The notes under the pieces were generated by a model. The model saw only the letters and a list, made by a program, of their open reading frames with translations, did no database searches and was not told the DNA's origin. From the NCBI GenBank assembly GCA_002951995.1, contig CP019797.1:604501-668500 (forward strand): a stretch of 64,000 nucleotides of DNA. Direction: 5' to 3'. The position numbers were made by a program, and so were the translations under genes. Position 1 is the first letter of the stretch. The number at the start of each line of letters is the position of its first letter. The stretch comes from Stenotrophomonas acidaminiphila. Lineage in GTDB: Bacteria; Pseudomonadota; Gammaproteobacteria; Xanthomonadales; Xanthomonadaceae. Shown in pieces: positions 1-64,000 of the stretch.

Positions 1-282
1 CGGCTGGATCGCCTGGTCGGTGACCACGTGGATGGCGCGGTTGGCGCCCATGGCCAGGCCGTTGCGCAGGTGCGCCTGGGCGTCGGCCGGGGCGATGGTG
101 GCCACCACCACTTCGCTGGCGATGCCCTTGTCACGCAGGCGCAGGGCTTCTTCCAGCGCGATTTCGTCGAACGGGTTGGGCGAAAGCTTGACGCCGTCGG
201 TGACCACGCCGGAACCATCCGGCTTGACCTGAATGCGGACGTTGTAGTCCACCACGCGCTTGTACGCGACGAGGATTTTCAT
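1..282 (-). CDS. etfB: Electron transfer flavoprotein subunit beta, N-terminal part
   Basis: EtfB is one half of the FAD-containing electron carrier that passes electrons from acyl-CoA and other dehydrogenases to ETF:ubiquinone oxidoreductase. The 94 residues present begin MKILVAYKRVVDYNVRI and include KLSPNPFDEIALEEALRL and the VVVATIAPADAQ strand, all typical of the beta-subunit nucleotide-binding fold. The rest of the gene lies beyond the window edge. The ATG at 282 is the natural start because family members begin directly with MKILV. The gene diverges from rfbB across a 266-bp spacer, an arrangement common in xanthomonads, where etfA normally follows. Confidence 0.93.
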   Translation of the reverse strand, partial: MKILVAYKRVVDYNVRIQVKPDGSGVVTDGVKLSPNPFDEIALEEALRLRDKGIASEVVVATIAPADAQAHLRNGLAMGANRAIHVVTDQAIQP

Positions 283-548
283 GTGCTGCGGGATCCTTCG
301 GTTGCAGGGGGCCGGCGCCAGTGCCGGACAGATGAGGGCCCGATTCTAGCGGCTGGGGGAGTCCCGTGCGAATGCGTATGGATGTGTGTCCACGCCGGGA
401 CGCCGGCGGCGGCTGCCAACGTGACCGGTGCCGCACGTTTCAGTGGCGGCAAGGCAGCAGGGGTGGGGCTGCCTGTATCCTGTGCCGCCTGGAGCAAGCT
501 TCGGATCGCGGGGATCCGGGCGAATGGACGTCACAGGAGACAAGAATA

Positions 549-1604
549 GTGCCCACCTGGCTAGTGACCGGCGGTGCCGGCTTCATCGGCGGCAATTTCG
601 TGCTGGAGGCGGTCGCCCGCGGCATCAAGGTCGTCAACCTCGATGCCCTCACCTACGCGGGAAACCTGCGCACCCTGGCGAGCCTGGAAGGCAACCCGGC
701 CCATGTTTTCGTCCAGGGCGACATCGGTGACCGCGCCCTGGTCGAGCGCCTGCTGGCCGAGCACCGGCCCGACGCGGTGCTGAACTTCGCCGCCGAGAGC
801 CATGTCGACCGCTCGATCGACGGCCCCGGCGCCTTCATCCAGACCAACGTGGTCGGCACCCTGGGCCTGCTCGAAGCGGTGCGCGACTACTGGAAGGGGC
901 TCCCGGCCACCGAGGCCGAGGCGTTCCGGTTCCTGCACGTGTCCACCGACGAGGTCTACGGCACGCTGGGCGAGACCGGCAAGTTCACCGAGACCACCCC
1001 GTATGCGCCGAATTCGCCGTACTCGGCGTCCAAGGCCGCCTCGGACCACCTGGTGCGCGCGTTCCACCACACCTACGGGCTGCCGGTGCTGACCACCAAT
1101 TGTTCCAACAACTACGGCCCGTACCACTTCCCGGAAAAGCTCATCCCGCTGGTGATCGCCAAGGCGCTGGCCGGCGAGCCGCTGCCGGTGTACGGCGACG
1201 GCAAGCAGGTGCGCGACTGGCTGTTCGTCACCGACCACTGCGAAGCGATCCGCACGGTACTGGCCAAGGGCAGGGTGGGCGAGACCTACAACGTCGGCGG
1301 CAACTCGGAGAAGCAGAACATCGAAGTGGTGCAGGCGATCTGCGCACTGCTCGATGCGCGCCGCCCGCGCGAGGACGGCAAGCCGCGCAGCAGCCAGATC
1401 ACCTACGTGGCCGACCGCCCGGGCCACGACCGCCGCTACGCCATCGATGCGTCCAAGCTGAAGGACGAACTGGGCTGGGAGCCGACCTACACTTTCGAAC
1501 AGGGCATCGCCTTCACCGTGGACTGGTACCTGGACAACCAGGCGTGGGTCAACGGCGTGCTCGACGGCAGCTACCGCCTGCAGCGCATCGGCACCGCCGC
1601 CTGA
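549..1604 (+). CDS. rfbB: dTDP-glucose 4,6-dehydratase
   Basis: RfbB (RmlB) converts dTDP-glucose to dTDP-4-keto-6-deoxyglucose, the second step of dTDP-L-rhamnose synthesis in the cytosol. The 351-residue protein is an extended short-chain dehydrogenase. It shows the NAD-binding GGAGFIG at 8-14, the family signature TDE at 133-135 and the catalytic YSASK with Tyr158 and Lys162. The start is the GTG at 549: the Rossmann strand TWLVTGG begins three residues later, and a GGAG Shine-Dalgarno lies 9 nt upstream. The open frame extends further 5', but that part has no family similarity. It is the first gene of rfbBACD, with 13 nt to rfbA. Confidence 0.96.
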
Positions 1605-1617
1605 CACCGGAGACGAC

Positions 1618-2505
1618 ATGACCCAACGCAAAGGCATCATCCTCGCCGGCGGTTCCGGCACGCGCCTGTATCCGATCACCAAGGGCGTCAGCAAGCAGCT
1701 GCTGCCGGTGTACGACAAGCCGATGATCTACTACCCGCTGAGCGTGTTGATGATGGCCGGCATCCGCGAGGTGCTGATCATCAACACCCCGCACGAGCAG
1801 GCGTTGTTCCAGGCATTGCTGGGCGACGGCTCGCAGTGGGGCATGGACATCCGCTACGCGGTGCAGCCGAGCCCCGACGGGCTGGCGCAGGCCTACCTGA
1901 TCGGCCGCGATTTCGTCGGCGGCAAGCCGAGCTGCCTGGTGCTGGGCGACAACATCTTCCACGGCCACGGCCTGCGCCAGCTGCTGCGCAGCGCCGATGC
2001 GCGCGAGGCCGGGGCGACCGTGTTCGGTTACTGGGTCAATGACCCGGAGCGTTATGGCGTGGCCGAGTTCGATCGCGACGGCAAGGTCGTCGGCCTGGTC
2101 GAGAAGCCGCAGAACCCGCGCTCCAACTACGCGGTCACCGGGCTTTATTTCTATGACGGCAATGCCAGCGACTACGCGGCCGCGCTCAGGCCCTCGCCGC
2201 GCGGGGAGCTGGAGATCACCGACCTGAACAAGTGCTACCTGGACGCGGGCACGCTGTACCTGGAGCAGCTCGGGCGTGGCTATGCCTGGCTCGACACCGG
2301 CACCCACCAGTCGCTGCTGGAGGCGTCCAACTTCATCGAGACCATCCAGACCCGGCAGGGCCTGCAGGTCTGCTGCCCCGAGGAAATCGCCTATGGGCAG
2401 GGCTGGATCGGCGCGGCCGAACTGGAGGCGCTGGCCGCGCCGCTGCTCAAGAACGGCTATGGCCAGTACCTGCAGAAGCTGCTGCAGCGCGGGGTGGTGC
2501 CATGA
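1618..2505 (+). CDS. rfbA: Glucose-1-phosphate thymidylyltransferase
   Basis: RfbA (RmlA) joins dTTP and glucose-1-phosphate to make dTDP-glucose, the entry step to dTDP-L-rhamnose. The 295-residue length is normal. The nucleotidyltransferase signature GGSGTRLYP is at 11-19, followed by the sugar-phosphate loop with [23 protein letters not shown] and [16 protein letters not shown] mark the rest of the active site. The ATG at 1618 has a GGAG upstream. Its stop overlaps the rfbC start in an ATGA, so the two genes are probably translationally coupled. Confidence 0.97.
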
Positions 2506-3058
2506 AGGTCATCGAGACCGCACTGCCGGGCTGCGTGGTGATCGAGCCCGCCGTGTTCGGCGACGCCCGCGGCATGTTCTTCGAGACCTGGAACGCCGAG
2601 CGCTTCGCCGCGCACGGGCTGCCCACCAAGTTCGTGCAGAGCAACGTTTCCACCTCGGTCAAGGGCGTGCTGCGCGGCCTGCATTACCAGTGGCCGCGGC
2701 CGCAGGGCAAGCTGGTCAGCGTGCTCGAGGGCGAGGTCTATGACGTGGCGGTGGACATCCGCCGCGGCTCGCCGACCTTCGGGCGCTGGGAAGCGGTGCT
2801 GCTCAGCGCCGACAACCATCGCCAGTTCTGGATCCCGAAGGCTTCGCGCATGGCTTTGCGGTGCTGTCCGAGCGCGCCGTGTTCAGCTATCTGTGCACCG
2901 ACGTCTACGTCAGGGAAGCCGACGCCGGCGTGCGCTGGAACGATGCCGGTATCGCCGTCGACTGGCCGGTCAGCGCGCCGACGCTGTCGGCCAAGGATGA
3001 AGCGGCGCCGTTCCTGGCGGATATCCCCGAGGACCGGCTGCCGGTGTACCAGCCATGA
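2502..3058 (+). CDS. rfbC: dTDP-4-dehydrorhamnose 3,5-epimerase (frameshifted)
   Basis: RfbC (RmlC) epimerises C3 and C5 of dTDP-4-keto-6-deoxyglucose. The N-terminal part runs from [16 protein letters not shown] through [22 protein letters not shown] and NHRQFWIP, a cupin with the catalytic His in LRGLHYQ. At the CCC of 2834-2836 the frame breaks, and the family sequence continues in the next frame ([22 protein letters not shown]) to the stop at 3058. Restoring one base, with ATCCCCGAAGG in place of ATCCCGAAGG, gives a full 185-residue protein ending DRLPVYQP. The stop overlaps the rfbD start. The break looks like a base-call error, since everything else is intact. Confidence 0.92.
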
Positions 3059-3954
3059 CGATCCTGGTGTTCGGCGGCAACGGCCAGGTCGGCCGCGAAC
3101 TGCTGCGCGCGCTGGCGCCGCTGGGCACGGTGGTCGCCACCACCCGCAGCGGCACGCTGGCTGACGGCAGCGCCTGCGAAGTGGCCGATTTCGACCGGCC
3201 CGACAGCCTGCCGGCGCTGCTGGACCGGCTGCGGCCGGCGCTGGTGGTCAATGCCGCGGCCTATACCGCGGTGGATCGTGCCGAACAGGAGCCGGAGGCC
3301 GCGTTCCGCGCCAACGCGCAGGCCCCGGGCGTGATCGCGCGCTGGTGCGCCGCGCAAGGCGTGCCGCTGGTGCATTACTCGACCGATTACGTGTTCGACG
3401 GGCAGGGCCGCGCGCCTTACCGCGAGGACGCGCCGACCGCACCGCTGGGGGTCTACGGCACCAGCAAGCGCGATGGCGAGGACGCGGTGCGCGCCGCCGG
3501 CGGGCGCCACCTGATCTTCCGCACCGCATGGGTGTATGCCGCGCATGGCGGCAATTTCCTGCGCACCATGCTGCGCCTGGGCGCCGAGCGCGACGAACTG
3601 CGCGTGGTCGCCGACCAGATCGGCACGCCGACCCCGGCTGCCCTGATCGCCGACGTCACCGCGCACGCGTTGCGGCATCCGGGCGGCCTGTCCGGCACCT
3701 GGCACCTGACCGCATCGGGGCAGACCAGCTGGCACGGTTTCGCCGAGGCGCTCTTTGCCGAAGCGCTGGTCGCCGGCGTGCTGGCGAAAGCGCCGCTGGT
3801 GGAAGCCATCCCCAGTTCGCAGTACCCGACGCCGGCCAGGCGCCCGGCCTGGTCGGTGCTGGACAACCGCCGGCTGCAGCAGGATTTCGGCATCGTGCTG
3901 CCGGCCTGGCAGGACGGGCTGAAGCGGGTGATGGCGGAGATCGCTGCGGCCTGA
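3055..3954 (+). CDS. rfbD: dTDP-4-dehydrorhamnose reductase
   Basis: RfbD (RmlD) performs the final NAD(P)H-dependent reduction to dTDP-L-rhamnose, the donor for O-antigen and exopolysaccharide rhamnosylation. The 299-residue protein starts [13 protein letters not shown], a dinucleotide-binding GxxGxxG. It carries VVNAAAYTAVDRAE, the STDYVFDG motif and the catalytic YGTSK, then the C-terminal substrate domain. The ATG overlaps the rfbC stop. It is the last gene of the operon; a strong hairpin at 3979-4005 follows in the gap to the convergent xanB. Confidence 0.96.
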   Translation: MTILVFGGNGQVGRELLRALAPLGTVVATTRSGTLADGSACEVADFDRPDSLPALLDRLRPALVVNAAAYTAVDRAEQEPEAAFRANAQAPGVIARWCAAQGVPLVHYSTDYVFDGQGRAPYREDAPTAPLGVYGTSKRDGEDAVRAAGGRHLIFRTAWVYAAHGGNFLRTMLRLGAERDELRVVADQIGTPTPAALIADVTAHALRHPGGLSGTWHLTASGQTSWHGFAEALFAEALVAGVLAKAPLVEAIPSSQYPTPARRPAWSVLDNRRLQQDFGIVLPAWQDGLKRVMAEIAAA

Positions 3955-3978
3955 CCTGGGTCGCGGCGAATACAGGCC

Positions 3979-4005
3979 GGAAGCCCGGCCACCGGCCGGG
4001 CTTCC
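3979..4005. terminator. Hairpin between convergent rfbD and xanB
   Basis: A perfect 12-bp inverted repeat (GGAAGCCCGGCC / GGCCGGGCTTCC) with a 3-nt ACC loop lies in the 69-bp gap between the converging stop codons. It has no T-run on either side, so a bidirectional terminator is inferred from position and stem strength only. Confidence 0.6.
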
Positions 4006-4023
4006 AGTCAGCGCCAGGGCGCC

Positions 4024-5427
4024 TCAGCTGCGCCCGTAGGTATCTTCGAAGCGCACGATGTCGTCCTCGCCGAGATAGCTGCCGGACTGCACCTCGATCA
4101 GTTCCAGCGGCAGCTTGCCGGGATTGCGCAGCCGGTGCGTGACTCCCAGCGGGATATAAGTGCTCTGGTTCTCGCCGAGCAGCAGCACCTCGTCGCCGCG
4201 GGTGACCTCGGCCGTGCCGCTGACCACCACCCAGTGCTCGGCGCGGTGGTGGTGCATCTGCAGGCTCAGGGTGCCACCGGGCTTGACCGTGATGCGCTTG
4301 ACCTGGAACCGCTCGCCGTTGTCGATGGAGTCGTAGGCGCCCCACGGGCGGTAGACCTTGCGGTGCCAGGTGGCCTCGCTGCGGCCGTCGGCCTTCAGTC
4401 GCGCCACCACGTCTTTGACCTCCTGCATGCGGTCGGCCTTGCCGACCAGCACCGCGTCATCGGTCTGCACCACGATCACGTCATCCAGGCCTACCAGCGC
4501 CACCAGCCGTTCGCTGTAGGCGTAGGTGTTGCGGCAATCGATGGCGATCACATCGCCGCGGTGGGCGTTGCCGTTGCCGTCCTGGGTGGAAACGTCACGC
4601 AGTGCGGTCCACGAACCGACGTCGTTCCAGCCCGCGTCCAGCGCCACCACCACTGCATCGGCGGTCTTTTCCATCACCGCGTAGTCGATCGAGTCCGACG
4701 GCACCGCCGCGAACGCGTCGGCATCGAGTCGGGTGAAGTCGGTATCGCGGCGCGCGCTTTCCCAGGCGGTACGGCTGCGCTCGAGCATGGCCGGATTGAA
4801 ACGGGCCAGTTCTTCCAGGTAGCGCGAGGCGCGGAACAGGAACATGCCGCTGTTCCACAGGTACTGGCCGCTGGCGACATAGCCGGTGGCGGTGTCCAGG
4901 TCGGGCTTCTCGACGAAGCGCTCGACCGGGCGGGCGCCGTCACCGGGTGCGGCCTTGATGTAGCCGTAGCCGGTTTCCGGGCCGGTCGGGACGATGCCGA
5001 AGGTCACCAGCTTGCCGGCTTCGGCGGCGGTCGCGGCCTGGCGCACGGCGGCGTGGAAGGCGGCCTCGTCGGCGATCACATGGTCCGACGGCAGCACCAG
5101 CAGCAGCGGGTCATCGCCCTGGCGCGTGGCTTCCAGCGCGGCCACCGCGATCGCCGGCGCGGTATTGCGTCCCACCGGCTCGAGGATGATCGCCTGCGGC
5201 TCGGCGCCGACCTGCTGCAGCTGCTCGGCGGCGACGAAGCGATGCGCCTCGTTGGCGATCACCAGCGGCCCGCGAGCGGCGATGTCCGCGACCCGTCGCC
5301 AGGTGGCCTGCAGCATGGTCTGCTCGCCGGCCAGTGGCAGGAATTGCTTGGGATAGGCCTCGCGCGAGAGCGGCCACAGGCGGGTGCCGGAGCCGCCGGA
5401 CAGGATGACGGGCGTGATGTTGCTCAT
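4024..5427 (-). CDS. xanB: Mannose-1-phosphate guanylyltransferase / mannose-6-phosphate isomerase
   Basis: This bifunctional enzyme isomerises fructose-6-phosphate to mannose-6-phosphate and couples mannose-1-phosphate to GTP, giving GDP-mannose for LPS and xanthan-type polysaccharides. The 467-residue length matches Xanthomonas XanB. The N-terminal transferase domain has [12 protein letters not shown] at 11-22, PSDHV near 113-117, FVEKPD at 171-176 and WNSGMF at 191-196. The C-terminal type II isomerase is a cupin with metal ligands in [10 protein letters not shown] at 390-399. It is the second gene of a xanA-xanB operon, starting 9 nt past the xanA stop, and converges on rfbD. Confidence 0.95.
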
Positions 5428-5436
5428 GCTGGACCC

Positions 5437-6783
5437 TCAGGCCGAAAGCAGGGTGGAAATCTCGTCGGTGCGCGCCTGCAGCAGCGCCGCGTCGCCGCGC
5501 GTCTCGACATTGAGCCGCAGCAGCGGTTCGGTGTTGGAACTGCGCAGGTTGAAGCGCCAGTCGCCGAAATCGGCGCTGACGCCGTCGGTGTGGTCCAAGG
5601 TGGGCGACTGCGCGGCGAAGTGGCGGATCACGCGTTCGACCGCGGCCTTGGCATCGGCCACCTTGAAATTGATCTCGCCGCTGCACGGATACGCGGCCAT
5701 GCGGTCCTCGACCAGTTCGGCCAGCGACTGGCCGCTGGTGGACACCAGCTGCGCGATCAGCAGCCACGGGATCATGCCCGAATCGGCATAGGCGAATTCG
5801 CGGAAATAGTGGTGCGCGCTCATCTCGCCGCCGTAGACGGCGTTCTCCGCGCGCATCTTTTCCTTGATGAAGGCGTGCCCGCTCTTGCACAGCACCGGCA
5901 CGCCGCCGGCCGCCTCCACCATCTCCACCGTGTTCCACACCAGGCGTGGGTCATGCACGACCTTGCCGCCGGGATTGCGCGCCAGGATCGCCTTGGCGAG
6001 CAGGCCCACCAGGTAGTAACCCTCGATGAAGCGGCCGTTGTGGTCGAAGAAGAAGCAGCGGTCGAAGTCGCCGTCCCAGGCGATCCCAAAATCGGCGCCG
6101 TGCGCGCGCACCGCGTCCGCGGTGGCGGCGCGGTTCTCCGGCAGCAGCGGATTGGGGATGCCGTTGGGGAAGCTGCCATCGGGTTCGTGGCAGATGCGCA
6201 CGAATTCCAGCGGCAGGTGCGGGGCAAGCAGGTCGATGATCGCGCCGGCGCCGCCGTTGCCGGCATTGACCACCACTTTCAGCGGCCGCAACGTGGGCAC
6301 GTCCACATAGGACAGCAGGTGGGCGATGTAGGCGCCCTTGTCGTGCCGCTGCACCTGGCCGGCGCGCGGCGGCTGCGCCGGCGCGTCATCCGCGGCCACC
6401 GCGTCGGAAATGGCGAACAGGCCGGTGTCCGAGCTGATCGGCCGCGCCTGCGCCTTGACCAGCTTCATGCCGTTGTAGTCCATCGGGTTGTGGCTGGCGG
6501 TGACCATGACCCCGCCGGCCGCGCCCAGGTGGTCGGTCTGGAAGTAGACCTCCTCGGTGCCGCACAGGCCGATGTCGATCACCTCGCGGCCCTCGCCGCG
6601 CAGCCCGGCGGCCAGGGCCTCCTGCAGGCCGGGGCTGGTCAGGCGCACGTCGTGGCCGAGCACCACCGGACCGTCGTCGAGGCGGGCCGCCAAGGCCTTG
6701 CCGATCCTGCGCGCGAGGTCCTCGTTGAGTTCCTCGGGCACGCGGCCGCGGATGTCGTAGGCCTTGAACGCGGGTAGTGGCAT
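5437..6783 (-). CDS. xanA: Phosphomannomutase / phosphoglucomutase
   Basis: XanA interconverts hexose-6-phosphates and hexose-1-phosphates. It supplies mannose-1-phosphate to XanB and glucose-1-phosphate to RfbA, so it feeds both flanking pathways. The 448 residues are the usual length for the AlgC/XanA group. The phosphoserine loop TASHNP is at 95-100 (Ser97), the metal-binding loop is DGDFDRC, and the sugar-binding loop is [10 protein letters not shown]. The start at 6783 fits family members beginning [13 protein letters not shown]. It is divergent from the CoA-transferase genes across 146 bp. Confidence 0.96.
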
Positions 6784-6929
6784 GCGGGCAACCTGTCGAA
6801 ACGTGGAAAGACGCCCAGTTTAGTCGCTTGGCGGTGAGCGGGCCGTTCGCGGCTGGACGAAGGTCCAAGAGGGCCGCTGCCCGACTGCGGCTAGAATGCC
6901 GCCATCCTTATGACTGTGGGCATGATGCG

Positions 6930-7664
6930 ATGAGCGATCCTTCAACCCTGGACGGGCGGCGCGGCAAGGTGGTGGCCAGCGCGGCCCAGGCGCTGGACGG
7001 CGTGGTCGCCGACGGCCAGACCCTGGCGGTCGGCGGCTTCGGCCTGTGCGGCATTCCCGAAGCGCTGATCGCGGCGCTGCGCGATTCCGGCGTGACCGGC
7101 CTGACCGTGATCTCCAACAATGCCGGCGTCGATGGCTTCGGCCTCGGCCAGCTGCTGGAAACCCGCCAGATCCGCAAGATGATTTCGTCCTACGTGGGCG
7201 AAAACAAGGAGTTCGAGCGGCAGTTCCTGGCCGGCGAGCTGGAGCTGGAGTTCAACCCGCAGGGCACCCTGGCCGAGCGCCTGCGCGCCGGCGGCGCGGG
7301 CATCCCGGCGTTCTTCACCGCCACCGGCTACGGCACCGTGGTGGCCGAAGGCAAGGAAACCCGCGAGTTCGACGGCAAGCATTACGTGATGGAGACCGCG
7401 CTCAAGGCGGACGTCTCGCTGGTCAAGGCATGGAAGGCCGACGCGGCCGGCAACCTGGTGTTCCGCAAGACCGCGCGCAACTTCAATCCGGCCTGCGCCA
7501 TGGCCGGCAAGGTCTGCGTGGTGGAAGTGGAGGAGATCGTGCCGGTGGGCGCCATCGACCCCGACCAGGTGCACCTGCCGGGCATCTATGTCGACCGCAT
7601 CGTGTTGAACGCGACGCCGGAAAAGCGCATCGAACAGCGCACCGTGCGTCAGGAGGAGAACTGA
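6930..7664 (+). CDS. scoA: 3-oxoacid CoA-transferase subunit A
   Basis: This is the alpha subunit of succinyl-CoA:3-ketoacid CoA-transferase, which moves CoA from succinyl-CoA to acetoacetate. The 244-residue protein from the ATG at 6930 starts [17 protein letters not shown] and has the CoA-transferase I signature [14 protein letters not shown], then [16 protein letters not shown] and [16 protein letters not shown]. Earlier in-frame starts reach into the promoter region and lack similarity. A TAGAAT at 6892-6897 is a possible -10. Two bases separate the stop from subunit B, so they form an operon. In Xanthomonas the equivalent pair beside the polysaccharide genes has been named lpsI/lpsJ. Confidence 0.93.
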
Positions 7665-7665
7665 G

Positions 7666-8297
7666 ATGGCCTGGACCCGTGACGAGATGGCGCAGCGCGC
7701 CGCGCGCGAGCTGACCGATGGCGCCTACGTGAACCTGGGCATCGGCCTGCCGACGCTGGTGGCCAACCACATCCCGAGGGCATGGACGTGTGGCTGCAGT
7801 CGGAGAACGGGCTGCTGGGCATCGGCCCGTTCCCGACCGACGCCGAAGTCGATGCCGACCTGATCAACGCCGGCAAGCAGACCGTGACCGCCCGCGCCGG
7901 CGCCAGCTATTTCGGCAGCCACGATTCGTTCGCGATGATCCGCGGCGGCCATATCAACCTGGCCATCCTCGGCGCGATGCAGGTCACCGCCAAGGGCGAC
8001 CTGGCCAACTGGATGGTGCCCGGCAAGATGGTCAAGGGCATGGGCGGCGCGATGGACCTGGTGGCCGGCGTGCAGCGCGTGGTGGTGCTGATGGAGCACA
8101 CCGCAAAGAACGGCGAGCACAAGATCCTGCCCGAGTGCACGCTGCCGCTGACCGGCGTGGGCGTGGTCGACCGCATCATCACCGACCTGGCCGTGTTCGA
8201 TGTCACCGATGACGGCCTGGTGCTGGTGGAAGCCGCCCCGGGCGTGGACATGGACACGCTGAAGGCGCGCACCGGCGTGCCGTTCGCGCACGCCTGA
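7666..8297 (+). CDS. scoB: 3-oxoacid CoA-transferase subunit B (frameshifted)
   Basis: This is the catalytic beta subunit. The first frame gives [19 protein letters not shown] through VANHIP, then breaks at the CCC of 7773-7775. The next frame carries the family sequence [20 protein letters not shown], where the Glu of SENG is the nucleophile that forms the CoA thioester, and runs to VPFAHA. Replacing ATCCCGAGG by ATCCCCGAGG restores a normal 210-residue protein. Subunit A is intact and directly upstream, so a real null mutation in B alone is unlikely and a base-call error is the simplest reading. Confidence 0.92.
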
Positions 8298-8305
8298 AGC
8301 AAGTC

Positions 8306-8328
8306 GCGGGGCCGCATCGCGGCCCCGC
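8306..8328. terminator. Hairpin after the CoA-transferase operon
   Basis: A 10-bp perfect stem (GCGGGGCCGC / GCGGCCCCGC) with an ATC loop occupies the 35-bp gap between the converging scoB and WbsX-like stops. There is no T-run. It probably acts on both strands. Confidence 0.55.
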
Positions 8329-8332
8329 CTGC

Positions 8333-10413
8333 TCACCGGCGCCGCGCGTAGGCGTAAGGCGCAGACGCGTCCGCCGACAGCCCCAGCAGCTCGGCGGCGG
8401 TGGCCTGCCGGAAGCCGGCTTCGCGCGCAGCCAGGGCGAATACCCGCTCGATCGCATGCGCCAGGGTGCCATCCACCTGGCCCACCTCGGCCTCGAACTG
8501 CGACGGCTGCAGGTGCCCGTCCAGCAGCGGGCGCAGCGCCGGCAGGCGTGCCCAGAACATGCTCCCGGCAATGAATGTGTCGTGTTCGAGGTCCGGCTGC
8601 GCGATGCCCAGGCGGCTGAGCAGGACACGCACGTTGCGCTCGTTGGCGCCCCAGTAGAAATGCAGCGGCTGGACGTGGCCTTCCGGCGCGACCAGCCCCA
8701 GTCCGGGCTCCGCGGCGAAGGCCTGCGCGATCGCCGCCGCCCTGTCCGGGGCCAGCAGGCGCGCGACCAGCTCGTTGCGCCACTGCTCGCCGTCCACGCG
8801 ATGCGTGGAGCGCTTGGTATGCAGCTTGAGCACCAGGTCCTCGCCCTCGTCCAGCAGGCGCCCGGCGACGTGCAGGAACGGCAGGATGTCGCGGCCGTGG
8901 TTGGCGAACGCATGCACCTCTGCCTGCAGCCCGCGCGCACGCGCGATGCGCTCGACCTCGTCCCGTCGCTCCGGCGACGTGGTGACCACGATCCGCCATG
9001 CCAGCCCGCTGTGCTGCAGCGCCTGCAGCAATTCGTCGAAGACGTCCGGGTACCAGGCGTGGATGACCGCGCACGGGCGTGCGGCGGCCGGCCGTGCCGG
9101 CAGCGGCGCCAGCGCCTGCCGGGTGGCGTCCAGCCAGGCATGGCCCAGCCGCGCGTCGGGTTCCAGGACCGCCCCCTCGGCCCATTCGTTCCAGGCGTTG
9201 ATGAATACCAGGCGCCGCCCGGCGGGGACCGCCGCCAGCCGTTCGTGCACGGTCGCGTGCAGCCAGTCGCGATAACCGCGCGGCGAGGCATGCAGGAAGA
9301 TGCGGCCGCCGCCGGGACGCCGCGGTTCGTTGTCCCAGCCGGGGTTCACCCCGGGATACAGCGTGTAGCCGGGCAGCGGCCGTGCCGCCGCCTCGCGCGC
9401 TAGTTCACGCCAGTCGCGTACATCGCCGACGAAGTCCGGGTTGATCAGCCATTGTTCCGTGGCCAGCGAGCGCGGGTTGCTCATGTTCGGCGGGAACTCG
9501 ACGGCCGCGTCGAAGCCGATGTCCCGCGGGTCGGGGCGTTCGAAGCCCTGTACGTAGGCCAGGTGCAGCTCGCCGACGCCGTTGTCGCGGCACCACTGGC
9601 GCCAGCGCTGCGCGGTGGCGCGCGGGTCGGGCAGCAGGTGCGGGCGGTAGACCAGCAGCATCGGCCGGCCGTCGACCTTCAGCGCGCGGCGGTCGCGCAG
9701 GTAAGGGGCGACGTGGGCGATGAAGGCCAGGTCGTCCGCGGCGCTGTGCTGCTGTCCGATCAGGATCTCGCCGTCGCGCCCGTCCCAGCGCCGGGTCCAG
9801 TTCTCGTTGGCCCAGCACAGGCAGAACGGCAGGTCGATGCCATCGTCGGCCAGCCACTGCCGCAGCGGATCCTCCATCAGGGTGCGACCGCTGAACCAGT
9901 AGTAGTAGAAGCAGAACGCGCCGATGCCGTACTCGGCGGCCAGGCGCGCCTGGTCGCGCATCACCTGCGGGTTGCGCAGGTCGTAGAAGCCCAGATCCGC
10001 AGGCAGCCGCGGCTGCGCATGGCCTTCGAACTGCGGCAGTGCGCGGGTGACGTTGCGCCATTCGGTGAAGCCCTTGCCCCACCAGGCGTCGTTCTCGGCG
10101 AACGCATGGAACTGCGGCAGGTAGAACGCCACCAGCGTGGCGGGCAGGGGCTGGGCAGGGCTGCCCGGGTGTAGGGCACATGGCCGATCGCCGGTTCATC
10201 GGCGCGGTGCAGGGGCCGGACGATGCGCGCCGCGGTTCCCGCTTCGGGCGCATGCCCGCGCGGCGGCGGCGGCAGCAGCCCGCCGAAGCGCTCCAGCAGG
10301 CGGTTGCGCCACCTGTCGCGGCGGGCGTCGGAGATAGGAAGGGCGCGGAACGCCTGTCGCAGCAGCTGGTGAAGCGCCTGGTGCAGGGAGGGGAAAGGCA
10401 TCGATCGAGGCAT
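8333..10413 (-). CDS. WbsX-like (GH99-type) and rhamnan-synthesis-F domain glycan protein (frameshifted)
   Basis: This is a predicted polysaccharide-assembly protein. The first half is WbsX/GH99-like, with AFYLPQFHAFAENDAWWGKG, a FYYYWFSGRTLM segment and FCLCWANENWTRRW. The second half resembles rhamnan synthesis protein F, with VIHAWYPDVFDELLQ, HAFANHGRDILPFL, VLKLHTKRSTHR and HDTFIAGSMFWAR. The frame usually called would start at the GTG at 10132, but a second frame upstream encodes PLHRADEPAIGHVPYTRAALP, which joins it if one base is restored at the GGG of 10153-10155. The full gene would then start at 10413 (or ATG 10401), about 690 residues. Its place beside the rhamnose and GDP-mannose genes suggests a role in LPS glycans; the substrate is unknown. 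Confidence 0.8.
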
Positions 10414-10596
10414 CGCCGGCGACGGGAACGGGGCGCGGTGGTCCGGGAGCGCAGCGCATGCCGGCCCCCACCGCCGTCGTGGATTCTAGGCCAATGCGCC
10501 ATCGGCCCGCCGCCACGCCACTCCGGCGCACCCGCCAGCCGCTGCCATCGGCGCATCGCCTACAATCCGCGTCCTTCCGTTCATGACCCCGTGCCG

Positions 10597-10917
10597 ATGC
10601 CCGCCAACCCGATGTCCGCCGCTGGAAAGCTGTTCGCCGTCGCCGCCCTGGTCGAGGGCGCTACCTGGGCCGGGCTGCTGGTCGGCATGCTGCTCAAGTA
10701 CGGCACGCAGACGACCGAGATGGGGGTATGGCTGTTCGGGCGCCTGCACGGGCTGGCGTTCCTGTTCTACGTGGTCGCCAGCGTGTATGTCGGCGTGCGC
10801 CAGCGCTGGCCGTCGTGGGCGCTGCTGCTGGCGTTGCTGGCCGCGGTACCGCCGCTGGTCACGGTGCCGCTGGAATGGTGGTTCCGCCGCCGCGGCCTGT
10901 TGTCGCCGCCGCGCTGA
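10597..10917 (+). CDS. DUF3817 integral membrane protein
   Basis: A 106-residue inner-membrane protein of the DUF3817 family, function unknown. Three hydrophobic segments are visible: AGKLFAVAALVEGATWAGLL, FGRLHGLAFLFYVVASVYVG and WALLLALLAAVPPLVTV, ending in a basic tail RRRGLLSPPR. The start at 10597 (MPANPMSAAG) is preceded by a TACAAT -10-like box at 10561-10566; ATG 10612 is an alternative start. It is divergent from the WbsX-like gene and probably monocistronic. Confidence 0.82.
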   Translation: MPANPMSAAGKLFAVAALVEGATWAGLLVGMLLKYGTQTTEMGVWLFGRLHGLAFLFYVVASVYVGVRQRWPSWALLLALLAAVPPLVTVPLEWWFRRRGLLSPPR

Positions 10918-11204
10918 CCGCATGCCGGGTCGTGGCGACCCGCGGCGGGGTGGCCGGGACATGCACTACGATGAGGCTGGGCCGGCGCCGGGCATCGGGC
11001 AGGCCCCGGGCCTGGCCACGGCGAGCGGTCCGCCTGCATCGGGCATGTTCGCAGCCTGTTTAGGTTCGATCTTCTAGCTTTGGCGCCCTGTCTGCCCCCG
11101 GAGAGCCCCGTGCACCACGGAACCCCTGCTGCCGCCGTATCCGCCCGCCTGCCGGCGGCGGCACCTGCCTGCCGCCCCGCGCGTCCTGGCGCGAGGGGGC
11201 GCGC

Positions 11205-13115
11205 ATGACCGCTGCGCCGGGTCCGGCGCGCGATGCCGGCATCGCCGTGCTGCCGGCGGAGAGCCCGCTGTCCATGCCGGTGCAGTCGCTGCGCGAGGGG
11301 CGTCTGCAGGGGCGCCGGCAGGACACGTCGCCGCCGAACATCGTGCTGCGCCGCCTGTATGTGTTCGGCACTACCGCGGCGATGACGGCGGTAGCCACCT
11401 GGATGATGGCGCGGGTCCTGGCCAACGGCGGCGTCAACGTACTCGAAGCCTGCCTGCTGGGCCTGTTCGTGCTGCTGTTCGCCTGGATCGCGTTCTCTTT
11501 CGTCAGCAGCCTGGCCGGCCTGCAGGCGCTGCTGCGCGGGCGGCGCAAGCTGGGCATCCACCCGCACGCGCCGCTGCCGGAACTGCACAGCCGCACCGCG
11601 CTGCTGATGCCCACCTACAACGAGGACCCGCGGCGGATGATGGCCGGGCTGCAGGCCATCTACGAATCGGTGGCGGCCACCGGCCAGCTCGACCGCTTCG
11701 ACTTCTTCGTGCTCAGCGACACCACCCGCGAGGCCATCGGCCGCGCCGAGGAACAGGTGTTCGCGCGGCTGGTCGAGGCCACCGGCGGCCACGGCCGGCT
11801 GTTCTACCGGCGCCGCGCCGACAACGCCGGGCGCAAGGCGGGCAACATCGCCGACTGGGTGCGCCGCTTCGGTGGCGCGTACCCGCAGATGCTGATCCTG
11901 GACGCGGACAGCCTGATGACCGGCGAGGTGATCGTGCGCCTGGCCTCGGCCATGGAAAGACACCCCGGCGTCGGCCTGATCCAGTCGCTGCCGGCGGTGG
12001 TCGGCGGACGTACCGCGTTCGCGCGCATGCAGCAGTTCGGCGGCCGCGTCTACGGGCCGGTGATGGCCTACGGCGTGGCCTGGTGGCACGGTGCCGAGAG
12101 CAATTACTGGGGCCACAACGCGGTGATCCGCACCCGCGCCTTCGCCGAGCAGGCCGGGCTGCCGGAACTGCCCGGGCGCAAGCCGTTCGGCGGGCATGTG
12201 CTCAGCCACGATTTCGTCGAGGCCGCGCTCATGCGCCGCGGTGGCTGGGCGGCGCACATGGTGCCGTACCTGCAGGGCAGCTACGAGGAGGGCCCGCCGA
12301 CGCTGACCGACCTGCTGATCCGCGACCGCCGCTGGTGCCAGGGCAACCTGCAGCACTCCAAGGTGGTCACCGCCGCCGGGCTGCACTGGATCAGCCGCGT
12401 GCACATGCTGGTCGGCATCGGTCACTACTTCACCGCGCCGATGTGGGCGATGCTGATGCTGATCGGCATGGCCATCCCGCTGATCCATGGCGGCATCGAC
12501 GTGGCCGAGGAGCTGCACCTGCGGCTGTCACCCGCGCATTACTGGCGCGGGCTGGACGAGCAGGGCGTGCTGTGGGTGTTCGGCGTGACCATGGCCGTGC
12601 TGCTCGCGCCCAAGGCGATGGGCTACGTGGCCATGCTCAGTTCGCGCAGCGAGCGGCGCGGCTGCGGCGGCGCGCTGCGCGCATTCGTCTCGATGCTGCT
12701 GGAAACGCTGCTGGCGGCGCTGATGGCGCCGGTGGTGATGTACGTGCAGTCGCGTGGCGTGGCCGAGGTGCTGGCCGGCAAAGACTCGGGCTGGGACGCA
12801 CAGCAGCGCGACGACGGCCGGGTCTCCTGGACCGCGCTGCTGCGCAGCTATGGCGGGCTGAGTGTGTTCGGCCTGGCGATGGGGGCGATGGCCTATGCGG
12901 TGTCGCCGTCGCTGGCGGCATGGATGGCGCCGGTGGTGATCGGCATGGTGCTGGCGGTACCGGTGGTGGGGCTGACCTCGTCGCGCCAGATTGGCGACTG
13001 GTTGCACCGGCACCGGTTGTTGACCATTCCCGAGGAAAGCGCGCCGCCACCGGTGCTTGTGCGCGCGGCCGAGCTGCGCGCGGCGGCGATGCAGGCGCCG
13101 CTTTCCGTGGAGTAG
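11205..13115 (+). CDS. opgH: Glucans biosynthesis glucosyltransferase H
   Basis: OpgH (MdoH; hrpM in Xanthomonas) is the inner-membrane glucosyltransferase that polymerises UDP-glucose into the osmoregulated periplasmic glucan backbone. The 636-residue GT2-family protein has two N-terminal membrane helices (about 50-105), LMPTYNED near 134-141, the DxD-type DADS at 233-236, HDF at 335-337 and the QxxRW-like RRWCQG at 375-380, then a block of C-terminal membrane helices. The ATG at 11205 follows directly on GGGGGCGCGC. The usual partner opgG is not adjacent on either side. Confidence 0.94.
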
Positions 13116-13477
13116 CAGGGCGGGTCTCTGTGTTGCCGACGGCCGGGGCGTCGGGTTTCGTGGCTAAAAAACGGATCGGATGTGAAACGGGGCGAGGGGG
13201 AAGGTGCTTCGCCTTCGCCTTCGCCGTTGCCGTGATTTTTCCCTGCTCTTTGCTTTTGCTTTCAGGGTCCCCTTCTGTAGCGACGGAGCCGGCGGGAAAA
13301 ACCCGAAGGGCGACGTGCATGGGTTCGGCGGAAACAGGCGAAGCACTGCTTCGCCCCGGTGAGCGGGCTGGCGCCGTGAGGCGACTGCCCCGACCCCAGC
13401 TGCATCGCAGCTGGGCCAAAAATCCCGGCGGCGGAGTGGACCCGCGGCACGCAGTGCCGTGGGCGCGTAGGCAGGAG

Positions 13478-13765
13478 CGTGTTTCTCTTGGTTACTTCTC
13501 TTTGCACGAGCAAAGAGAAGTAACTCGCTCCTGCGAAGCAGGGGCGAAAGCTCTGCTTTCAAGCTTTCGCTTCTCGCTTTGCCTCTGGATTGCTTGATTT
13601 ACTAACTTTTGGTTGTCGCTTTGGCGCAGATACCCGGGTCTTTCGCTTTTGGCGATCAGGGGGCCACAGCAAGGACAGAATCAGGATCAAAGGCTTTCGC
13701 CCCCCTTCGGGGTGCGAGCTACTTTTCTTTGCTCGTGCAAAGAAAAGGTAGCCAAAAGAAACACG
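13478..13765. repeat. Composite inverted-repeat element with palindromic cores
   Basis: The left arm (about 13478-13551) and right arm (about 13693-13765) are imperfect reverse complements of about 73 nt, roughly 80% identical by eye. Each arm is itself built on a palindrome: TTACTTCTCTTTG-CACGAG-CAAAGAGAAGTAA at 13492-13523 (14-15 bp stem) and its relative at 13718-13752 with one bulged base. The loops CACGAG and CTCGTG are reverse complements, which confirms the inverted orientation. About 140 bp of non-repeated sequence lies between the arms. No transposase or clear target duplication is seen. Confidence 0.75.
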
Positions 13766-13926
13766 GGCCGGGACGCGATCCGTCGGGCTGCGCCCGCCGG
13801 TTCCCTGCGCTCCTCGCGTGCCAGGGGGACGGCGCACAACTCGCTTCGCTCAGACACGTGCGCCTCTTCGCCCCCTGTCCCGCTGCGGTGCTCGGCTCGC
13901 TCTACGGCCGGGGAAGTCAAAGCTGG

Positions 13927-13962
<36 letters not shown>

Positions 13963-14036
13963 TGAGCGAGGGCGGCCATCGGCCTGGGCTCCCGCCCGCA
14001 GGCATAATGCGCCCCGGTCCCTTGGAGTCGCATGCA

Positions 14037-14702
14037 ATGCTGGAAACGGTGGAACAGGAAACCGGCGCTTCGCCGGAATGGTCGGTGATCTGGCTGCACG
14101 GGCTGGGCGCCGATGGCCATGACTTCGCGCCGATCGTGCCGGAGCTGGTGCGGCCGCACTGGCCGGCGATCCGCTTCGTGTTCCCGCATGCGCCCAAGCG
14201 CCCGGTCAGCATCAACAACGGCATGCCGATGCGTGCGTGGTACGACATCGTCAGCCTGGATTTCCGCAGCCGTGCCGATGCGGCCGGCGTGGCCGAGTCC
14301 GTGGCCCAGGTCGAGGCGCTGATCGCGCGCGAGCAGGCGCGTGGCATCGCCCGCGAGCGCATCCTGCTGGCCGGGTTCTCGCAGGGCGGCGCCATCACCC
14401 TGTCCGCCGGCCTGCGCCAGCAGGCGCCGCTGGCCGGGCTGGTCGCGCTGTCGACCTACCTGCCGGAGGTGGATGCCGCCGCCGCGCAGCTTGTGCAAGG
14501 CGCCACCGCGCAGCCGGTATTCATGGCCCACGGCAGCGCCGACCCGGTGATCCCGGTGCAGGTCGCCGAACACAGCCTGCAGGTGCTCCAGGGGTTGGGG
14601 TTCGGGGTGGAATGGCATCGCTATGCGATGGCCCACCAGGTCTGCGCCGAGGAAATCCAGGCCTTGGGCGACTGGCTGCAGGCGCGGTTCGCACGCGGCT
14701 GA
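14037..14702 (+). CDS. Alpha/beta-hydrolase carboxylesterase (phospholipase/carboxylesterase family)
   Basis: A 221-residue cytosolic serine esterase of the acyl-protein-thioesterase/carboxylesterase family. The nucleophile elbow is GFSQG at 113-117 (Ser115); Asp169 in HGSADPVIP and His200 in MAHQVC complete the triad. The oxyanion region WLHGLGADGHDF lies near the N terminus. The ATG at 14037 has a GGAG about 10 nt upstream. An in-frame ATG at 14007 would add ten residues without similarity. A CATAAT at 14003-14008 may be the -10. Confidence 0.92.
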   Translation: MLETVEQETGASPEWSVIWLHGLGADGHDFAPIVPELVRPHWPAIRFVFPHAPKRPVSINNGMPMRAWYDIVSLDFRSRADAAGVAESVAQVEALIAREQARGIARERILLAGFSQGGAITLSAGLRQQAPLAGLVALSTYLPEVDAAAAQLVQGATAQPVFMAHGSADPVIPVQVAEHSLQVLQGLGFGVEWHRYAMAHQVCAEEIQALGDWLQARFARG

Positions 14703-14798
14703 GGCCCGGCGCGGTGCGCTTGGCCGGTGACTGCCGGTCCGTGCCGGGGTTGGCTACCATGCGTCATCCGGGGAGCAATGCAGGGCAGGGGAGTGGCG

Positions 14799-15527
14799 AT
14801 GAAAGTGCTCATTGCCGATGACGAGCCGCTGGCGCGCGAACGGCTGCGGATGCTGCTGTCCGCGCACGCCGGGGTGGCGGTGGTGGCCGAGGCCGGCGAC
14901 GGCCAGGCGACGCTGGAGGCCTGCGCGCGGGCGCAGCCGGACGTTGTGCTGCTGGACATCGCCATGCCCGGCATGGATGGCCTGGACGTGGCGCGGCAAC
15001 TGGCGCGGCTGGAACCGCGCCCGGCGGTGGTGTTCTGCACCGCCTACGAGTCGCACGCGCTGTCGGCCTTCGAGGCGGCGGCCATCGATTACCTGATGAA
15101 ACCGGTGCGCGCCGAGCGGCTGGCGGCCGCGCTGGAGCGTGCGCGTACCTTCCTGGCCGGGCGTGGCGGCGCGGCGACGGCCGCTGCCGCGGGCGGGCGC
15201 CGGGTGCTGTGCGCGCGGCTGCGCGGCAACCTGCGGGTGATCCCGCTGGAGGACGTGCTCTACCTGCAGGCCGAGGAGAAGTACGTGGTGGTCCACCACG
15301 CGCATGGCGAGGACCTGATCGAGGAATCGCTGCGTTCGCTGGAGGAGGAGTTCGGCACCCGCTTCGTGCGTATCCACCGCAACTGCCTGGTCTCGCGCCA
15401 ACGCCTGCAGGAACTGCGGCGGACCGCGGCCGGGCAGGTGCAGGCGGTGCTGCGCGGGGTGGCGCAGCCGCTGGAGGTCAGCCGTCGCTGCGTGGCGGCG
15501 CTGAAGGCGGAACTGGCCGGCACGTGA
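14799..15527 (+). CDS. LytTR-family response regulator (AlgR-like)
   Basis: A 242-residue two-component regulator. The receiver domain (1-120) has the acidic pair DDE at 7-9, the phospho-acceptor Asp53 in [11 protein letters not shown] and Lys101 in LMKP. A linker rich in Ala and Gly leads to a LytTR DNA-binding domain (about 137-235) with [15 protein letters not shown] and [13 protein letters not shown]. This layout matches AlgR. No sensor kinase is adjacent. The ATG at 14799 is chosen because [16 protein letters not shown] is the family N terminus. hemC follows 22 bp later, as algR and hemC do in pseudomonads. Confidence 0.9.
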
Positions 15528-15537
15528 GTCCTGCGCC

Positions 15538-15543
15538 GATAAT
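15538..15543 (+). promoter_or_regulatory. -10 box of hemC (leaderless type)
   Basis: GATAAT lies 6 nt before the hemC ATG and no Shine-Dalgarno intervenes, so transcription is predicted to begin at or next to the start codon. Confidence 0.45.
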
Positions 15544-15549
15544 GGCGCC

Positions 15550-16458
15550 ATGAACATGCTGCGCATCGCCACCCGCAAGAGCCCGCTCGCCCTGTGGCAG
15601 AGCGAACACGTCGCCGCCCGCCTGCGCCAGGCGCACCCCGGCCTGGTGGTCGAACTGGTGCCGATGAGCACCCGCGGCGACGAGGTTCTGGACCGCTCGC
15701 TGGCCGCCATCGGCGGCAAGGGCCTGTTCCTGAAGGAACTGGAGCTGGCGATGCTGCGCGGCGAGGCCGACTGCGCGGTGCATTCGCTCAAGGACGTGCC
15801 GATGGAGCTGGATGCGCCGTTCGCGCTGCCGGCGATCCTGGAACGCGCCGATCCGGCCGATGCCTTCGTCTCCAACCGCCATGCCAGCCTGGACGCGCTG
15901 CCGCATGGCGCGGTGGTGGGCACCTCGTCGTTGCGCCGCCAGGCGCAGCTGCGCGCGCTGCGCCCGGACCTGCAGGCGCGCGACCTGCGCGGCAACGTCA
16001 ACACCCGCCTGGCCAAGCTCGACGCCGGCGATTACGACGCCATCATCCTGGCCTGTGCCGGGCTCGAGCGCCTGGAGCTGGGGGCGCGGATCCGCGACCG
16101 GCTGCGCCCGCCGCAGTGGCTGCCGGCGCCGGCGCAGGCGGCGGTGGCGGTGGAGTGCCGCGCCGATGCCGCCGACGTGATCGCATTGCTGGCGGTGCTG
16201 GACCACGCCGCCACCCGCGCCTGCGTGGAAGCCGAGCGGGCGATGAACCGCGCGCTGGACGGCAGTTGCCATGTGCCGGTGGCCGGGCTGGCGCAATGGC
16301 GCGGCGAGGACCTGTGGCTGCAGGGGCTGGTCGGCGGTGTCGCCGACGGGCGCGCGGTGCGCGCGCAGGGGCAGGGCCCGGGCAACGATCCGGAAGCGCT
16401 GGGCCGGGATGTCGCGCGCCAGCTGCTGGACGGCGGCGCCGGCGACCTGCTGCGCTGA
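15550..16458 (+). CDS. hemC: Hydroxymethylbilane synthase (porphobilinogen deaminase)
   Basis: HemC polymerises four porphobilinogens into hydroxymethylbilane for haem. The 302-residue protein has the N-terminal [13 protein letters not shown], the catalytic Asp82 in [18 protein letters not shown] and [12 protein letters not shown], and Cys240 in LDGSCHVP, which anchors the dipyrromethane cofactor. The start at 15550 ([10 protein letters not shown]) is fixed by homology. There is no Shine-Dalgarno, and a GATAAT sits just upstream. Confidence 0.97.
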
Positions 16459-16475
16459 GGCGGGAAACAGGAAAA

Positions 16476-16566
16476 GGGAACGGGGAATGGACGGGTGGCG
16501 CGTGGCCGTGGCGCGCCGCAGGCGCTCATCCCGCGGCCGCTGCCCGTCTTCCTGTTCCCCGTTCCC
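16476..16566. repeat. Inverted repeat between hemC and the DUF481 gene
   Basis: GGGAACGGGGAA at 16476-16487 is the exact reverse complement of TTCCCCGTTCCC at 16555-16566, with partial pairing outward and a 67-bp loop. It fills the gap between converging stops and may act as a two-way terminator, but it has no T-run. Confidence 0.5.
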
Positions 16567-16572
16567 GGCTTC

Positions 16573-17349
16573 TTACTTGAAGCTGTAGACCACGTTCATC
16601 GTGGCCAGGGTGTCGGTCTTGCGCTTGTCCTCGGCCACGTCGCTGTTGTAGCGGGCCTGCCAGCCGGCCTTGAGCGCGAAATGGCGGTTCATCGCCACCG
16701 AAACGCCGAAATCGTTCTGCGCGAAGGTGTTGTACGAACCGGACTCGACCAGCAGGGTGTTCACCAGGTCGGTGTTGTCGGTGAGGCCGAACTTGAGGTC
16801 GAACAGGCCGCGGCCGATCAGCCCGGTGCGGTTCTCGTCGGTCTCGGAGTTGTGCGAGCGGCGTACGCCGGGGCCGATCTGGGTATCGAGCACCAGGCGT
16901 TCGCCGTCGATCAGCCGGGTGCCATAGCCCAGACCGAAGCTGCCCTGGCGGTCATAGGTGGCGAAATCATCGCTTTCGTAGCGCACCGTGGCGGTCAGCT
17001 GGCGGTGTTCGCCCAGTTGCAGCGCGCTGCCGGCGCCGGCGGTATAGCGGTTGGCGGTGGTCTGGCGCTTGCGGTAGGTGCTGCCGTCGTCGGCGGTTTG
17101 CTTGTACTCGGCGCTGGAGCGCAGCCCGAACAGGTCCATGCTGTGCACCCAGTCATCGTCGGTGTAGCGCAGCTTCAGGCGGCCGTTGAGGCTTTCGGTG
17201 GTGCTGTTGCCGCGCGCCGAGGCGAACCCGAGTTCGCCGCCGCTGCCGCTCCACGGCGAGGTCATCGCGGCGGGGTCGGAGGCATCGTCCGCCCACGCCA
17301 TGGGGGCGCACAGCAGCAACGGCAGGAGCAGGGAAACGCGCAGGGACAT
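16573..17349 (-). CDS. DUF481 family outer-membrane protein
   Basis: A 258-residue secreted beta-barrel-like protein of the DUF481 (salt-induced outer membrane) family, function unknown. The signal peptide MSLRVSLLLPLLLCAPMAWA is followed by GELGFASARGNSTTESLNGR, then alternating amphipathic strands ending in a C-terminal aromatic-containing VVYSFK, typical of Bam-inserted barrels. The ATG at 17349 is preceded by GGAGA. Longer in-frame starts run into the promoter region. It converges on hemC. Confidence 0.85.
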   Translation of the reverse strand: MSLRVSLLLPLLLCAPMAWADDASDPAAMTSPWSGSGGELGFASARGNSTTESLNGRLKLRYTDDDWVHSMDLFGLRSSAEYKQTADDGSTYRKRQTTANRYTAGAGSALQLGEHRQLTATVRYESDDFATYDRQGSFGLGYGTRLIDGERLVLDTQIGPGVRRSHNSETDENRTGLIGRGLFDLKFGLTDNTDLVNTLLVESGSYNTFAQNDFGVSVAMNRHFALKAGWQARYNSDVAEDKRKTDTLATMNVVYSFK

Positions 17350-17494
17350 CGGGAAGTCTCCAGGGAGGGCGGGAACGGGAACCGTTTTCATGATACCGGA
17401 TGGCCCCGCCGCCCCCGCCCGCCGCCCGGGGGCGCTTGACCCGCGGTTAAGCCTGGCGCCGCGCCCGCCGCGCGCCATTCACCTCCGAGTCGGA

Positions 17495-17500
17495 CATAAT
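17495..17500 (+). promoter_or_regulatory. -10 box of the WYL regulator gene (leaderless type)
   Basis: CATAAT ends 6 nt before the ATG at 17507. The gap is all G/C and has no Shine-Dalgarno. Confidence 0.45.
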
Positions 17501-17506
17501 CGGGCC

Positions 17507-18472
17507 ATGGACCGCTACGAACGCATCAACGCACTGCATCGCCTGCTCAAGTCCGCGCGCTATCCGATCACGGTGGCGCGCCTGCAGGAAGAACTGGGCT
17601 GTTCACGGGCCACGGTCTACCGCGACCTGGCCTTCCTGCGCGATGCGCTGATGGCGCCGGTGGAGGGCGATGGCGAGGCCGGTTTCCGCTACCAGAGCGG
17701 GGAAAGCGACCGGTTCGAGCTGCCGGGGTTGTGGCTGAGCTCGGAGGAACTGCACGCGCTGCTGGCGTCCCAGCACCTGCTGGCGCGTACCGGCGGCGGC
17801 GTGCTGTCCTCGGTGCTGGCACCGCTGCAGCAGCGCATCGAGGGCCTGCTGGCGGCCCAGGCCGGTGCCTCGTCGTGGCCGGTGGAGCGGGTGCGGGTGA
17901 TCCCGCACCGTGGCCGCAAGCTCGACGAGGCCAGCTTCCGCACGGTGGCTTCGGGTGTGCTCGAGCGCCGCCAGCTGTCCTTCGATTACCGCGCCCGTTC
18001 CACCGACGAGGTCACCCGGCGCACGGTTTCGCCGCAGCGCATCACCCACTACCGCGACAACTGGTACCTGGATGCCTGGGACCATGGCCGCGAGGCGCTG
18101 CGCAGCTTCGCCGTGGACCGCATCCACAAGGCGCGGGTGATCGACCAGGCCGCGCGCGACATCGACGATGGCGAACTGGACGCGCAGCTGGGTGCCGGCT
18201 ACGGCATCTTCTCCGGTGCGCCCAAGGGCTGGGCGACGATCCTGTTCAGCGCCAAGGCCGCGCGCTGGGTGGCCGACGAACACTGGCACTCGAAGCAGCA
18301 GGGCCGGTTCCTGGCCGATGGGCGCTACGAGCTGAAGGTGCCGTACAGCGTGTCGCGCGAGCTGCTGATGGACGTGCTGCATTACGGCTCGGACGCCGAG
18401 ATCGTCGAGCCGCAGTCGCTGCGCGAGCAGGCCAAGGCACTGCTGTCGCTGGCGCTGAGCAACTACGACTGA
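17507..18472 (+). CDS. WYL-domain transcriptional regulator (YafY type)
   Basis: A 321-residue regulator with an N-terminal winged helix (ERINALHRLLKSARYPITVA, then the recognition helix CSRATVYRDLAFLRDAL) and a central WYL ligand-sensing domain (QRITHYRDNWYLDAWDH). A WCX-type C-terminal part follows (PYSVSRELLMDVLHYG). Such proteins often respond to nucleic-acid or nucleotide ligands; the target here is unknown. Neither neighbour is an obvious regulon member. The start at 17507 is chosen because MDRYERINALHRLL is the conserved N terminus. Confidence 0.9.
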   Translation: MDRYERINALHRLLKSARYPITVARLQEELGCSRATVYRDLAFLRDALMAPVEGDGEAGFRYQSGESDRFELPGLWLSSEELHALLASQHLLARTGGGVLSSVLAPLQQRIEGLLAAQAGASSWPVERVRVIPHRGRKLDEASFRTVASGVLERRQLSFDYRARSTDEVTRRTVSPQRITHYRDNWYLDAWDHGREALRSFAVDRIHKARVIDQAARDIDDGELDAQLGAGYGIFSGAPKGWATILFSAKAARWVADEHWHSKQQGRFLADGRYELKVPYSVSRELLMDVLHYGSDAEIVEPQSLREQAKALLSLALSNYD

Positions 18473-18693
18473 CGCCGCCCGCGCCGCAACGCCGGCGCGC
18501 TTGACCCCGTCATGGCGCCGGCGTACCGCGGCGCTGCAGCTGCGCGTTCATCGCCGCCGCGCCGGCCGGGGAGCGCAAGGACGGGCAGGGGCATTGGGCA
18601 TGGCGTTGTCCCGGTCGAAGGACCGCCATGCTAGGCCGCGGCCGGCGCGCGGCGATTGACGCAGGTCAAAGCCGCCGGCTCCGGCGGCGCCGC

Positions 18694-19293
18694 TCAGTCG
18701 CGGTTGGGCACCTCGAAGCCGAGCCTGCCGACCTGCGACGGATGCTGCGGCACCCGCTTGAGCTTGTCGGTATTGACCTCGTAGCGGTCGCGCAGGCGCA
18801 ACGCCAGCTGCCGGTACAGCGCGGCGTCCATGTCCGGCTCGCGGGCGAAGATCCACGCCATTTCGCGGCCCGGGTAGCCGATCAGCGCCCAGGAATAGTC
18901 CGGCGCCACTTCCAGCACGCGGGTGTGGGTGGGCACCACCTTGTAGAACCAGGTGCGCCAGCGGCGGTTGCCGCTGTCCTCGTCCACCCGCGCGCGCAGG
19001 TCGAGCTCCTCCTCGGGCGCGGTGAACCCATCGCGGTACTGGTAACGGATCGAGACCCGGTCGTCGCCGCGCAGGGTGTAGGTGTTGACGCTGGCCACAT
19101 GCCCGCGCTCGACGAAGTTCGGCACCCGTCCGATCACGTACCAGCGCCCCATGAACCGCTGCAGGTCGATCGGGCCGTCGGCAATGCCCTCGGCCTGGGG
19201 GGCGGCCGCCGCGGCGTCCTGTGCGAGGGCCGGCGCCAGCGGCAGGGTCAGGCTCAGCAACAAGGCAGACAGGAACGCGGGAATGGGTCGCAT
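18694..19293 (-). CDS. Lipocalin family protein (Blc-like)
   Basis: A 199-residue exported lipocalin. The signal peptide MRPIPAFLSALLLSLTLPLA-PALA lacks a lipobox Cys, unlike E. coli Blc, so the product is probably soluble in the periplasm. The lipocalin signature GRWYVIGRVPNFVERG starts at 49; SIRYQYRDGF and YSWALIGYPGREMAWIFAR are the conserved later strands. Lipocalins bind lipids or lysophospholipids. The start at 19293 gives a proper signal peptide; the upstream in-frame start does not. Confidence 0.9.
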   Translation of the reverse strand: MRPIPAFLSALLLSLTLPLAPALAQDAAAAAPQAEGIADGPIDLQRFMGRWYVIGRVPNFVERGHVASVNTYTLRGDDRVSIRYQYRDGFTAPEEELDLRARVDEDSGNRRWRTWFYKVVPTHTRVLEVAPDYSWALIGYPGREMAWIFAREPDMDAALYRQLALRLRDRYEVNTDKLKRVPQHPSQVGRLGFEVPNRD

Positions 19294-19424
19294 TGCGGAG
19301 TGGAGCGCCGTGGTGGATGACGCCAGCATGTTCGATGGGCGGCGATGGATGCGTCAATGCCCGGTCGCACCCCCTGAGATGGATGCCTGGCAGCATGCGC
19401 CCGAACCCGTTACCGGAGCATGTC

Positions 19425-19733
19425 ATGGCCGTCTCGTCCCGCCGTACTTCCGTCGAACATCCCGATCCGCGCGTGTTGCGCTGCGTCAGGCAGGCCGCGC
19501 TCGCGGGGCTGGCCCTGGTGCTGGTGTGGCCGGCCATGCGCGGCAGCAATGCCTGGATCGGCTGGCTGCCGCTGTGGCTGCTGGGCATGCCGTTGAGCGC
19601 ATGGTGGGCGCTGTACCGGTTCCGCCTGCCCGCGGCCTGGCGCAACCGGCGGCAACGCAGCGGCAGCCGGCAGCGGCCGCAGGCGCGGCGCCTGCGCCGG
19701 GCGCGCCCGGCCGCCGCGGTACGCGCGGCCTGA
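19425..19733 (+). CDS. Small hypothetical membrane protein
   Basis: 102 residues, no family recognised. Two hydrophobic stretches (LAGLALVLVWPAM and WIGWLPLWLLGMPLSAWWALY) are followed by a very basic Arg-rich tail, which suggests a two-helix inner-membrane protein with a cytoplasmic tail. The start MAVSSRRTSVEHPDPR follows a GGAG 7-8 nt upstream. It is divergent from the lipocalin. Confidence 0.6.
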   Translation: MAVSSRRTSVEHPDPRVLRCVRQAALAGLALVLVWPAMRGSNAWIGWLPLWLLGMPLSAWWALYRFRLPAAWRNRRQRSGSRQRPQARRLRRARPAAAVRAA

Positions 19734-19801
19734 CCTTCGACAGGGGAAGCCCGCAGGGCGGCTGTGCTAGCGTGCGCGGCCTATGACCGCATGGAGCCAT
19801 C

Positions 19802-21901
19802 ATGTCCCGACTCTCTTCCGCCTGCCTTGCCGCGGGCCTGTTCACCGCCAGCCTGTCCGGAGCCGCCATGGCCGCCGATGATGGCCAGGACAAATACGCC
19901 TGGCTGGAAGACGTCACCGGCGACAAGCCGCTGGCGTGGGTGAAGGAGCAGAACGCCAAGGCCGAGGCGCGGCTGGCGCAGAGCCCGCAGTTCAAGGAGA
20001 TGGAGGCCGGCATCCGCGCGGTGCTGGATTCGGACGCCAAGATCCCCGGCGTCGAGAAGATCGGCGACTACTACTACAACTTCTGGAAGGACAAGCAGCA
20101 TGAGCGCGGCGTGTGGCGCCGCACCACGCTGGTCGAGTACCGCAAGGCCGAGCCGCTGTGGGAAACCGTCCTGGACCTGGACGCGCTGAACAAGGCCGAA
20201 GGCGAGAACTGGGTATGGCACGGCGCCAACTGCCTGCGCCCGCAGTACACCCGCTGCCTGATCGCGCTGTCGCGCGGCGGTGCCGACGCCGACGTCACCC
20301 GCGAGTTCGACCTGTCGAAGAAGGAGTGGATCAAGGACGGCTTCTTCCGCCCGGAGGCCAAGGGCGGCCTGGGTTGGATCGACCAGGACACCGTGTTCGT
20401 CTACACCGATTTCGGCGACGGCTCGATGACCACGTCCGGCTACCCGCGCGTGGTCAAGCGCTGGAAGCGCGGCACGCCGATGTCGGCGGCCACCCCGGTG
20501 TACGAAGGCACGCCGCAGGACATGTACATCGCGGCGATGCATGACGACACCCCGGGCTTCGAGCGCGACTTCGTCAGCCGCACCATCGCCTTCTACAACA
20601 ACGAGCTGTTCCTGCTTGGTGCCGACGGCAAGCTGGCCAAGATCGATGCGCCCAATTCGGCCGAGAAGGGCGTGCGCCGCGAGTGGCTGACCCTGGAACT
20701 GCGCGAGCCGTGGACCGTGGGCGGCAAGACTTACGCCGCCGGCTCGCTGCTGGCGACGAAGTTCGACGACTTCATGGCCGGCAAGCGCGAGTTCGACGTG
20801 CTGTTCGCGCCCACCGACAGCACCTCGCTGGCCGGCGCCGCCTGGACCCGCAACCATGTCGTCCTGAATGTGCTCGATGACGTCAAGAACCGGCTGCAGG
20901 TGCTGACCCACGGCAAGGATGGCTGGACCCGCAGCGATTTCGTCGGCGCCCCGGCGTTCGGCACCATCGGCGTCGGCGCGGTGGATCCGGATGAAAGCGA
21001 CGCGGTGTGGATGACCGTCACCGATTACCTGACCCCGACCACGCTGTCGCTGGCGCAGATCGGCCAGCAGCCGGAAGTGCTCAAGACCATGCCGGCGTTC
21101 TTCGACGCCAGCGGCAAGGTGATCGAACAGCACTTCGCCACCAGCAAGGACGGCACCCGCGTGCCGTACTTCGTGGTGCACGGCAAGGACATGAAGCGCG
21201 ACGGCTCCAACCCGACCCTGCTGTACGGCTACGGCGGTTTCGAGATCTCGCTGACCCCGTCCTATTCCGGCGGCATGGGCCGCGCGTGGCTGGACAAGGG
21301 CGGCGTGTACGTGGTGGCCAACATCCGTGGCGGCGGCGAATACGGCCCGCGCTGGCACCAGGCCGCGCTGAAGCAGAACCGGCACAAGGCCTACGAGGAC
21401 ATGGCAGCCGTGGCCAGGGACCTGGTCGCGCGCGGGATCACCAGCGCCAGGCACCTGGGCGTGCAGGGCGGCAGCAATGGCGGCCTGCTGACCGGCAACA
21501 TGCTCACCCAGTATCCGGAGCTGTTCGGTGCGGTGGTGGTGCAGGTGCCGCTGCTGGACATGAAGCGCTACAGCCACCTGCTGGCCGGTGCCTCGTGGAT
21601 GGCCGAGTACGGCAACCCGGACACCGCGGACTGGGAGTTCATCAAGACCTTCTCGCCGTACCACCTGTTCGACCCGGCGAAGAACTACCCGCCGGTGCTG
21701 TTCACCACATCGACCCGCGATGACCGCGTGCACCCGGGCCATGCCCGCAAGATGGCGGCCATGATGATCGACGCCGGCAAGAACGTGACCTACTACGAGA
21801 ACATCGAAGGCGGCCACGGCGGCGCGGCCAACAACGCGCAGGCCGCGCACATGTCGGCGCTGGCCTACAGCTTCCTGTGGGAGCAGTTGGGCGGTAAATG
21901 A
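19802..21901 (+). CDS. Prolyl oligopeptidase family S9A serine peptidase, exported
   Basis: A 699-residue periplasmic peptidase cleaving after proline in short peptides. A signal peptide (cleavage near AMA-ADD at 24) precedes the S9A N-terminal region with DKYAWLEDVTGDKPLAWV, a beta-propeller and the C-terminal alpha/beta-hydrolase. The catalytic Ser558 lies in GGSNGG, the Asp in TRDDRVHP (640/641) and His672 in EGGHGG. The start is fixed by the signal peptide. A 13-bp hairpin with a GCAA loop follows. Confidence 0.94.
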   Translation: MSRLSSACLAAGLFTASLSGAAMAADDGQDKYAWLEDVTGDKPLAWVKEQNAKAEARLAQSPQFKEMEAGIRAVLDSDAKIPGVEKIGDYYYNFWKDKQHERGVWRRTTLVEYRKAEPLWETVLDLDALNKAEGENWVWHGANCLRPQYTRCLIALSRGGADADVTREFDLSKKEWIKDGFFRPEAKGGLGWIDQDTVFVYTDFGDGSMTTSGYPRVVKRWKRGTPMSAATPVYEGTPQDMYIAAMHDDTPGFERDFVSRTIAFYNNELFLLGADGKLAKIDAPNSAEKGVRREWLTLELREPWTVGGKTYAAGSLLATKFDDFMAGKREFDVLFAPTDSTSLAGAAWTRNHVVLNVLDDVKNRLQVLTHGKDGWTRSDFVGAPAFGTIGVGAVDPDESDAVWMTVTDYLTPTTLSLAQIGQQPEVLKTMPAFFDASGKVIEQHFATSKDGTRVPYFVVHGKDMKRDGSNPTLLYGYGGFEISLTPSYSGGMGRAWLDKGGVYVVANIRGGGEYGPRWHQAALKQNRHKAYEDMAAVARDLVARGITSARHLGVQGGSNGGLLTGNMLTQYPELFGAVVVQVPLLDMKRYSHLLAGASWMAEYGNPDTADWEFIKTFSPYHLFDPAKNYPPVLFTTSTRDDRVHPGHARKMAAMMIDAGKNVTYYENIEGGHGGAANNAQAAHMSALAYSFLWEQLGGK

Positions 21902-21935
21902 GGCGTCGCGGCGGGACCGCGGCACCGGATTGAAA

Positions 21936-21965
21936 CGACAACGCCACCGCAAGGTGGCGTTGTCG
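21936..21965 (+). terminator. Hairpin after the S9A peptidase gene
   Basis: A perfect 13-bp stem (CGACAACGCCACC / GGTGGCGTTGTCG) closed by a GCAA tetraloop, 35 bp past the stop. No T-run follows, so the terminator role is inferred. The facing aminotransferase gene could share it. Confidence 0.6.
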
Positions 21966-22093
21966 TGTGCGGGCCTCGTCCGTCGCCGTGCGTCATGCGC
22001 GTGCCCCGCGCCGGTGGCGGGCGCAGTGCATCACGGCCGCCGGGCACCGCAGCGCTGTTCCGCCGCGTCCGCCGCGGATGCGCGCCGGATGGG

Positions 22094-23296
22094 TCAGCCC
22101 GCCTGGGTTCCGCGCCAGTGTTCCAGCCCGCGTGCGATCCGCGTCACCGCCTCCTGCAGCCGCGCCACGTCCTGGGTATAGGCGATGCGCACGTGCTGGC
22201 GGGCGCGGTGGTGGCCGAAGTCCAGGCCCGGGGTGAACGCCACGTGCTCGGTCTCCAGGAAGTGCGCACAGAACGCCTGCGCATCGTCGGTGAATGCGCT
22301 TACGTCGCAATACAGGTAGAACGCGCCCTGCGGCTCCACGTCGATGCGGAAGCCGAGGCTGCGCAGCGCCGGCAGCAGGTAGTCGCGGCGCTGGCGGAAC
22401 TGTTCGCGGCGCTGCTCGAAGATGGCGATGGTTTCCGGCTCGAAGCAGGCCAGCGCCGCGTGCTGGGCCATCGACGGCGCACTGATGTACAGGTTCTGCG
22501 CCAGCTTCTCCAGCTCGGGCACCGCCGCCGCTGGCGCCACCAGCCAGCCCAGGCGCCAGCCGGTCATGCCGAAGTACTTGGAGAAGCTGTTCAGCACGAA
22601 CGCCTCGTCGTCCACTTGCAGCACGCTGGGCGCGTCGAAACCGTAGGTCAGGCCGTGGTAGATCTCGTCCACCACCAGGTGTCCGCCGCGTGCCTTCAGC
22701 GTGGCGGACAGTGCGGCCAGTTGCGCGGCATCGAGCGTGGTGCCGGTGGGATTGGCCGGTGAGGCGACCAGCGCGCCGACGCTGTCATCGTTCCAGTGCC
22801 GCTCGACCAGCGCCGGGGTCAGCTGGTAGCCGCTGTCCGGGCCGGCCGGCACCAGCTGCGCGGCACCCTCGACCAGGCGCAGGAAATGGCGGTTGCACGG
22901 ATAGCCCGGGTCGGCCAGCAGCCAGTGCCGGCCCGGGTCGACCAGCAGGCTGGAGGCCAGCAGCAGCGCGCCCGAGCCGCCCGGGGTCACCAGGATCCGT
23001 TCCGGGTCGATCTCCAGGCCGTAGCGGCCGCGGTAGAAGCCGGCGATGGCCTCGCGCAGCGCCGGCAGGCCGCGCGCGGCGGTGTAGCGGGTATGACCGG
23101 CGCCGAGCGCGGCCTGGCCGGCGCGGATGATCGGCGCGGCGGTGGTGAAATCGGGTTCGCCGATCTCCAGGTGGATCACGTCGTGGCCGGCCTGCTCCAG
23201 CGCATTGGCGCGGGCCAGCAGGGACATGACATGGAACGGGGCGATCTCGTGGCTGCGCCGGCTGTAGCCGGACGGGGTGGGGGCGGCGGTGTTCAT
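22094..23296 (-). CDS. PLP-dependent aminotransferase, class I/II
   Basis: A 400-residue fold-type I aminotransferase of the aspartate/tyrosine group. It shows GEPDF at 46-50, the PLP-contacting YTAARGLPALREAI, NPTG at 182-185, Asp210 and Tyr213 contacting the pyridine ring, Lys240 in SFSKYFGMTGWRLGW forming the aldimine, and a C-terminal substrate-carboxylate Arg (VRIAY). The exact amino donor cannot be read from the sequence. The start at 23296 (MNTAAPTPSGYSRRS) is preferred over ATG 23308. A TATGAT box lies 7 nt upstream with no Shine-Dalgarno. Confidence 0.9.
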   Translation of the reverse strand: MNTAAPTPSGYSRRSHEIAPFHVMSLLARANALEQAGHDVIHLEIGEPDFTTAAPIIRAGQAALGAGHTRYTAARGLPALREAIAGFYRGRYGLEIDPERILVTPGGSGALLLASSLLVDPGRHWLLADPGYPCNRHFLRLVEGAAQLVPAGPDSGYQLTPALVERHWNDDSVGALVASPANPTGTTLDAAQLAALSATLKARGGHLVVDEIYHGLTYGFDAPSVLQVDDEAFVLNSFSKYFGMTGWRLGWLVAPAAAVPELEKLAQNLYISAPSMAQHAALACFEPETIAIFEQRREQFRQRRDYLLPALRSLGFRIDVEPQGAFYLYCDVSAFTDDAQAFCAHFLETEHVAFTPGLDFGHHRARQHVRIAYTQDVARLQEAVTRIARGLEHWRGTQAG

Positions 23297-23303
23297 CGCC
23301 GCC

Positions 23304-23309
23304 ATCATA
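23304..23309 (-). promoter_or_regulatory. -10 box of the aminotransferase gene (leaderless type)
   Basis: TATGAT on the minus strand, 7 nt before the ATG at 23296, with a G/C-only gap. If ATG 23308 were the start, this box would lie inside the gene. Confidence 0.35.
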
Positions 23310-23403
23310 GGCCGCCGCGCGCAGGCCGTGCCCGCGGCGACGTCCATGGCACACTGTCGGCCATCGCCCGGGCGGCAACGTGTCCGTCCATGGAGCCCGT
23401 GCC

Positions 23404-25511
23404 GTGAAACCTGTCCTTTGCCTGTTGGTCGCAAGCCTGATGATGAATACCGCCGCCGCTTCCCCGCCCGTCCCCCCGATGCCGAAAAGCGTCCCCACCA
23501 GGTCAGGGCGCCGTTCGGCGCGGTCCGCGAGGACGTCTACTACTGGCTGCGCGACGACGCACGCAAGGACCCGGCGATGCTGGCCTACCTCAACGCCGAG
23601 AATGCCTACACCGATGCGCTGATGGCGCCGCTCAAGCCGCTGCAGGACGCGCTCTACGCCGAGATCGTCGGCCGCATCAAGCAGGACGACGCCAGCGTGC
23701 CGTACCGCGAGCGCGGCTACTGGTATTACACCCGCTACGAGACCGGCAAGGACTACCCGGTCCACGCCCGCCGCAAGGGCGACATGCAGGCGCCGGAAGA
23801 AGTGCTGCTGGACCTGAACGCCATGGCCGAGGGCAAGGGCTACTTCGCCGTCGACGACATGGAAGTCAGCCAGGACAACCGCCTGCTGGCCTGGGCCGAG
23901 GATGACGTCGGCCGCCGCCAGTACGTGATCCGGTTCAAGGACCTTGCCACCGGGCAGCTGCTGCCGGACGTGATCCACGGGGTGTCGCCGAACGTGGTGT
24001 GGGCCGACGACAACCGCACCCTGTTCTACGTCGAGAACGACCCGGAGACCCTGCTCACGGTGCGCGTGAAGAAGCACGTGCTCGGCACCCCGGCCAGCAG
24101 CGACGCGCTGGTCTACGAGGAAGACGACGACAGCTTCTACATGGGCGTGGGCCGCACCCGCGACGACCGCTACATCACCATCGGCGTGGACAGCACCGTG
24201 TCCTCCGAGCTGCGCTACGCGCCGGCCGCCGACCCGGCGGTGTTCACCGTGCTGGCGCCGCGCGAGCGCGACGTGGAGTACGACGCCGACCATTTCGACG
24301 GCCGCTGGGTGATCCGGACCAATGCCGACGGCGCCAAGAACTTCAAGCTGGTCACCGCGGCGGACGGCGCCACCTCGCGCGCGCAATGGCGCGACTGGGT
24401 GAAGCACGACCCGCAGGTGCTGGTGGAAGGCTTCGAGCTGTTCGACGGCTTCACCGCCATCGCCGAACGCGCCGAGGCGCTGGAGCGGGTGCGCCTGCTG
24501 TTCGCCGACGGCCGCAGCGAACTGGTCAGGGCCGACGAGCCGGCGTATTCGATGGGCCTGTCGGTCAACGCCGAGCCGGACACCGACTGGCTGCGCTACA
24601 GCTACACCTCGCTGACCACGCCGGCCACCACCTACGAACTGAACGTGAAGACCGGCGAGCGGCGCCAGCTCAAGCAGCAGCCGGTGATCGGCTACGACCC
24701 GTCGCTGTACCAGACCGAGCGGGTGTGGGTGACCGCGCGCGACGGCGCCCGGGTGCCGGTGTCGCTGGTCTACCGCAAGGGCTTCCGCAAGGACGGCACC
24801 GCCGCGCTGTACCAGTACGCCTATGGCAGCTACGGCATGTCGATGGATCCGCATTTCAACCAGAGCGTGGTCAGCCTGCTGGACCGCGGCGTGGTCTATG
24901 CCATCGCCCACATCCGCGGTGGCGAGGAAATGGGCCGCCACTGGTACGAGGACGGCAAGCTGCTGCGCAAGCAGAACACCTTCAACGACTTCATCGACGT
25001 CACCCGCGCGCTGGTGGCGCAGGGCTACGCGGCGAAGGACCGGGTGGCCGCGGCCGGCGGCAGCGCCGGCGGCCTGCTGATGGGCGCGGTCGCCAACCAG
25101 GCGCCGGCTGACTACCGGGTGATGGTGGCGCAGGTGCCGTTCGTGGACGTGGTCACGACCATGCTCGACGCCAGCATCCCGCTGACCACCAACGAGTATG
25201 ACGAGTGGGGCAACCCCGAGCAGAAGCCGTATTACGACTACATGCTCGGCTACTCGCCCTATGACAACGTGCGGGCGCAGGCCTATCCGGCGCTGTTCGT
25301 CGGTACCGGGCTGTGGGATTCGCAGGTGCAGTACTGGGAGCCGGCCAAATGGGTGGCGCGCCTGCGCGACGTCAACACCGGCACCCATCCCATCGTGTTC
25401 CGCACCAACATGGAAGCCGGCCATGGCGGCAAGTCCGGCCGCTTCCAGCGCTACCACGAGCTGGCCGAGGCCTACGCGTTCGTGCTGTCGCAGCTGGACG
25501 TGGCGCACTGA
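23404..25511 (+). CDS. ptrB: Oligopeptidase B-like S9 peptidase with signal peptide (frameshifted)
   Basis: A trypsin-like oligopeptidase cutting after Arg/Lys in short peptides. The GTG at 23404 opens a signal peptide (VKPVLCLLVASLMMNTAAAS), then the frame breaks in the C6 run at 23472-23477. The next frame continues PPDAEKRPHQVRAPFGAVRED into the full propeller and hydrolase, with GGEEMGRHWYEDGK, the Ser motif GGSAGG and the His motif GHGGKSGR. Adding one C (C7) gives 702 residues. Oligopeptidase B is usually cytosolic, so the exported form is notable. Intact function is likely; the break lies in a homopolymer. Confidence 0.88.
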
Positions 25512-25525
25512 CGGCAGCGGCGTAC

Positions 25526-25930
25526 GTGCCGGAGCCGCCCACCCCGCGCGGACCGCGCCCGCCACGCCTGCGCTGGGCGTGGTGGCTGCTGGCCTATGCC
25601 AGCCTCGGGGTGGGCATCGTCGGCATCTTCGTGCCGGGGTTGCCGACCACGGTGTTCGTGCTGATCGCGGCCTGGGCCGCCTCGCGCGGCTCCGCCCGGC
25701 TGCACCGCTGGCTGCTGTCGCATCCGCGCTTCGGCAAGGCCATCGCCGACTGGCAGGCGCACGGCGCGGTCAGCCGCAGGGGCAAATGGATGGCCACCCT
25801 CACCATGCTGGCCTGCGCGTTGATCATGTTGTGGTGCGTGCCGCTGGCCTGGGTGAAGGCGATATCGATCGGCAGCATGGCCTGCGTCTGCACCTGGCTG
25901 TGGACGCGCCCGCTGCCGCCGGCGGAGTGA
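25526..25930 (+). CDS. DUF454 (YbaN-like) inner-membrane protein
   Basis: 134 residues of the DUF454 family, function unknown. The family block WWLLAYASLGVGIVGIFVPGLPTTVF is followed by AWAASRGSARLHRWLLSHPRFG and a second pair of membrane segments (MATLTMLACALIMLWCVPLAW, IGSMACVCTWLW). No ATG exists near the N terminus. The GTG at 25526, just after the ptrB stop, is the only plausible start, and this suggests co-transcription. Confidence 0.8.
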   Translation: MPEPPTPRGPRPPRLRWAWWLLAYASLGVGIVGIFVPGLPTTVFVLIAAWAASRGSARLHRWLLSHPRFGKAIADWQAHGAVSRRGKWMATLTMLACALIMLWCVPLAWVKAISIGSMACVCTWLWTRPLPPAE

Positions 25931-25973
25931 GCCCGGGTGCGTGGGCGCGCGGCTGTGTTGACCGCCGAGTGGA

Positions 25974-25979
25974 TATACT
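25974..25979 (+). promoter_or_regulatory. -10 box of lptM-dapF (leaderless type)
   Basis: TATACT lies 6 nt before the lptM ATG with only CGGGCC between. A TTGACC at 25958-25963 is too close (10 bp) to serve as its -35. Confidence 0.45.
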
Positions 25980-25985
25980 CGGGCC

Positions 25986-26186
25986 ATGAACAAGACGTCC
26001 CGCCTTCCGATGCTCGTTGCAGCCGCCTGTGCGCTGCTGGTCCTCACCGCCTGCGGCAACAAGGGGCCGCTGGTGATGCCGCAGAAGCCGGTGCCGGTGG
26101 AAGAGCAGGAAGTGAAGCCCGCCCCGCAGCCGCCGGCCGACGGCCCCGCACAGGACGCGAAGGCCGACGGCCACGATCATGAATAG
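25986..26186 (+). CDS. lptM: LPS translocon maturation chaperone LptM (YifL-type lipoprotein)
   Basis: A 66-residue lipoprotein. The lipobox is LTAC (Cys at 23), followed by the family hallmark GNKGPLVMP and a Pro/Glu-rich tail ending in GHDHE. LptM helps LptD oxidative folding at the outer membrane in E. coli. It lies directly upstream of dapF and overlaps it by 8 nt, as yifL does in enterobacteria, which supports the call. Confidence 0.85.
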
Positions 26187-27030
26187 GGCGGCCACGCCGC
26201 GCCTGCGTTTCAGCAAGATGCACGGTGCCGGCAACGATTTCGTGGTGCTGGACCTGCGTGACGGCACCCCACCGCCCGATGCCGGGCTGGCCGCGCGCCT
26301 GGCCGACCGCCACCGTGGCGTCGGCTGCGACCAGATCCTGACCATCGAGCCGCCGCGCGCCGCCGGCTCGGTGGCCTCATACCGGATCTGGAACTCCGAC
26401 GGCTCCACCTCCCAGCAGTGCGGCAACGGCGCGCGCTGCGTGGGCGCCTGGCTGGTACGCGACGGCGCGGCGCAGGGGGAGGAATTCCTGATCGACAGCC
26501 CGCTGCGCACGCATGTCGTGCAGCGGCTGGACGCCGGGCATTACGCGGTGGCGATGGGCCGGCCCGAGTTCGCGCCGGCGTCGATTCCGCTGATCGGTTT
26601 CCCGCGCGCGCGCGAGGAATACGTGGTGCCGCTGCAGGGCGAGAACGTGCGCTTCGGCGCGGTGTCGATGGGCAACCCGCACGCGGTGCTGGAAGTGGGC
26701 CTGATCGACGCCGCACCGGTGGAGCGGATCGGTCCGCTGCTGCAGCAGCATGCCTCGTTCCCGGAGTCGGTGAACGTCGGCTTCGCCCAGGTGCTGGACC
26801 GCGGGCATATCCGCCTGCGGGTGTTCGAGCGCGGCGTCGGCGAGACCCTGGCCTGTGGCAGCGGCGCCTGCGCCGCGGCGGTGGTGCTGATGCAGCGCGG
26901 CCGGCTGGCGCGCGATGCCGTGGTGTCGCTGCCCGGCGGTGACCTGCGCATCCAGTGGCCGGCCGATGACGCGCAGATCGTGATGTCCGGCCCGGCGGCC
27001 TTCGTATTCGATGGAGAGTGGATGGGATGA
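26179..27030 (+). CDS. dapF: Diaminopimelate epimerase
   Basis: DapF converts LL- to meso-diaminopimelate for lysine and peptidoglycan. The 283-residue protein begins [20 protein letters not shown]. The two catalytic cysteines are Cys81 in [10 protein letters not shown] and Cys226 in [10 protein letters not shown]. The ATG at 26179 overlaps lptM and the stop overlaps the next gene, indicating an lptM-dapF-DUF484-xerC operon. Confidence 0.97.
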
Positions 27031-27704
27031 ACGAAACCCTGGAGAAGATCGGCGCGCATGAAGTCGCGGCCTGGCTGCGGCGTCATCCAACCTTCCTCAA
27101 GCAGTTCCCCGACCTGGCGCTGACCCTGGTGGTGCCGCGCGACGACGGCCCGACCGCGTCGCTGGCCAGCTACCAGCTGGAAGTGCTGCGCGACAAGAAC
27201 CGCGAGTTGTCGCGGCGGCTGGTCGAGCTGGGCACCAACGCGCAGGTCAACGAGCGCCTGGCGGTGCGCACCCACCAGCTGACCCTGGCGCTGATGCGCC
27301 AAGGCAGCGCCGCCGACACCCTGCGCGCGATGGCCGCGTCGCTGGAGGAGGACTTCGCCGGCGACCTGGTGCGCATCGTCAGCCTGCAGCCGGTGGCGGA
27401 ACTGGAACAGGCGCCATGGCTGCAGGTCATCGCCGCCGGCGACGCGCGGCTGGCGCCGTTCCACGACTGCCTGCAGGATGGCGAGCCGATCTGCGGCCGC
27501 CTGCAGCCGGAGAAGAACGAAGTGCTGTATGGCGAGCGGGTCGGCGAGGTGATGTCCACCGCGCTGCTGCCGCTGCCGGGCGTCGGCCTGATCGCCGTCG
27601 GCAGCCACGACCCCAACCGCTTCTATCCCGGCATGGGCACGCTGTTCCTGCGCATGATGGGCGAATCGCTGGTGGTGGCGCTGCAGCGGTTCCGCGCCGG
27701 CTGA
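27027..27704 (+). CDS. DUF484 family protein
   Basis: A 225-residue GAF-like protein of the DUF484 family (yigA in E. coli), function unknown. It begins [24 protein letters not shown] and has a short predicted coiled segment ([18 protein letters not shown]). The start is the ATG overlapping the dapF stop (ATGA); GTG 27018 is an alternative. In many gammaproteobacteria this gene lies between dapF and xerC, as here. Confidence 0.9.
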
Positions 27705-27717
27705 GGTGGCCGCGGCG

Positions 27718-28608
27718 ATGGACGCCGTCGAAGCTTTCCTGTCCTACCTGCAGGTCGAGCGGCGCATGTCCGCGCACACCCTCGATGCGTACCGGCGCGA
27801 CCTCGCGGCGCTGGCGCAGTGGTGCGATGCGCAGGGGGCCGGCGAACCGCTGGCGCTGGCAACCGACCAGCTGCGCGCATTCATCGCCGCCGGGCACCGC
27901 CGCGGCCTGTCGCCGCGCAGCCTGCAGCGGCGCCTGTCGGCGATCCGCAGCTTCTACGCCTGGCTGCTCAAGCGCGGCGCGATCGGCAGCAGCCCGGCGG
28001 CCGGGCTGCGCGCGCCCAGGGCGCCGCGCAAGCTGCCGCAGGTGCTCGATGCCGACGAGGCGGTGCGCCTGGTCGAGCTGCCGACCGACGCGCCGCTGGG
28101 CCTGCGCGACCGCGCGCTGCTGGAACTGTTCTATTCCTCGGGCCTGCGCCTGAGCGAGCTGTGCGCGCTGCGCTGGCGCGATATCGACCTGGCCAGCGCG
28201 ATGGTGCTGGTGCACGGCAAGGGCAACCGCGAGCGCACCGTGCCGGTCGGCTCGCACGCGCTGGCGGCACTGCTGGCGTGGCGCAAGGACAGTGGCGGCG
28301 GCAACGACGGCCCGGTGTTCCCCGGCCGCGGTGGCGGCGCGATCAGCCAGCGCGCGGTGCAGATCCGGATCAAGCAGCTGGCGCAGCGCCAGGGGCTGTT
28401 CAAGCACGTGCATCCGCACATGCTGCGGCACAGCTTCGCCAGCCACATCCTGGAGTCGTCCGGCGACCTGCGCGGCGTGCAGGAACTGCTTGGCCATGCT
28501 GACATCGCCACCACCCAGATCTACACCCACCTGGATTTCCAGCACCTGGCCAAGGTCTACGACGCGACGCATCCGCGCGCCAAGCGGCGCAGCTCTCCGT
28601 CGGACTGA
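27718..28608 (+). CDS. xerC: Site-specific tyrosine recombinase XerC
   Basis: XerC, with XerD, resolves chromosome dimers at dif during division. The N-terminal SAM-like domain (FLSYLQVERRMSAHTLDAY) precedes the catalytic domain with Arg144 (GLRLSE), Lys168 (HGKGNRER), His234/Arg237 (HMLRH), His260 (GHADI) and nucleophile Tyr269 (TQIYTH), all present. Context after dapF-DUF484 identifies it as the housekeeping XerC rather than a phage integrase. GTG 27706 is an alternative start; ATG 27718 has the better-spaced GAGG. Confidence 0.95.
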   Translation: MDAVEAFLSYLQVERRMSAHTLDAYRRDLAALAQWCDAQGAGEPLALATDQLRAFIAAGHRRGLSPRSLQRRLSAIRSFYAWLLKRGAIGSSPAAGLRAPRAPRKLPQVLDADEAVRLVELPTDAPLGLRDRALLELFYSSGLRLSELCALRWRDIDLASAMVLVHGKGNRERTVPVGSHALAALLAWRKDSGGGNDGPVFPGRGGGAISQRAVQIRIKQLAQRQGLFKHVHPHMLRHSFASHILESSGDLRGVQELLGHADIATTQIYTHLDFQHLAKVYDATHPRAKRRSSPSD

Positions 28609-28709
28609 GCAGCGCTTCCGCACGGACGCAATCCCGCGTCTGGAGATGGCCGGCCGGCGTGCCATCGCGGCGGCATCCTGCATGCCTGTCCCGCTTCCCG
28701 TTGAGCGCC

Positions 28710-29417
28710 ATGGCCGCCTCCGTGCTGTCCGGCATCGATCCCGCATCGCTGCAGCCCCTGTTCGATCCCGATGACGCCGGGCTGGCGGCGCGCTATGCCG
28801 TGCGCCGCATCGCCGACAGCGCGCGCGGCTTCCCCTGTCGCGTCAGCCTGCGCGATGCCGCGGCCGGCGAGGAATTGCTGCTGGTGCCGTACTGGCACCC
28901 GCCCGCGGCGTCGCCATACCGCGCCGGCGGGCCGGTGTTCATCCGCCGCGGCGCGATGCCGGCGCGGTTGGCGGCCAACGAGGTGCCGCCGTATGTCGCG
29001 CACCGGCTGTTGTCGGTGCGCGCCTGCGACCCCGCCGGTTGCCGGGTGGCCGCCGAGGTGAGGGAGGGCGTGCAGGTGGGGGCGTGGCTGGGCAGCCAGC
29101 TGGACCATCCGGGCATCGCGCAGGCGCACCTGCACAGCGTCCGGCATGGCGGCTACCTGTGCCATGCCCGGCGTGCCGGCGCGGATCCGCGCACTCAGCT
29201 GAGATGGAACATCGCCTTGGCCAGCAGCACGATGCCGAGCATGTGGCAGAACACGCTGAGGTGGATGCGCCGGAAGCGGCGTTCGATGCGCGGACCGTCG
29301 CCGCGCGTGGCCATCGCCACGGCGAAGTGGCCGAGCACGCTCAGCGCCAGTGCGATCTTCAGCGTGAGCAGCAACGCGAAACGGCTGGCCAGCGGCTGCG
29401 CCAGCGCCATGCGGTAA
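28710..29417 (+). CDS. DUF1203 domain protein with anomalous 3' extension
   Basis: The first about 155 residues match the DUF1203 family (unknown function): SARGFPCRVSLRDAAAGEEL, LVPYWHPPAASPYRAGGPVF, VPPYVAHRLLSVRACD and AHLHSVRHGGYLCHARRA. Family members end about here, but the open frame runs a further 75 residues antisense to the whole 3' half of copD, with no similarity. A TGA lies in another frame at 29200-29202. The true end is therefore probably near 29200, and the extension reflects either a lost stop or a one-base error. Confidence 0.65.
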   Translation: MAASVLSGIDPASLQPLFDPDDAGLAARYAVRRIADSARGFPCRVSLRDAAAGEELLLVPYWHPPAASPYRAGGPVFIRRGAMPARLAANEVPPYVAHRLLSVRACDPAGCRVAAEVREGVQVGAWLGSQLDHPGIAQAHLHSVRHGGYLCHARRAGADPRTQLRWNIALASSTMPSMWQNTLRWMRRKRRSMRGPSPRVAIATAKWPSTLSASAIFSVSSNAKRLASGCASAMR

Positions 29418-29635
29418 TGCCAGGACATGCCCAGGCCACTGGCGTACAGCACCGCCAGTACCCACGGCATCACCCGGCGCGCGCGGCGGGCGATGGCCGC
29501 CTCGATGCGCTGCCGGGTCGCCGCCGATACCTGGGCCAGGGCGCTGCCGAGGATCAGCACCTCGAAGAACACCGCGCCGACGAACATCAGTGCGGCGAAC
29601 AGGTGCGCGGTGAGCAGCAGCGGGTAGGGAATCAC
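29195..29635 (-). CDS. CopD family membrane protein
   Basis: A 146-residue four-helix integral membrane protein of the CopD-type copper resistance family: LLLTAHLFAALMFVGAVFFEVLI, VMPWVLAVLYASGLGMSW, RFALLLTLKIALALSVLGHFAVA and HLSVFCHMLGIVLLAKAMF, with the His-rich positions of the family in helices 1, 2 and 4. The GTG at 29635 is chosen because it has a GAGG 6-7 nt upstream. A near-consensus FNR/ANR box lies 60 bp upstream of the start. Confidence 0.82.
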   Translation of the reverse strand: MIPYPLLLTAHLFAALMFVGAVFFEVLILGSALAQVSAATRQRIEAAIARRARRVMPWVLAVLYASGLGMSWHYRMALAQPLASRFALLLTLKIALALSVLGHFAVAMATRGDGPRIERRFRRIHLSVFCHMLGIVLLAKAMFHLS

Positions 29636-29694
29636 GGTGTTCCTCGGGTGGCCGGGCCACGCTGCCATGATGGTGGGGCCGCAGCGGCCGCCAC

Positions 29695-29708
29695 TTGACC
29701 TGAATCAA
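29695..29708. promoter_or_regulatory. FNR/ANR-like box between copD and hslV
   Basis: TTGACCTGAATCAA matches TTGAT-N4-ATCAA at 9 of 10 positions. On the minus strand it is centred 41.5 bp upstream of position 29660, which itself follows a CATCAT (-10-like) at 29667-29672. This is the geometry of an FNR class II promoter reading toward copD. Confidence 0.45.
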
Positions 29709-29731
29709 GCTGTGCTGCCCGCGGGCGGCTG

Positions 29732-29757
29732 CTTGAACCGTCGGCCACTGCCCCCAT
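29732..29757 (+). promoter_or_regulatory. Sigma-32 heat-shock promoter of hslVU
   Basis: CTTGAA at 29732-29737 and CCCCAT at 29752-29757 are separated by 14 bp, followed by TGTTG. This fits the RpoH consensus (CTTGAA-N13-17-CCCCAT), lies 28 bp before the hslV ATG and agrees with the known heat-shock control of hslVU. Confidence 0.75.
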
Positions 29758-29784
29758 TGTTGCCGGGACACCCCGGAGGCCCCA

Positions 29785-30336
29785 ATGGATCCCAGCCAGA
29801 ACCCGAATGTTTTCCACGCCACCACCATCTGCTGCGTGCGTCGCGGCGAGCACGTGGCGATCGCCGGCGATGGCCAGGTCACGCTGGGCCATACGGTGAT
29901 GAAAGGCAATGCGCGCAAGGTGCGCCGGCTCGGCCGCGACGGCCAGGTGCTGGCCGGCTTCGCCGGTGCCGCCGCCGACGCCTTCACCCTGTTCGAGCTG
30001 TTCGAGGCCAAGCTGGAGAAGCACGGCCAGCTGACCCGCGCGGCGGTGGAACTGGCCAAGGACTGGCGCACCGAACGCCGCCTGGGCAAGCTCGAGGCGC
30101 TGCTGGCCGTGGCCGACCGGGAAACCTCGCTGATCATCAGCGGCACCGGCGACGTGATCGAACCGGAAGACGGCATCATCGCCATCGGCTCCGGCGGCTC
30201 CTACGCCCTGAGCGCGGCGCGCGCGCTGCTGGCGCATACCCAGATGGACGCGCGCGCGGTGGCCACCGAGGCGATCAACATCGCCGGCGGCATCTGCATC
30301 TATACCAATACCAACGTGGTGGTCGAAGAACTCTGA
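29785..30336 (+). CDS. hslV: ATP-dependent protease subunit HslV
   Basis: HslV is the proteasome-like peptidase that forms a dodecamer capped by HslU. The 183-residue protein has the N-terminal-nucleophile motif [11 protein letters not shown], the GDGQVTLG loop, [25 protein letters not shown] and the C-terminal [10 protein letters not shown]. The catalytic Thr (Thr13) is preceded by a 12-residue extension [12 protein letters not shown], so processing beyond Met removal is needed, unlike E. coli HslV. ATG 29785 is the first start after the heat-shock promoter. Confidence 0.97.
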
Positions 30337-30465
30337 GGCACGTGCCGCATGCACCCATGAAGCCGGTGGGGCCGATGCGCGGCATCCCCGCGCTCATCGG
30401 TTCCGGCGTTCCGTGCAGCCCGCGACTTCCGCCACCCCCGGCGCCATCGTTTCCCAGGTAAAGCC

Positions 30466-31839
30466 ATGAACCACAAGATCGAAGTTTCCTCCGCCACCAT
30501 GACCCCGCGCGAGATCGTGCAGGAGCTGGACCGGCACATCGTCGGCCAGCACGACGCCAAGCGCGCGGTCGCCATTGCCCTGCGCAACCGCTGGCGGCGC
30601 ATGCAGCTGCCGGCCGAGCTGCGCAACGAGGTGATGCCCAAGAACATCCTGATGATCGGCCCCACCGGCGTCGGCAAGACCGAGATCGCGCGGCGCCTGG
30701 CGACGCTGGCCAATGCGCCGTTCGTCAAGGTCGAGGCGACCCGCTTCACCGAAGTCGGTTACGTCGGCAAGGACGTGGAGCAGATCATCCGCGACCTGGC
30801 CGACACCGCGGTCAAGCTGTACCGCGAGCAGGCCAAGGTGCGGGTGCGCACCCAGGCCGAGGAGAAGGCCGAGGACCGCATCCTTGACGCGCTGCTGCCA
30901 CGGCGCAGCGTCGGCATCGGCTTCGATGCGGAGGCCGCGCGCAACGAGCCGTCGGCGGCCGACAGCGAGACCCGCATCAAGTTCCGGCGCATGCTGCGCA
31001 ACGGCGAGCTGGACGAGCGCGAGATCGAGCTGGAGATGTCCGCCAACGTGAGCATGGACATCATGACCCCGCCGGGCATGGAGGAAATGGGCCAGCAGCT
31101 GCGTTCGATGTTCGCCAATCTGGGCGGCGCCAAGTCGAACAAGCGCACGCTGACGATCAAGGCCGCACGCCCGCTGCTGGTCGAAGAGGAGGCCGGCAAG
31201 CTGGTCAACGAGGACGACATCCGCACGGCCGCGATCGAGGCCTGCGAGCAGCACGGCATCGTGTTCATCGACGAGATCGACAAGGTCGCCAAGCGTGGCG
31301 ACAACGTGGGTGGGGGCGATGTTTCGCGCGAAGGCGTGCAGCGCGATCTGTTGCCGCTGGTGGAAGGCTCCAACGTGTCCACCAAGTACGGCACGGTCAA
31401 GACCGACCACATCCTGTTCATCGCTTCCGGCGCGTTCCACCTGGCCAAGCCCAGCGACCTGATCCCGGAGCTGCAGGGGCGCTTCCCGATCCGCGTCGAG
31501 CTGGGCGCGCTCAGCAAGAACGACTTCGTGCGCATCCTTACCGAGCCGAAGGCGGCGCTGACCAAGCAGTACGAAGCACTGCTGGCCACCGAGGGGGTCA
31601 AGGTGAGCTTCACCGCCGACGCCATCGAGCGCCTGGCCGAGATCGCGTTCCAGGTCAACGAGCGGCAGGAGAACATCGGTGCCCGCCGCCTGCACACGGT
31701 GCTGGAACGGCTGCTGGACACGCTCAGCTACGAGGCGCCGGACCGCGACGGTGAAACCCTGGCCATCGACACCGCTTACGTCGACCGGCACCTGGGCGAA
31801 CTGGTGCAGGACCCGGACCTGAGCCGCTACATCCTGTAA
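30466..31839 (+). CDS. hslU: ATP-dependent protease ATPase subunit HslU
   Basis: HslU is the AAA+ unfoldase of HslVU. The 457-residue protein has Walker A GPTGVGKT at 65-72, a long I domain, Walker B with VFIDEIDK (Asp269, Glu270), the GYVGKDVE pore loop and the C-terminal LSRYIL tail that inserts into HslV. The gap from hslV is 129 bp without a good promoter, so the two genes are probably one transcript. A hairpin follows. Confidence 0.97.
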
Positions 31840-31857
31840 CCCCATCGCCTGTGCGAT

Positions 31858-31882
31858 GACGGCGCCCCCTGTGGGCGCCGTC
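31858..31882 (+). terminator. Hairpin after hslU
   Basis: GACGGCGCCC and GGGCGCCGTC form a 10-bp stem with a CCTGT loop, 18 bp past the hslU stop, followed by a weakly T-rich GTCGTTCC. The convergent TetR gene ends 30 bp further on. Confidence 0.6.
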
Positions 31883-31911
31883 GTCGTTCCGGGCGCCGCC
31901 AGGGCGGGGCG

Positions 31912-32583
31912 TCAGGCATCCCAGCCCGCGCTGTCGTCGTGCGCCGGAAACACGCCCGGCTGGAACACCCCCTCGCGGACGTAGGCCTGCAGCACCACGT
32001 CCATCACCATCAGCCCGTCGCGCTCCAGGTCGTACTCTTCCGGCTGCGCCATGGCGTTGTACAGCGCGCCGGTCAGGCTGATGTGCAGCATGCGGCTGGC
32101 GGTGGCCGCGTCGACCCCGGGGCGCAGCTGCCCCAGTTCGCGCGCGCGCTCCAGGGTGCGGGTGACCATGTCCAGCTCCTCCTGCGAGTTCTGGCGCTGC
32201 ATCGCCTGGATGCTCAGGCTTTCGCTGGACTGCTCGCTGCGCAGCAGGATCTCCATCAGGCTGCGTTGCCGCGGGTCGCCGGCCAGTTCGGCGAGCGAAA
32301 CGCGGATGACCTCGCGCAGGTCCAGGATCGGCGTCTGCCGCTGCGGCGCGTAGGTGCGCTGCAGGCGCTGCACGAACGGCATGCGGTCGCGCTCGATCAT
32401 CGCCTCCAGCACTTCGGTCTTGTTCCGGAAATGCCAGTACACCGCGCCGCGGGTATAGCCGGCGCGGGTGGCGATCATCGCCAGCGTGGTGCCGACCACC
32501 CCGTGTTCGTGGAAACAGGCGATCGCCGCGTCGAGGATGCCCTCGCGGGTCGCCTGTGCGTCCTCTTTGCTCTTACGCGCCAT
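31912..32583 (-). CDS. TetR family efflux repressor (AcrR/SmeT type)
   Basis: A 223-residue repressor. The N-terminal helix-turn-helix (ATREGILDAAIACFHEHGVVGTTLAMIATRAGYTRGAVYWHFRNK, given here across several helices) is closely similar to the AcrR/SmeT/TtgR efflux regulators; the C-terminal part is a drug-sensing helical domain. It is transcribed divergently from an RND pump, and an AcrR-like operator lies in the shared 214-bp region. The start MARKSKEDAQ at 32583 matches the SmeT N terminus; the upstream in-frame start adds nine unrelated residues. It probably represses both itself and the pump. Confidence 0.9.
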   Translation of the reverse strand: MARKSKEDAQATREGILDAAIACFHEHGVVGTTLAMIATRAGYTRGAVYWHFRNKTEVLEAMIERDRMPFVQRLQRTYAPQRQTPILDLREVIRVSLAELAGDPRQRSLMEILLRSEQSSESLSIQAMQRQNSQEELDMVTRTLERARELGQLRPGVDAATASRMLHISLTGALYNAMAQPEEYDLERDGLMVMDVVLQAYVREGVFQPGVFPAHDDSAGWDA

Positions 32584-32635
32584 CGCAGTGCCGTTGCACA
32601 CAACTGACATGAAACATGTCTGAATTCTACCAATT

Positions 32636-32659
32636 TACAAACAGACATGCATGTATGTA
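32636..32659. promoter_or_regulatory. Predicted TetR/AcrR-type operator for the RND pump
   Basis: TACAAACA-N8-TGTATGTA is a 24-bp imperfect palindrome (18 of 24 positions symmetric), close to the E. coli AcrR operator TACATACA...TGTATGTA. It overlaps a TTTACA (32634-32639) that could be the -35 of the adaptor gene. An additional 8-bp inverted repeat, CATGTCTG (32615-32622) / CAGACATG (32642-32649), overlaps it. Confidence 0.6.
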
Positions 32660-32797
32660 TTCTTCCGCGCTCTTTTGCCGTCATTCGATCGCGGTAACGT
32701 GCGCAGGCCCTTCCTGTGCGCCGCCGCGGGTGGCCGCCGTCCAGGGCGGGCCGGCCCGGTCGCATGGCTTCCTTCCTTACTGCCGAGTTTCCCCGCC

Positions 32798-33970
32798 ATG
32801 AGTCGATCGATTCTCCGCCCCGTCCTCCTGTCGCTGCTGGTCGCCGGCGCACTGGCCGCCTGTGGCGGGCAGCCGCCGCAGCAGGGTGGTGGCCCCGGGC
32901 AGGTCACCGTCGTCACCCTGAAGGCCGAGCCGGTCACCCTGACCCGCGAACTGGTCGGCCGGGCCACCGGCTACCAGGTGGCCGAAGTGCGGCCGCAGGT
33001 CAGCGGCATCGTCGCCCGGCGCCTGTTCACCGAGGGCAGCGTGGTCAAGCAGGGCCAGCCGCTGTACCAGCTCGACGACGCCGCCTACCGTGCCCAGGCC
33101 AACAGCGCGCGGGCGCAGCTGGCGCGCGCCGAAGCCAGCGCCAACGCCGCGCGGCTGGCCGCGCGGCGCAGTACCGAGCTGGTCAAGAGCCGGGTGATCA
33201 GCGTGCAGGACGACGAGAACGCGCAGGCCGCCTGGAAGCAGGCCGAGGCCGACGTCGGTGCCGCCCGCGCCGCGCTGGACGCGGCCAACGTCACCCTGGG
33301 CTATGCCCGCATCACCGCGCCGATCAGCGGCCAGATCGGCAAGTCCAGCGTCACCCAGGGCGCGCTGGTCAGTGCCGGCCAGGCCGAAGCGCTGGCCACC
33401 ATCAACCAGCTGGACCCGATCTACATCGACGTCAGCCAGTCCTCGGCCGAGCTGCTGCAGCTGCGCCGCGAGCTGGCCGCCGGGCGCCTGCAGGGCGCGA
33501 CCGGGCTGCCGGTGGACATCGTGCTGGAAGACGGCAGCACGTACGCGCACAAGGGCACGCTGGAGTTCTCCGAGGTCAGTGTCGACCCCAGCACCGGCAG
33601 CTATGGCCTGCGGGTGCGGGTGGACAATCCCGAGCAGGTGCTGATGCCGGGCATGTTCGTGCGCGCGGTGCTGGGCAGCGGCGTGCGCCAGGACGCGCTG
33701 CTGGTGCCGATGCAGGGCATCACCCGCGACCCCAAGGGCAATGCGAGCGCGATGGTGGTCGATGGCGAGGGCAAGGTCGCCCAGCGCGCGGTCACCGTCA
33801 GCCGTGCCATCGGCGACAAGTGGCTGGTCGAGGACGGCCTGAAGGCCGGCGACAAGGTCATCGTCGAGGGCCTGCAGAAGATCGGCCCGGGCATGCCGGT
33901 GCAGGCCACCGAGAAGGGTGCCGAGCCCGCCAAGCCCGCGGCGCCCGCCGCGCCGGCCGCCCAGCAGTAA
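32798..33970 (+). CDS. RND efflux periplasmic adaptor (AcrA/MexA/SmeD type) lipoprotein
   Basis: The membrane-fusion subunit of a tripartite drug efflux pump. The 390-residue protein is a lipoprotein with lipobox LAAC (Cys22) followed by CGGQPPQQGGG. It has the barrel-sandwich lipoyl halves (VRPQVSGIVARRLFTEGSVVKQGQPLYQLD and TLGYARITAPISGQIG, quoted across the two halves), an alpha-hairpin of about 60 residues between them, and a beta-barrel with RVDNPEQVLMPGMFVR. The tail is Ala/Pro-rich. It is 12 nt upstream of the pump gene and divergent from the repressor. Confidence 0.93.
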   Translation: MSRSILRPVLLSLLVAGALAACGGQPPQQGGGPGQVTVVTLKAEPVTLTRELVGRATGYQVAEVRPQVSGIVARRLFTEGSVVKQGQPLYQLDDAAYRAQANSARAQLARAEASANAARLAARRSTELVKSRVISVQDDENAQAAWKQAEADVGAARAALDAANVTLGYARITAPISGQIGKSSVTQGALVSAGQAEALATINQLDPIYIDVSQSSAELLQLRRELAAGRLQGATGLPVDIVLEDGSTYAHKGTLEFSEVSVDPSTGSYGLRVRVDNPEQVLMPGMFVRAVLGSGVRQDALLVPMQGITRDPKGNASAMVVDGEGKVAQRAVTVSRAIGDKWLVEDGLKAGDKVIVEGLQKIGPGMPVQATEKGAEPAKPAAPAAPAAQQ

Positions 33971-33982
33971 GCGGAGACATCC

Positions 33983-36900
33983 ATGGCTCGCTTCTTCATT
34001 GATCGGCCCATCTTCGCGTGGGTCATCGCCATCATCATCATGCTCGCCGGCGCGCTGGCGATGCTCAAGCTGCCGGTCTCGATGTACCCGGAGGTCGCGC
34101 CGCCGGCGGTATCGATCTCGGCCAGTTACCCGGGTGCGTCGGCCAAGGTGGTCGAGGACTCGGTGACGCAGATCATCGAGCAGAACATGAAGGGCCTGGA
34201 CGGGCTGATCTACTTCTCGTCGAACAGCTCTTCCAACGGCCAGGCCAGCATCACCCTGACCTTCGAGAGCGGCACCAACCCGGACATCGCCCAGGTGCAG
34301 GTGCAGAACAAGCTGCAGCTGGCGATGCCGCTGCTGCCGCAGGAAGTGCAGCGCCAGGGCATCAACGTCGCCAAGTCCAGCTCGGGCTTCCTCAACGTCG
34401 TCGGCTTCGTGTCCGAGGACGGCAGCATGGACGAGCACGACATCTCCGATTACGTCGGCTCCAACGTTCTGGACCCGCTCAGCCGGGTGCCGGGCGTGGG
34501 CTCGATCGAGGTGTTCGGCGGCAAGTACGCCATGCGCATCTGGCTGGACCCGAACAAGCTGCAGACCTACCGGGTCTCGGTGGACGAGGTGAGCGCGGCG
34601 GTACGCGCGCAGAACGCGCAGGTGGCCGTGGGCCAGCTGGGCGGCGCGCCGGCGGTGAAGGGCCAGCAGCTCAACGCCACCATCAACGCGCAGGACCGGC
34701 TGCAGACCCCGCAGCAGTTCCGCGACATCGTGCTGCGCACCGAGGCCGACGGCTCGACGCTGCGGCTGGGCGACGTGGCGCGGGTGGAGCTGGGCGCGGA
34801 AACCTACGACTTCGTGACCCGCTACAACGGCAAGCCGGCCTCCGGCCTGGCCGTCACCCTGGCCACCGGCGCCAACGCGCTGGACACCGCCGAAGGCGTG
34901 CGCAAGACCCTGGACGAGCTGGCGGCCAATTTCCCGCACGGGCTCAAGGCGGTGATCCCGTACGACACCACGCCGTTCGTGAAGGTGTCGATCAAGGGCG
35001 TGGTCAAGACCCTGCTCGAGGCGATCGTGCTGGTGTTCCTGGTCATGTACCTGTTCCTGCAGAACTTCCGCGCCACGCTGATCCCGACGATCGCGGTGCC
35101 GGTGGTGCTGCTGGGCACGTTCGGCATCCTCGCCGCGCTGGGCTTCTCGATCAACATGCTGACCATGTTCGCCATGGTGCTGGCGATCGGCCTGCTGGTG
35201 GACGACGCCATCGTGGTGGTGGAGAACGTCGAGCGCATCATGTCCGAGGAAGGGCTGTCGCCGCTGGAGGCCACGCGCAAGTCGATGGGGCAGATCACCG
35301 GCGCGCTGGTCGGCATCGGCCTGGTGCTGTCGGCGGTGTTCGTGCCGATGGCGTTCATGAGCGGCTCCACCGGCGTGATCTACCGCCAGTTCTCGGCGAC
35401 CATCGTCTCGGCGATGGCGCTGTCGGTGCTGGTGGCGATCGTGCTGACCCCGGCGCTGTGCGCGACCATGCTCAAGCCGCTGAAGAAGGGCGAGCACCAT
35501 GTCGCCCACCGCGGCCTGGCCGGGCGCTTCTTCAACGGCTTCAACAATGGCTTCGACCGCACCAGCGCGACCTACCAGCGCGGCGTGCGCGGGATCCTGG
35601 CGCGGCCGTGGCGGTTCATGGCGGTGTTCGCGGCGCTGGCGGTGGCCATGGCGGTGTTGTTCATGCGCCTGCCCAGCTCGTTCCTGCCCAACGAGGACCA
35701 GGGCATCCTGATGGCGCTGGTGCAGGCGCCGGTGGGCGCCACCCAGGAGCGCACGCTGGAGTCGATCTACAAGCTGGAGGACCACTTCCTGCAGAACGAG
35801 AAGGACGCGGTGGAATCGGTGTTCTCGGTGCAGGGCTTCAGCTTCTCCGGCATGGGCCAGAACTCGGGCATGGCGTTCGTCAAGCTCAAGGACTGGGACG
35901 AGCGCACCGCCGACCAGGGCGTGGGCCCGGTCACCGGGCGCGCGATGGCCGCGCTGGGGCAGATCAAGGACGCCTTCATCTTTGCCTTCCCGCCGCCGGC
36001 GATGCCGGAGCTGGGTACCGCCTCGGGCTACACCTTCTTCCTGAAGGACAACACCGGGCAGGGCCATGAGGCGCTGGTCAATGCGCGCAACCAGCTGCTG
36101 GGCATGGCCGCCAGGAGCAGCAAGCTGGCCAACGTCCGCCCCAACGGCCTGGACGATACCCCGCAGCTGCGGCTGGACATCGACGTGGCCAAGGCCGGCG
36201 CCCACGGGCTGTCGCTGGATGCGATCAACAGCACCCTGGCCACCGCGTGGGGCTCGAGCTACGTCGACGATTTCATCGACCGCGGCCGGGTCAAGCGCGT
36301 GTACATGCAGGCCGACGACGGCTTCCGCATGAACCCGGAGGACTTCAACCTGTGGACGGTGAAGAACAGCGCCGGGCAGATGGTGCCGTTCTCGGCCTTC
36401 GCCAGCCAGCGTTGGGACTACGGTTCGCCGCGGCTGGAGCGCTACAACGGCGTGTCCGCGCTGGAAATCCAGGGTGAGGCCGCGCCGGGCGTGGCCTCGG
36501 GCGACGCCATGGCCGAAGTGGAGAAGCTGGCCAGCCAGCTGCCGCCGGGCTTCAGCATCGAGTGGACCGCGGTGTCCTACCAGGAGCGCGAGGCCGGTGC
36601 GCAGACGCCGCTGCTGTACACCCTGTCGCTGCTGATCGTGTTCCTGTGCCTGGCCGCGCTGTACGAGAGCTGGAGCGTGCCGACCGCGGTGCTGCTGGTG
36701 GCGCCGCTGGGCATCCTCGGCGCGGTGCTGGCCAACACCTTCCGCGGCATGGAGCGCGACGTCTACTTCCAGGTGGCGATGCTGACCACGGTGGGCCTGA
36801 CCTCGAAGAACGCGATCCTGATCGTCGAGTTCGCCAAGGAGCACCTGGAGAAGGGCGCGGGCGTGATCGAGGCGACGATGCATGCGGTACGCGACCGCCT

Positions 36901-37129
36901 GCGCCCGATCGTGATGACCTCGCTGGCGTTCGGCCTGGGCGTGCTGCCGCTGGCCATCGCTTCGGGCGCCGGTTCCGGCGCGCAGCGCGCCATCGGCACC
37001 GGCGTGCTGGGCGGCATGATCGCCGGCACCGTGCTTGGCCTGTTCTTCATCCCGCTGTTCTTCGTGGTGGTGCAGCGTCTGTTCAATCGCCGCCGCCTGG
37101 CCGCGAACGGGGAACCGCCGCAGGCCTGA
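33983..37129 (+). CDS. RND multidrug efflux permease (AcrB/MexB/SmeE type)
   Basis: The inner-membrane proton/drug antiporter. It is 1048 residues, the normal HAE1 length. It begins [20 protein letters not shown]. The proton-relay residues align with E. coli AcrB: Asp407 and Asp408 in [13 protein letters not shown], and Lys942 in [14 protein letters not shown]. Twelve membrane helices and the two large periplasmic porter/docking loops are present. A GGAG precedes the ATG. No outer-membrane factor gene follows; the next feature is a strong hairpin. Confidence 0.95.
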
Positions 37130-37163
37130 CCGCTGCGCGGCGCTGGTCGCCGCGCCGGCATGG

Positions 37164-37189
37164 CGCCGCCGGGGCATGCCCCGGCGGCG
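37164..37189 (+). terminator. Hairpin closing the RND operon
   Basis: A 26-nt near-perfect palindrome (12-bp arms CGCCGCCGGGGC / GCCCCGGCGGCG around AT), 34 bp past the pump stop, followed by TCGTC. It separates the pump from the convergent small gene. Confidence 0.6.
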
Positions 37190-37208
37190 TCGTCATGCGC
37201 CCTGGGGG

Positions 37209-37460
37209 TCAGTCCGGGTGGACCGCCGCATCCACCAGCTGCGCTTCCTCCACCGCCCCCAGGCGCTGGGCGAAGGTGGCCATGCGGTTGCATAGCTCGG
37301 CGCGGTGCTCGGGGAAGGCGGCGGCCAGCTCGTTCTGGATCTGCTGGTAGGCGTCCCAGAAGGCGGCGGAGCGGCGATGGCGGGCATAGTGGGCGCGCAG
37401 GCGTTCGCCGGCCTGGCGCAGCGATTCCCGATGGCGTCCGTGTACGGGCGGAAGATGCAT
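37209..37460 (-). CDS. Small conserved hypothetical protein
   Basis: 83 residues, no family recognised. Starting MHLPPVHGRHRESLRQAGERLR, it is helical and charged, with an aromatic FWDAYQQIQNELAAAFPEH segment and no signal peptide or membrane helix. A GGTGA lies upstream of the ATG at 37460. Codon use looks coding, like that of its neighbours. Transcribed toward the RND pump. Confidence 0.6.
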   Translation of the reverse strand: MHLPPVHGRHRESLRQAGERLRAHYARHRRSAAFWDAYQQIQNELAAAFPEHRAELCNRMATFAQRLGAVEEAQLVDAAVHPD

Positions 37461-37641
37461 CGCGTCACCTTGATGGCAGTGCCCCCTGCACGACCGAGCA
37501 TAGCCGGTGTCGACGACACCGGGGTGGCGGTGCGATGGCGGAACTGCCTGGATGTGGACTGCGTCACACCCGGCGCGATGGCGGCCGAACGGAGCAGCCG
37601 CCCGCGGCGCGGCCGCGGTCCTGCGCGGGCGCTGCGGCACC

Positions 37642-38094
37642 TTACTCGCCGATATCCTCGTTCCAGACCTCGGGGTTGTCGGCGATGAAGTCGCGCATCA
37701 TCGCGATGCAGCCGGCATCGTTCAGGTCGATGACCCTGACCCCGTTCTCGCGCAGCCAGTCGATGCCGCCGGCGAAGGTGACCGATTCGCCGACCACCAC
37801 GGTGCCGATGTTGAACTGGCGCACCAGCCCGGAGCAGTACCAGCACGGGGCCAGGGTGGTGACCATGATGGTGTCGCGGTAGCCGCGCTGGCGGCCGGCC
37901 TTGCGGAAGGCGTCGGTTTCGCCGTGGATGGAGGGGTCGCCCTCCTGCACCCGGCGGTTGTGGCCGCAGCCGAGCAGGCGGCCGTCGTTGTGGTACAGCG
38001 CCGCGCCGATCGGGATGCCGCCCTCGGCCAGGCCCTGGCGGGCCTCGGCGATGGCGGTGTCGAGCAGGGCGCGGTAGTCGGGCGTGGCGATCAT
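37642..38094 (-). CDS. Fungal-type cytosine/nucleoside deaminase
   Basis: A 150-residue zinc deaminase of the CDA fold. Zinc ligands and catalytic Glu are in IHGETDAF (His57, Glu59) and PCWYC (Cys84, Cys87). Beyond the core, GGIPIGAALYHNDGRLLGCGHN, VVVGESVTFAGG and above all the C-terminal WNEDIGE resemble yeast cytosine deaminase Fcy1, which ends in WFEDIGE. This makes conversion of cytosine to uracil more likely than tRNA editing (TadA) or guanine deamination. Monocistronic, divergent from ubiE. Confidence 0.85.
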   Translation of the reverse strand: MIATPDYRALLDTAIAEARQGLAEGGIPIGAALYHNDGRLLGCGHNRRVQEGDPSIHGETDAFRKAGRQRGYRDTIMVTTLAPCWYCSGLVRQFNIGTVVVGESVTFAGGIDWLRENGVRVIDLNDAGCIAMMRDFIADNPEVWNEDIGE

Positions 38095-38173
38095 CGGGGC
38101 AGGGATCCGTCGGGTGGCCGGCCATGATAACGGCGCCTTCCCGGGGCCCGCCGCGCCGCCGCCGCGGGAGTGC

Positions 38174-38179
38174 GATAAT
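38174..38179 (+). promoter_or_regulatory. -10 box of ubiE (leaderless type)
   Basis: GATAAT lies 7 nt before the ubiE ATG, with CGGCCGC between and no Shine-Dalgarno. Confidence 0.45.
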
Positions 38180-38186
38180 CGGCCGC

Positions 38187-38951
38187 ATGAGCGAATCCCC
38201 CTACAAGAGCGGCACCACCCACTTCGGCTTCCGCGACGTGCCGGCCAAGGACAAGCAGAAGCTTGTCGGCCAGGTGTTCACGTCGGTGGCCGACAACTAC
38301 GACCTGATGAACGACCTGATGAGCCTGGGCATCCATCGGTTGTGGAAGCGCTACTTCGTGGCCACCGCCCAGGTGAAGCCGGGCGACCGCGTGCTCGACC
38401 TGGCCGGCGGCACCGGCGACATCGCCGTGCTGCTCAAGGAGCGGCTCGGCGCCGAGGGCAGCGTGGTGCTGGGCGACATCAATGCCGGCATGCTGTCGGT
38501 GGGCCGCGACCGCCTGACCAACCGCGGCCACGTGTCCGGCTTCGAGTGGGTGCAGCTCAACGCCGAGGCGTTGCCATTCCCGGACCAGAGCTTCGACCTG
38601 GTGACCATTTCCTTCGGCCTGCGCAACGTCACCGACAAGGACGCCGCGCTGCGCGAGATGTACCGCGTGCTCAAGGTCGGCGGCCAGGCGCGCGTGCTGG
38701 AGTTCTCCGAAGTCACCGCCGACTGGTTCAAGCCGATCTACGACTTCCACTCGTTCAAGGTGCTGCCGCGGCTGGGCAAGCTGTTCGCGCGCGGCGACGG
38801 CGACAGCTACCAGTACCTGGCCGAGAGCATCCGCAAGCATCCGCCGCAGGAAGAACTCAAGGCGATGATGGCCGAGGCCGGCTTCGCGCGCTGCCATTAC
38901 AAGAACCTCAGCGGCGGCATCGTCGCCATCCACTCCGGCTACAAGATCTAG
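38187..38951 (+). CDS. ubiE: Ubiquinone/menaquinone biosynthesis C-methyltransferase
   Basis: UbiE methylates the benzoquinone (and naphthoquinone) ring using S-adenosylmethionine. The 254-residue class I methyltransferase has the SAM motif DLAGGTGD at 71-78, the family signature YDLMNDLMSLGIHRLWK, FGLRNVTDK and a C-terminal LSGGIVAIHSGYKI. The ATG at 38187 gives the expected N terminus (THFGFRDVPAKDK). The gene is flanked by an inverted repeat on its 3' side. Confidence 0.96.
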   Translation: MSESPYKSGTTHFGFRDVPAKDKQKLVGQVFTSVADNYDLMNDLMSLGIHRLWKRYFVATAQVKPGDRVLDLAGGTGDIAVLLKERLGAEGSVVLGDINAGMLSVGRDRLTNRGHVSGFEWVQLNAEALPFPDQSFDLVTISFGLRNVTDKDAALREMYRVLKVGGQARVLEFSEVTADWFKPIYDFHSFKVLPRLGKLFARGDGDSYQYLAESIRKHPPQEELKAMMAEAGFARCHYKNLSGGIVAIHSGYKI

Positions 38952-39046
38952 GAGTGAGTGAAGAGGAGTGAGTAGCAAGAGACAGCGGATTTGCCCGCGC
39001 TCCTGCTTCTGCCTTCTCTCACTTCTCACTCCTCTCCACTCACTCC
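38951..39046. repeat. Inverted repeat between ubiE and the M1 aminopeptidase gene
   Basis: The 22-nt arm at 38951-38972 (GGAGTGAGTGAAGAGGAGTG...) pairs with 39025-39046 with a single mismatch across a 52-nt loop. The arms are purine- and pyrimidine-skewed and built of GGAGTGAGTG-like units. It starts on the last base of the ubiE stop, so it may act as a terminator or mRNA-protecting stem. Confidence 0.6.
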
Positions 39047-39065
39047 TCAGCTCCCTAGGAATCCC

Positions 39066-40998
39066 ATGCGTTCACCCTTCCTGATGCTGCCCCTGGCCGT
39101 CGCGCTCGCCGCCGGCTGCGCCAAGGACCCCGCCGCCCCCGTCGCCGCCCCGTCGCCGAGAAGCCCGCCGCCGCCGTGAACACCGTCAGCCGCAGCCACG
39201 ATGAAAGCTCCTACGCCGAGCCGGACAAGGTCGTCATCAAGGACCTGGCGCTGGACCTGAAGGTCGATTTCGAGCAGAAGCAGATCGGCGGCACCGCCAC
39301 CTATGCGCTGGAGTGGAAGGACAAGGCCGCCAGGCAGCTGGTGCTGGACACCCGCGAACTGAGCATCGCCAAGGTCGAGGCGCTGGCCGCCGACGGCGCC
39401 GCCACGCCGCTGCAGTTCGAGCTGGCGCCGGCGGACAAGGTGTTCGGCAGCAAGCTGACCATCCAGGCCCCGGAGCAGCCGGCCAGCGTGCGCATCACCT
39501 ACCACACCGCGCCGACCGCCTCGGGCCTGCAGTGGCTGGAGCCGTCGATGACCGAGGGCAAGAAGCTGCCCTTCATGTTCAGCCAGTCGCAGGCCATCCA
39601 CGCGCGCTCGTGGGTGCCGCTGCAGGACACCCGAGCGTGCGCTTCACCTACAGCGCGCACGTGGCCAGCCGCCCGGACGTGATGGTGCTGATGAGCGCCG
39701 ACAACGACCCGAAGGCGGCCCGTGACGGCGACTACACCTTCAAGATGCCGCAGCCGATCCCGTCCTACCTGCTGGCCATCGCCGCCGGCGACCTGGTGTT
39801 CGAGCCGATCTCGCCGCGCTCGGGCGTGTGGGCCGAGCCGGCCATGGTCAACAAGGCGGCCAAGGAGTTCGAGGACACCGAGAAGATGATCGGTGCCGCC
39901 GAGAAGCTGTACGGCGAATACCGCTGGGGCCGCTACGACATGCTGGTGCTGCCGCCGTCGTTCCCGTTCGGTGGCATGGAGAACCCGCGCCTGACCTTCG
40001 CCACCCCGACCGTGATCGTCGGCGACAAGTCGCTGGTCTCGCTGGTCGCCCATGAGCTGGCGCACAGCTGGTCGGGCAACCTGGTGACCAACGCCAGCTG
40101 GAAGGACATCTGGCTCAACGAAGGCTTCACCACCTACGTGCAGGCGCGCATCACCGAAGCGCTGTACGGCCAGGAGGCGGCCGAGATGGAGCGCGAGATC
40201 GACCAGACCGACCTGCTCAACGAAGTGAAGGACATGAGCCCGGCCGACCAGGCGCTGGCGCTGCCGCCGCTGACCGAGCGCGACCCGGACGACGCGCTGA
40301 GCCAGGTGGCCTACGTCAAGGGTGCGTGGTTCCTGCAGTTCCTGGAGCAGCGCTTCGGCCGCGAGGTGTTCGATCCGTTCCTGCGCGGCTGGTTCGATGA
40401 CCATGCCTTCCAGAGCGCCAACACCGACCAGTTCGTCGAGTACCTGAAGAAGAACCTGCTGCCGAAGAACCCGACCGCGGTGAGCGACGCCGAACTGCAC
40501 GCGTGGCTGGAAGAACCGGGCATCCCGTCGTTCGCACCGAAGGCGCGCTCGCGCGGCTTCGCCGTGGTCGATACCGCGCGCATCGCCTGGCTGGGCAGCG
40601 AGCAGCTGCCGAGCAACCAGGTGACCAGCCAGTGGACCACCCAGGAGTGGGTGCGCTTCATCGACGGCCTGGGCAAGACCGTGCCGGTGGCCAAGCTCGA
40701 GCAGCTGGACAAGGGCTACCACTTCACCGGCACCCCGAACGGCGAGATCGCCATGCGCTGGTATCCGCTGGCCATCCGCAGCGGTTATACCCAGGCCCAG
40801 CCGGCCGCCGGCGAGTTCATCCAGAAGGTCGGCCGTCGCAAGCTGATCCTGCCGATCTACGCCGAGCTGCTGAAGACGCCGGAAGGCCTGGCCTTCGCCA
40901 AGGAAGTATTCGCCAGGGCCAAGCCGGGCTATCACCCGATCACCACCGCCTCGGTGGCCGACATGATCGCCAAGGCCGAGGCCGCGCCCAAGCCGTAA
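39066..40998 (+). CDS. M1 family aminopeptidase, LTA4-hydrolase-like lipoprotein (two frameshifts)
   Basis: A zinc aminopeptidase exported as a lipoprotein. MRSPFLMLPLAVALAAGC gives a lipobox with Cys18. Substrate motif GGMEN and zinc motif HELAHSW with the third ligand Glu in WLNEGFTTY are present, followed by a C-terminal helical domain as in leukotriene A4 hydrolase. The frame breaks twice, at the CCCC of 39148-39151 (before EKPAAAVNTVSRSHDES) and at the CCC of 39628-39630 (QDT / PSVRFTYSAHV). Restoring one C at each gives 644 residues. Both breaks are in C runs and the rest is intact, so errors are likely. Confidence 0.88.
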
Positions 40999-41022
40999 CC
41001 GGCGTGTAGCAGCAGAACCGAC

Positions 41023-41048
41023 AACGGCGGGCCCCCGGGCCCGCCGTT
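41023..41048 (+). terminator. Terminator after the M1 aminopeptidase gene
   Basis: A 12-bp inverted repeat, AACGGCGGGCCC / GGGCCCGCCGTT, separated by CC (in practice a 4-nt loop), followed by TCTGTCTG. It lies 25 bp past the stop. Confidence 0.65.
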
Positions 41049-41162
41049 TCTGTCTGGGCCAGGGCGGGCACCGCAGCGGCAGGGCTGGGGTTCGCGGCAG
41101 CGGATGTTTAAAGTGGGCGCCACCGCGCGGCATTGCCGCGCCTGTCCACGCGGAGTCGCTCG

Positions 41163-41903
41163 ATGAAACCCCTGATCCTTGGCGCCCTGTGCGTCGTCGC
41201 CCTGGCCGCCTGCAGCAACCCGGAAGCGGAGCGCCAGCAGCAGGCCGCCGCCGCCGCCCAGGAGCGTGCCCGGCGCGAGGCCGATGCCGACGGCATCGCT
41301 AGGCTCTACGACGCGGCGGTGACCGCCACCGAATGGGAGAAGGCGCGCGTCCATGGCGCCGCGCTGCTCGACCAGTTCCCCGACTCGGACGCCGCCCGGC
41401 GCATCGAACCCGGCTTCGCCGAAGTGAAGGAAAAGGCCGAGGCCGCGCGCGAGCTGCGCCGCATGCAGGGCCTGTGGAGCTACAACCAGGTATCGGTGGG
41501 CAGCAAGGGCGTGCAGCGCTCGGCGATGATCCAGGGCAAGGAGCGGGTCGATGTCGACGGCAGCGGCCCGAAGGTGGTGCAGCTGGTGTTCCGCGACCAT
41601 CCCGAATGGAAGCGGCACGCCTACCTGGTGCTGCAGGCCGGCGATTTCGCCAAGGCCTGCTACGGCAGCTGCCAGGTCACGGTGACGGTGGACGACCAGG
41701 CGCCGCGGCGGATGGCCGCCTACCGCCCGGACACCGACGAGGCCATCGCCATGTTCATCACCGACAACCGCGGCCTGTGGCGGCTGGCGCGCAAGGCCAC
41801 GGTGGTGCGCATCGAGTTCCCGGTGAAGGCCGGCGGCACCCGCACCGCGGTGTTCGAGACCGGCGGCCTGGATGGCAGCCAGATGCCCGCAGGCTGGGAT
41901 TGA
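41163..41903 (+). CDS. Hypothetical lipoprotein
   Basis: A 246-residue predicted lipoprotein, no family recognised. Lipobox LAAC (Cys17) in MKPLILGALCVVALAACSN is followed by a charged helical region (QQQAAAAAQERARREADADG), a helix resembling a tetratricopeptide-like unit (AVTATEWEKARVHGAALLDQFP), and a beta-rich domain with a CYGSCQVTV motif that could hold a disulfide. The ATG at 41163 is fixed by the lipobox. Confidence 0.75.
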   Translation: MKPLILGALCVVALAACSNPEAERQQQAAAAAQERARREADADGIARLYDAAVTATEWEKARVHGAALLDQFPDSDAARRIEPGFAEVKEKAEAARELRRMQGLWSYNQVSVGSKGVQRSAMIQGKERVDVDGSGPKVVQLVFRDHPEWKRHAYLVLQAGDFAKACYGSCQVTVTVDDQAPRRMAAYRPDTDEAIAMFITDNRGLWRLARKATVVRIEFPVKAGGTRTAVFETGGLDGSQMPAGWD

Positions 41904-41908
41904 GCGGC

Positions 41909-42430
41909 ATGCGCAGGGATGCCGGCTGCATGCCGCGACGCCGTGGCGCGCCGCGCGCGTACTGGCCATGCGTGCTGATCGCGCTGCTGTGGCTGCCGCA
42001 GGCGCCGGCGTTCGCCTGCGGCAGCCTGCCCGCCGACATGCAGCGCCGGCTCGTGGCCGGGGACCTGCGACAGCAACAGGCGTTGGCCGCCGCGCTGGCC
42101 GCCGAGGCCGACGCCATCGTGATCGCCGACGTCGTGGCGCTCACTCCGGACGATGCCCGGGTGCATGTACGCCAGTGGATCAAGGGGGCGGGGGATGCGG
42201 CGCTGCAGGTGGCGCCGGCGAACCGGCTCGACGCCATCGGCTGCCTGCCGTCGGCGGAGTTCCGCAACGTCGCACTGCGCTCCGGGGAGGCCTACCTGCT
42301 CTACCTGGCCGGCGGCAGCGTACTGCGTGCGGGCCACCTGCGGCGCGGGCCTCGGGAGCTCACCCTGGAACAGGAGCTGGCGCAGGTGCGTGGGGCGAGG
42401 GTGTTGCCAGCAACGACGGAGGTGCGGTGA
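41909..42430 (+). CDS. Hypothetical secreted protein
   Basis: 173 residues, no family recognised. A basic N terminus and hydrophobic stretch (YWPCVLIALLWLPQAPAFA) form a signal peptide with cleavage before CGSLPADM. The mature part has IVIADVVALTPDDARVHVRQW, resembling small secreted beta proteins whose substrate is unknown. ATG 41909 is used; ATG 41930 would give a tighter signal peptide. It starts 6 nt past the upstream lipoprotein gene, and its stop overlaps the next start, so three genes appear co-transcribed. Confidence 0.65.
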   Translation: MRRDAGCMPRRRGAPRAYWPCVLIALLWLPQAPAFACGSLPADMQRRLVAGDLRQQQALAAALAAEADAIVIADVVALTPDDARVHVRQWIKGAGDAALQVAPANRLDAIGCLPSAEFRNVALRSGEAYLLYLAGGSVLRAGHLRRGPRELTLEQELAQVRGARVLPATTEVR

Positions 42431-42669
42431 TGGATCTGGCGATCGTGCTCGTGGTCAGTCTGCTGGCCATTGCCCTGCACGTGGCGTTGTACCTGCTGTT
42501 CCGGCGCTGGATGGACCGTGACCTGGCGTTGTCGCTGGCCGGCGACGACGCCGGCAAGCGGCGCTACATGCTCGATTGCCTGCAGCGGGCCAGGCGCGAC
42601 GGCGTGCGCAGGCGTGACCTGCCGGCCTGGCTGGAGCATGAGGCCGCCCGCTACGAACCGCGCGCATGA
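42430..42669 (+). CDS. Small hypothetical membrane protein
   Basis: 79 residues with one N-terminal membrane helix (LAIVLVVSLLAIALHVALYLLF) and a charged cytoplasmic tail containing YMLDCLQRARRDGVRRRDLP. No family recognised. The ATG overlaps the stop of the preceding gene (TGATG), indicating translational coupling. Confidence 0.65.
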   Translation: MDLAIVLVVSLLAIALHVALYLLFRRWMDRDLALSLAGDDAGKRRYMLDCLQRARRDGVRRRDLPAWLEHEAARYEPRA

Positions 42670-42710
42670 GTCCCGGCCGCGCGGCCAGAACGCGGGCCCG
42701 GAGGTGATCC

Positions 42711-42782
42711 GTAGCTGCGGGGCTTGCCCCGCATGATGGCTTTGCGGGTAACGGCCCCGTGCCGGGCAAGCCCGGCACCTAC
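42711..42782. repeat. GTAG REP pair, copy 1
   Basis: GTAG then TGCGGGGC-TT-GCCCCGCA (42711-42733), and in opposite orientation GTGCCGGGC-AA-GCCCGGCAC-CTAC (42759-42782). The layout is that of Stenotrophomonas GTAG (SMAG-like) REP dimers. Confidence 0.8.
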
Positions 42783-42852
42783 ACGAAGAGCGGGGCCCTT
42801 TCCGCAGGTGTGTCCCGGCCGCGCGGTCAAAACGCGGGCCCGGAGGTGATCC

Positions 42853-42925
42853 GTAGGTGCGGGGCTTGCCCCGCACGGGGACTTTGCGGGTAAACGGCCC
42901 CGTGCCGGGCAAGCCCGGCACCTAC
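42853..42925. repeat. GTAG REP pair, copy 2
   Basis: GTAG then GTGCGGGGC-TT-GCCCCGCAC (42853-42876), and the inverted partner GTGCCGGGC-AA-GCCCGGCAC-CTAC (42902-42925). Stems are 9 bp and perfect. This copy appears to be the parent, because copy 1 has lost one pairing in its first stem. Confidence 0.8.
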
Positions 42926-42931
42926 AACGAA

Positions 42932-42955
42932 AAACGGCGCCTTCCGGCGCCGTTT
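42932..42955 (-). terminator. Intrinsic terminator of the PfkB kinase gene
   Basis: A 10-bp stem AAACGGCGCC / GGCGCCGTTT with a 4-nt loop. Read on the minus strand, it is followed by a T-run (GTTTTTCG). It lies 24 bp past the kinase stop. Confidence 0.75.
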
Positions 42956-42978
42956 CCGCAGGTGGCCTGGCGGCCGGG

Positions 42979-43911
42979 TCAGAGCGCGTAGCCGAACTGC
43001 TGCTTGAACTGCTCGTTGAACTCGTCGAAGTCGAAACGCTGGTTCTGGGTGCCCGGGTGCTCCACCTTCAGCGCGCCCATCAGGTTGCCCATGCGGCCGA
43101 TGGTCAGCCAGTCGTAGCCCTTCTGGATGCCGAAGATCAGGCCGGCGCGGAAGGCGTCGCCGCAGCCGGTCGGGTCGACCACGCGGCGCTCGTGCGCCGG
43201 CGGGATGTCGTAGCTCCTGTCCGGGGTGTGGATCACCGCGCCCTTGGGGCCGCGGGTGGTGATGTAGGCCTTGACCCGGCCGACGATCTCCTTCTCGTTC
43301 CAGCCGGTGCGCTCCTGCAGCAGGTTGGACTCGTAGTCGTTGACCACCACGTAGTCGGCCTGCTCGATGAAGGTGCGCAGTTCCGGGCCATTGAACAGCG
43401 GCATGGCCTGGCCCGGGTCGAAGATGAACGGCACGCCCATCTCCTTGAATTCGATGGCGTTCTGGATCATGCCTTCGCGGCCGTCGGGGCCGACCAGGCC
43501 CAGGGTCACGCCCGGCACGTCCTTCACGTGGTTCTCGTAGGAGCGCATCATCGCGCCCGGGTGGAAGGCGGTGATCTGGTTGTTGTCGTGGTCGGTGGTG
43601 ATGAACGCCTGCGGGGTGAACAGCTCCTCGATCACCCGCACCCGGCTCAGGTCGATGCCCAGCGCGTCGAAATGCTCGCGGTACGGGCCGAAGTCCGAGC
43701 CCACGGTGCCCATCGGGATCGGGTTGCCGCCGAGCAGGTGCAGGTTGTAGGCGATGTTGCCGGCGCAGCCGCCGAACTCGCGGCGCATGCGCGGCACCAG
43801 GAAGGACACGTTCAGGATGTGCACCTTGTCCGGCAGGATGTGGTTCTTGAACTGGTCCGGGAACACCATGATGGTGTCGAAGGCAAGGGAACCACAGATC
43901 AGAGCGGACAT
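42979..43911 (-). CDS. PfkB family carbohydrate kinase (ribokinase/adenosine kinase-like)
   Basis: A 310-residue sugar or nucleoside kinase of the ribokinase superfamily. It starts MSALICGSLAFDTIMVFPDQF, has the N-terminal FGGCAGNIAYNLHLLGG substrate motif and the C-terminal anion-hole signature DPTGCGDAF at 246-254, with Asp252 as the catalytic base. The sequence resembles adenosine-kinase-like members, but the substrate is not certain. The ATG at 43911 is set by the conserved N terminus; longer frames enter the mreB promoter region. Confidence 0.9.
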   Translation of the reverse strand: MSALICGSLAFDTIMVFPDQFKNHILPDKVHILNVSFLVPRMRREFGGCAGNIAYNLHLLGGNPIPMGTVGSDFGPYREHFDALGIDLSRVRVIEELFTPQAFITTDHDNNQITAFHPGAMMRSYENHVKDVPGVTLGLVGPDGREGMIQNAIEFKEMGVPFIFDPGQAMPLFNGPELRTFIEQADYVVVNDYESNLLQERTGWNEKEIVGRVKAYITTRGPKGAVIHTPDRSYDIPPAHERRVVDPTGCGDAFRAGLIFGIQKGYDWLTIGRMGNLMGALKVEHPGTQNQRFDFDEFNEQFKQQFGYAL

Positions 43912-43934
43912 CGCGAACGGGCCTATACGGGTAA

Positions 43935-45233
<1,299 letters not shown>

Positions 45234-45359
45234 GCCGCACCGGCCCGCTACCGCGCCCGCGCCTCTGCGGCGCGGTGCCCTTGGCGCGCAGGCGCCGGGC
45301 ATCGCACCGCCGGGGCGTCGTCGCATCCTTCTCCCATATTTTTCCAGCTGAAGTCCGTC

Positions 45360-46465
45360 GTGCCGCCCTATGCCGGTCCCCCCGTAGCCTCCCGACAGGG
45401 CGACGCCAGCAGCACCCTGCGGTTGCTGGCCTACCTGGCCCTGGCGATCACCCTGATCGTGCTGGACGACCAGGGCGGCTGGCTGTCGCGCCTGCGCACC
45501 CAGGCCGCGGTGGCGGTGCAGCCGGTGTGGGCGCTGGCCGGCCTGCCCGGGCGCCTGGGCGCCTCGGTGCGCGACAACGCCGCCAGCCACAACCAGTTGG
45601 TCGCCGAGAACCGCGAACTGCGCAACCAGCTGCTGCTGGCCAACGCGCGCCTGACCCGGCTGCAGACCGCGGCGCTGGACAACGCCCAGTTGCGCGAGCT
45701 GCTGAACGTGGCCGAGCGCGCCGGGCTGGACGTGCAGCTGGCGCCGATCCTGGACATCGACCTGGACCCGGTGAAGCAGCGCTTGGTGCTGGACGCCGGC
45801 AGCCGCGAAGGCGTGCACATCGGCCAGGCGGTGATCGATGCCGGTGGCCTGATGGGGCAGGTGATCGCGGTGACCCCGCTGCATTCGACCGTGCTGCTGC
45901 TGACCGACCCCGACCACGCGGTGCCGGTGACGGTCGCGCGCAACGGCGTGCGCCTGATCGCCTATGGCCGCGGCGACCGCCTCGAACTGCGTGACATCCC
46001 GCTCAGCGCCGGGGTCGAGGTGGGCGACGAGATCGTCACCTCCGGGCTGGGCGGGCGTTTCCCGGCCGGTTTCCCGGTGGGCAGGATCGTGGAACTGCGG
46101 CCGGACGATACCCATGCCTTCCTGGTCGGCGCGCTGGAGCCGGCGGCCAAGCTGGACCGCGGCCGCGACGTGTTGCTGCTGCGCTCGGTGCCGCAGATCC
46201 CGCGCATGCCGGTGACCAGCGGCCTGGAGCCGCCGGGCGGCGGCGACACGGTGCCCGGCCCGCGTCCGGCGCCGGACAACGGGACGTCCGGGGTAGCGGC
46301 CCGCGTCCCGCGGCCGCGGCAACGCAGGGCGGCGCGGCCGATGCGCCGCGCCCGACCCCGCCGGCGCCGGCACCGGAAAACGCCCCGCCCGCCGCCAACC
46401 CGCCTTCGCCCCGCCCCGCGACCTCCGGCCGCGCGCCCACGCTTCCACAGGAGACCCGGCCATGA
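45360..46465 (+). CDS. mreC: Rod shape-determining protein MreC (frameshifted near the 3' end)
   Basis: MreC is a bitopic inner-membrane protein that scaffolds the elongasome and activates PBP2. The GTG at 45360 gives a short cytoplasmic N terminus, one membrane helix (LLAYLALAITLIVLD), a coiled coil (LVAENRELRNQLLLANARLTRLQ, about 80-105) and the two-lobed beta domain (DRLELRDIPLSAGVEVGDEIVTSGLGGRFP). In the GGGG run at 46290-46293 the frame breaks. One added G lets the Pro/Ala-rich tail end in PTLPQETRP with a TGA at 46463-46465 overlapping the mreD ATG, total 368 residues. Without it, the frame reads through mreD. Confidence 0.92.
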
Positions 46466-46947
46466 GCCGCCTGCGCAACCGCGGCTGGGTACTGCCCGCC
46501 AGCATCGCGCTGGCCCTGCTGCTGGGGCTGGTGCCGTTGCCGGAACTGCTGCAGCCCATCCGCCCGTACTGGCTGGCGCTGGTGCTGGGCTACTGGGTGA
46601 TCGAGACCCCGGAGCGGGTCGGGCTGGGCTTTGCCTTCATCATCGGCCTGCTGGCCGACCTGCTGTACGGCGGGATCCTCGGCGAGCAGGCGCTGCGGCT
46701 GGTGGTGTTCGCCTTCATCCTGCAGCGCTTCCGTGCGCGCATCCGCTTCTTCCCGCTGTCGCAGCAGGCGCTGGCGATCGGCGGGCTGCTGCTCAACGAC
46801 CGCATCATCAGCGCCGCCGTGCACCTGTTCACCGCCGAGCCGCTGCTGCCGTGGAGCTACTGGTGGGCGCCGCTGCCGGGCATGCTGCTGTGGCTGCCGA
46901 TCTACGTGCTGCTGGACGCCGCGCGGCTGGGCAAGCGCGGGCCCTGA
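46462..46947 (+). CDS. mreD: Rod shape-determining protein MreD
   Basis: A 161-residue inner-membrane protein with about five helices (WVLPASIALALLLGLVPLPE, YWLALVLGYWVIE, GLGFAFIIGLLADLLYGGILGE and others). LLADLLYGGILGEQALRLV is the family signature. It joins MreC to the elongation complex. Its ATG overlaps the corrected mreC stop and mrdA starts 3 nt after its own stop. Confidence 0.95.
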   Translation: MSRLRNRGWVLPASIALALLLGLVPLPELLQPIRPYWLALVLGYWVIETPERVGLGFAFIIGLLADLLYGGILGEQALRLVVFAFILQRFRARIRFFPLSQQALAIGGLLLNDRIISAAVHLFTAEPLLPWSYWWAPLPGMLLWLPIYVLLDAARLGKRGP

Positions 46948-46950
46948 GCC

Positions 46951-48948
46951 ATGTACGGGCGGCGCCAGCACAAGAACCCGCAGGCCGAGGTCGAGCAGTT
47001 CCGGCGCCGTGCGGCGGTCGGCTTCCTCGGCGTGCTGCTGGGGCTGGGCGTGCTGGCCGGCTGGTACTTCAAGCTGCAGGTGCTGGACCACGACGTCTAC
47101 GCCACCCGTTCGGAAGCCAACCGCATCAAGGCGCGGCCGGTGGTGCCCGGGCGCGGCTTGATCTACGACCGCAAGGGCCGCCTGCTGGCCGAGAACGTGC
47201 CGGCGTTCCGCCTGGACGTGACCCCGAACAAGGTCCAGGACATGGCCGCCACGCTGGCCGGGCTGCGCGCGATCTTTTCGTTGAGCGACGAGGACATCGA
47301 GCGCTTCAACCAGTCGCGTAAGGCGCGGCGCAGCTTCATGCCGGTGACGCTGAAGCTGCGCGTCAGCGACGAGGAAATGGCGCGCTTCGCGGTCGACCGC
47401 TGGCGCTACCCGGGGGTGGAGCTGGAGCCGTACCTGACCCGCCGCTACCCCTACGGCGACCTGTTGGCGCACGTCATCGGCTACGTCGGCCGGGTCGACG
47501 ACAAGGACCTGCAGGAGCTGGGCGAGGGCAATGCGGCGCTGACCCATATCGGCAAGTCCGGGCTGGAGCGCTATTACGAGGACCGGCTGCGCGGCAGGAT
47601 CGGCTACGAGCGGGTGGAGACCAATGTGCAGGGCCGGGCGATCCGCACGCTCGGCCGGGTACCGGCGCAGTCGGGCGCCGACCTGCGGCTGTCGATCGAC
47701 GTCGACCTGCAGCAGGCGATGGTGACCGCATTCGGCGAGCAGGAAGGGTCGGCGGTGGCGATCGACCCGCGCACCGGCGAGATCCTGGCCATGGTCAGCC
47801 TGCCTTCGTACGACCCCAACCTGTTCGTCAACGGCATTTCCCACGCCGACTTCAAGCGCCTCAACGAAAACCCCTCGCGGCCGCAGTTCAACCGCCTGGT
47901 GCTGGGCGGCGTGGCGCCGGGCTCCACGGTCAAGCCGTTCCTGGGCCTGGCCGGGCTCGACAGCGGCCTGCGCCGGCCCGAGGACAAGATCCTCTCGCGC
48001 GGCATGTTCTACCTGCCGGGCGTGAGCCGCGGCTGGGGCGACGCCAATCGCGGCGGCCACGGCTGGACCGACCTGCGCAAGTCGATCTCGCAGTCGGTGA
48101 ACACCTACTACTACCAGCTCGGCGTGGACATGGGCGTGGAGCGCTATGACCAGTACATGGGCGGCCACTACGGCTTCGGCCAGCCCACTGGCATCGACCT
48201 GGCCGGCGAGATCGGCGGCATCCTGCCGTCGCCGGCGGCCAAGGCGCGGCTGCGCAACGAGCGCTGGTATCCCGGCGACATGGTCAACGCCAGCATCGGC
48301 CAGGGCCTGTGGAAAGTGACCCCGCTGCAGCTGGTGCGCGGCGTCGGCGGGCTGGCCTCCGGGCAGTTGCGCCGGCCGCACCTGGTGGTCGAACAGAAGG
48401 TCGGCTTCGACCATGACTGGACGCCGCTGCCGCAGCCCGCACCGCGGCCGATCAGCCCCAATCCTGGCAACCTGCAGGCCGTGCGCGAAGGCATGATGGG
48501 CACCATGCAGCCGGGCGGCAGCGGCTGGCGGGTGGCGGCCGGCGCGCCGTACCTGATGGCCGGCAAGACCGGTACCGCGCAGGTGGTCAGCCGCAAGGGC
48601 ACCGCCGCGGTGAACCCGAAGAGCCTGCCGATGCATCTGCGCCACCGCGCGTTGTTCATCGGCTTCGCCCCGGCCGAGGACCCGCGCATCGCCATCGCGG
48701 TCGCGGTCGAGGGCGGCGGCTATGGCGGCGCGGCGGCGGCGCCGATCGCGCGCAAGGTGTTCGATGCCTGGCTGCTCGGGGTGATGCCGGACGTGCAGCA
48801 GGCCGTCGATGCCAGCGGCGTGGCCGAAGGGGCGGCCAACACCGGCTCCGCCGCCCCCGCTCCGGCGCCGGCGGGCGAGCCGCTCCCGACACCGGCACCA
48901 CCGTCGCCGGCATCGTCAGCGGAACCGGTAGCGGAGGAACGGCGATGA
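46951..48948 (+). CDS. mrdA: Penicillin-binding protein 2 (elongation transpeptidase)
   Basis: PBP2 cross-links lateral-wall peptidoglycan together with RodA. The 665-residue protein has one N-terminal membrane anchor (GFLGVLLGLGVLAGWYF), the pedestal domain with RPVVPGRGLIYDRKGRLLAEN, and the transpeptidase with SxxK Ser325-Lys328 (GSTVKP), SxN Ser382-Asn384 (SVNTYY) and KTG 539-541 (AGKTGTAQ). An extended Pro/Ala-rich C-terminal tail follows. The gene overlaps rodA by 4 nt. Confidence 0.96.
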   Translation: MYGRRQHKNPQAEVEQFRRRAAVGFLGVLLGLGVLAGWYFKLQVLDHDVYATRSEANRIKARPVVPGRGLIYDRKGRLLAENVPAFRLDVTPNKVQDMAATLAGLRAIFSLSDEDIERFNQSRKARRSFMPVTLKLRVSDEEMARFAVDRWRYPGVELEPYLTRRYPYGDLLAHVIGYVGRVDDKDLQELGEGNAALTHIGKSGLERYYEDRLRGRIGYERVETNVQGRAIRTLGRVPAQSGADLRLSIDVDLQQAMVTAFGEQEGSAVAIDPRTGEILAMVSLPSYDPNLFVNGISHADFKRLNENPSRPQFNRLVLGGVAPGSTVKPFLGLAGLDSGLRRPEDKILSRGMFYLPGVSRGWGDANRGGHGWTDLRKSISQSVNTYYYQLGVDMGVERYDQYMGGHYGFGQPTGIDLAGEIGGILPSPAAKARLRNERWYPGDMVNASIGQGLWKVTPLQLVRGVGGLASGQLRRPHLVVEQKVGFDHDWTPLPQPAPRPISPNPGNLQAVREGMMGTMQPGGSGWRVAAGAPYLMAGKTGTAQVVSRKGTAAVNPKSLPMHLRHRALFIGFAPAEDPRIAIAVAVEGGGYGGAAAAPIARKVFDAWLLGVMPDVQQAVDASGVAEGAANTGSAAPAPAPAGEPLPTPAPPSPASSAEPVAEERR

Positions 48949-50075
48949 GGGATTTCCTGCGCTGGCTGCTGGAGATGGCGCAGCGCCTTACCCGCGGCCT
49001 CGACTGGCCGCTGCTGCTGGCGCTGTGCGCGCTGATGGGCATGGGCCTGGCGGTGCTGGACAGCGCCGGCGGCAGCGGCCTGGTGATGGCCCAGGGCGCG
49101 CGCTTCGCGGTGGGCCTGGTGGCGATGTGGGCGATCGCGCGGGTGCCGGTGCTGCGCATCCGCGCCTGGACGCCGATGATCTACGCGCTGTCGATGCTGC
49201 CGTTGCTGGCGGTGTTCGTGCTGGGCACCGGCAAGTACGGGCGCCAGTGGCTGGACCTGAAGCTGTTCTACCTGCAGCCGGCCGAGCTGCTCAAGGTGAG
49301 CATGCCGATGATGGTGGCGTGGTACCTGCACCGGATGCCGTTGCCGCCGCGGATACCGGTGGTGCTGGTCGCCGGCCTGATCATCGGCGTGCCCACCGCG
49401 CTGGTGATGCTGCAGCCGGACCTGGGTACCGCCATGCTGATCGCCGCCAGCGGCGTCTTCGTCCTGTACCTGTCGGGCATGCCGTGGTGGTGGTTCATCA
49501 CCGCCGGCACCGTCGGCGGCAGCGCGCTGGCGGTAGTGCTGTTCGCGCCGATCTCGTGGTTCTCGTTCCTGCGTCCCTACCAGCAGGATCGCATCCTCAC
49601 TTTCCGCGATCCGGACAACGATCCGCTGGGCGCTGGCTGGAACATCATCCAGTCCAAGATCGCCATCGGCTCGGGCGGATTGACCGGCAAGGGATGGGGG
49701 CTGGGGTCGCAGTCGCACCTGAACTTCATCCCCGAGCAGACCACCGACTTCGCGTTCTCGGTGCTGAGCGAGGAATTCGGCTGGCTGGGCGTGGCGATCG
49801 TGATCGCGCTGTACATCTTCATCATCGGCCGCTGCCTGTGGATCGCGGCGCAGTCGCGCGATGGCTTCTCGCGGCTGGTCGCCGGCGCCACCGGCCTGTC
49901 GTTCTTCGTCTATGCGCTGGTCAACGGCGGCATGATTTCGGGCCTGCTGCCGGTGGTGGGCGTGCCGATGCCGCTGATCAGCTACGGCGGTACCGCCGCG
50001 GTGTCGCTGCTGGCCGGGTTCGGCCTGGTGATGGCCGCGCGCAGCTACAACCCGGTGCACGGCGGCCACGGCTGA
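48945..50075 (+). CDS. rodA: Peptidoglycan polymerase RodA
   Basis: RodA is the SEDS-family glycosyltransferase that polymerises lipid II. The 376-residue protein has about ten membrane helices and the SEDS markers KYGRQWLDLK, FFYLQPAELLK-like LFYLQPAELLKVSMP, GWGLGSQSHLNFIPEQTTDF and the C-terminal PLISYGGTAAVSLLAGFG. The catalytic Asp region lies in QPDLGTA. ATGA overlap with mrdA indicates coupling. It ends the elongasome operon, and the following gap carries a candidate small RNA. Confidence 0.96.
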   Translation: MRDFLRWLLEMAQRLTRGLDWPLLLALCALMGMGLAVLDSAGGSGLVMAQGARFAVGLVAMWAIARVPVLRIRAWTPMIYALSMLPLLAVFVLGTGKYGRQWLDLKLFYLQPAELLKVSMPMMVAWYLHRMPLPPRIPVVLVAGLIIGVPTALVMLQPDLGTAMLIAASGVFVLYLSGMPWWWFITAGTVGGSALAVVLFAPISWFSFLRPYQQDRILTFRDPDNDPLGAGWNIIQSKIAIGSGGLTGKGWGLGSQSHLNFIPEQTTDFAFSVLSEEFGWLGVAIVIALYIFIIGRCLWIAAQSRDGFSRLVAGATGLSFFVYALVNGGMISGLLPVVGVPMPLISYGGTAAVSLLAGFGLVMAARSYNPVHGGHG

Positions 50076-50109
50076 GCCGGCGGAAACTGCGACGCCGGTC
50101 CGGCCGGGG

Positions 50110-50123
50110 TTGATCACGATCAA
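50110..50123 (+). promoter_or_regulatory. Perfect FNR/ANR box
   Basis: TTGATCACGATCAA matches TTGAT-N4-ATCAA at all ten conserved positions. Its centre (50116.5) is 41.5 bp upstream of position 50158, the start predicted by the CACAAT box at 50146-50151. This is exactly the class II activator spacing. Confidence 0.65.
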
Positions 50124-50157
50124 ACACCGGAATTAACAAAAGCGTCACAATGCTCCC

Positions 50158-50324
50158 CGCCACCGGACGCGTCGCGCCGTGGCGGCCGGCCTGCGAATCC
50201 GCGGGACGGCAAGGCCGGGATCCGCCGGCCGGGCGTGGGGAGACGCCCGGCACGTGTCGCGATCCGGTCCGGGCACCGGCTGCACCCACTGGGATGGGGG
50301 GTGCAGCCGGTGCCCAGATTTTTT
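50158..50324 (+). ncRNA. Candidate oxygen-regulated small RNA
   Basis: About 167 nt, from a predicted FNR-dependent start to the T6 run. No open frame with family similarity lies inside. Stems: GCCGGGCGT (50228-50236) / ACGCCCGGC (50243-50251) with a GGGGAG loop, then a perfect 17-bp stem (50271-50287 / 50299-50315) with an 11-nt loop ACTGGGATGGG, then AGATTTTTT. GGA/GGGA motifs lie in both loops. It is not the 3' end of rodA alone, because the FNR box and -10 lie after the rodA stop. Family unknown. Confidence 0.5.
50271..50324 (+). terminator. Strong intrinsic terminator after rodA / candidate sRNA
   Basis: A perfect 17-bp stem starting GGGCACCGGCTGCACCC, 11-nt loop, complementary arm, then AGATTTTTT with six T. 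By stem length it is the strongest terminator in the window. Confidence 0.85.
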
Positions 50325-50623
50325 CTGGCGTCCGCTGGCGTGGTGCGGCGCGTTCCGGCACGCACGTGGCCGGCAGGAAACCTGCGCTCGGTCGCGGCAG
50401 CTGCGGACAGGCCGGTGCGTGCAGCGGGCCGTCCTCCGCGCCGGGTGCGGAGGGGAGCGGGCAGGGCGCCGCGCCGGTACTTTCCGCTGGCAGCGCATTC
50501 AGTTGACGGGGGTCGCATGGACTACCGCCGGCTCCCGGGCCGCCCGTCCCGGGCACTTCCAATCCCTTTGCGATTCATGGTGTTATTGATGGAAATTCAT
50601 CAATGACCTGTTAATCTCGGCTG
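50325..50623. other. Untranslated region before mltB
   Basis: About 300 bp without a supported gene. A small hairpin GCAGG-AAA-CCTGC and GC-rich palindromes are seen. Near the 3' end the sequence becomes AT-richer, with a 7-bp inverted repeat ATTGATG (50585-50591) / CATCAAT (50598-50604) and the likely mltB promoter. Confidence 0.6.
50586..50614 (+). promoter_or_regulatory. Candidate mltB promoter
   Basis: TTGATG (50586-50591) and TGTTAA (50609-50614) with a 17-bp spacer. The predicted start falls within a few bases of the mltB ATG at 50624, and there is no clear Shine-Dalgarno, so mltB may be leaderless. Confidence 0.35.
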
Positions 50624-51760
50624 ATGATTCGACGTGTTCTGGTCTGCTGTCTCACCCTGGGCATGGTCGCCTGCGCGACCCAGCCCCAGGCGCCTGCTCC
50701 CGCTCCGCTCGCGGCGGGCAAACCGATAGGCACCGGCGGTACGCCGGCCGAAGCCGTCCCCGAGCGCAGGTCCGACCTGCCGCCGGTGGACCTGACCCCG
50801 GTGTCGTTCGAGACCGCGCGCGCCAACTTCGTACGCGATACCGCCGCGCGCTACCGGCTGGACCCGGCCTACATCGAATCGGTGCTGGCGCAGGCGCAGA
50901 TCCGCGAACCGATCATCGCCGCCATGGCGCGCCCGGCCGAACGGGTCAAGCCGTGGAACGAGTACCGGCCGATGTTCATCAGCCAGGCGCGCATCGACGG
51001 CGGCCGCAGGTTCCTGGCCACGCACCGCGACGCCCTGCAGCGCGTGCAGGCGCGCAGCGGCGTGCCGGCCGAGGTGATCGTGGCGATCATCGGCGTGGAG
51101 ACCAGTTACGGCGCCAACACCGGCAACCACCGCGTGCTCGATGCGCTGTACACGCTGGCGTTCAAGTACCCGCGCAGCGGCGACCCGGAGAAGCTCGAGC
51201 GCGAAGTGCGCCGCGAACTGTTCTTCCGCGACGAACTGGCCAAGCTGTTCGAACTGGCCGCGCAGGAGAAGCTGGACGTCGCCGCGCTCAAGGGCAGCTA
51301 TGCCGGCGCGATGGGCATGGGCCAGTTCATGCCGTCCAGTTACCTGGACTATGCCGTGGATGGCGACGGCGACGGCCGCCGCGACCTGTTCACCAGCTAC
51401 GACGACGTGTTCGCCTCCATCGCCAACTACTTCGTGAAGAAGGGCGGCTGGGTGCGCGGCGGCACGGTCGCGGTGCCGGCCACGCTCGACGCCGGCCGCG
51501 AGGAACTCAACCCCGTCGACTGGACGCCGACCCTGGGCCTCGACGCCCTGGCCGCCCGCGGCTACCACCCGCGGGTGCCGGTACGCGCGGCCGGGGCCAC
51601 CGCTACCCCGATCACCCTGGAAGGCAGCGACGGCAAGCAGTACTGGCTGGGCTTCCAGAACTACTACGCGATCACCCGTTACAACCTTTCCAAGATGTAC
51701 GCGATGGCCGTGTTCCAGTTGTCGCAGGCCATCGCCGGACAGGAGTTGCCGCCGGCATGA
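50624..51760 (+). CDS. mltB: Lytic murein transglycosylase B
   Basis: MltB cleaves glycan strands, leaving 1,6-anhydro ends. The 378-residue lipoprotein has Cys17 in LGMVAC, then the SLT_2 domain with the catalytic Glu159 in IIGVETSYGANTGNHR, the FKYPRSGDPEK region and the EF-like MGMGQFMPSSYLDYAVDGDGDG. It overlaps rlpA by 4 nt. In this cluster it probably trims new wall made by the RodA/PBP2 complex. Confidence 0.95.
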   Translation: MIRRVLVCCLTLGMVACATQPQAPAPAPLAAGKPIGTGGTPAEAVPERRSDLPPVDLTPVSFETARANFVRDTAARYRLDPAYIESVLAQAQIREPIIAAMARPAERVKPWNEYRPMFISQARIDGGRRFLATHRDALQRVQARSGVPAEVIVAIIGVETSYGANTGNHRVLDALYTLAFKYPRSGDPEKLEREVRRELFFRDELAKLFELAAQEKLDVAALKGSYAGAMGMGQFMPSSYLDYAVDGDGDGRRDLFTSYDDVFASIANYFVKKGGWVRGGTVAVPATLDAGREELNPVDWTPTLGLDALAARGYHPRVPVRAAGATATPITLEGSDGKQYWLGFQNYYAITRYNLSKMYAMAVFQLSQAIAGQELPPA

Positions 51761-52971
51761 ACAGCAAGTGGCTGGTCCCTGCGTTGATCGTCCTCGGGCT
51801 GGCTGCCTGCAGCAGCGCGCCACCGAAGTCCAAGTCCGCCGGTAGCGGCCATGGCGCCACGCACGGCAGCGTGGTGCAGGGCCGCGGCGGGCGCCCCGCG
51901 CATTGCCCCGAGGGTTCGCCCTACGCCAAGGCACAGGAGGATCCCGGCACGCGCGGCCACTACAGTGCCGGCGGCCTGTACCGCCCGGGCGTCAAGGACA
52001 GCACCCCCGATTACGTGCCCGACGTGGCCTGCATCCCGGAACCGGTGGTCAGCGACGAGCCGCGCTCGGCCATCGGCAACCGCTCGCCGTACGTGGTGCT
52101 CGGCAAGGAATACCGGGTGATGGAGCGGGTCGACGATTACGTCGAGCAGGGCACGGCTTCCTACTACGGCGCCAAGTTCCACGGGCGCCTGACCTCCAAC
52201 CGCGAGGTCTACGACATGTACCAGTTCACCGCCGCGCACAAGACGTTGCCGCTGCCCAGCTTCGCCCGCGTCACCAACCTGGACAACGGCGAGTCGGTGA
52301 TCGTGCGGGTCAACGACCGCGGCCCGTTCCATGATGGCCGCGTGATCGACCTCAGTTATGCCGCCGCGGTGCGGCTGGGCATCACCCAGCGTGGCACCGG
52401 CCGGGTGGAAGTACGCGGGCTGACGCCCGGCAGCGACAACCTGCTGGCCTCGCGCGAGACGCGCCGCCCGGCGCGCGCGCGCGCCGCGGCGACGGCCGGC
52501 AACACCGCCGCCGCGCCGCCGTCGCCCAGCCGTATGGACCAGCTGGTCCAGGCGCTGCCGGCTGCCGCGCCGGCACCGGCAACGCCGCGGCCGGCCGAAG
52601 TCCACGCCGCCGGTCCGGCGCCGCAGGCGGTGGCCGTGCAGGCGTTGCCGGCGGCCCCCGGCCCATCGTCATCGGCGGCGCCGGTTGGCGCCGCACCGGT
52701 GGCGGCCACGCCCGCGCCCGATGCCGCGGCACGCGCGCTGGGCGCGATCCTGCTGCAGGTCGCCAGTTTTTCCAGCCGCGACAACGCCGCCCGCGCGCTG
52801 GGGCAGTTGAGTGCGGCCGGCATCGCCGGCGCCACGCTCAGCGACGTGGTCAGTGGCGGACGCACCCTGTGGCGCCTGCGCGTGCCGGCCGACGACGTGG
52901 CCAAGGCGGCGGAACTTGCCGGCCGCATCACCGGTCTGGGCTTCGGCAGGCCACAGATCGTCCGCGACTGA
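51757..52971 (+). CDS. rlpA: Septal/peptidoglycan-binding lipoprotein RlpA
   Basis: RlpA-type proteins bind or cleave denuded glycan strands at the septum. The 404-residue protein has lipobox Cys18 (LGLAAC), a double-psi barrel with the RlpA signature GTASYYGAKFHGRLTSNREVYD split by the conserved VRVNDRGPFHDGRVIDLS, a long Ala/Pro linker, and a C-terminal SPOR domain (ILLQVASFSSRDNAARAL, then LWRLRVPADDVAKAAELA). The Asp in NDRGPF is the catalytic-site residue in lytic RlpAs. ATGA overlap with mltB. Confidence 0.94.
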   Translation: MNSKWLVPALIVLGLAACSSAPPKSKSAGSGHGATHGSVVQGRGGRPAHCPEGSPYAKAQEDPGTRGHYSAGGLYRPGVKDSTPDYVPDVACIPEPVVSDEPRSAIGNRSPYVVLGKEYRVMERVDDYVEQGTASYYGAKFHGRLTSNREVYDMYQFTAAHKTLPLPSFARVTNLDNGESVIVRVNDRGPFHDGRVIDLSYAAAVRLGITQRGTGRVEVRGLTPGSDNLLASRETRRPARARAAATAGNTAAAPPSPSRMDQLVQALPAAAPAPATPRPAEVHAAGPAPQAVAVQALPAAPGPSSSAAPVGAAPVAATPAPDAAARALGAILLQVASFSSRDNAARALGQLSAAGIAGATLSDVVSGGRTLWRLRVPADDVAKAAELAGRITGLGFGRPQIVRD

Positions 52972-53090
52972 CTGCGATACACGGCATGGAAGCCACGCTG
53001 ATCGGGCGCTGATGCCGGTGCGATGCCGCCACCACGCCCTACAATGACCGCCTGTTTTCCATTCCTTGTCCCGACAGGAACCGCTTTCCG

Positions 53091-54290
53091 ATGAAATTCC
53101 GCTTTGCCGCCGCCGCCATGGCCACGACGTTCGCCATCGGCCTGGCCTCCGCCCAGACGCCCACCCCGGCCCCGGCGCCGGCCGCCGCCCCCGCCCAGGT
53201 GGCGATCCCGCCCGCGCCGGCGCCGTCCACCTCCACCGCGTGGGTGCTGATGGACTACGCCTCCGGGCAGGTGCTGGCCGGCGAGAACATCCACATGCCG
53301 CTGCCGCCGGCCAGCATCACCAAGGTGATGACCTCCTACGTGCTGGCCGCCGAGACCCGCAACGGCAAGATCAAGCCCGACGACCAGGTGATGATGAGCG
53401 AGCGCGCCTGGCGCGAGGGCGGCGCCGGTACCGATGGCAGCTACAGCGGGTTCCCGGTCAACCAGACCGCGCGCCTGGAGGACATGGAAAAGGGCATGGC
53501 GATCCAGTCGGGCAACGATGCCGCCATCGCCCTGGCCGAGCATGCGGCCGGCAGCCAGGAAGCCTTCGCCGCGCTGATGAACAACTATGCCGCCAAGATC
53601 GGCATGAAGGACTCGCACTTCGTCAACGCCCACGGCCTGACCGCCGACGGCCACCAGTCCAGCGCCTACGACCTGGCGCTGCTGGGCCGCGCCTTCGTGC
53701 GCGATTACCCGGAAACCTACGCCTACAACAAGATCAAGGAATTCACCGTAGGCAACATCACCCAGCCCAACCGCAACCTGCTGCTGTGGCGCGACCCGAG
53801 CGTGGACGGCATCAAGACCGGGCATACCTCGGCGGCCGGCTACTGCCTGCTGAGTTCGGCCCAGCGCGGCGACCAGCGCCTGATCGCGGTGCTGATGGGC
53901 GGCGCGTCGGAGAAGCAGCGTGCCGATGACAGCCTGGCGCTGCTGAACTGGGGCTTCCGCTTCTTCGAGACCCACCGCCTGTACGAGACCGGCAAGGCCG
54001 TGACCACCCAGCACGTGTGGAAGGGCGCCGCCGACGAGGTGCAGCTGGGCGTGGCGCAGCCGCTGCTGGTCAGCGTGCCGCGCGGCCGCTACGCCGACCT
54101 CAAGCCGAGCATGGACGTGCCCAAGCAGCTCGTCGCGCCGATCGCTGCCGGCCAGCAGATCGGCACGGTGAAGGTGACGCTGGACGGCAAGGTGGTCGCC
54201 GAGTCGCCGCTGGTGGCGGTGCAGGCGGTGGAAGAGGGCGGCTTCTTCAAGCGCCTGTGGGACGCCTTCATGATGTGGTGGAAGTCCTGA
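53091..54290 (+). CDS. dacC: D-alanyl-D-alanine carboxypeptidase (PBP5/6 type)
   Basis: This enzyme removes the terminal D-Ala from pentapeptides. The 399-residue protein has a signal peptide (MKFRFAAAAMATTFAIGLASA), a Pro/Ala-rich linker, SxxK Ser75-Lys78 (SITK), SGN 140-142 and KTG 242-244 (GIKTGHT), then the beta-rich C-terminal domain and a membrane-binding amphipathic helix FFKRLWDAFMMWWKS. A TACAAT 45 bp upstream may be its -10. The mrdA-rodA-rlpA-dac order matches other gammaproteobacteria. dacA is an equally valid name. Confidence 0.95.
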   Translation: MKFRFAAAAMATTFAIGLASAQTPTPAPAPAAAPAQVAIPPAPAPSTSTAWVLMDYASGQVLAGENIHMPLPPASITKVMTSYVLAAETRNGKIKPDDQVMMSERAWREGGAGTDGSYSGFPVNQTARLEDMEKGMAIQSGNDAAIALAEHAAGSQEAFAALMNNYAAKIGMKDSHFVNAHGLTADGHQSSAYDLALLGRAFVRDYPETYAYNKIKEFTVGNITQPNRNLLLWRDPSVDGIKTGHTSAAGYCLLSSAQRGDQRLIAVLMGGASEKQRADDSLALLNWGFRFFETHRLYETGKAVTTQHVWKGAADEVQLGVAQPLLVSVPRGRYADLKPSMDVPKQLVAPIAAGQQIGTVKVTLDGKVVAESPLVAVQAVEEGGFFKRLWDAFMMWWKS

Positions 54291-54301
54291 CCCTGTCCAC
54301 G

Positions 54302-54328
54302 AAAAAGCCGGCGCAAGCCGGCTTTTTT
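54302..54328. terminator. Bidirectional intrinsic terminator after dacC
   Basis: AAAAAGCCGGC and GCCGGCTTTTT pair over 11 bp with a GCAA loop, giving T6 on the plus strand and a T-run on the minus strand. It separates dacC from the convergent lpxR-like gene. Confidence 0.9.
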
Positions 54329-54353
54329 GATGGGCCGGCGCCGGCCGTGGCGA

Positions 54354-55410
54354 TCACAGCGTGCGGCTGATGGTGAAGCTGCCGAACACCGGCCGCTGCT
54401 TCTGCCCCGAATTCGCGGCTGCGGTGGTAGCGGGCCAGCGCGAACTTCCACTTGCCGCGCATCAACGCCACGCCGTAGCCGATCTCGCCGACCAGTGCGC
54501 GCTTGTCCACGCGGTGGCTGTCGCGGAAGGTGTTGCCGTCCAGGGTGATGTCGCGCAGCACCCAGCGCGCATCGGCGGTCGCGAACAGGTGCCCGGACCA
54601 GCCGGCCGCCCTGCCGCCGCGCGTCGGCGCGGTGTTCTCGCCCGCCGGACGCAGCGGCGAGCTGCCGAAATCGTCCGGCAGCTGCCAGCCGAAGCGGACT
54701 TCGCCGCCGCCGTTGCCGTAGGTCGCCAGGTTGCCGAGGGCGCCGCCCCAGTGGCTGATCGCGTCCCAGCCCCAGCCGGCGGCGTTGTTCGCCGGCCAGC
54801 GCCGCATCCGTTCATGCAGCAGGCGCAGCACCGGCTCGTCGTGCAGTTGGTTCTTCCAGCCCCTGAATTTCTCGTCGCCGAGCACGCCGTGCACGGCATC
54901 CTGCACCTGCCTGCCCTGTGCGGACGGGCCGACCATGCCCAGCGCGAGCTGGGTGGTGCGCAGGCGGTCGCCGTTGCGGGCGTTGTAGCCGAAGTTGACC
55001 AGCAGCACGCCGGCATAGGGGCGGTCGTCGGCGATCAGGTCGGCGCGGCTGCTGTCGGTCGGCGTGAACAGCCCCTGGCCGACACTGAAGATCATGTTCT
55101 GCTGCTCGAACCCGCCCGGCTGCAGCCGCTCCAGGTGGCGGTTGATCCAGCGTGCCGGCGCCGGCAGGCAGGGGTCGTCGGTGTAGTCGGCCAGGTTCGG
55201 CGAGACCAGGGTCAGCATGGCCCCGTTGGTATAGCCCTGGTCCTGGTGGGCACCACCGAACAGGTCGTTGTCCACGCGGAAATTGACCGCGGGCGGGTGG
55301 TCGTGCAGCGCGCTGCCGCTGCAGGTATCGGGCGGCGGGGGCGCGGCGCTGACGGGGCTGCCGGCCAGCGCCAGGGACAGCGCCAGGGACAGCCGGAGGC
55401 GGGTGTGCAT
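54354..55410 (-). CDS. LpxR-like lipid A 3'-O-deacylase (frameshifted near the C terminus)
   Basis: An outer-membrane barrel that removes the 3' acyloxyacyl group of lipid A. The signal peptide ends near SPVSA-APP. LpxR family motifs are NFRVDNDLFGG (Asn-Asp pair), DQGYTNGAMLTL, FTPTDSSRADLIADDRPYAG split across a turn, and GWKNQLHDEP. The barrel runs to KFALARYHRSREFG, after which the natural end QKQRPVFGSFTISRTL and stop at 54354 lie in another frame. The shift (net +1 or -2) is in the CCCC at 54405-54408 (GGGG in the coding sense). About 351 residues after correction. Confidence 0.82.
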
Positions 55411-55689
55411 GCGCTCGGATCCGGGTCGTTGAAGTGCGCGCAGCTTAACGGCGCGGGCCGGGTGGGCGCAGTGGCGATCGCGGATCACATCGTTGCAGCG
55501 CCGCCGGCGGGCGCCGCGAACCGTGACCGGTGCCGGTTGGAAAGCGTCATGGCCCTGCGGTAGCATCGCCGCCGACCACTCCGCGCTTGCCATACTGGCT
55601 GCCTGCAAGGACCAGGACCCTGTCGCTGGGTTTTCAGACCAAAGGAACGCGCCCGCCACGCGGCGCAGGTTAACGGGGAATACAACACT

Positions 55690-56667
55690 ATGCGTAATGT
55701 CTTTTCGCCGCTGATGGCGGCTGCCCTGACCGTGGGTGTCGCCGCGGTCCTGTCCAGCCAGCCGGCGCAGGCGTCGTTCAAGAACACCGGTACCCAGGCG
55801 CAGGAGCAGCGCAAGCAGGCGGCCGCCCAGATCCCGGTGTGCCAGCGCCCGATCGGCACCATTTCGGTGATCGAGCCCGAAGACGCCACCAACTGGTGGA
55901 CCGGCCAGCAGCTGCCGGCGCCGTCGCGGCTGATCAAGGTGTTCGTCAGCCGCTCGCGCTGCTTCACCCTGGTGGACCGCGGCGCCGGCATGGCCGCCGG
56001 CCAGTTCGAGCGTGAGCTGGCCGCCAGCGGCGACCTGCGCGGCCGCTCCAACGTCGGCAAGGGCCAGATCAAGGCCGCCGACTACGTGATGATCCCCGAC
56101 CTGGTGTCCCAGAACAGCAACGCCGGCGGCAACGCCATCGGCGGCCTGCTGGGCGGCCTGATCGGCGGCAAGGCCGGCGCGATCGTCGGTGGCCTGAACT
56201 TCCGCAGCAAGACCGCCGACGTGGTGCTGACCGTGACCGACGTGCGCTCCTCCGAGCAGGTGGCGATCTCCGAGGGCTCGGCGCGCAAGAGCGACATCGG
56301 CTTCGGTGCCGGCGGCGGCCTGTTCGGCGGCGGCGGCTTCGGTGCGGCCGGCGTCGGCGGCTATGCCAATACCGAAATCGGCCAGGTCATCACCATGGCC
56401 TACCTGCAGGCCTATACCGACATCGTCGCCCAGCTCGGCGGCCTGCCGGAGAACGCCTCGGCGGCCAACGCCCAGCAGGCGGTCACGGTGACCCGCCCGG
56501 GCCGCCTGCTGGCCAACGCCAAGGGCACCGGCGCGCCGGTGCGCTCGCTGGATCCGGGCATGATGCTGTACCCCACCGGCAACAAGGAAGGCGTGATGTG
56601 GGAAGTCGAGGACGAGCTGGGCAACAAGGGCTGGGTCTCCTCGACCCTGCTGGAGCTGTCCAAATAA
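55690..56667 (+). CDS. CsgG/HfaB family protein
   Basis: A 325-residue exported protein of the CsgG/HfaB family, which forms or assists outer-membrane secretion of curli- or holdfast-type subunits. The signal peptide ends QPAQA-SFK. The conserved block [24 protein letters not shown] is followed by [18 protein letters not shown] (Gly-rich), [18 protein letters not shown] and a C-terminal beta segment [18 protein letters not shown] resembling an SH3-like tail. No lipobox Cys is seen, unlike true CsgG, and no curli genes are nearby. GGGGAA lies before the ATG. Confidence 0.8.
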
Positions 56668-56700
56668 GCGAGGGTACCGGCCGCGGCCGGTACGCTTCGG

Positions 56701-56725
56701 GTAGGTGCCGGCCGTTGGCCGGCAC
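56701..56725. repeat. Single GTAG REP element
   Basis: GTAG followed by GTGCCGGCC-GTT-GGCCGGCAC, a perfect 9-bp stem, 34 bp past the CsgG-family stop. The same head and stem layout as the REP pairs at 42.7-42.9 kb. Confidence 0.8.
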
Positions 56726-56759
56726 ATGCACCGGCGCCAGCGACAACGCAGCTTTCCAC

Positions 56760-56786
56760 GGAAGGGCCGCCCGCAGCGGCCCTTCC
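56760..56786 (+). terminator. Terminator of the CsgG-family gene
   Basis: An 11-bp perfect stem GGAAGGGCCGC / GCGGCCCTTCC with a CCGCA loop, following the REP element. No T-run. Confidence 0.55.
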
Positions 56787-56822
56787 GCGTTCCCGGACCT
56801 TGGGTTTGCCGGCCCGCGCCCC

Positions 56823-56828
56823 GATAAT
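56823..56828 (+). promoter_or_regulatory. -10 box of ybeD (leaderless type)
   Basis: GATAAT lies 7 nt before the ybeD ATG; the gap GGCGGGC is not a good Shine-Dalgarno at that spacing. Confidence 0.45.
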
Positions 56829-56835
56829 GGCGGGC

Positions 56836-57114
56836 ATGGAAATCAAGTCCGACAACCCCGAACACGGCTTCCAGTTTCCCGGCACCTTCGAGTTGAGCGC
56901 CATGGGCGCGGCCAACATCGGGCTGGAGCACGAGCTGCCGCGGCTGCTGCTGCAGGCGGGCGTGGATGTGCTCAACGAGCGCATCAGCTGGAAGCACTCG
57001 TCCAACGGCAAGTACGTGTCCGTGCGCATCGCCTTCAAGGCCGACAGCCGCGCCCAGTACGACGCCGCGCACGTGGCCCTGCGCAACCACCCGGAAGTGA
57101 AGTGGACGCTGTAG
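56836..57114 (+). CDS. ybeD: YbeD/DUF493 family protein
   Basis: A 92-residue ferredoxin-fold protein of the UPF0250/DUF493 family, function not established. It has [16 protein letters not shown], then [22 protein letters not shown], typical of the family. It lies immediately upstream of lipB, as in E. coli, and overlaps it by 13 nt, so a link with lipoylation is often assumed but not shown. Confidence 0.9.
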
Positions 57115-57812
57115 GCGCCTGCGCGGCCGCGGCCGCGGCGGCAGGCGGCGGCAGGGTCCGCGTGGCGACGCTGCGCGACCTCGGCCGCCAGGCCTACGCG
57201 CCGGTCTGGCACGCGATGCAGCGCTTCACCGACGCCCGCGACGACGCCACCGTCGACGAAGTGTGGGTGGTCGAGCACGACCCGGTGTTCACCCTGGGCC
57301 AGGCCGGCAAGGACGAACACGTGCTGGCGCCGGGCGACATCCCGGTGCTGCACGTGGACCGCGGCGGCCAGGTGACCTACCACGGCCCCGGCCAGATCGT
57401 GGTCTACCCGCTGCTGGACCTGCGCCGGCTGGGCATCGGCGTGCGCGACTACGTGTGCCGCATCGAGCAGGCCATCATCGACACCCTGGACGAGTGGAAC
57501 ATCGTCGCCGACCGCCTGGAAGGCGCGCCCGGCGTGTACGTCGGCGGCGCCAAGATCGCCGCGCTCGGCATCCGCGTGCGCCGTGGCTGCAGCTTCCACG
57601 GGCTGGCGTTCAACGTCAGCCTCGACCTGGAGCCCTTCCACCGCATCAATCCCTGCGGTTATGCCGGGATGCAGGTGACCTCGGTGCTAGACTTGGGCGG
57701 TCCTTCGGGCATCGCGGCGGTCAAGCCGGTGCTGCTGTCCCACCTGGCCCGGCAGTTCGGGCTGGACCTGCGCGACGACCCCGGACTGCCCGACCTGACC
57801 ATGCGGCCCTGA
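57102..57812 (+). CDS. lipB: Octanoyl-ACP:protein N-octanoyltransferase LipB
   Basis: LipB transfers octanoate from acyl carrier protein to lipoyl domains. The 236-residue protein has [35 protein letters not shown], the catalytic Lys151 in [10 protein letters not shown] and Cys185 in NPCGYAGM. There is no ATG near the N terminus. GTG 57102, inside the end of ybeD, gives the expected start (VDAVGACAA...RDLGRQAY). lipA follows after 15 nt. Confidence 0.94.
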
Positions 57813-57827
57813 CGCCGCCGGAACGCC

Positions 57828-58834
57828 ATGAACGAATCCTCCCACCGCTCCATTCCCCTGCAGGTCCTGCAGGGTGACACCCCGTCCGCGCCGCTGCAGG
57901 CCGGCGCCAAGCAGCTCGGTGGCGACAAGATCAACCGTTCGCCGGTGCAGTTCGCCGAGGCCCCGGTGCTGCGCAAGCCGTCGTGGATCCGCGTGCGCAT
58001 CCCCTCCGGCAACGCCGTCCAGCAGCTCAAGGCCAAGCTGCGCGAGAACCGCCTGGTGACCGTGTGCGAGGAGGCCAGCTGCCCCAACATCCACGAGTGC
58101 TTCGGCCACGGCACCGCCACGTTCATGATCCTCGGCGAGGTCTGTACCCGCCGCTGCTCGTTCTGTGACGTCGCCCACGGCCGGCCCAAGCCGCCGGACG
58201 CCGCCGAGCCGCTGCACCTGGCGCAGACGGTCAAGGACATGGGCCTGAAGTACGTGGTGGTCACCAGCGTCGACCGTGACGACCTGCGCGATGGCGGCGC
58301 CGGCCATTTCGTCGACTGCATCAGCGCCATCCGCGAGTTCAGCCCGGGCACCCGGATCGAGATCCTGACCCGGATTTCCGTGGCAAGGGGCGCATGGAGC
58401 GCGCGCTGGAGATCCTGGCGGCCAATCCGCCGGACGTGTTCAACCACAACATCGAGACCGTGCCGGACCTGTACCGCAACGTGCGCCCGGGCGCGGACTA
58501 CCAGTGGTCGCTGACCCTGCTGCAGAAGTTCAAGGCGCAGCACCCGGGCGTGCCGACCAAGTCCGGCATCATGCTCGGCCTCGGCGAAACCCTGGAGCAG
58601 GTGCAGGCCACCCTGCGCGACCTGCGCGCGCACGACGTGGAAATGGTCACCATCGGCCAGTACCTGCAGCCCACCCCGCATCACCACCCGGTGCTGCGCT
58701 ACTGGACGCCGGACGAATACAAGGCGCTGGAGGAGTACGGTTACGAGCTGGGCTTCCACCACGTGGCGTCCGGGCCGATGGTGCGTTCGTCCTACCACGC
58801 CGACCGCCAGGCCGCCGGCGCCGGGGTCGGCTGA
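57828..58834 (+). CDS. lipA: Lipoyl synthase LipA (frameshifted)
   Basis: LipA is a radical-SAM enzyme that inserts two sulfurs into octanoyl groups. The auxiliary 4Fe-4S cysteines are Cys80, Cys85 and Cys91 ([12 protein letters not shown]), and the radical-SAM cluster is Cys106, Cys110 and Cys113 (CTRRCSFC). After RIEILT the frame breaks at the CCC of 58369-58371; the expected [17 protein letters not shown] continues in the next frame, then [18 protein letters not shown] and the end at 58834. One restored C gives 335 residues. Lipoylation is essential for aerobic growth, and all catalytic parts are intact. Confidence 0.94.
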
Positions 58835-59216
58835 CCCGCGTCCGGCGCACGCCGTCGGCCATTGATCCGTGCCACCGCAGGGGGGCACGGCGCCGTGCCG
58901 CCGCCGGTACCCGCGCGGCCCGGCCACGTGGCACAGGCCTGCTTTTCTGATTCCGCCCCGGCCGCGTCCTGGCCCGGGAGCCTCGCCCTGGCCGCCGGGC
59001 GATCGCCGGGCACCGCGCTTGCCCCTGCGGGAACGACCCCTGCGGCCGTCGCCGGGGTGGCCGCCGCCGCGGTGCCCCGGCACGGTTCACGTTGCGCTAC
59101 GGTCGGGCCGCTAGGCTGTGGGCGGTCCGGATGACAAGCGCTGCAACTTCCGGCACTGTCCCGTTGTCCGAGTCATCCGCAGTCTCATTCCACCGCCCGG
59201 TGCCACGAGTATTTTG
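58835..59216. other. Intergenic region between lipA and prc
   Basis: 382 bp without a supported gene. A 16-bp perfect palindrome GGCACGGCGCCGTGCC at 58884-58899 may terminate lipA. A TAGGCT at 59112-59117 is a possible -10 for prc, but no matching -35 is seen. Confidence 0.5.
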
Positions 59217-61390
59217 ATGAACTACCGAGTACCCGCTTTCCTGCTGGCCTTCGCGCTGACCGCACCGGCCGCGCTGCTGGCGCGCGCCGACACCTCGGCG
59301 CTGCCGTCCGCCGCGACGCTCGACCAGGCCACCACCTCCAAGCTGGTCTACGGGCTGCTGTCCGACAGCCGCTACGCCTACCGCCCGCGTCCGCTGGACG
59401 CGGCGACCTCGCAGGATGTGTTCAATCGTTATCTGGAATCGCTGGACAGCGGCAAGCAGTTCTTCACCCGCGAGGACGTGGAGCGCTTCGCGCCGCTGGC
59501 CGAGCGGACCGGCGCGGCGATCCGCACGGGCGAACTCGACCCGGCGTTCCAGGTGTTCGCGGTCTACCGCCAGCGCGTGAGCGAACGCGTCGCCTATGCG
59601 CGGCGCCTGCTCCGGCAGGAGCCGGACTTCACCAGCAACGAGCGCTTCGACTACGACCGCAAGGACGTACCGTGGGCGACCAGCGCCGAGCTGGACGAGC
59701 TGTGGCGCAAGTCGGTGAAGAACGACTGGCTGCGGTTGCGCCTGGCCGGCAAGCCGGCGGCCGACATCCGCAAGACCCTGGACAAGCGCTACGCCACGCT
59801 GCTCAAGTCGGTCAACGAAGTGAAGGGGGAGGACGTGTTCTCCTTCTTCATGAACGCCTACACCCGCGCGGTCGACCCGCACACCGATTACTTCACCCGC
59901 GCACGGCCGAGAACTTCAACCAGGCCATGTCGCTGTCGCTGGAAGGCATCGGCGCGCAGCTGCAGCGCCAGGACGACGTGGTGGTGATCCGCGAGATCAT
60001 CGCCGGCGGCCCGGCCTCGGTGGACGGCACGCTCAAGCCGGGCGACCGCATCGTCGGTGTCGGCCAGGGCCGCTCGGGCCCGGTCGAGGACGTGATCGGC
60101 TGGCGCATCGACGACGTGGTGGCCAAGATCCGCGGCGCCAAGGACACCCAGGTGCGGCTGGAGTTCATTCCCGCCGCCGAAGGCCTGGACGGCAAGCACC
60201 GCATGGTGACCCTGACCCGGCAGAAGGTGCGCCTGGCCGAACAGGCGGCCAAGGGCGAGACCATGACCATCCCCGGCGCGGCCGGCGAACCCGCGCGCCG
60301 CATCGGCGTCGTCAAGCTGCCGACCTTCTACCAGGATTTCGAAGGCCGCCGCCGCAACGCCAGCGACTACGCGTCGGCCACCCGCGACGTGGCGCGCCTG
60401 TTGGCCGGCTTCAAGGCCGACAAGCTCGACGGCGTGGTGCTGGACCTGCGCAACAACGGCGGCGGTTCGCTGGACGAGGCGATCGAGCTGACCGGCCTGT
60501 TCATCGAACAGGGGCCGGTGGTGCAGGTGCGCGAGTCCGGCGGCCGGGTCACCGTCAACAGCGACCGCAACCCGGCCGTGGCCTGGGACGGGCCGCTGGC
60601 GGTGCTGATCAACCGCGGCTCGGCCTCGGCGTCGGAGATCTTCGCCGGCGCCATCCAGGACTACGGCCGTGGCCTGGTCATCGGCGAGACCACCTTCGGC
60701 AAGGGCACCGTGCAGAACGTGGTGCCGCTGGACCGCTGGCCGGCCAGCGAGAAGGAGCGCTTCGGCCAGGTCAAGCTGACCATCGCCCAGTTCTTCCGCG
60801 TCAGCGGTTCGTCCACCCAGCACAAGGGCGTGGTGCCCGACCTGGCGTTCCCGGCCAGCGTCGATGCCAGCGAGTTCGGCGAGAGCACCTACGACAACGC
60901 GCTGCCGTGGACCCGCATCGCCGCGGTGCCGCACACCCAGTACGGCAACTTCGCGCCGATCCTGCCGAAGCTGGAAACCCGCCATGCCGCGCGCATCCGC
61001 GGCGACCGCGAGTTCCAGTGGTGGGAAGAGGACGTGCAGCAGTTCCGCACCGAAGCGGAAAAGAAGTACGTCTCGCTCAACGAGGCCGAGCGCCGTGCCG
61101 AGCGCGACAAGCAGGACGCGCAGCGCAAGCAGCGGCAGGAAGTGCGCCGGCAGCTGGGTCTGCCGCTGGACCCGCTGGCCGACGATGGCAGCGACGACGG
61201 CCTGACCGGCAACGAGCGCGACATCGTCAAGGACGCCGCGCGCGAGAAGGCCGCCGAAAAGCGTCCCGATCCGCTGCTCAAGGAGTCGGCGTCGATCCTG
61301 GCCGACGCGGTGAACCTGCTGGAAAAGGACCGGCCGCTGTCGGCGCAGGTGCTGCCGCAGTCTACCGGCCCTGGCCGCTGGGCCGACTGA
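59217..61390 (+). CDS. prc: Carboxy-terminal (tail-specific) protease Prc (frameshifted)
   Basis: A periplasmic S41 protease that trims C termini, including those of PBPs and hydrolase adaptors. The signal peptide is MNYRVPAFLLAFALTAPAAL and the N-terminal helical domain has NRYLESLDSGKQFFTREDVE. The frame breaks at the CCC of 59896-59898 (YFT / PRTAENFNQAMSLSLEGIGA). A PDZ domain with GGPASVDGTLKPGDRIVGVG and the catalytic Ser in NRGSASASEIFAG with Lys in TTFGKGTVQ follow. One added C gives about 724 residues, normal length. Confidence 0.92.
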
Positions 61391-61395
61391 GCGCA

Positions 61396-61414
61396 GGGCG
61401 GGGCGCCCCCGCCC
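61396..61414 (+). terminator. Weak hairpin after prc
   Basis: GGGCGGGG-CGC-CCCCGCCC, an 8-bp stem with a 3-nt loop, 6 bp past the prc stop, followed by GCGTTCAA. Confidence 0.4.
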
Positions 61415-61487
61415 GCGTTCAAGCCGCCGTCAGCGTGCCTGCACGCCGGCGGCGTTATGCTCGGGGCCTTCGGCAAGTGGAGGCGCC

Positions 61488-62033
61488 ATGCACAGGCATC
61501 GTTCACGCGTCGTGCTGGTCCTGGCCTGCTGCGCCGCCCTCGGCGGCTGCGGTGGCCGCGCGGCCGACACCACGCTGCTGCGCGAGTCATTCGACTCCGG
61601 CGACACCTATACCCGCGACATCAATGCCAGCCCGGCGCAGGCCTGCGAAGCCGCGCGCCGCGCGTTGCTGGGGCAGGGGTATGCGATCACCCGTGCCGGC
61701 GCCGACAGCGTCGAGGCCAACAAGAACTTCCAGCCCCGGGAAGAACTCCACGAGCAGCTGGTGCTGCGGGTGTCCTGCGCGGCGCATGGCGATGGCCGCG
61801 CGCAGGTGTTCGCCAGCGCGGTCCAGGACCGCTATGCGTTGAAGAAATCGCCGACCTCGGCCAGCGTCGGCGTCGGCGCGCTGGGCTCGGTGTCGCTGCC
61901 GTTCGGCGGCAAGGACGATTCGCTGGTGCGGGTGGCCAGCAGCACCGTGCAGGACCCGGTGTTCTACCGCCATTTCTTCGATCGCCTGCAGCAGTATCTG
62001 GCCCCGGCGGCTCCCGGGGACGCCGCGCGGTGA
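61488..62033 (+). CDS. DUF2242 family lipoprotein
   Basis: A 181-residue lipoprotein with lipobox LGGC (Cys21). The DUF2242-like features are TYTRDINASPAQACEAARRALL, NKNFQPREELHEQLVLRVSC and the block SASVGVGALGSVSLPFGGKDDSLVRVASSTVQDP. Function unknown. Its stop overlaps the GTG of the next gene, so the two are likely translationally coupled and may act together in the envelope. Confidence 0.8.
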   Translation: MHRHRSRVVLVLACCAALGGCGGRAADTTLLRESFDSGDTYTRDINASPAQACEAARRALLGQGYAITRAGADSVEANKNFQPREELHEQLVLRVSCAAHGDGRAQVFASAVQDRYALKKSPTSASVGVGALGSVSLPFGGKDDSLVRVASSTVQDPVFYRHFFDRLQQYLAPAAPGDAAR

Positions 62034-63295
62034 GGCGCGTCCGTCGTGTCCCGGCCTGGTTGGGCGGCTGCGCGCTGGCGCTGGGGCTGGCGCCGCCGGC
62101 AACGGCCGCCGATGGCGCCGCATGCCTGCCGCCGCTGCTGCAGCGGCTGGGTTGGCAGATACGCGAAAGCGACGTGACCGCACCGGTGGTGCACGGGGGC
62201 GAACCCTGCCGGCGCGCCTCGCTGGACGACGCGCGCCGCCATGGCGACCTGCAGGTGCAGGTGCCGCGCGGCTACGCCGGTGCGTCGCGTGAGCGCCTGC
62301 AGCGCGACCTGCTCGGGCATCCCGCGACCCTGTGCGCCTACGCCTTCCAACTGGGCGATGCCGCCCGCCGCGCCGCCACGCAGCTGCAGGACAACCGCGG
62401 GTATCGCTTCTCCGCGCTGCAGCTGGGCTGGATCGGCTTCGGGCCCGGCGGCGCCCGCGCGCAGGGCTGGCAGCGCTTCCGCAGCTTCGGCCGCGGCTAT
62501 GCGCCGGCCGGTTCCAATTCCGCAGCGATCGAGGCGTTCTACAGCGGCCGTGTGCGCTCGGAATGCGGCGTCGGCCGCCAGGTCGCGCAGCTGGCCACCC
62601 AGCGCGAGCTGTATGGCGACGCCGGCTTCGACCGCGAATTCGCCCCGGGCGAGCTGTCGATCGGCACTTTCCTCACCCTGCACGACACGCCCAGCATCCT
62701 GCTGGGGGCCAACGCGGGCGAGTTCTTCGCCGACGGCAAGGCGGTGCGCACCGCGCGCCTGGGGCGGCAGGCGTTCATGGGCGTGCCCGGCTTCATCGAG
62801 CACGTGTTCGACAAGCGCTACCTGGACGACATCAACAACCAGGCCGAGAACTTCGTCATCACCGACGTCAGCGCGCAGGCGGCCGACGCATTGGCGCGGC
62901 ACGGCGGCTTCAGCTACTACGACGGGCAGAACCGGCGCCTGTGGGAACTGTCGCGGCAGCTGCCCCGCGCCGGCCGGCGTTATTTCGAGCGGCTGCTGCA
63001 CGAACGCGACCCGGCGCTGCGTGCCGCCGTTCCCGAAGCGCAGCGGCCGTTGCTGGCGCAGATGGACCAGGTGCTGGCCGACCCGGTCTACGCCGGGCTG
63101 ATGCTCTACGTGCACCCCAAGGGCATCCGCCCGCTGGGCTACCACATCGCGCGCCTGCTCGACCGCAACCCACGCACCCCGTACAGCATCGACCTGGCGC
63201 TGCACAATCTGCACACCACGCTGTACCACCGCTGGCTGCAGGCGCAGTTGCGCGACTGTGCGCCGGTACCCGCTGACATCGACGAACGAGGTTGA
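62030..63295 (+). CDS. Secreted protein of unknown family
   Basis: 421 residues; I do not recognise the family. The GTG at 62030 overlaps the preceding stop. A short basic N terminus and hydrophobic run (LGGCALALGLAPPATAADG) form a signal peptide. Conserved-looking stretches are GELSIGTFLTLHDTPSILLG, GVPGFIEHVFDKRYLDDINNQ and AENFVITDV, and two Cys in the N-terminal part could form a disulfide. There are no membrane helices after the signal, so it is probably a periplasmic enzyme or binding protein. Confidence 0.6.
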   Translation: MRRVRRVPAWLGGCALALGLAPPATAADGAACLPPLLQRLGWQIRESDVTAPVVHGGEPCRRASLDDARRHGDLQVQVPRGYAGASRERLQRDLLGHPATLCAYAFQLGDAARRAATQLQDNRGYRFSALQLGWIGFGPGGARAQGWQRFRSFGRGYAPAGSNSAAIEAFYSGRVRSECGVGRQVAQLATQRELYGDAGFDREFAPGELSIGTFLTLHDTPSILLGANAGEFFADGKAVRTARLGRQAFMGVPGFIEHVFDKRYLDDINNQAENFVITDVSAQAADALARHGGFSYYDGQNRRLWELSRQLPRAGRRYFERLLHERDPALRAAVPEAQRPLLAQMDQVLADPVYAGLMLYVHPKGIRPLGYHIARLLDRNPRTPYSIDLALHNLHTTLYHRWLQAQLRDCAPVPADIDERG

Positions 63296-63297
63296 AC

Positions 63298-64000
63298 ATG
63301 GAACTGGGCATGATCGGGCTGGGGCGCATGGGCGCCAACATGGCGCAGCGCCTGCACCGTGGGGGCATCGGCGTGACCGGGTTCGACCCCGGGCTGGCCG
63401 CGCGCGAGCGCATGGCCGGGGCCGGCGTGGCCACGGCCGCCTCGCTCGAAGCGCTGGTGCAGGCAATGCCGGCACCGCGCGCGCTGTGGCTGATGGTGCC
63501 GGCGGGCGCGGTCGACGCGCTGCTGGACCAGCTGTTGCCGCTGCTGTCGCCGGGCGACCTGGTCGTGGACGGCGGCAATTCCTGGTATCGCGATTCGCTG
63601 CGCCGCGCGCAGCGCTGCCAGCAGGCGCGGGTGGCGTTCGTCGACTGCGGCACCAGTGGCGGCGTCTGGGGCCTGCAGGAAGGCTACTGCCTGATGCTGG
63701 GCGGCGAGCCGGCGGCACTGGCGCGGTTGGCGCCGGCGCTGCGGGTGCTGGCGCCGGCAGCGGAGCGTGGCTGGGCGCACGTGGGGCCGGTTGGCGCGGG
63801 GCACTTCTGCAAGATGGTCCACAACGGCATCGAGTACGGAATGATGCAGGCCTACGCCGAGGGCTTCGCGCTGATGCAGAAGAAGCGCGAGTTCGACCTG
63901 GACCTGGCGCAGGTGGCCGAGACTTGGCGGCACGGCAGCGTGGTCCGCTCGTGGTTGCTGGACCTTGCCGCCGATGCGCTGCGGCACAACCCGCTGCTGG
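63298..64000 (+). CDS. gnd: 6-phosphogluconate dehydrogenase, decarboxylating, N-terminal part
   Basis: Oxidises 6-phosphogluconate to ribulose-5-phosphate. The 234 residues present begin MELGMIGLGRMGANMAQRL (Rossmann GxGxxG) and include the 6PGDH motifs DGGNSWYRDS and HNGIEYGMMQAYAEG, with TSGGVWGLQEGYCLMLGG between. The short spacing of these motifs fits the shorter, often NAD-linked GndA/YqeC-like type rather than the 470-residue enzyme. The gene continues past the window end. It starts 2 nt past the preceding stop, perhaps in one transcript. Confidence 0.93.
   Translation, partial: MELGMIGLGRMGANMAQRLHRGGIGVTGFDPGLAARERMAGAGVATAASLEALVQAMPAPRALWLMVPAGAVDALLDQLLPLLSPGDLVVDGGNSWYRDSLRRAQRCQQARVAFVDCGTSGGVWGLQEGYCLMLGGEPAALARLAPALRVLAPAAERGWAHVGPVGAGHFCKMVHNGIEYGMMQAYAEGFALMQKKREFDLDLAQVAETWRHGSVVRSWLLDLAADALRHNPLL

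Follow-up and report, generated by a model that had tools for sequence, protein, structure and literature searches.

A predicted RNA with an FNR-type promoter between rodA and mltB of Stenotrophomonas is a candidate antagonist of the small RNA sX13

Small RNAs (sRNAs) under FNR control, namely FnrS, PhrS and AniS, are oxygen-regulated and have FNR-type promoters with the box near -41.5. RNA antagonists of sRNAs with C-rich loops are known as well: SprY acts against RNAIII in Staphylococcus, and CJnc180, which is antisense-encoded and fully complementary to its partner, acts against CJnc190 in Campylobacter. The Xanthomonas sRNA sX13 (RF02232) is reported to be constitutively expressed and, through its C-rich loops, to repress mRNAs that carry G-rich motifs close to the start site; this repression depends on both the loops and the G-rich target motifs and does not require Hfq (PMC3771888). 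The authors of that report note that S. maltophilia is devoid of the type III secretion system, the best-known route of sX13 action, so another role is to be expected there (PMC3771888).

Judging from its sequence and those of its relatives, the RNA described here is probably a trans-encoded antagonist (decoy) of sX13 under FNR-type control that would free sX13-repressed mRNAs at low oxygen. It resembles FnrS, PhrS and AniS in its FNR-type promoter but has no Rfam match and, likely, has another sRNA rather than mRNAs for a partner. Like CJnc180, it would act on an sRNA with C-rich loops but, unlike CJnc180, it is encoded far from that sRNA, presents two short loops instead of full complementarity and has an FNR-type promoter. 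With sX13, it shares the bacterial family and a structured RNA with hairpin loops, but sX13 is the predicted partner, with C-rich rather than G-rich loops, a location beside polA and, in Xanthomonas, constitutive expression (PMC3771888). A search confined to a collection of open-access papers found neither this RNA nor an antagonist of sX13 described.

The feature lies between rodA and mltB in a 64,000-nucleotide stretch of the Stenotrophomonas acidaminiphila genome, hereafter the window (Table 1). The product of rodA is 98% identical to its counterpart in S. acidaminiphila JCM 13310. The sequence-only reading of the window had noted a perfect TTGAT-N4-ATCAA box 41.5 bp before the start predicted from CACAAT, which agrees to the base, a perfect 17-bp stem with T6 as the end of the RNA, which agrees with the sequence, and two G-rich hairpin loops, both of which are present (GGGGAG and ACTGGGATGGG). 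It had also described about 165 nt without a coding frame; the length holds, and the absence of a frame does not, given that a mechanical 118-aa frame (50150-50506) crosses the RNA. We tried this frame as a protein-coding candidate and rejected it as unlikely because the elements of the near relatives L037 and L038 (236 and 235 nt, respectively) differ in length by a single base and the stems have undergone compensatory changes. Searches of the window with Rfam families at gathering thresholds gave no match. A covariance model of its 3' two-hairpin part recognises relatives across the genus. Just 5' of mltB, at 50574-50620, lies a separate block that is conserved in relatives, TTCATGGTGTTA...AATTCATC.ATGACCTG.TAA, which is probably the promoter or leader of mltB.

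Table 1. Features of the rodA-mltB region, in window coordinates
Feature	Coordinates	Strand	Remarks
rodA	48945-50075		TIGR02210
FNR-type box TTGATCACGATCAA, perfect	50110-50123	+	Halves TTGAT 50110-50114 and ATCAA 50119-50123, spacer CACG; centre 50116.5, which is -41.5 relative to the +1 at 50158 predicted from CACAAT; sequence read, conserved in relatives
-10 element CACAAT	50146-50151	+	22 nt 3' of the box
Predicted RNA, about 167 nt	50158-50324	+	Start predicted from the promoter
Hairpin 1, stem GCCGGGCGU/ACGCCCGGC	50228-50251	+	Hexaloop GGGGAG 50237-50242
Hairpin 2, the terminator stem in the window	50271-50315	+	Perfect 17-bp stem 50271-50287 / 50299-50315, 11-nt loop 50288-50298; sequence read, covariation, fold prediction
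T6 tail of the terminator	50319-50324	+	Sequence read
mltB	50624-51760		TIGR02282

Relatives of the element were collected by requiring a perfect box together with GGGATGGG, which gave 47 distinct elements, with the box and the loop-2 motif present in them by construction. After elements at least 95% alike were removed, 33 remained, and these served to build R1, a covariance model restricted to the two hairpins of the 3' part. The box and the stems are conserved in relatives, with compensatory changes in both stems. In 80 named rodA loci, R1 gave 40 matches, 39 of them genuine; the row left out is a weak antisense match to the same element (L046, minus strand). A perfect box lies upstream of 37 of these 39 matches, a box with one mismatch upstream of one (L091) and no box upstream of one (L061). 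No model match was obtained in the remaining 41 loci, most of which are named Xanthomonas, Pseudoxanthomonas or Lysobacter; those among them that are named Stenotrophomonas are L043, L052 and L057, in which the contigs end early, and L090 and L110. The match in L060 is named Xanthomonas chitinilytica, and its contig is also that of G306, which the genome set places in Stenotrophomonas. A Stenotrophomonas-like rodA locus with the RNA also occurs in a record assigned to Bacillus subtilis SK7B5 (L084, JAHREJ010000014.1), which is mislabelled or contaminated.

At the genome level, 89 of 91 Stenotrophomonas genomes have a match to the model under filters that were stricter, in the genus and family searches alike, and lost some weak matches. 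There is one match per genome except in G302, where two lie near both ends of one contig, as does its rodA; no match was obtained in the draft assemblies G316 and G338, where a search for rodA at E<=1e-120 was likewise negative. Under the same stricter filters, the family sample gave matches in 35 of 395 genomes, 34 of them within the genus, and the only match outside it (G376, 39.8 bits) has neither a loop motif nor the box. A plain DNA search over the family at E<=0.01 matched 128 of 297 genomes; among the matches listed, only those in G233 and G221, of the same genus, are convincing beyond the genome's own, and the remainder of those listed are weak matches of short length (E 5e-6 or higher). 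Both loops are intact in G221 and G233, but the right half-site of their box is degraded (TTGATctcgGTCAT), which counts against the decoy reading. As far as seen in these genomes, the RNA is specific to Stenotrophomonas.

Within the genus, the box lies from 19 to 2,152 nt 3' of the end of the rodA match, in many species behind a second rodA or other sequence, and in the S. maltophilia complex, it lies 345-350 nt 5' of mltB. The second rodA-like gene, 62-68% identical, sits right behind rodA in many Stenotrophomonas, including the S. maltophilia complex (for example, L032, L037-L041 and L045-L046); it is absent from the window, where mltB comes next.

For hairpin 2 (33 sequences), 97.7% of the alignment cells are paired compared with 82.8% in shuffles, and the covariation is 0.596 compared with 0.288, with 0 of 500 shuffles as high for both. 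Double-sided change is seen in 10 of its 16 pairs, a count reached by 23 of 500 shuffles, and its number of pair types was reached by 5 of 500. For hairpin 1, assessed in the 16 sequences (15 distinct) out of 35 that have a simple loop geometry, that is, 14 of the 33 plus G221 and G233, with 19 of the 33 left out because their loop register differs or they contain an additional base, pairing is 87.3% compared with 62.2% and covariation 0.653 compared with 0.177 (0 of 500 shuffles); double-sided change in 9 of 10 pairs was reached by 1 of 500 shuffles. RNAalifold on the full alignment (A1) recovered hairpin 2 and not hairpin 1, in the region of which MAFFT had misaligned several rows. Among the 39 genuine matches in named loci, where neither box nor loop was required, GGGGAG is present in 38 and GGGAUGGG in 38, the exceptions being L034, with GGGGAAG, and L061 of S. 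tumulicola, without the loop-2 motif. Stems that are rewritten around near-fixed loops suggest that binding is likely done by the loops. Hairpin 2 is followed by a clear T-run in S. acidaminiphila, S. humi and others, but in the S. maltophilia and S. rhizophila groups the run is weak or missing (ACCUCU or similar). Termination is therefore probably not the only reason for the conservation of hairpin 2.

Two features expected of an FNR-activated sRNA are found at this locus and in this genome: a box at about -41.5 of the RNA promoter, counted from the predicted start, and an encoded FNR-type regulator with a cysteine cluster, for which there are two candidates. Perfect TTGAT-N4-ATCAA boxes number five in the 3.66-Mb genome, compared with none in a backwards control. 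One of the five adjoins a nirK-like gene (3254054), and a box at 1426068 lies among ccoG- and hemN-like genes, with CACAAT at the same 22-nt spacing, all these genes being named from their translations. Two more perfect boxes (G000:C1:1353160 and 2739112) are found near genes that read, in translation, as response-regulator-like and GAPDH-like. At 36 nt from the start of the box, the 47 distinct elements have CACAAT (41), CACACT (4) or GACAAT (2). The conservation of this arrangement, together with the compensatory changes in the stems, supports the earlier proposal of a stand-alone RNA gene with a putative FNR-type promoter at -41.5.

The two candidate regulators are L147, with the cysteine cluster CSTCAFSQAC, and L146, with CLHCSVRHLSVC; a further protein, L148, looks like Clp. 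The best NCBIfam match of L147 is Fnr at 195.6 bits, below the cut-off of 228, and its nearest solved structures are named 'FNR type regulator'; that of L146 is FnrL at 157.1 bits, below the cut-off of 300. At E<=1e-30, relatives of L147 were found in 70 of the 91 genus genomes and not in the other 21. Of these 21, 14 have the perfect box (G301, G304, G305, G308, G312, G145, G314, G245, G331, G332, G336, G341, G352 and G367), in a count that leaves out G307, G195, G347, G349 and G356, while G369 has no box and G316 no RNA match. L147 thus cannot be the sole activator, and the second FNR-type regulator, or both, may act on the box. In S. tumulicola (G369; L239, L061), which has no box, loop 2 is reduced to GGGGGUGGGGG, with the GAU gone, and no L147-type FNR was found, an absence that carries little weight because 20 other genomes also lack L147; the circuit is possibly decaying in this species, and the joint lack of box and loop-2 motif speaks for the decoy reading.

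The G-rich loops suggested sX13, and only then was sX13 searched for. The genome encodes sX13 at the polA locus (RF02232, 108.2 bits), at a coordinate distance of 2.8 Mb from the window. Its loops, CUCCCAUCCCCUGGAG and UUCCUCCCCAAAU, display the motifs CCCAUCCCC and CUCCCCA, and the RNA displays GGGAUGGGG and UGGGGAG. UGGGGAG of hairpin 1 (50236-50242) is perfectly complementary to CUCCCCA. Similarly, GGGAUGGGG of hairpin 2 (50291-50299) is complementary to CCCAUCCC of sX13 over 8 pairs; against UCCCAUCCC, it makes 8 Watson-Crick pairs with a ninth, G-U, possible. The commoner form of loop 2 in the genus, GGGGAUGGG (37 of 47 distinct elements), makes 9 pairs with sX13. Loop 1 of the RNA matches the second loop of sX13 and loop 2 the first, an antiparallel order in which both contacts could form in one complex. 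The seed energies of the two contacts are -11.9 and -16.2 kcal/mol. In fold predictions, GGGGAG and GGGAUG of the RNA and CUCCCCA and CAUCCCC of sX13 are largely unpaired; the last three Gs of RNA loop 2 and the first two Cs of CCCAUCCCC are predicted to be paired, which counts against the contact. Both complements (8 and 7 nt) appear in 33 of 20,000 dinucleotide shuffles of sX13, and both loop motifs in 3 of 5,000 shuffles of the window RNA.

Two properties expected of a sponge RNA can be read from these sequences: complementarity to the part of another sRNA that binds its targets, and conservation of the pairing regions where both RNAs occur (38 of 39 for each RNA loop, 51 of 51 for the sX13 motifs). 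The gene directly 3' of sX13 (start MSDMFALAMPWWEF; L153 about 2300-2340, minus strand; G000:C1:3446819-3446827) is likely an sX13 target and could serve as a natural reporter, because its ribosome-binding site, AGGGGGATGGGCCGATG, matches sX13 loop 1 perfectly over 9 nt. This site holds GGGGATGGG, so the RNA loop resembles a copied target site. Taken alone, GGGGATGGG has 24 sites in the genome, both strands counted, compared with 8 in a backwards control; G-rich and C-rich seeds thus arise easily in such genomes, which speaks against the decoy reading.

The same 24 sites bear on the alternative that survives best, namely, that the RNA is an FNR-activated sRNA of the FnrS/PhrS type whose direct targets are C-rich sites in mRNAs, the match to sX13 being incidental or secondary. 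Its promoter logic is that of FnrS and PhrS, and every CCCAUCCC or CUCCCC site is a possible pairing partner for its conserved loops. However, the genome contains CCCATCCCC-N15-45-CTCCCCA at a single site, that of sX13, and nowhere else do the two sX13 motifs stand 15-45 nt apart. Both conserved loops match this one RNA, in antiparallel order, and direct pairing with mRNAs as the main function appears unlikely to us.

The loop GGA motifs had earlier been proposed to suit an RsmA/CsrA sponge, in which two GGA hairpins would bind an RsmA dimer at low oxygen; this finds little support and is quite improbable. GGA does occur in both hairpin loops, in one of them followed by UG, ANGGA is found somewhere in 18 of the 47 distinct elements, and an RsmA-binding sRNA, RsmU, is known in Xanthomonas (PMC7694677). 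Against this, GGA is hardly enriched in the window RNA (5 compared with 3.8 expected in shuffles), ANGGA is missing from it and from 29 of the 47 elements, and GGA or ANGGA does not occur in the loops beyond chance. The conserved Gs that follow GGAU would be useless in an RsmA site of the consensus form, and the conserved loop letters reach beyond GGA, as pairing with sX13 demands. RsmU and other RNAs that sequester RsmA/CsrA are, like the RNA described here, structured and equipped with GGA motifs, but RsmU is processed from the 3' end of an mRNA and is reported only from Xanthomonas (PMC7694677), and the letters conserved in the present RNA fit sX13 better.

A mere 3' end or terminator of the rodA transcript, or a long mltB leader, with no separate RNA, is the most improbable of the readings: it would account for the position between the two genes, for hairpin 2 with T6, which can end rodA transcription, and, in the S. 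maltophilia complex, for the near-constant distance from box to mltB and the weak T-run, but the element keeps its own promoter, with a fixed spacing from box to CACAAT, while its distance from rodA varies, its loops and stems are conserved beyond the needs of a terminator and, in the window, the hairpin with T6 separates the RNA from mltB.

For the preferred reading, the RNA as a decoy of sX13, the distribution of the two RNAs is also informative. In the genus, sX13 is found in 89 of 91 genomes, all but G308 and G316, and both of its motifs stand at the right spacing in 51 of 51 loci examined. G308 has the RNA with both loops intact (L236) and no sX13 match in its assembly; this counts against the decoy reading but is perhaps an assembly gap, which is possible because G312 has sX13 matches near contig ends. 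A search of 56 genomes (4 special cases and 52 meant as one per genus) gave 52 sX13 matches at E<=0.001, 40 of which pass the family cut-off. In 29 sequences from other genera, both motifs stand at the right spacing in 8, and loop 1, classified by eye, is CCCAUCCCC in 9, CCCUCCCC, which is without the AU, in 17 (L259-L264 and L266-L276) and something else in 3. The loop matched by the RNA is thus one of at least two versions of sX13. In having the AU, the RNA agrees with the sX13 of its own lineage, but this form of sX13 also occurs in other genera, in none of which the model found the RNA except in one weak case. Since both motifs occur in 8 of 29 sequences of genera without the RNA, the two RNAs show no compensatory change from loop to loop, and the AU match is weaker than true co-variation.

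The following course of events would connect these observations. At low oxygen, an FNR-type regulator would bind the box at -41.5 and activate transcription, as the site, its spacing and its conservation suggest. The RNA would fold into a 5' domain and the two hairpins, the latter shown by covariation, displaying GGGGAG and GGGAUGGGG. These loops would pair, as their complementarity suggests, with the exposed sX13 loops CUCCCCA and CCCAUCCCC, both contacts in antiparallel order within one complex, and sX13 would be titrated or sent to decay. Given what is published on sX13 in Xanthomonas, mRNAs whose ribosome-binding sites are G-rich would then be freed from repression. Transcription from 50158, its activation by an FNR-type protein when oxygen is low, the pairing of the loops in the cell and the lifting of sX13 repression are all inferred from sequence. 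G-runs in the 5' half of the RNA, present in 33 of the 47 elements compared with 24.4 expected, are a weak lead to a third contact; in the groups of S. maltophilia and S. rhizophila, sX13 loop 3 may be contacted as well, by a third G-rich run (AGGGGG).

With somewhat less confidence than in the decoy role itself, we favour the broader view that this is a core circuit of the genus: an RNA born in this lineage, under an FNR-type promoter, would copy the G-rich target motifs of sX13 into two loops and capture sX13 by two simultaneous contacts when oxygen falls, making a constant repressor oxygen-dependent. If true, this would be a trans-encoded sRNA-on-sRNA antagonist acting through two hairpin loops and found in almost every Stenotrophomonas genome examined, including S. 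maltophilia. The role of sX13 in Stenotrophomonas would then become directly testable, and an oxygen-controlled antagonist would give sX13, an sRNA widely conserved in Xanthomonadaceae, an input signal.
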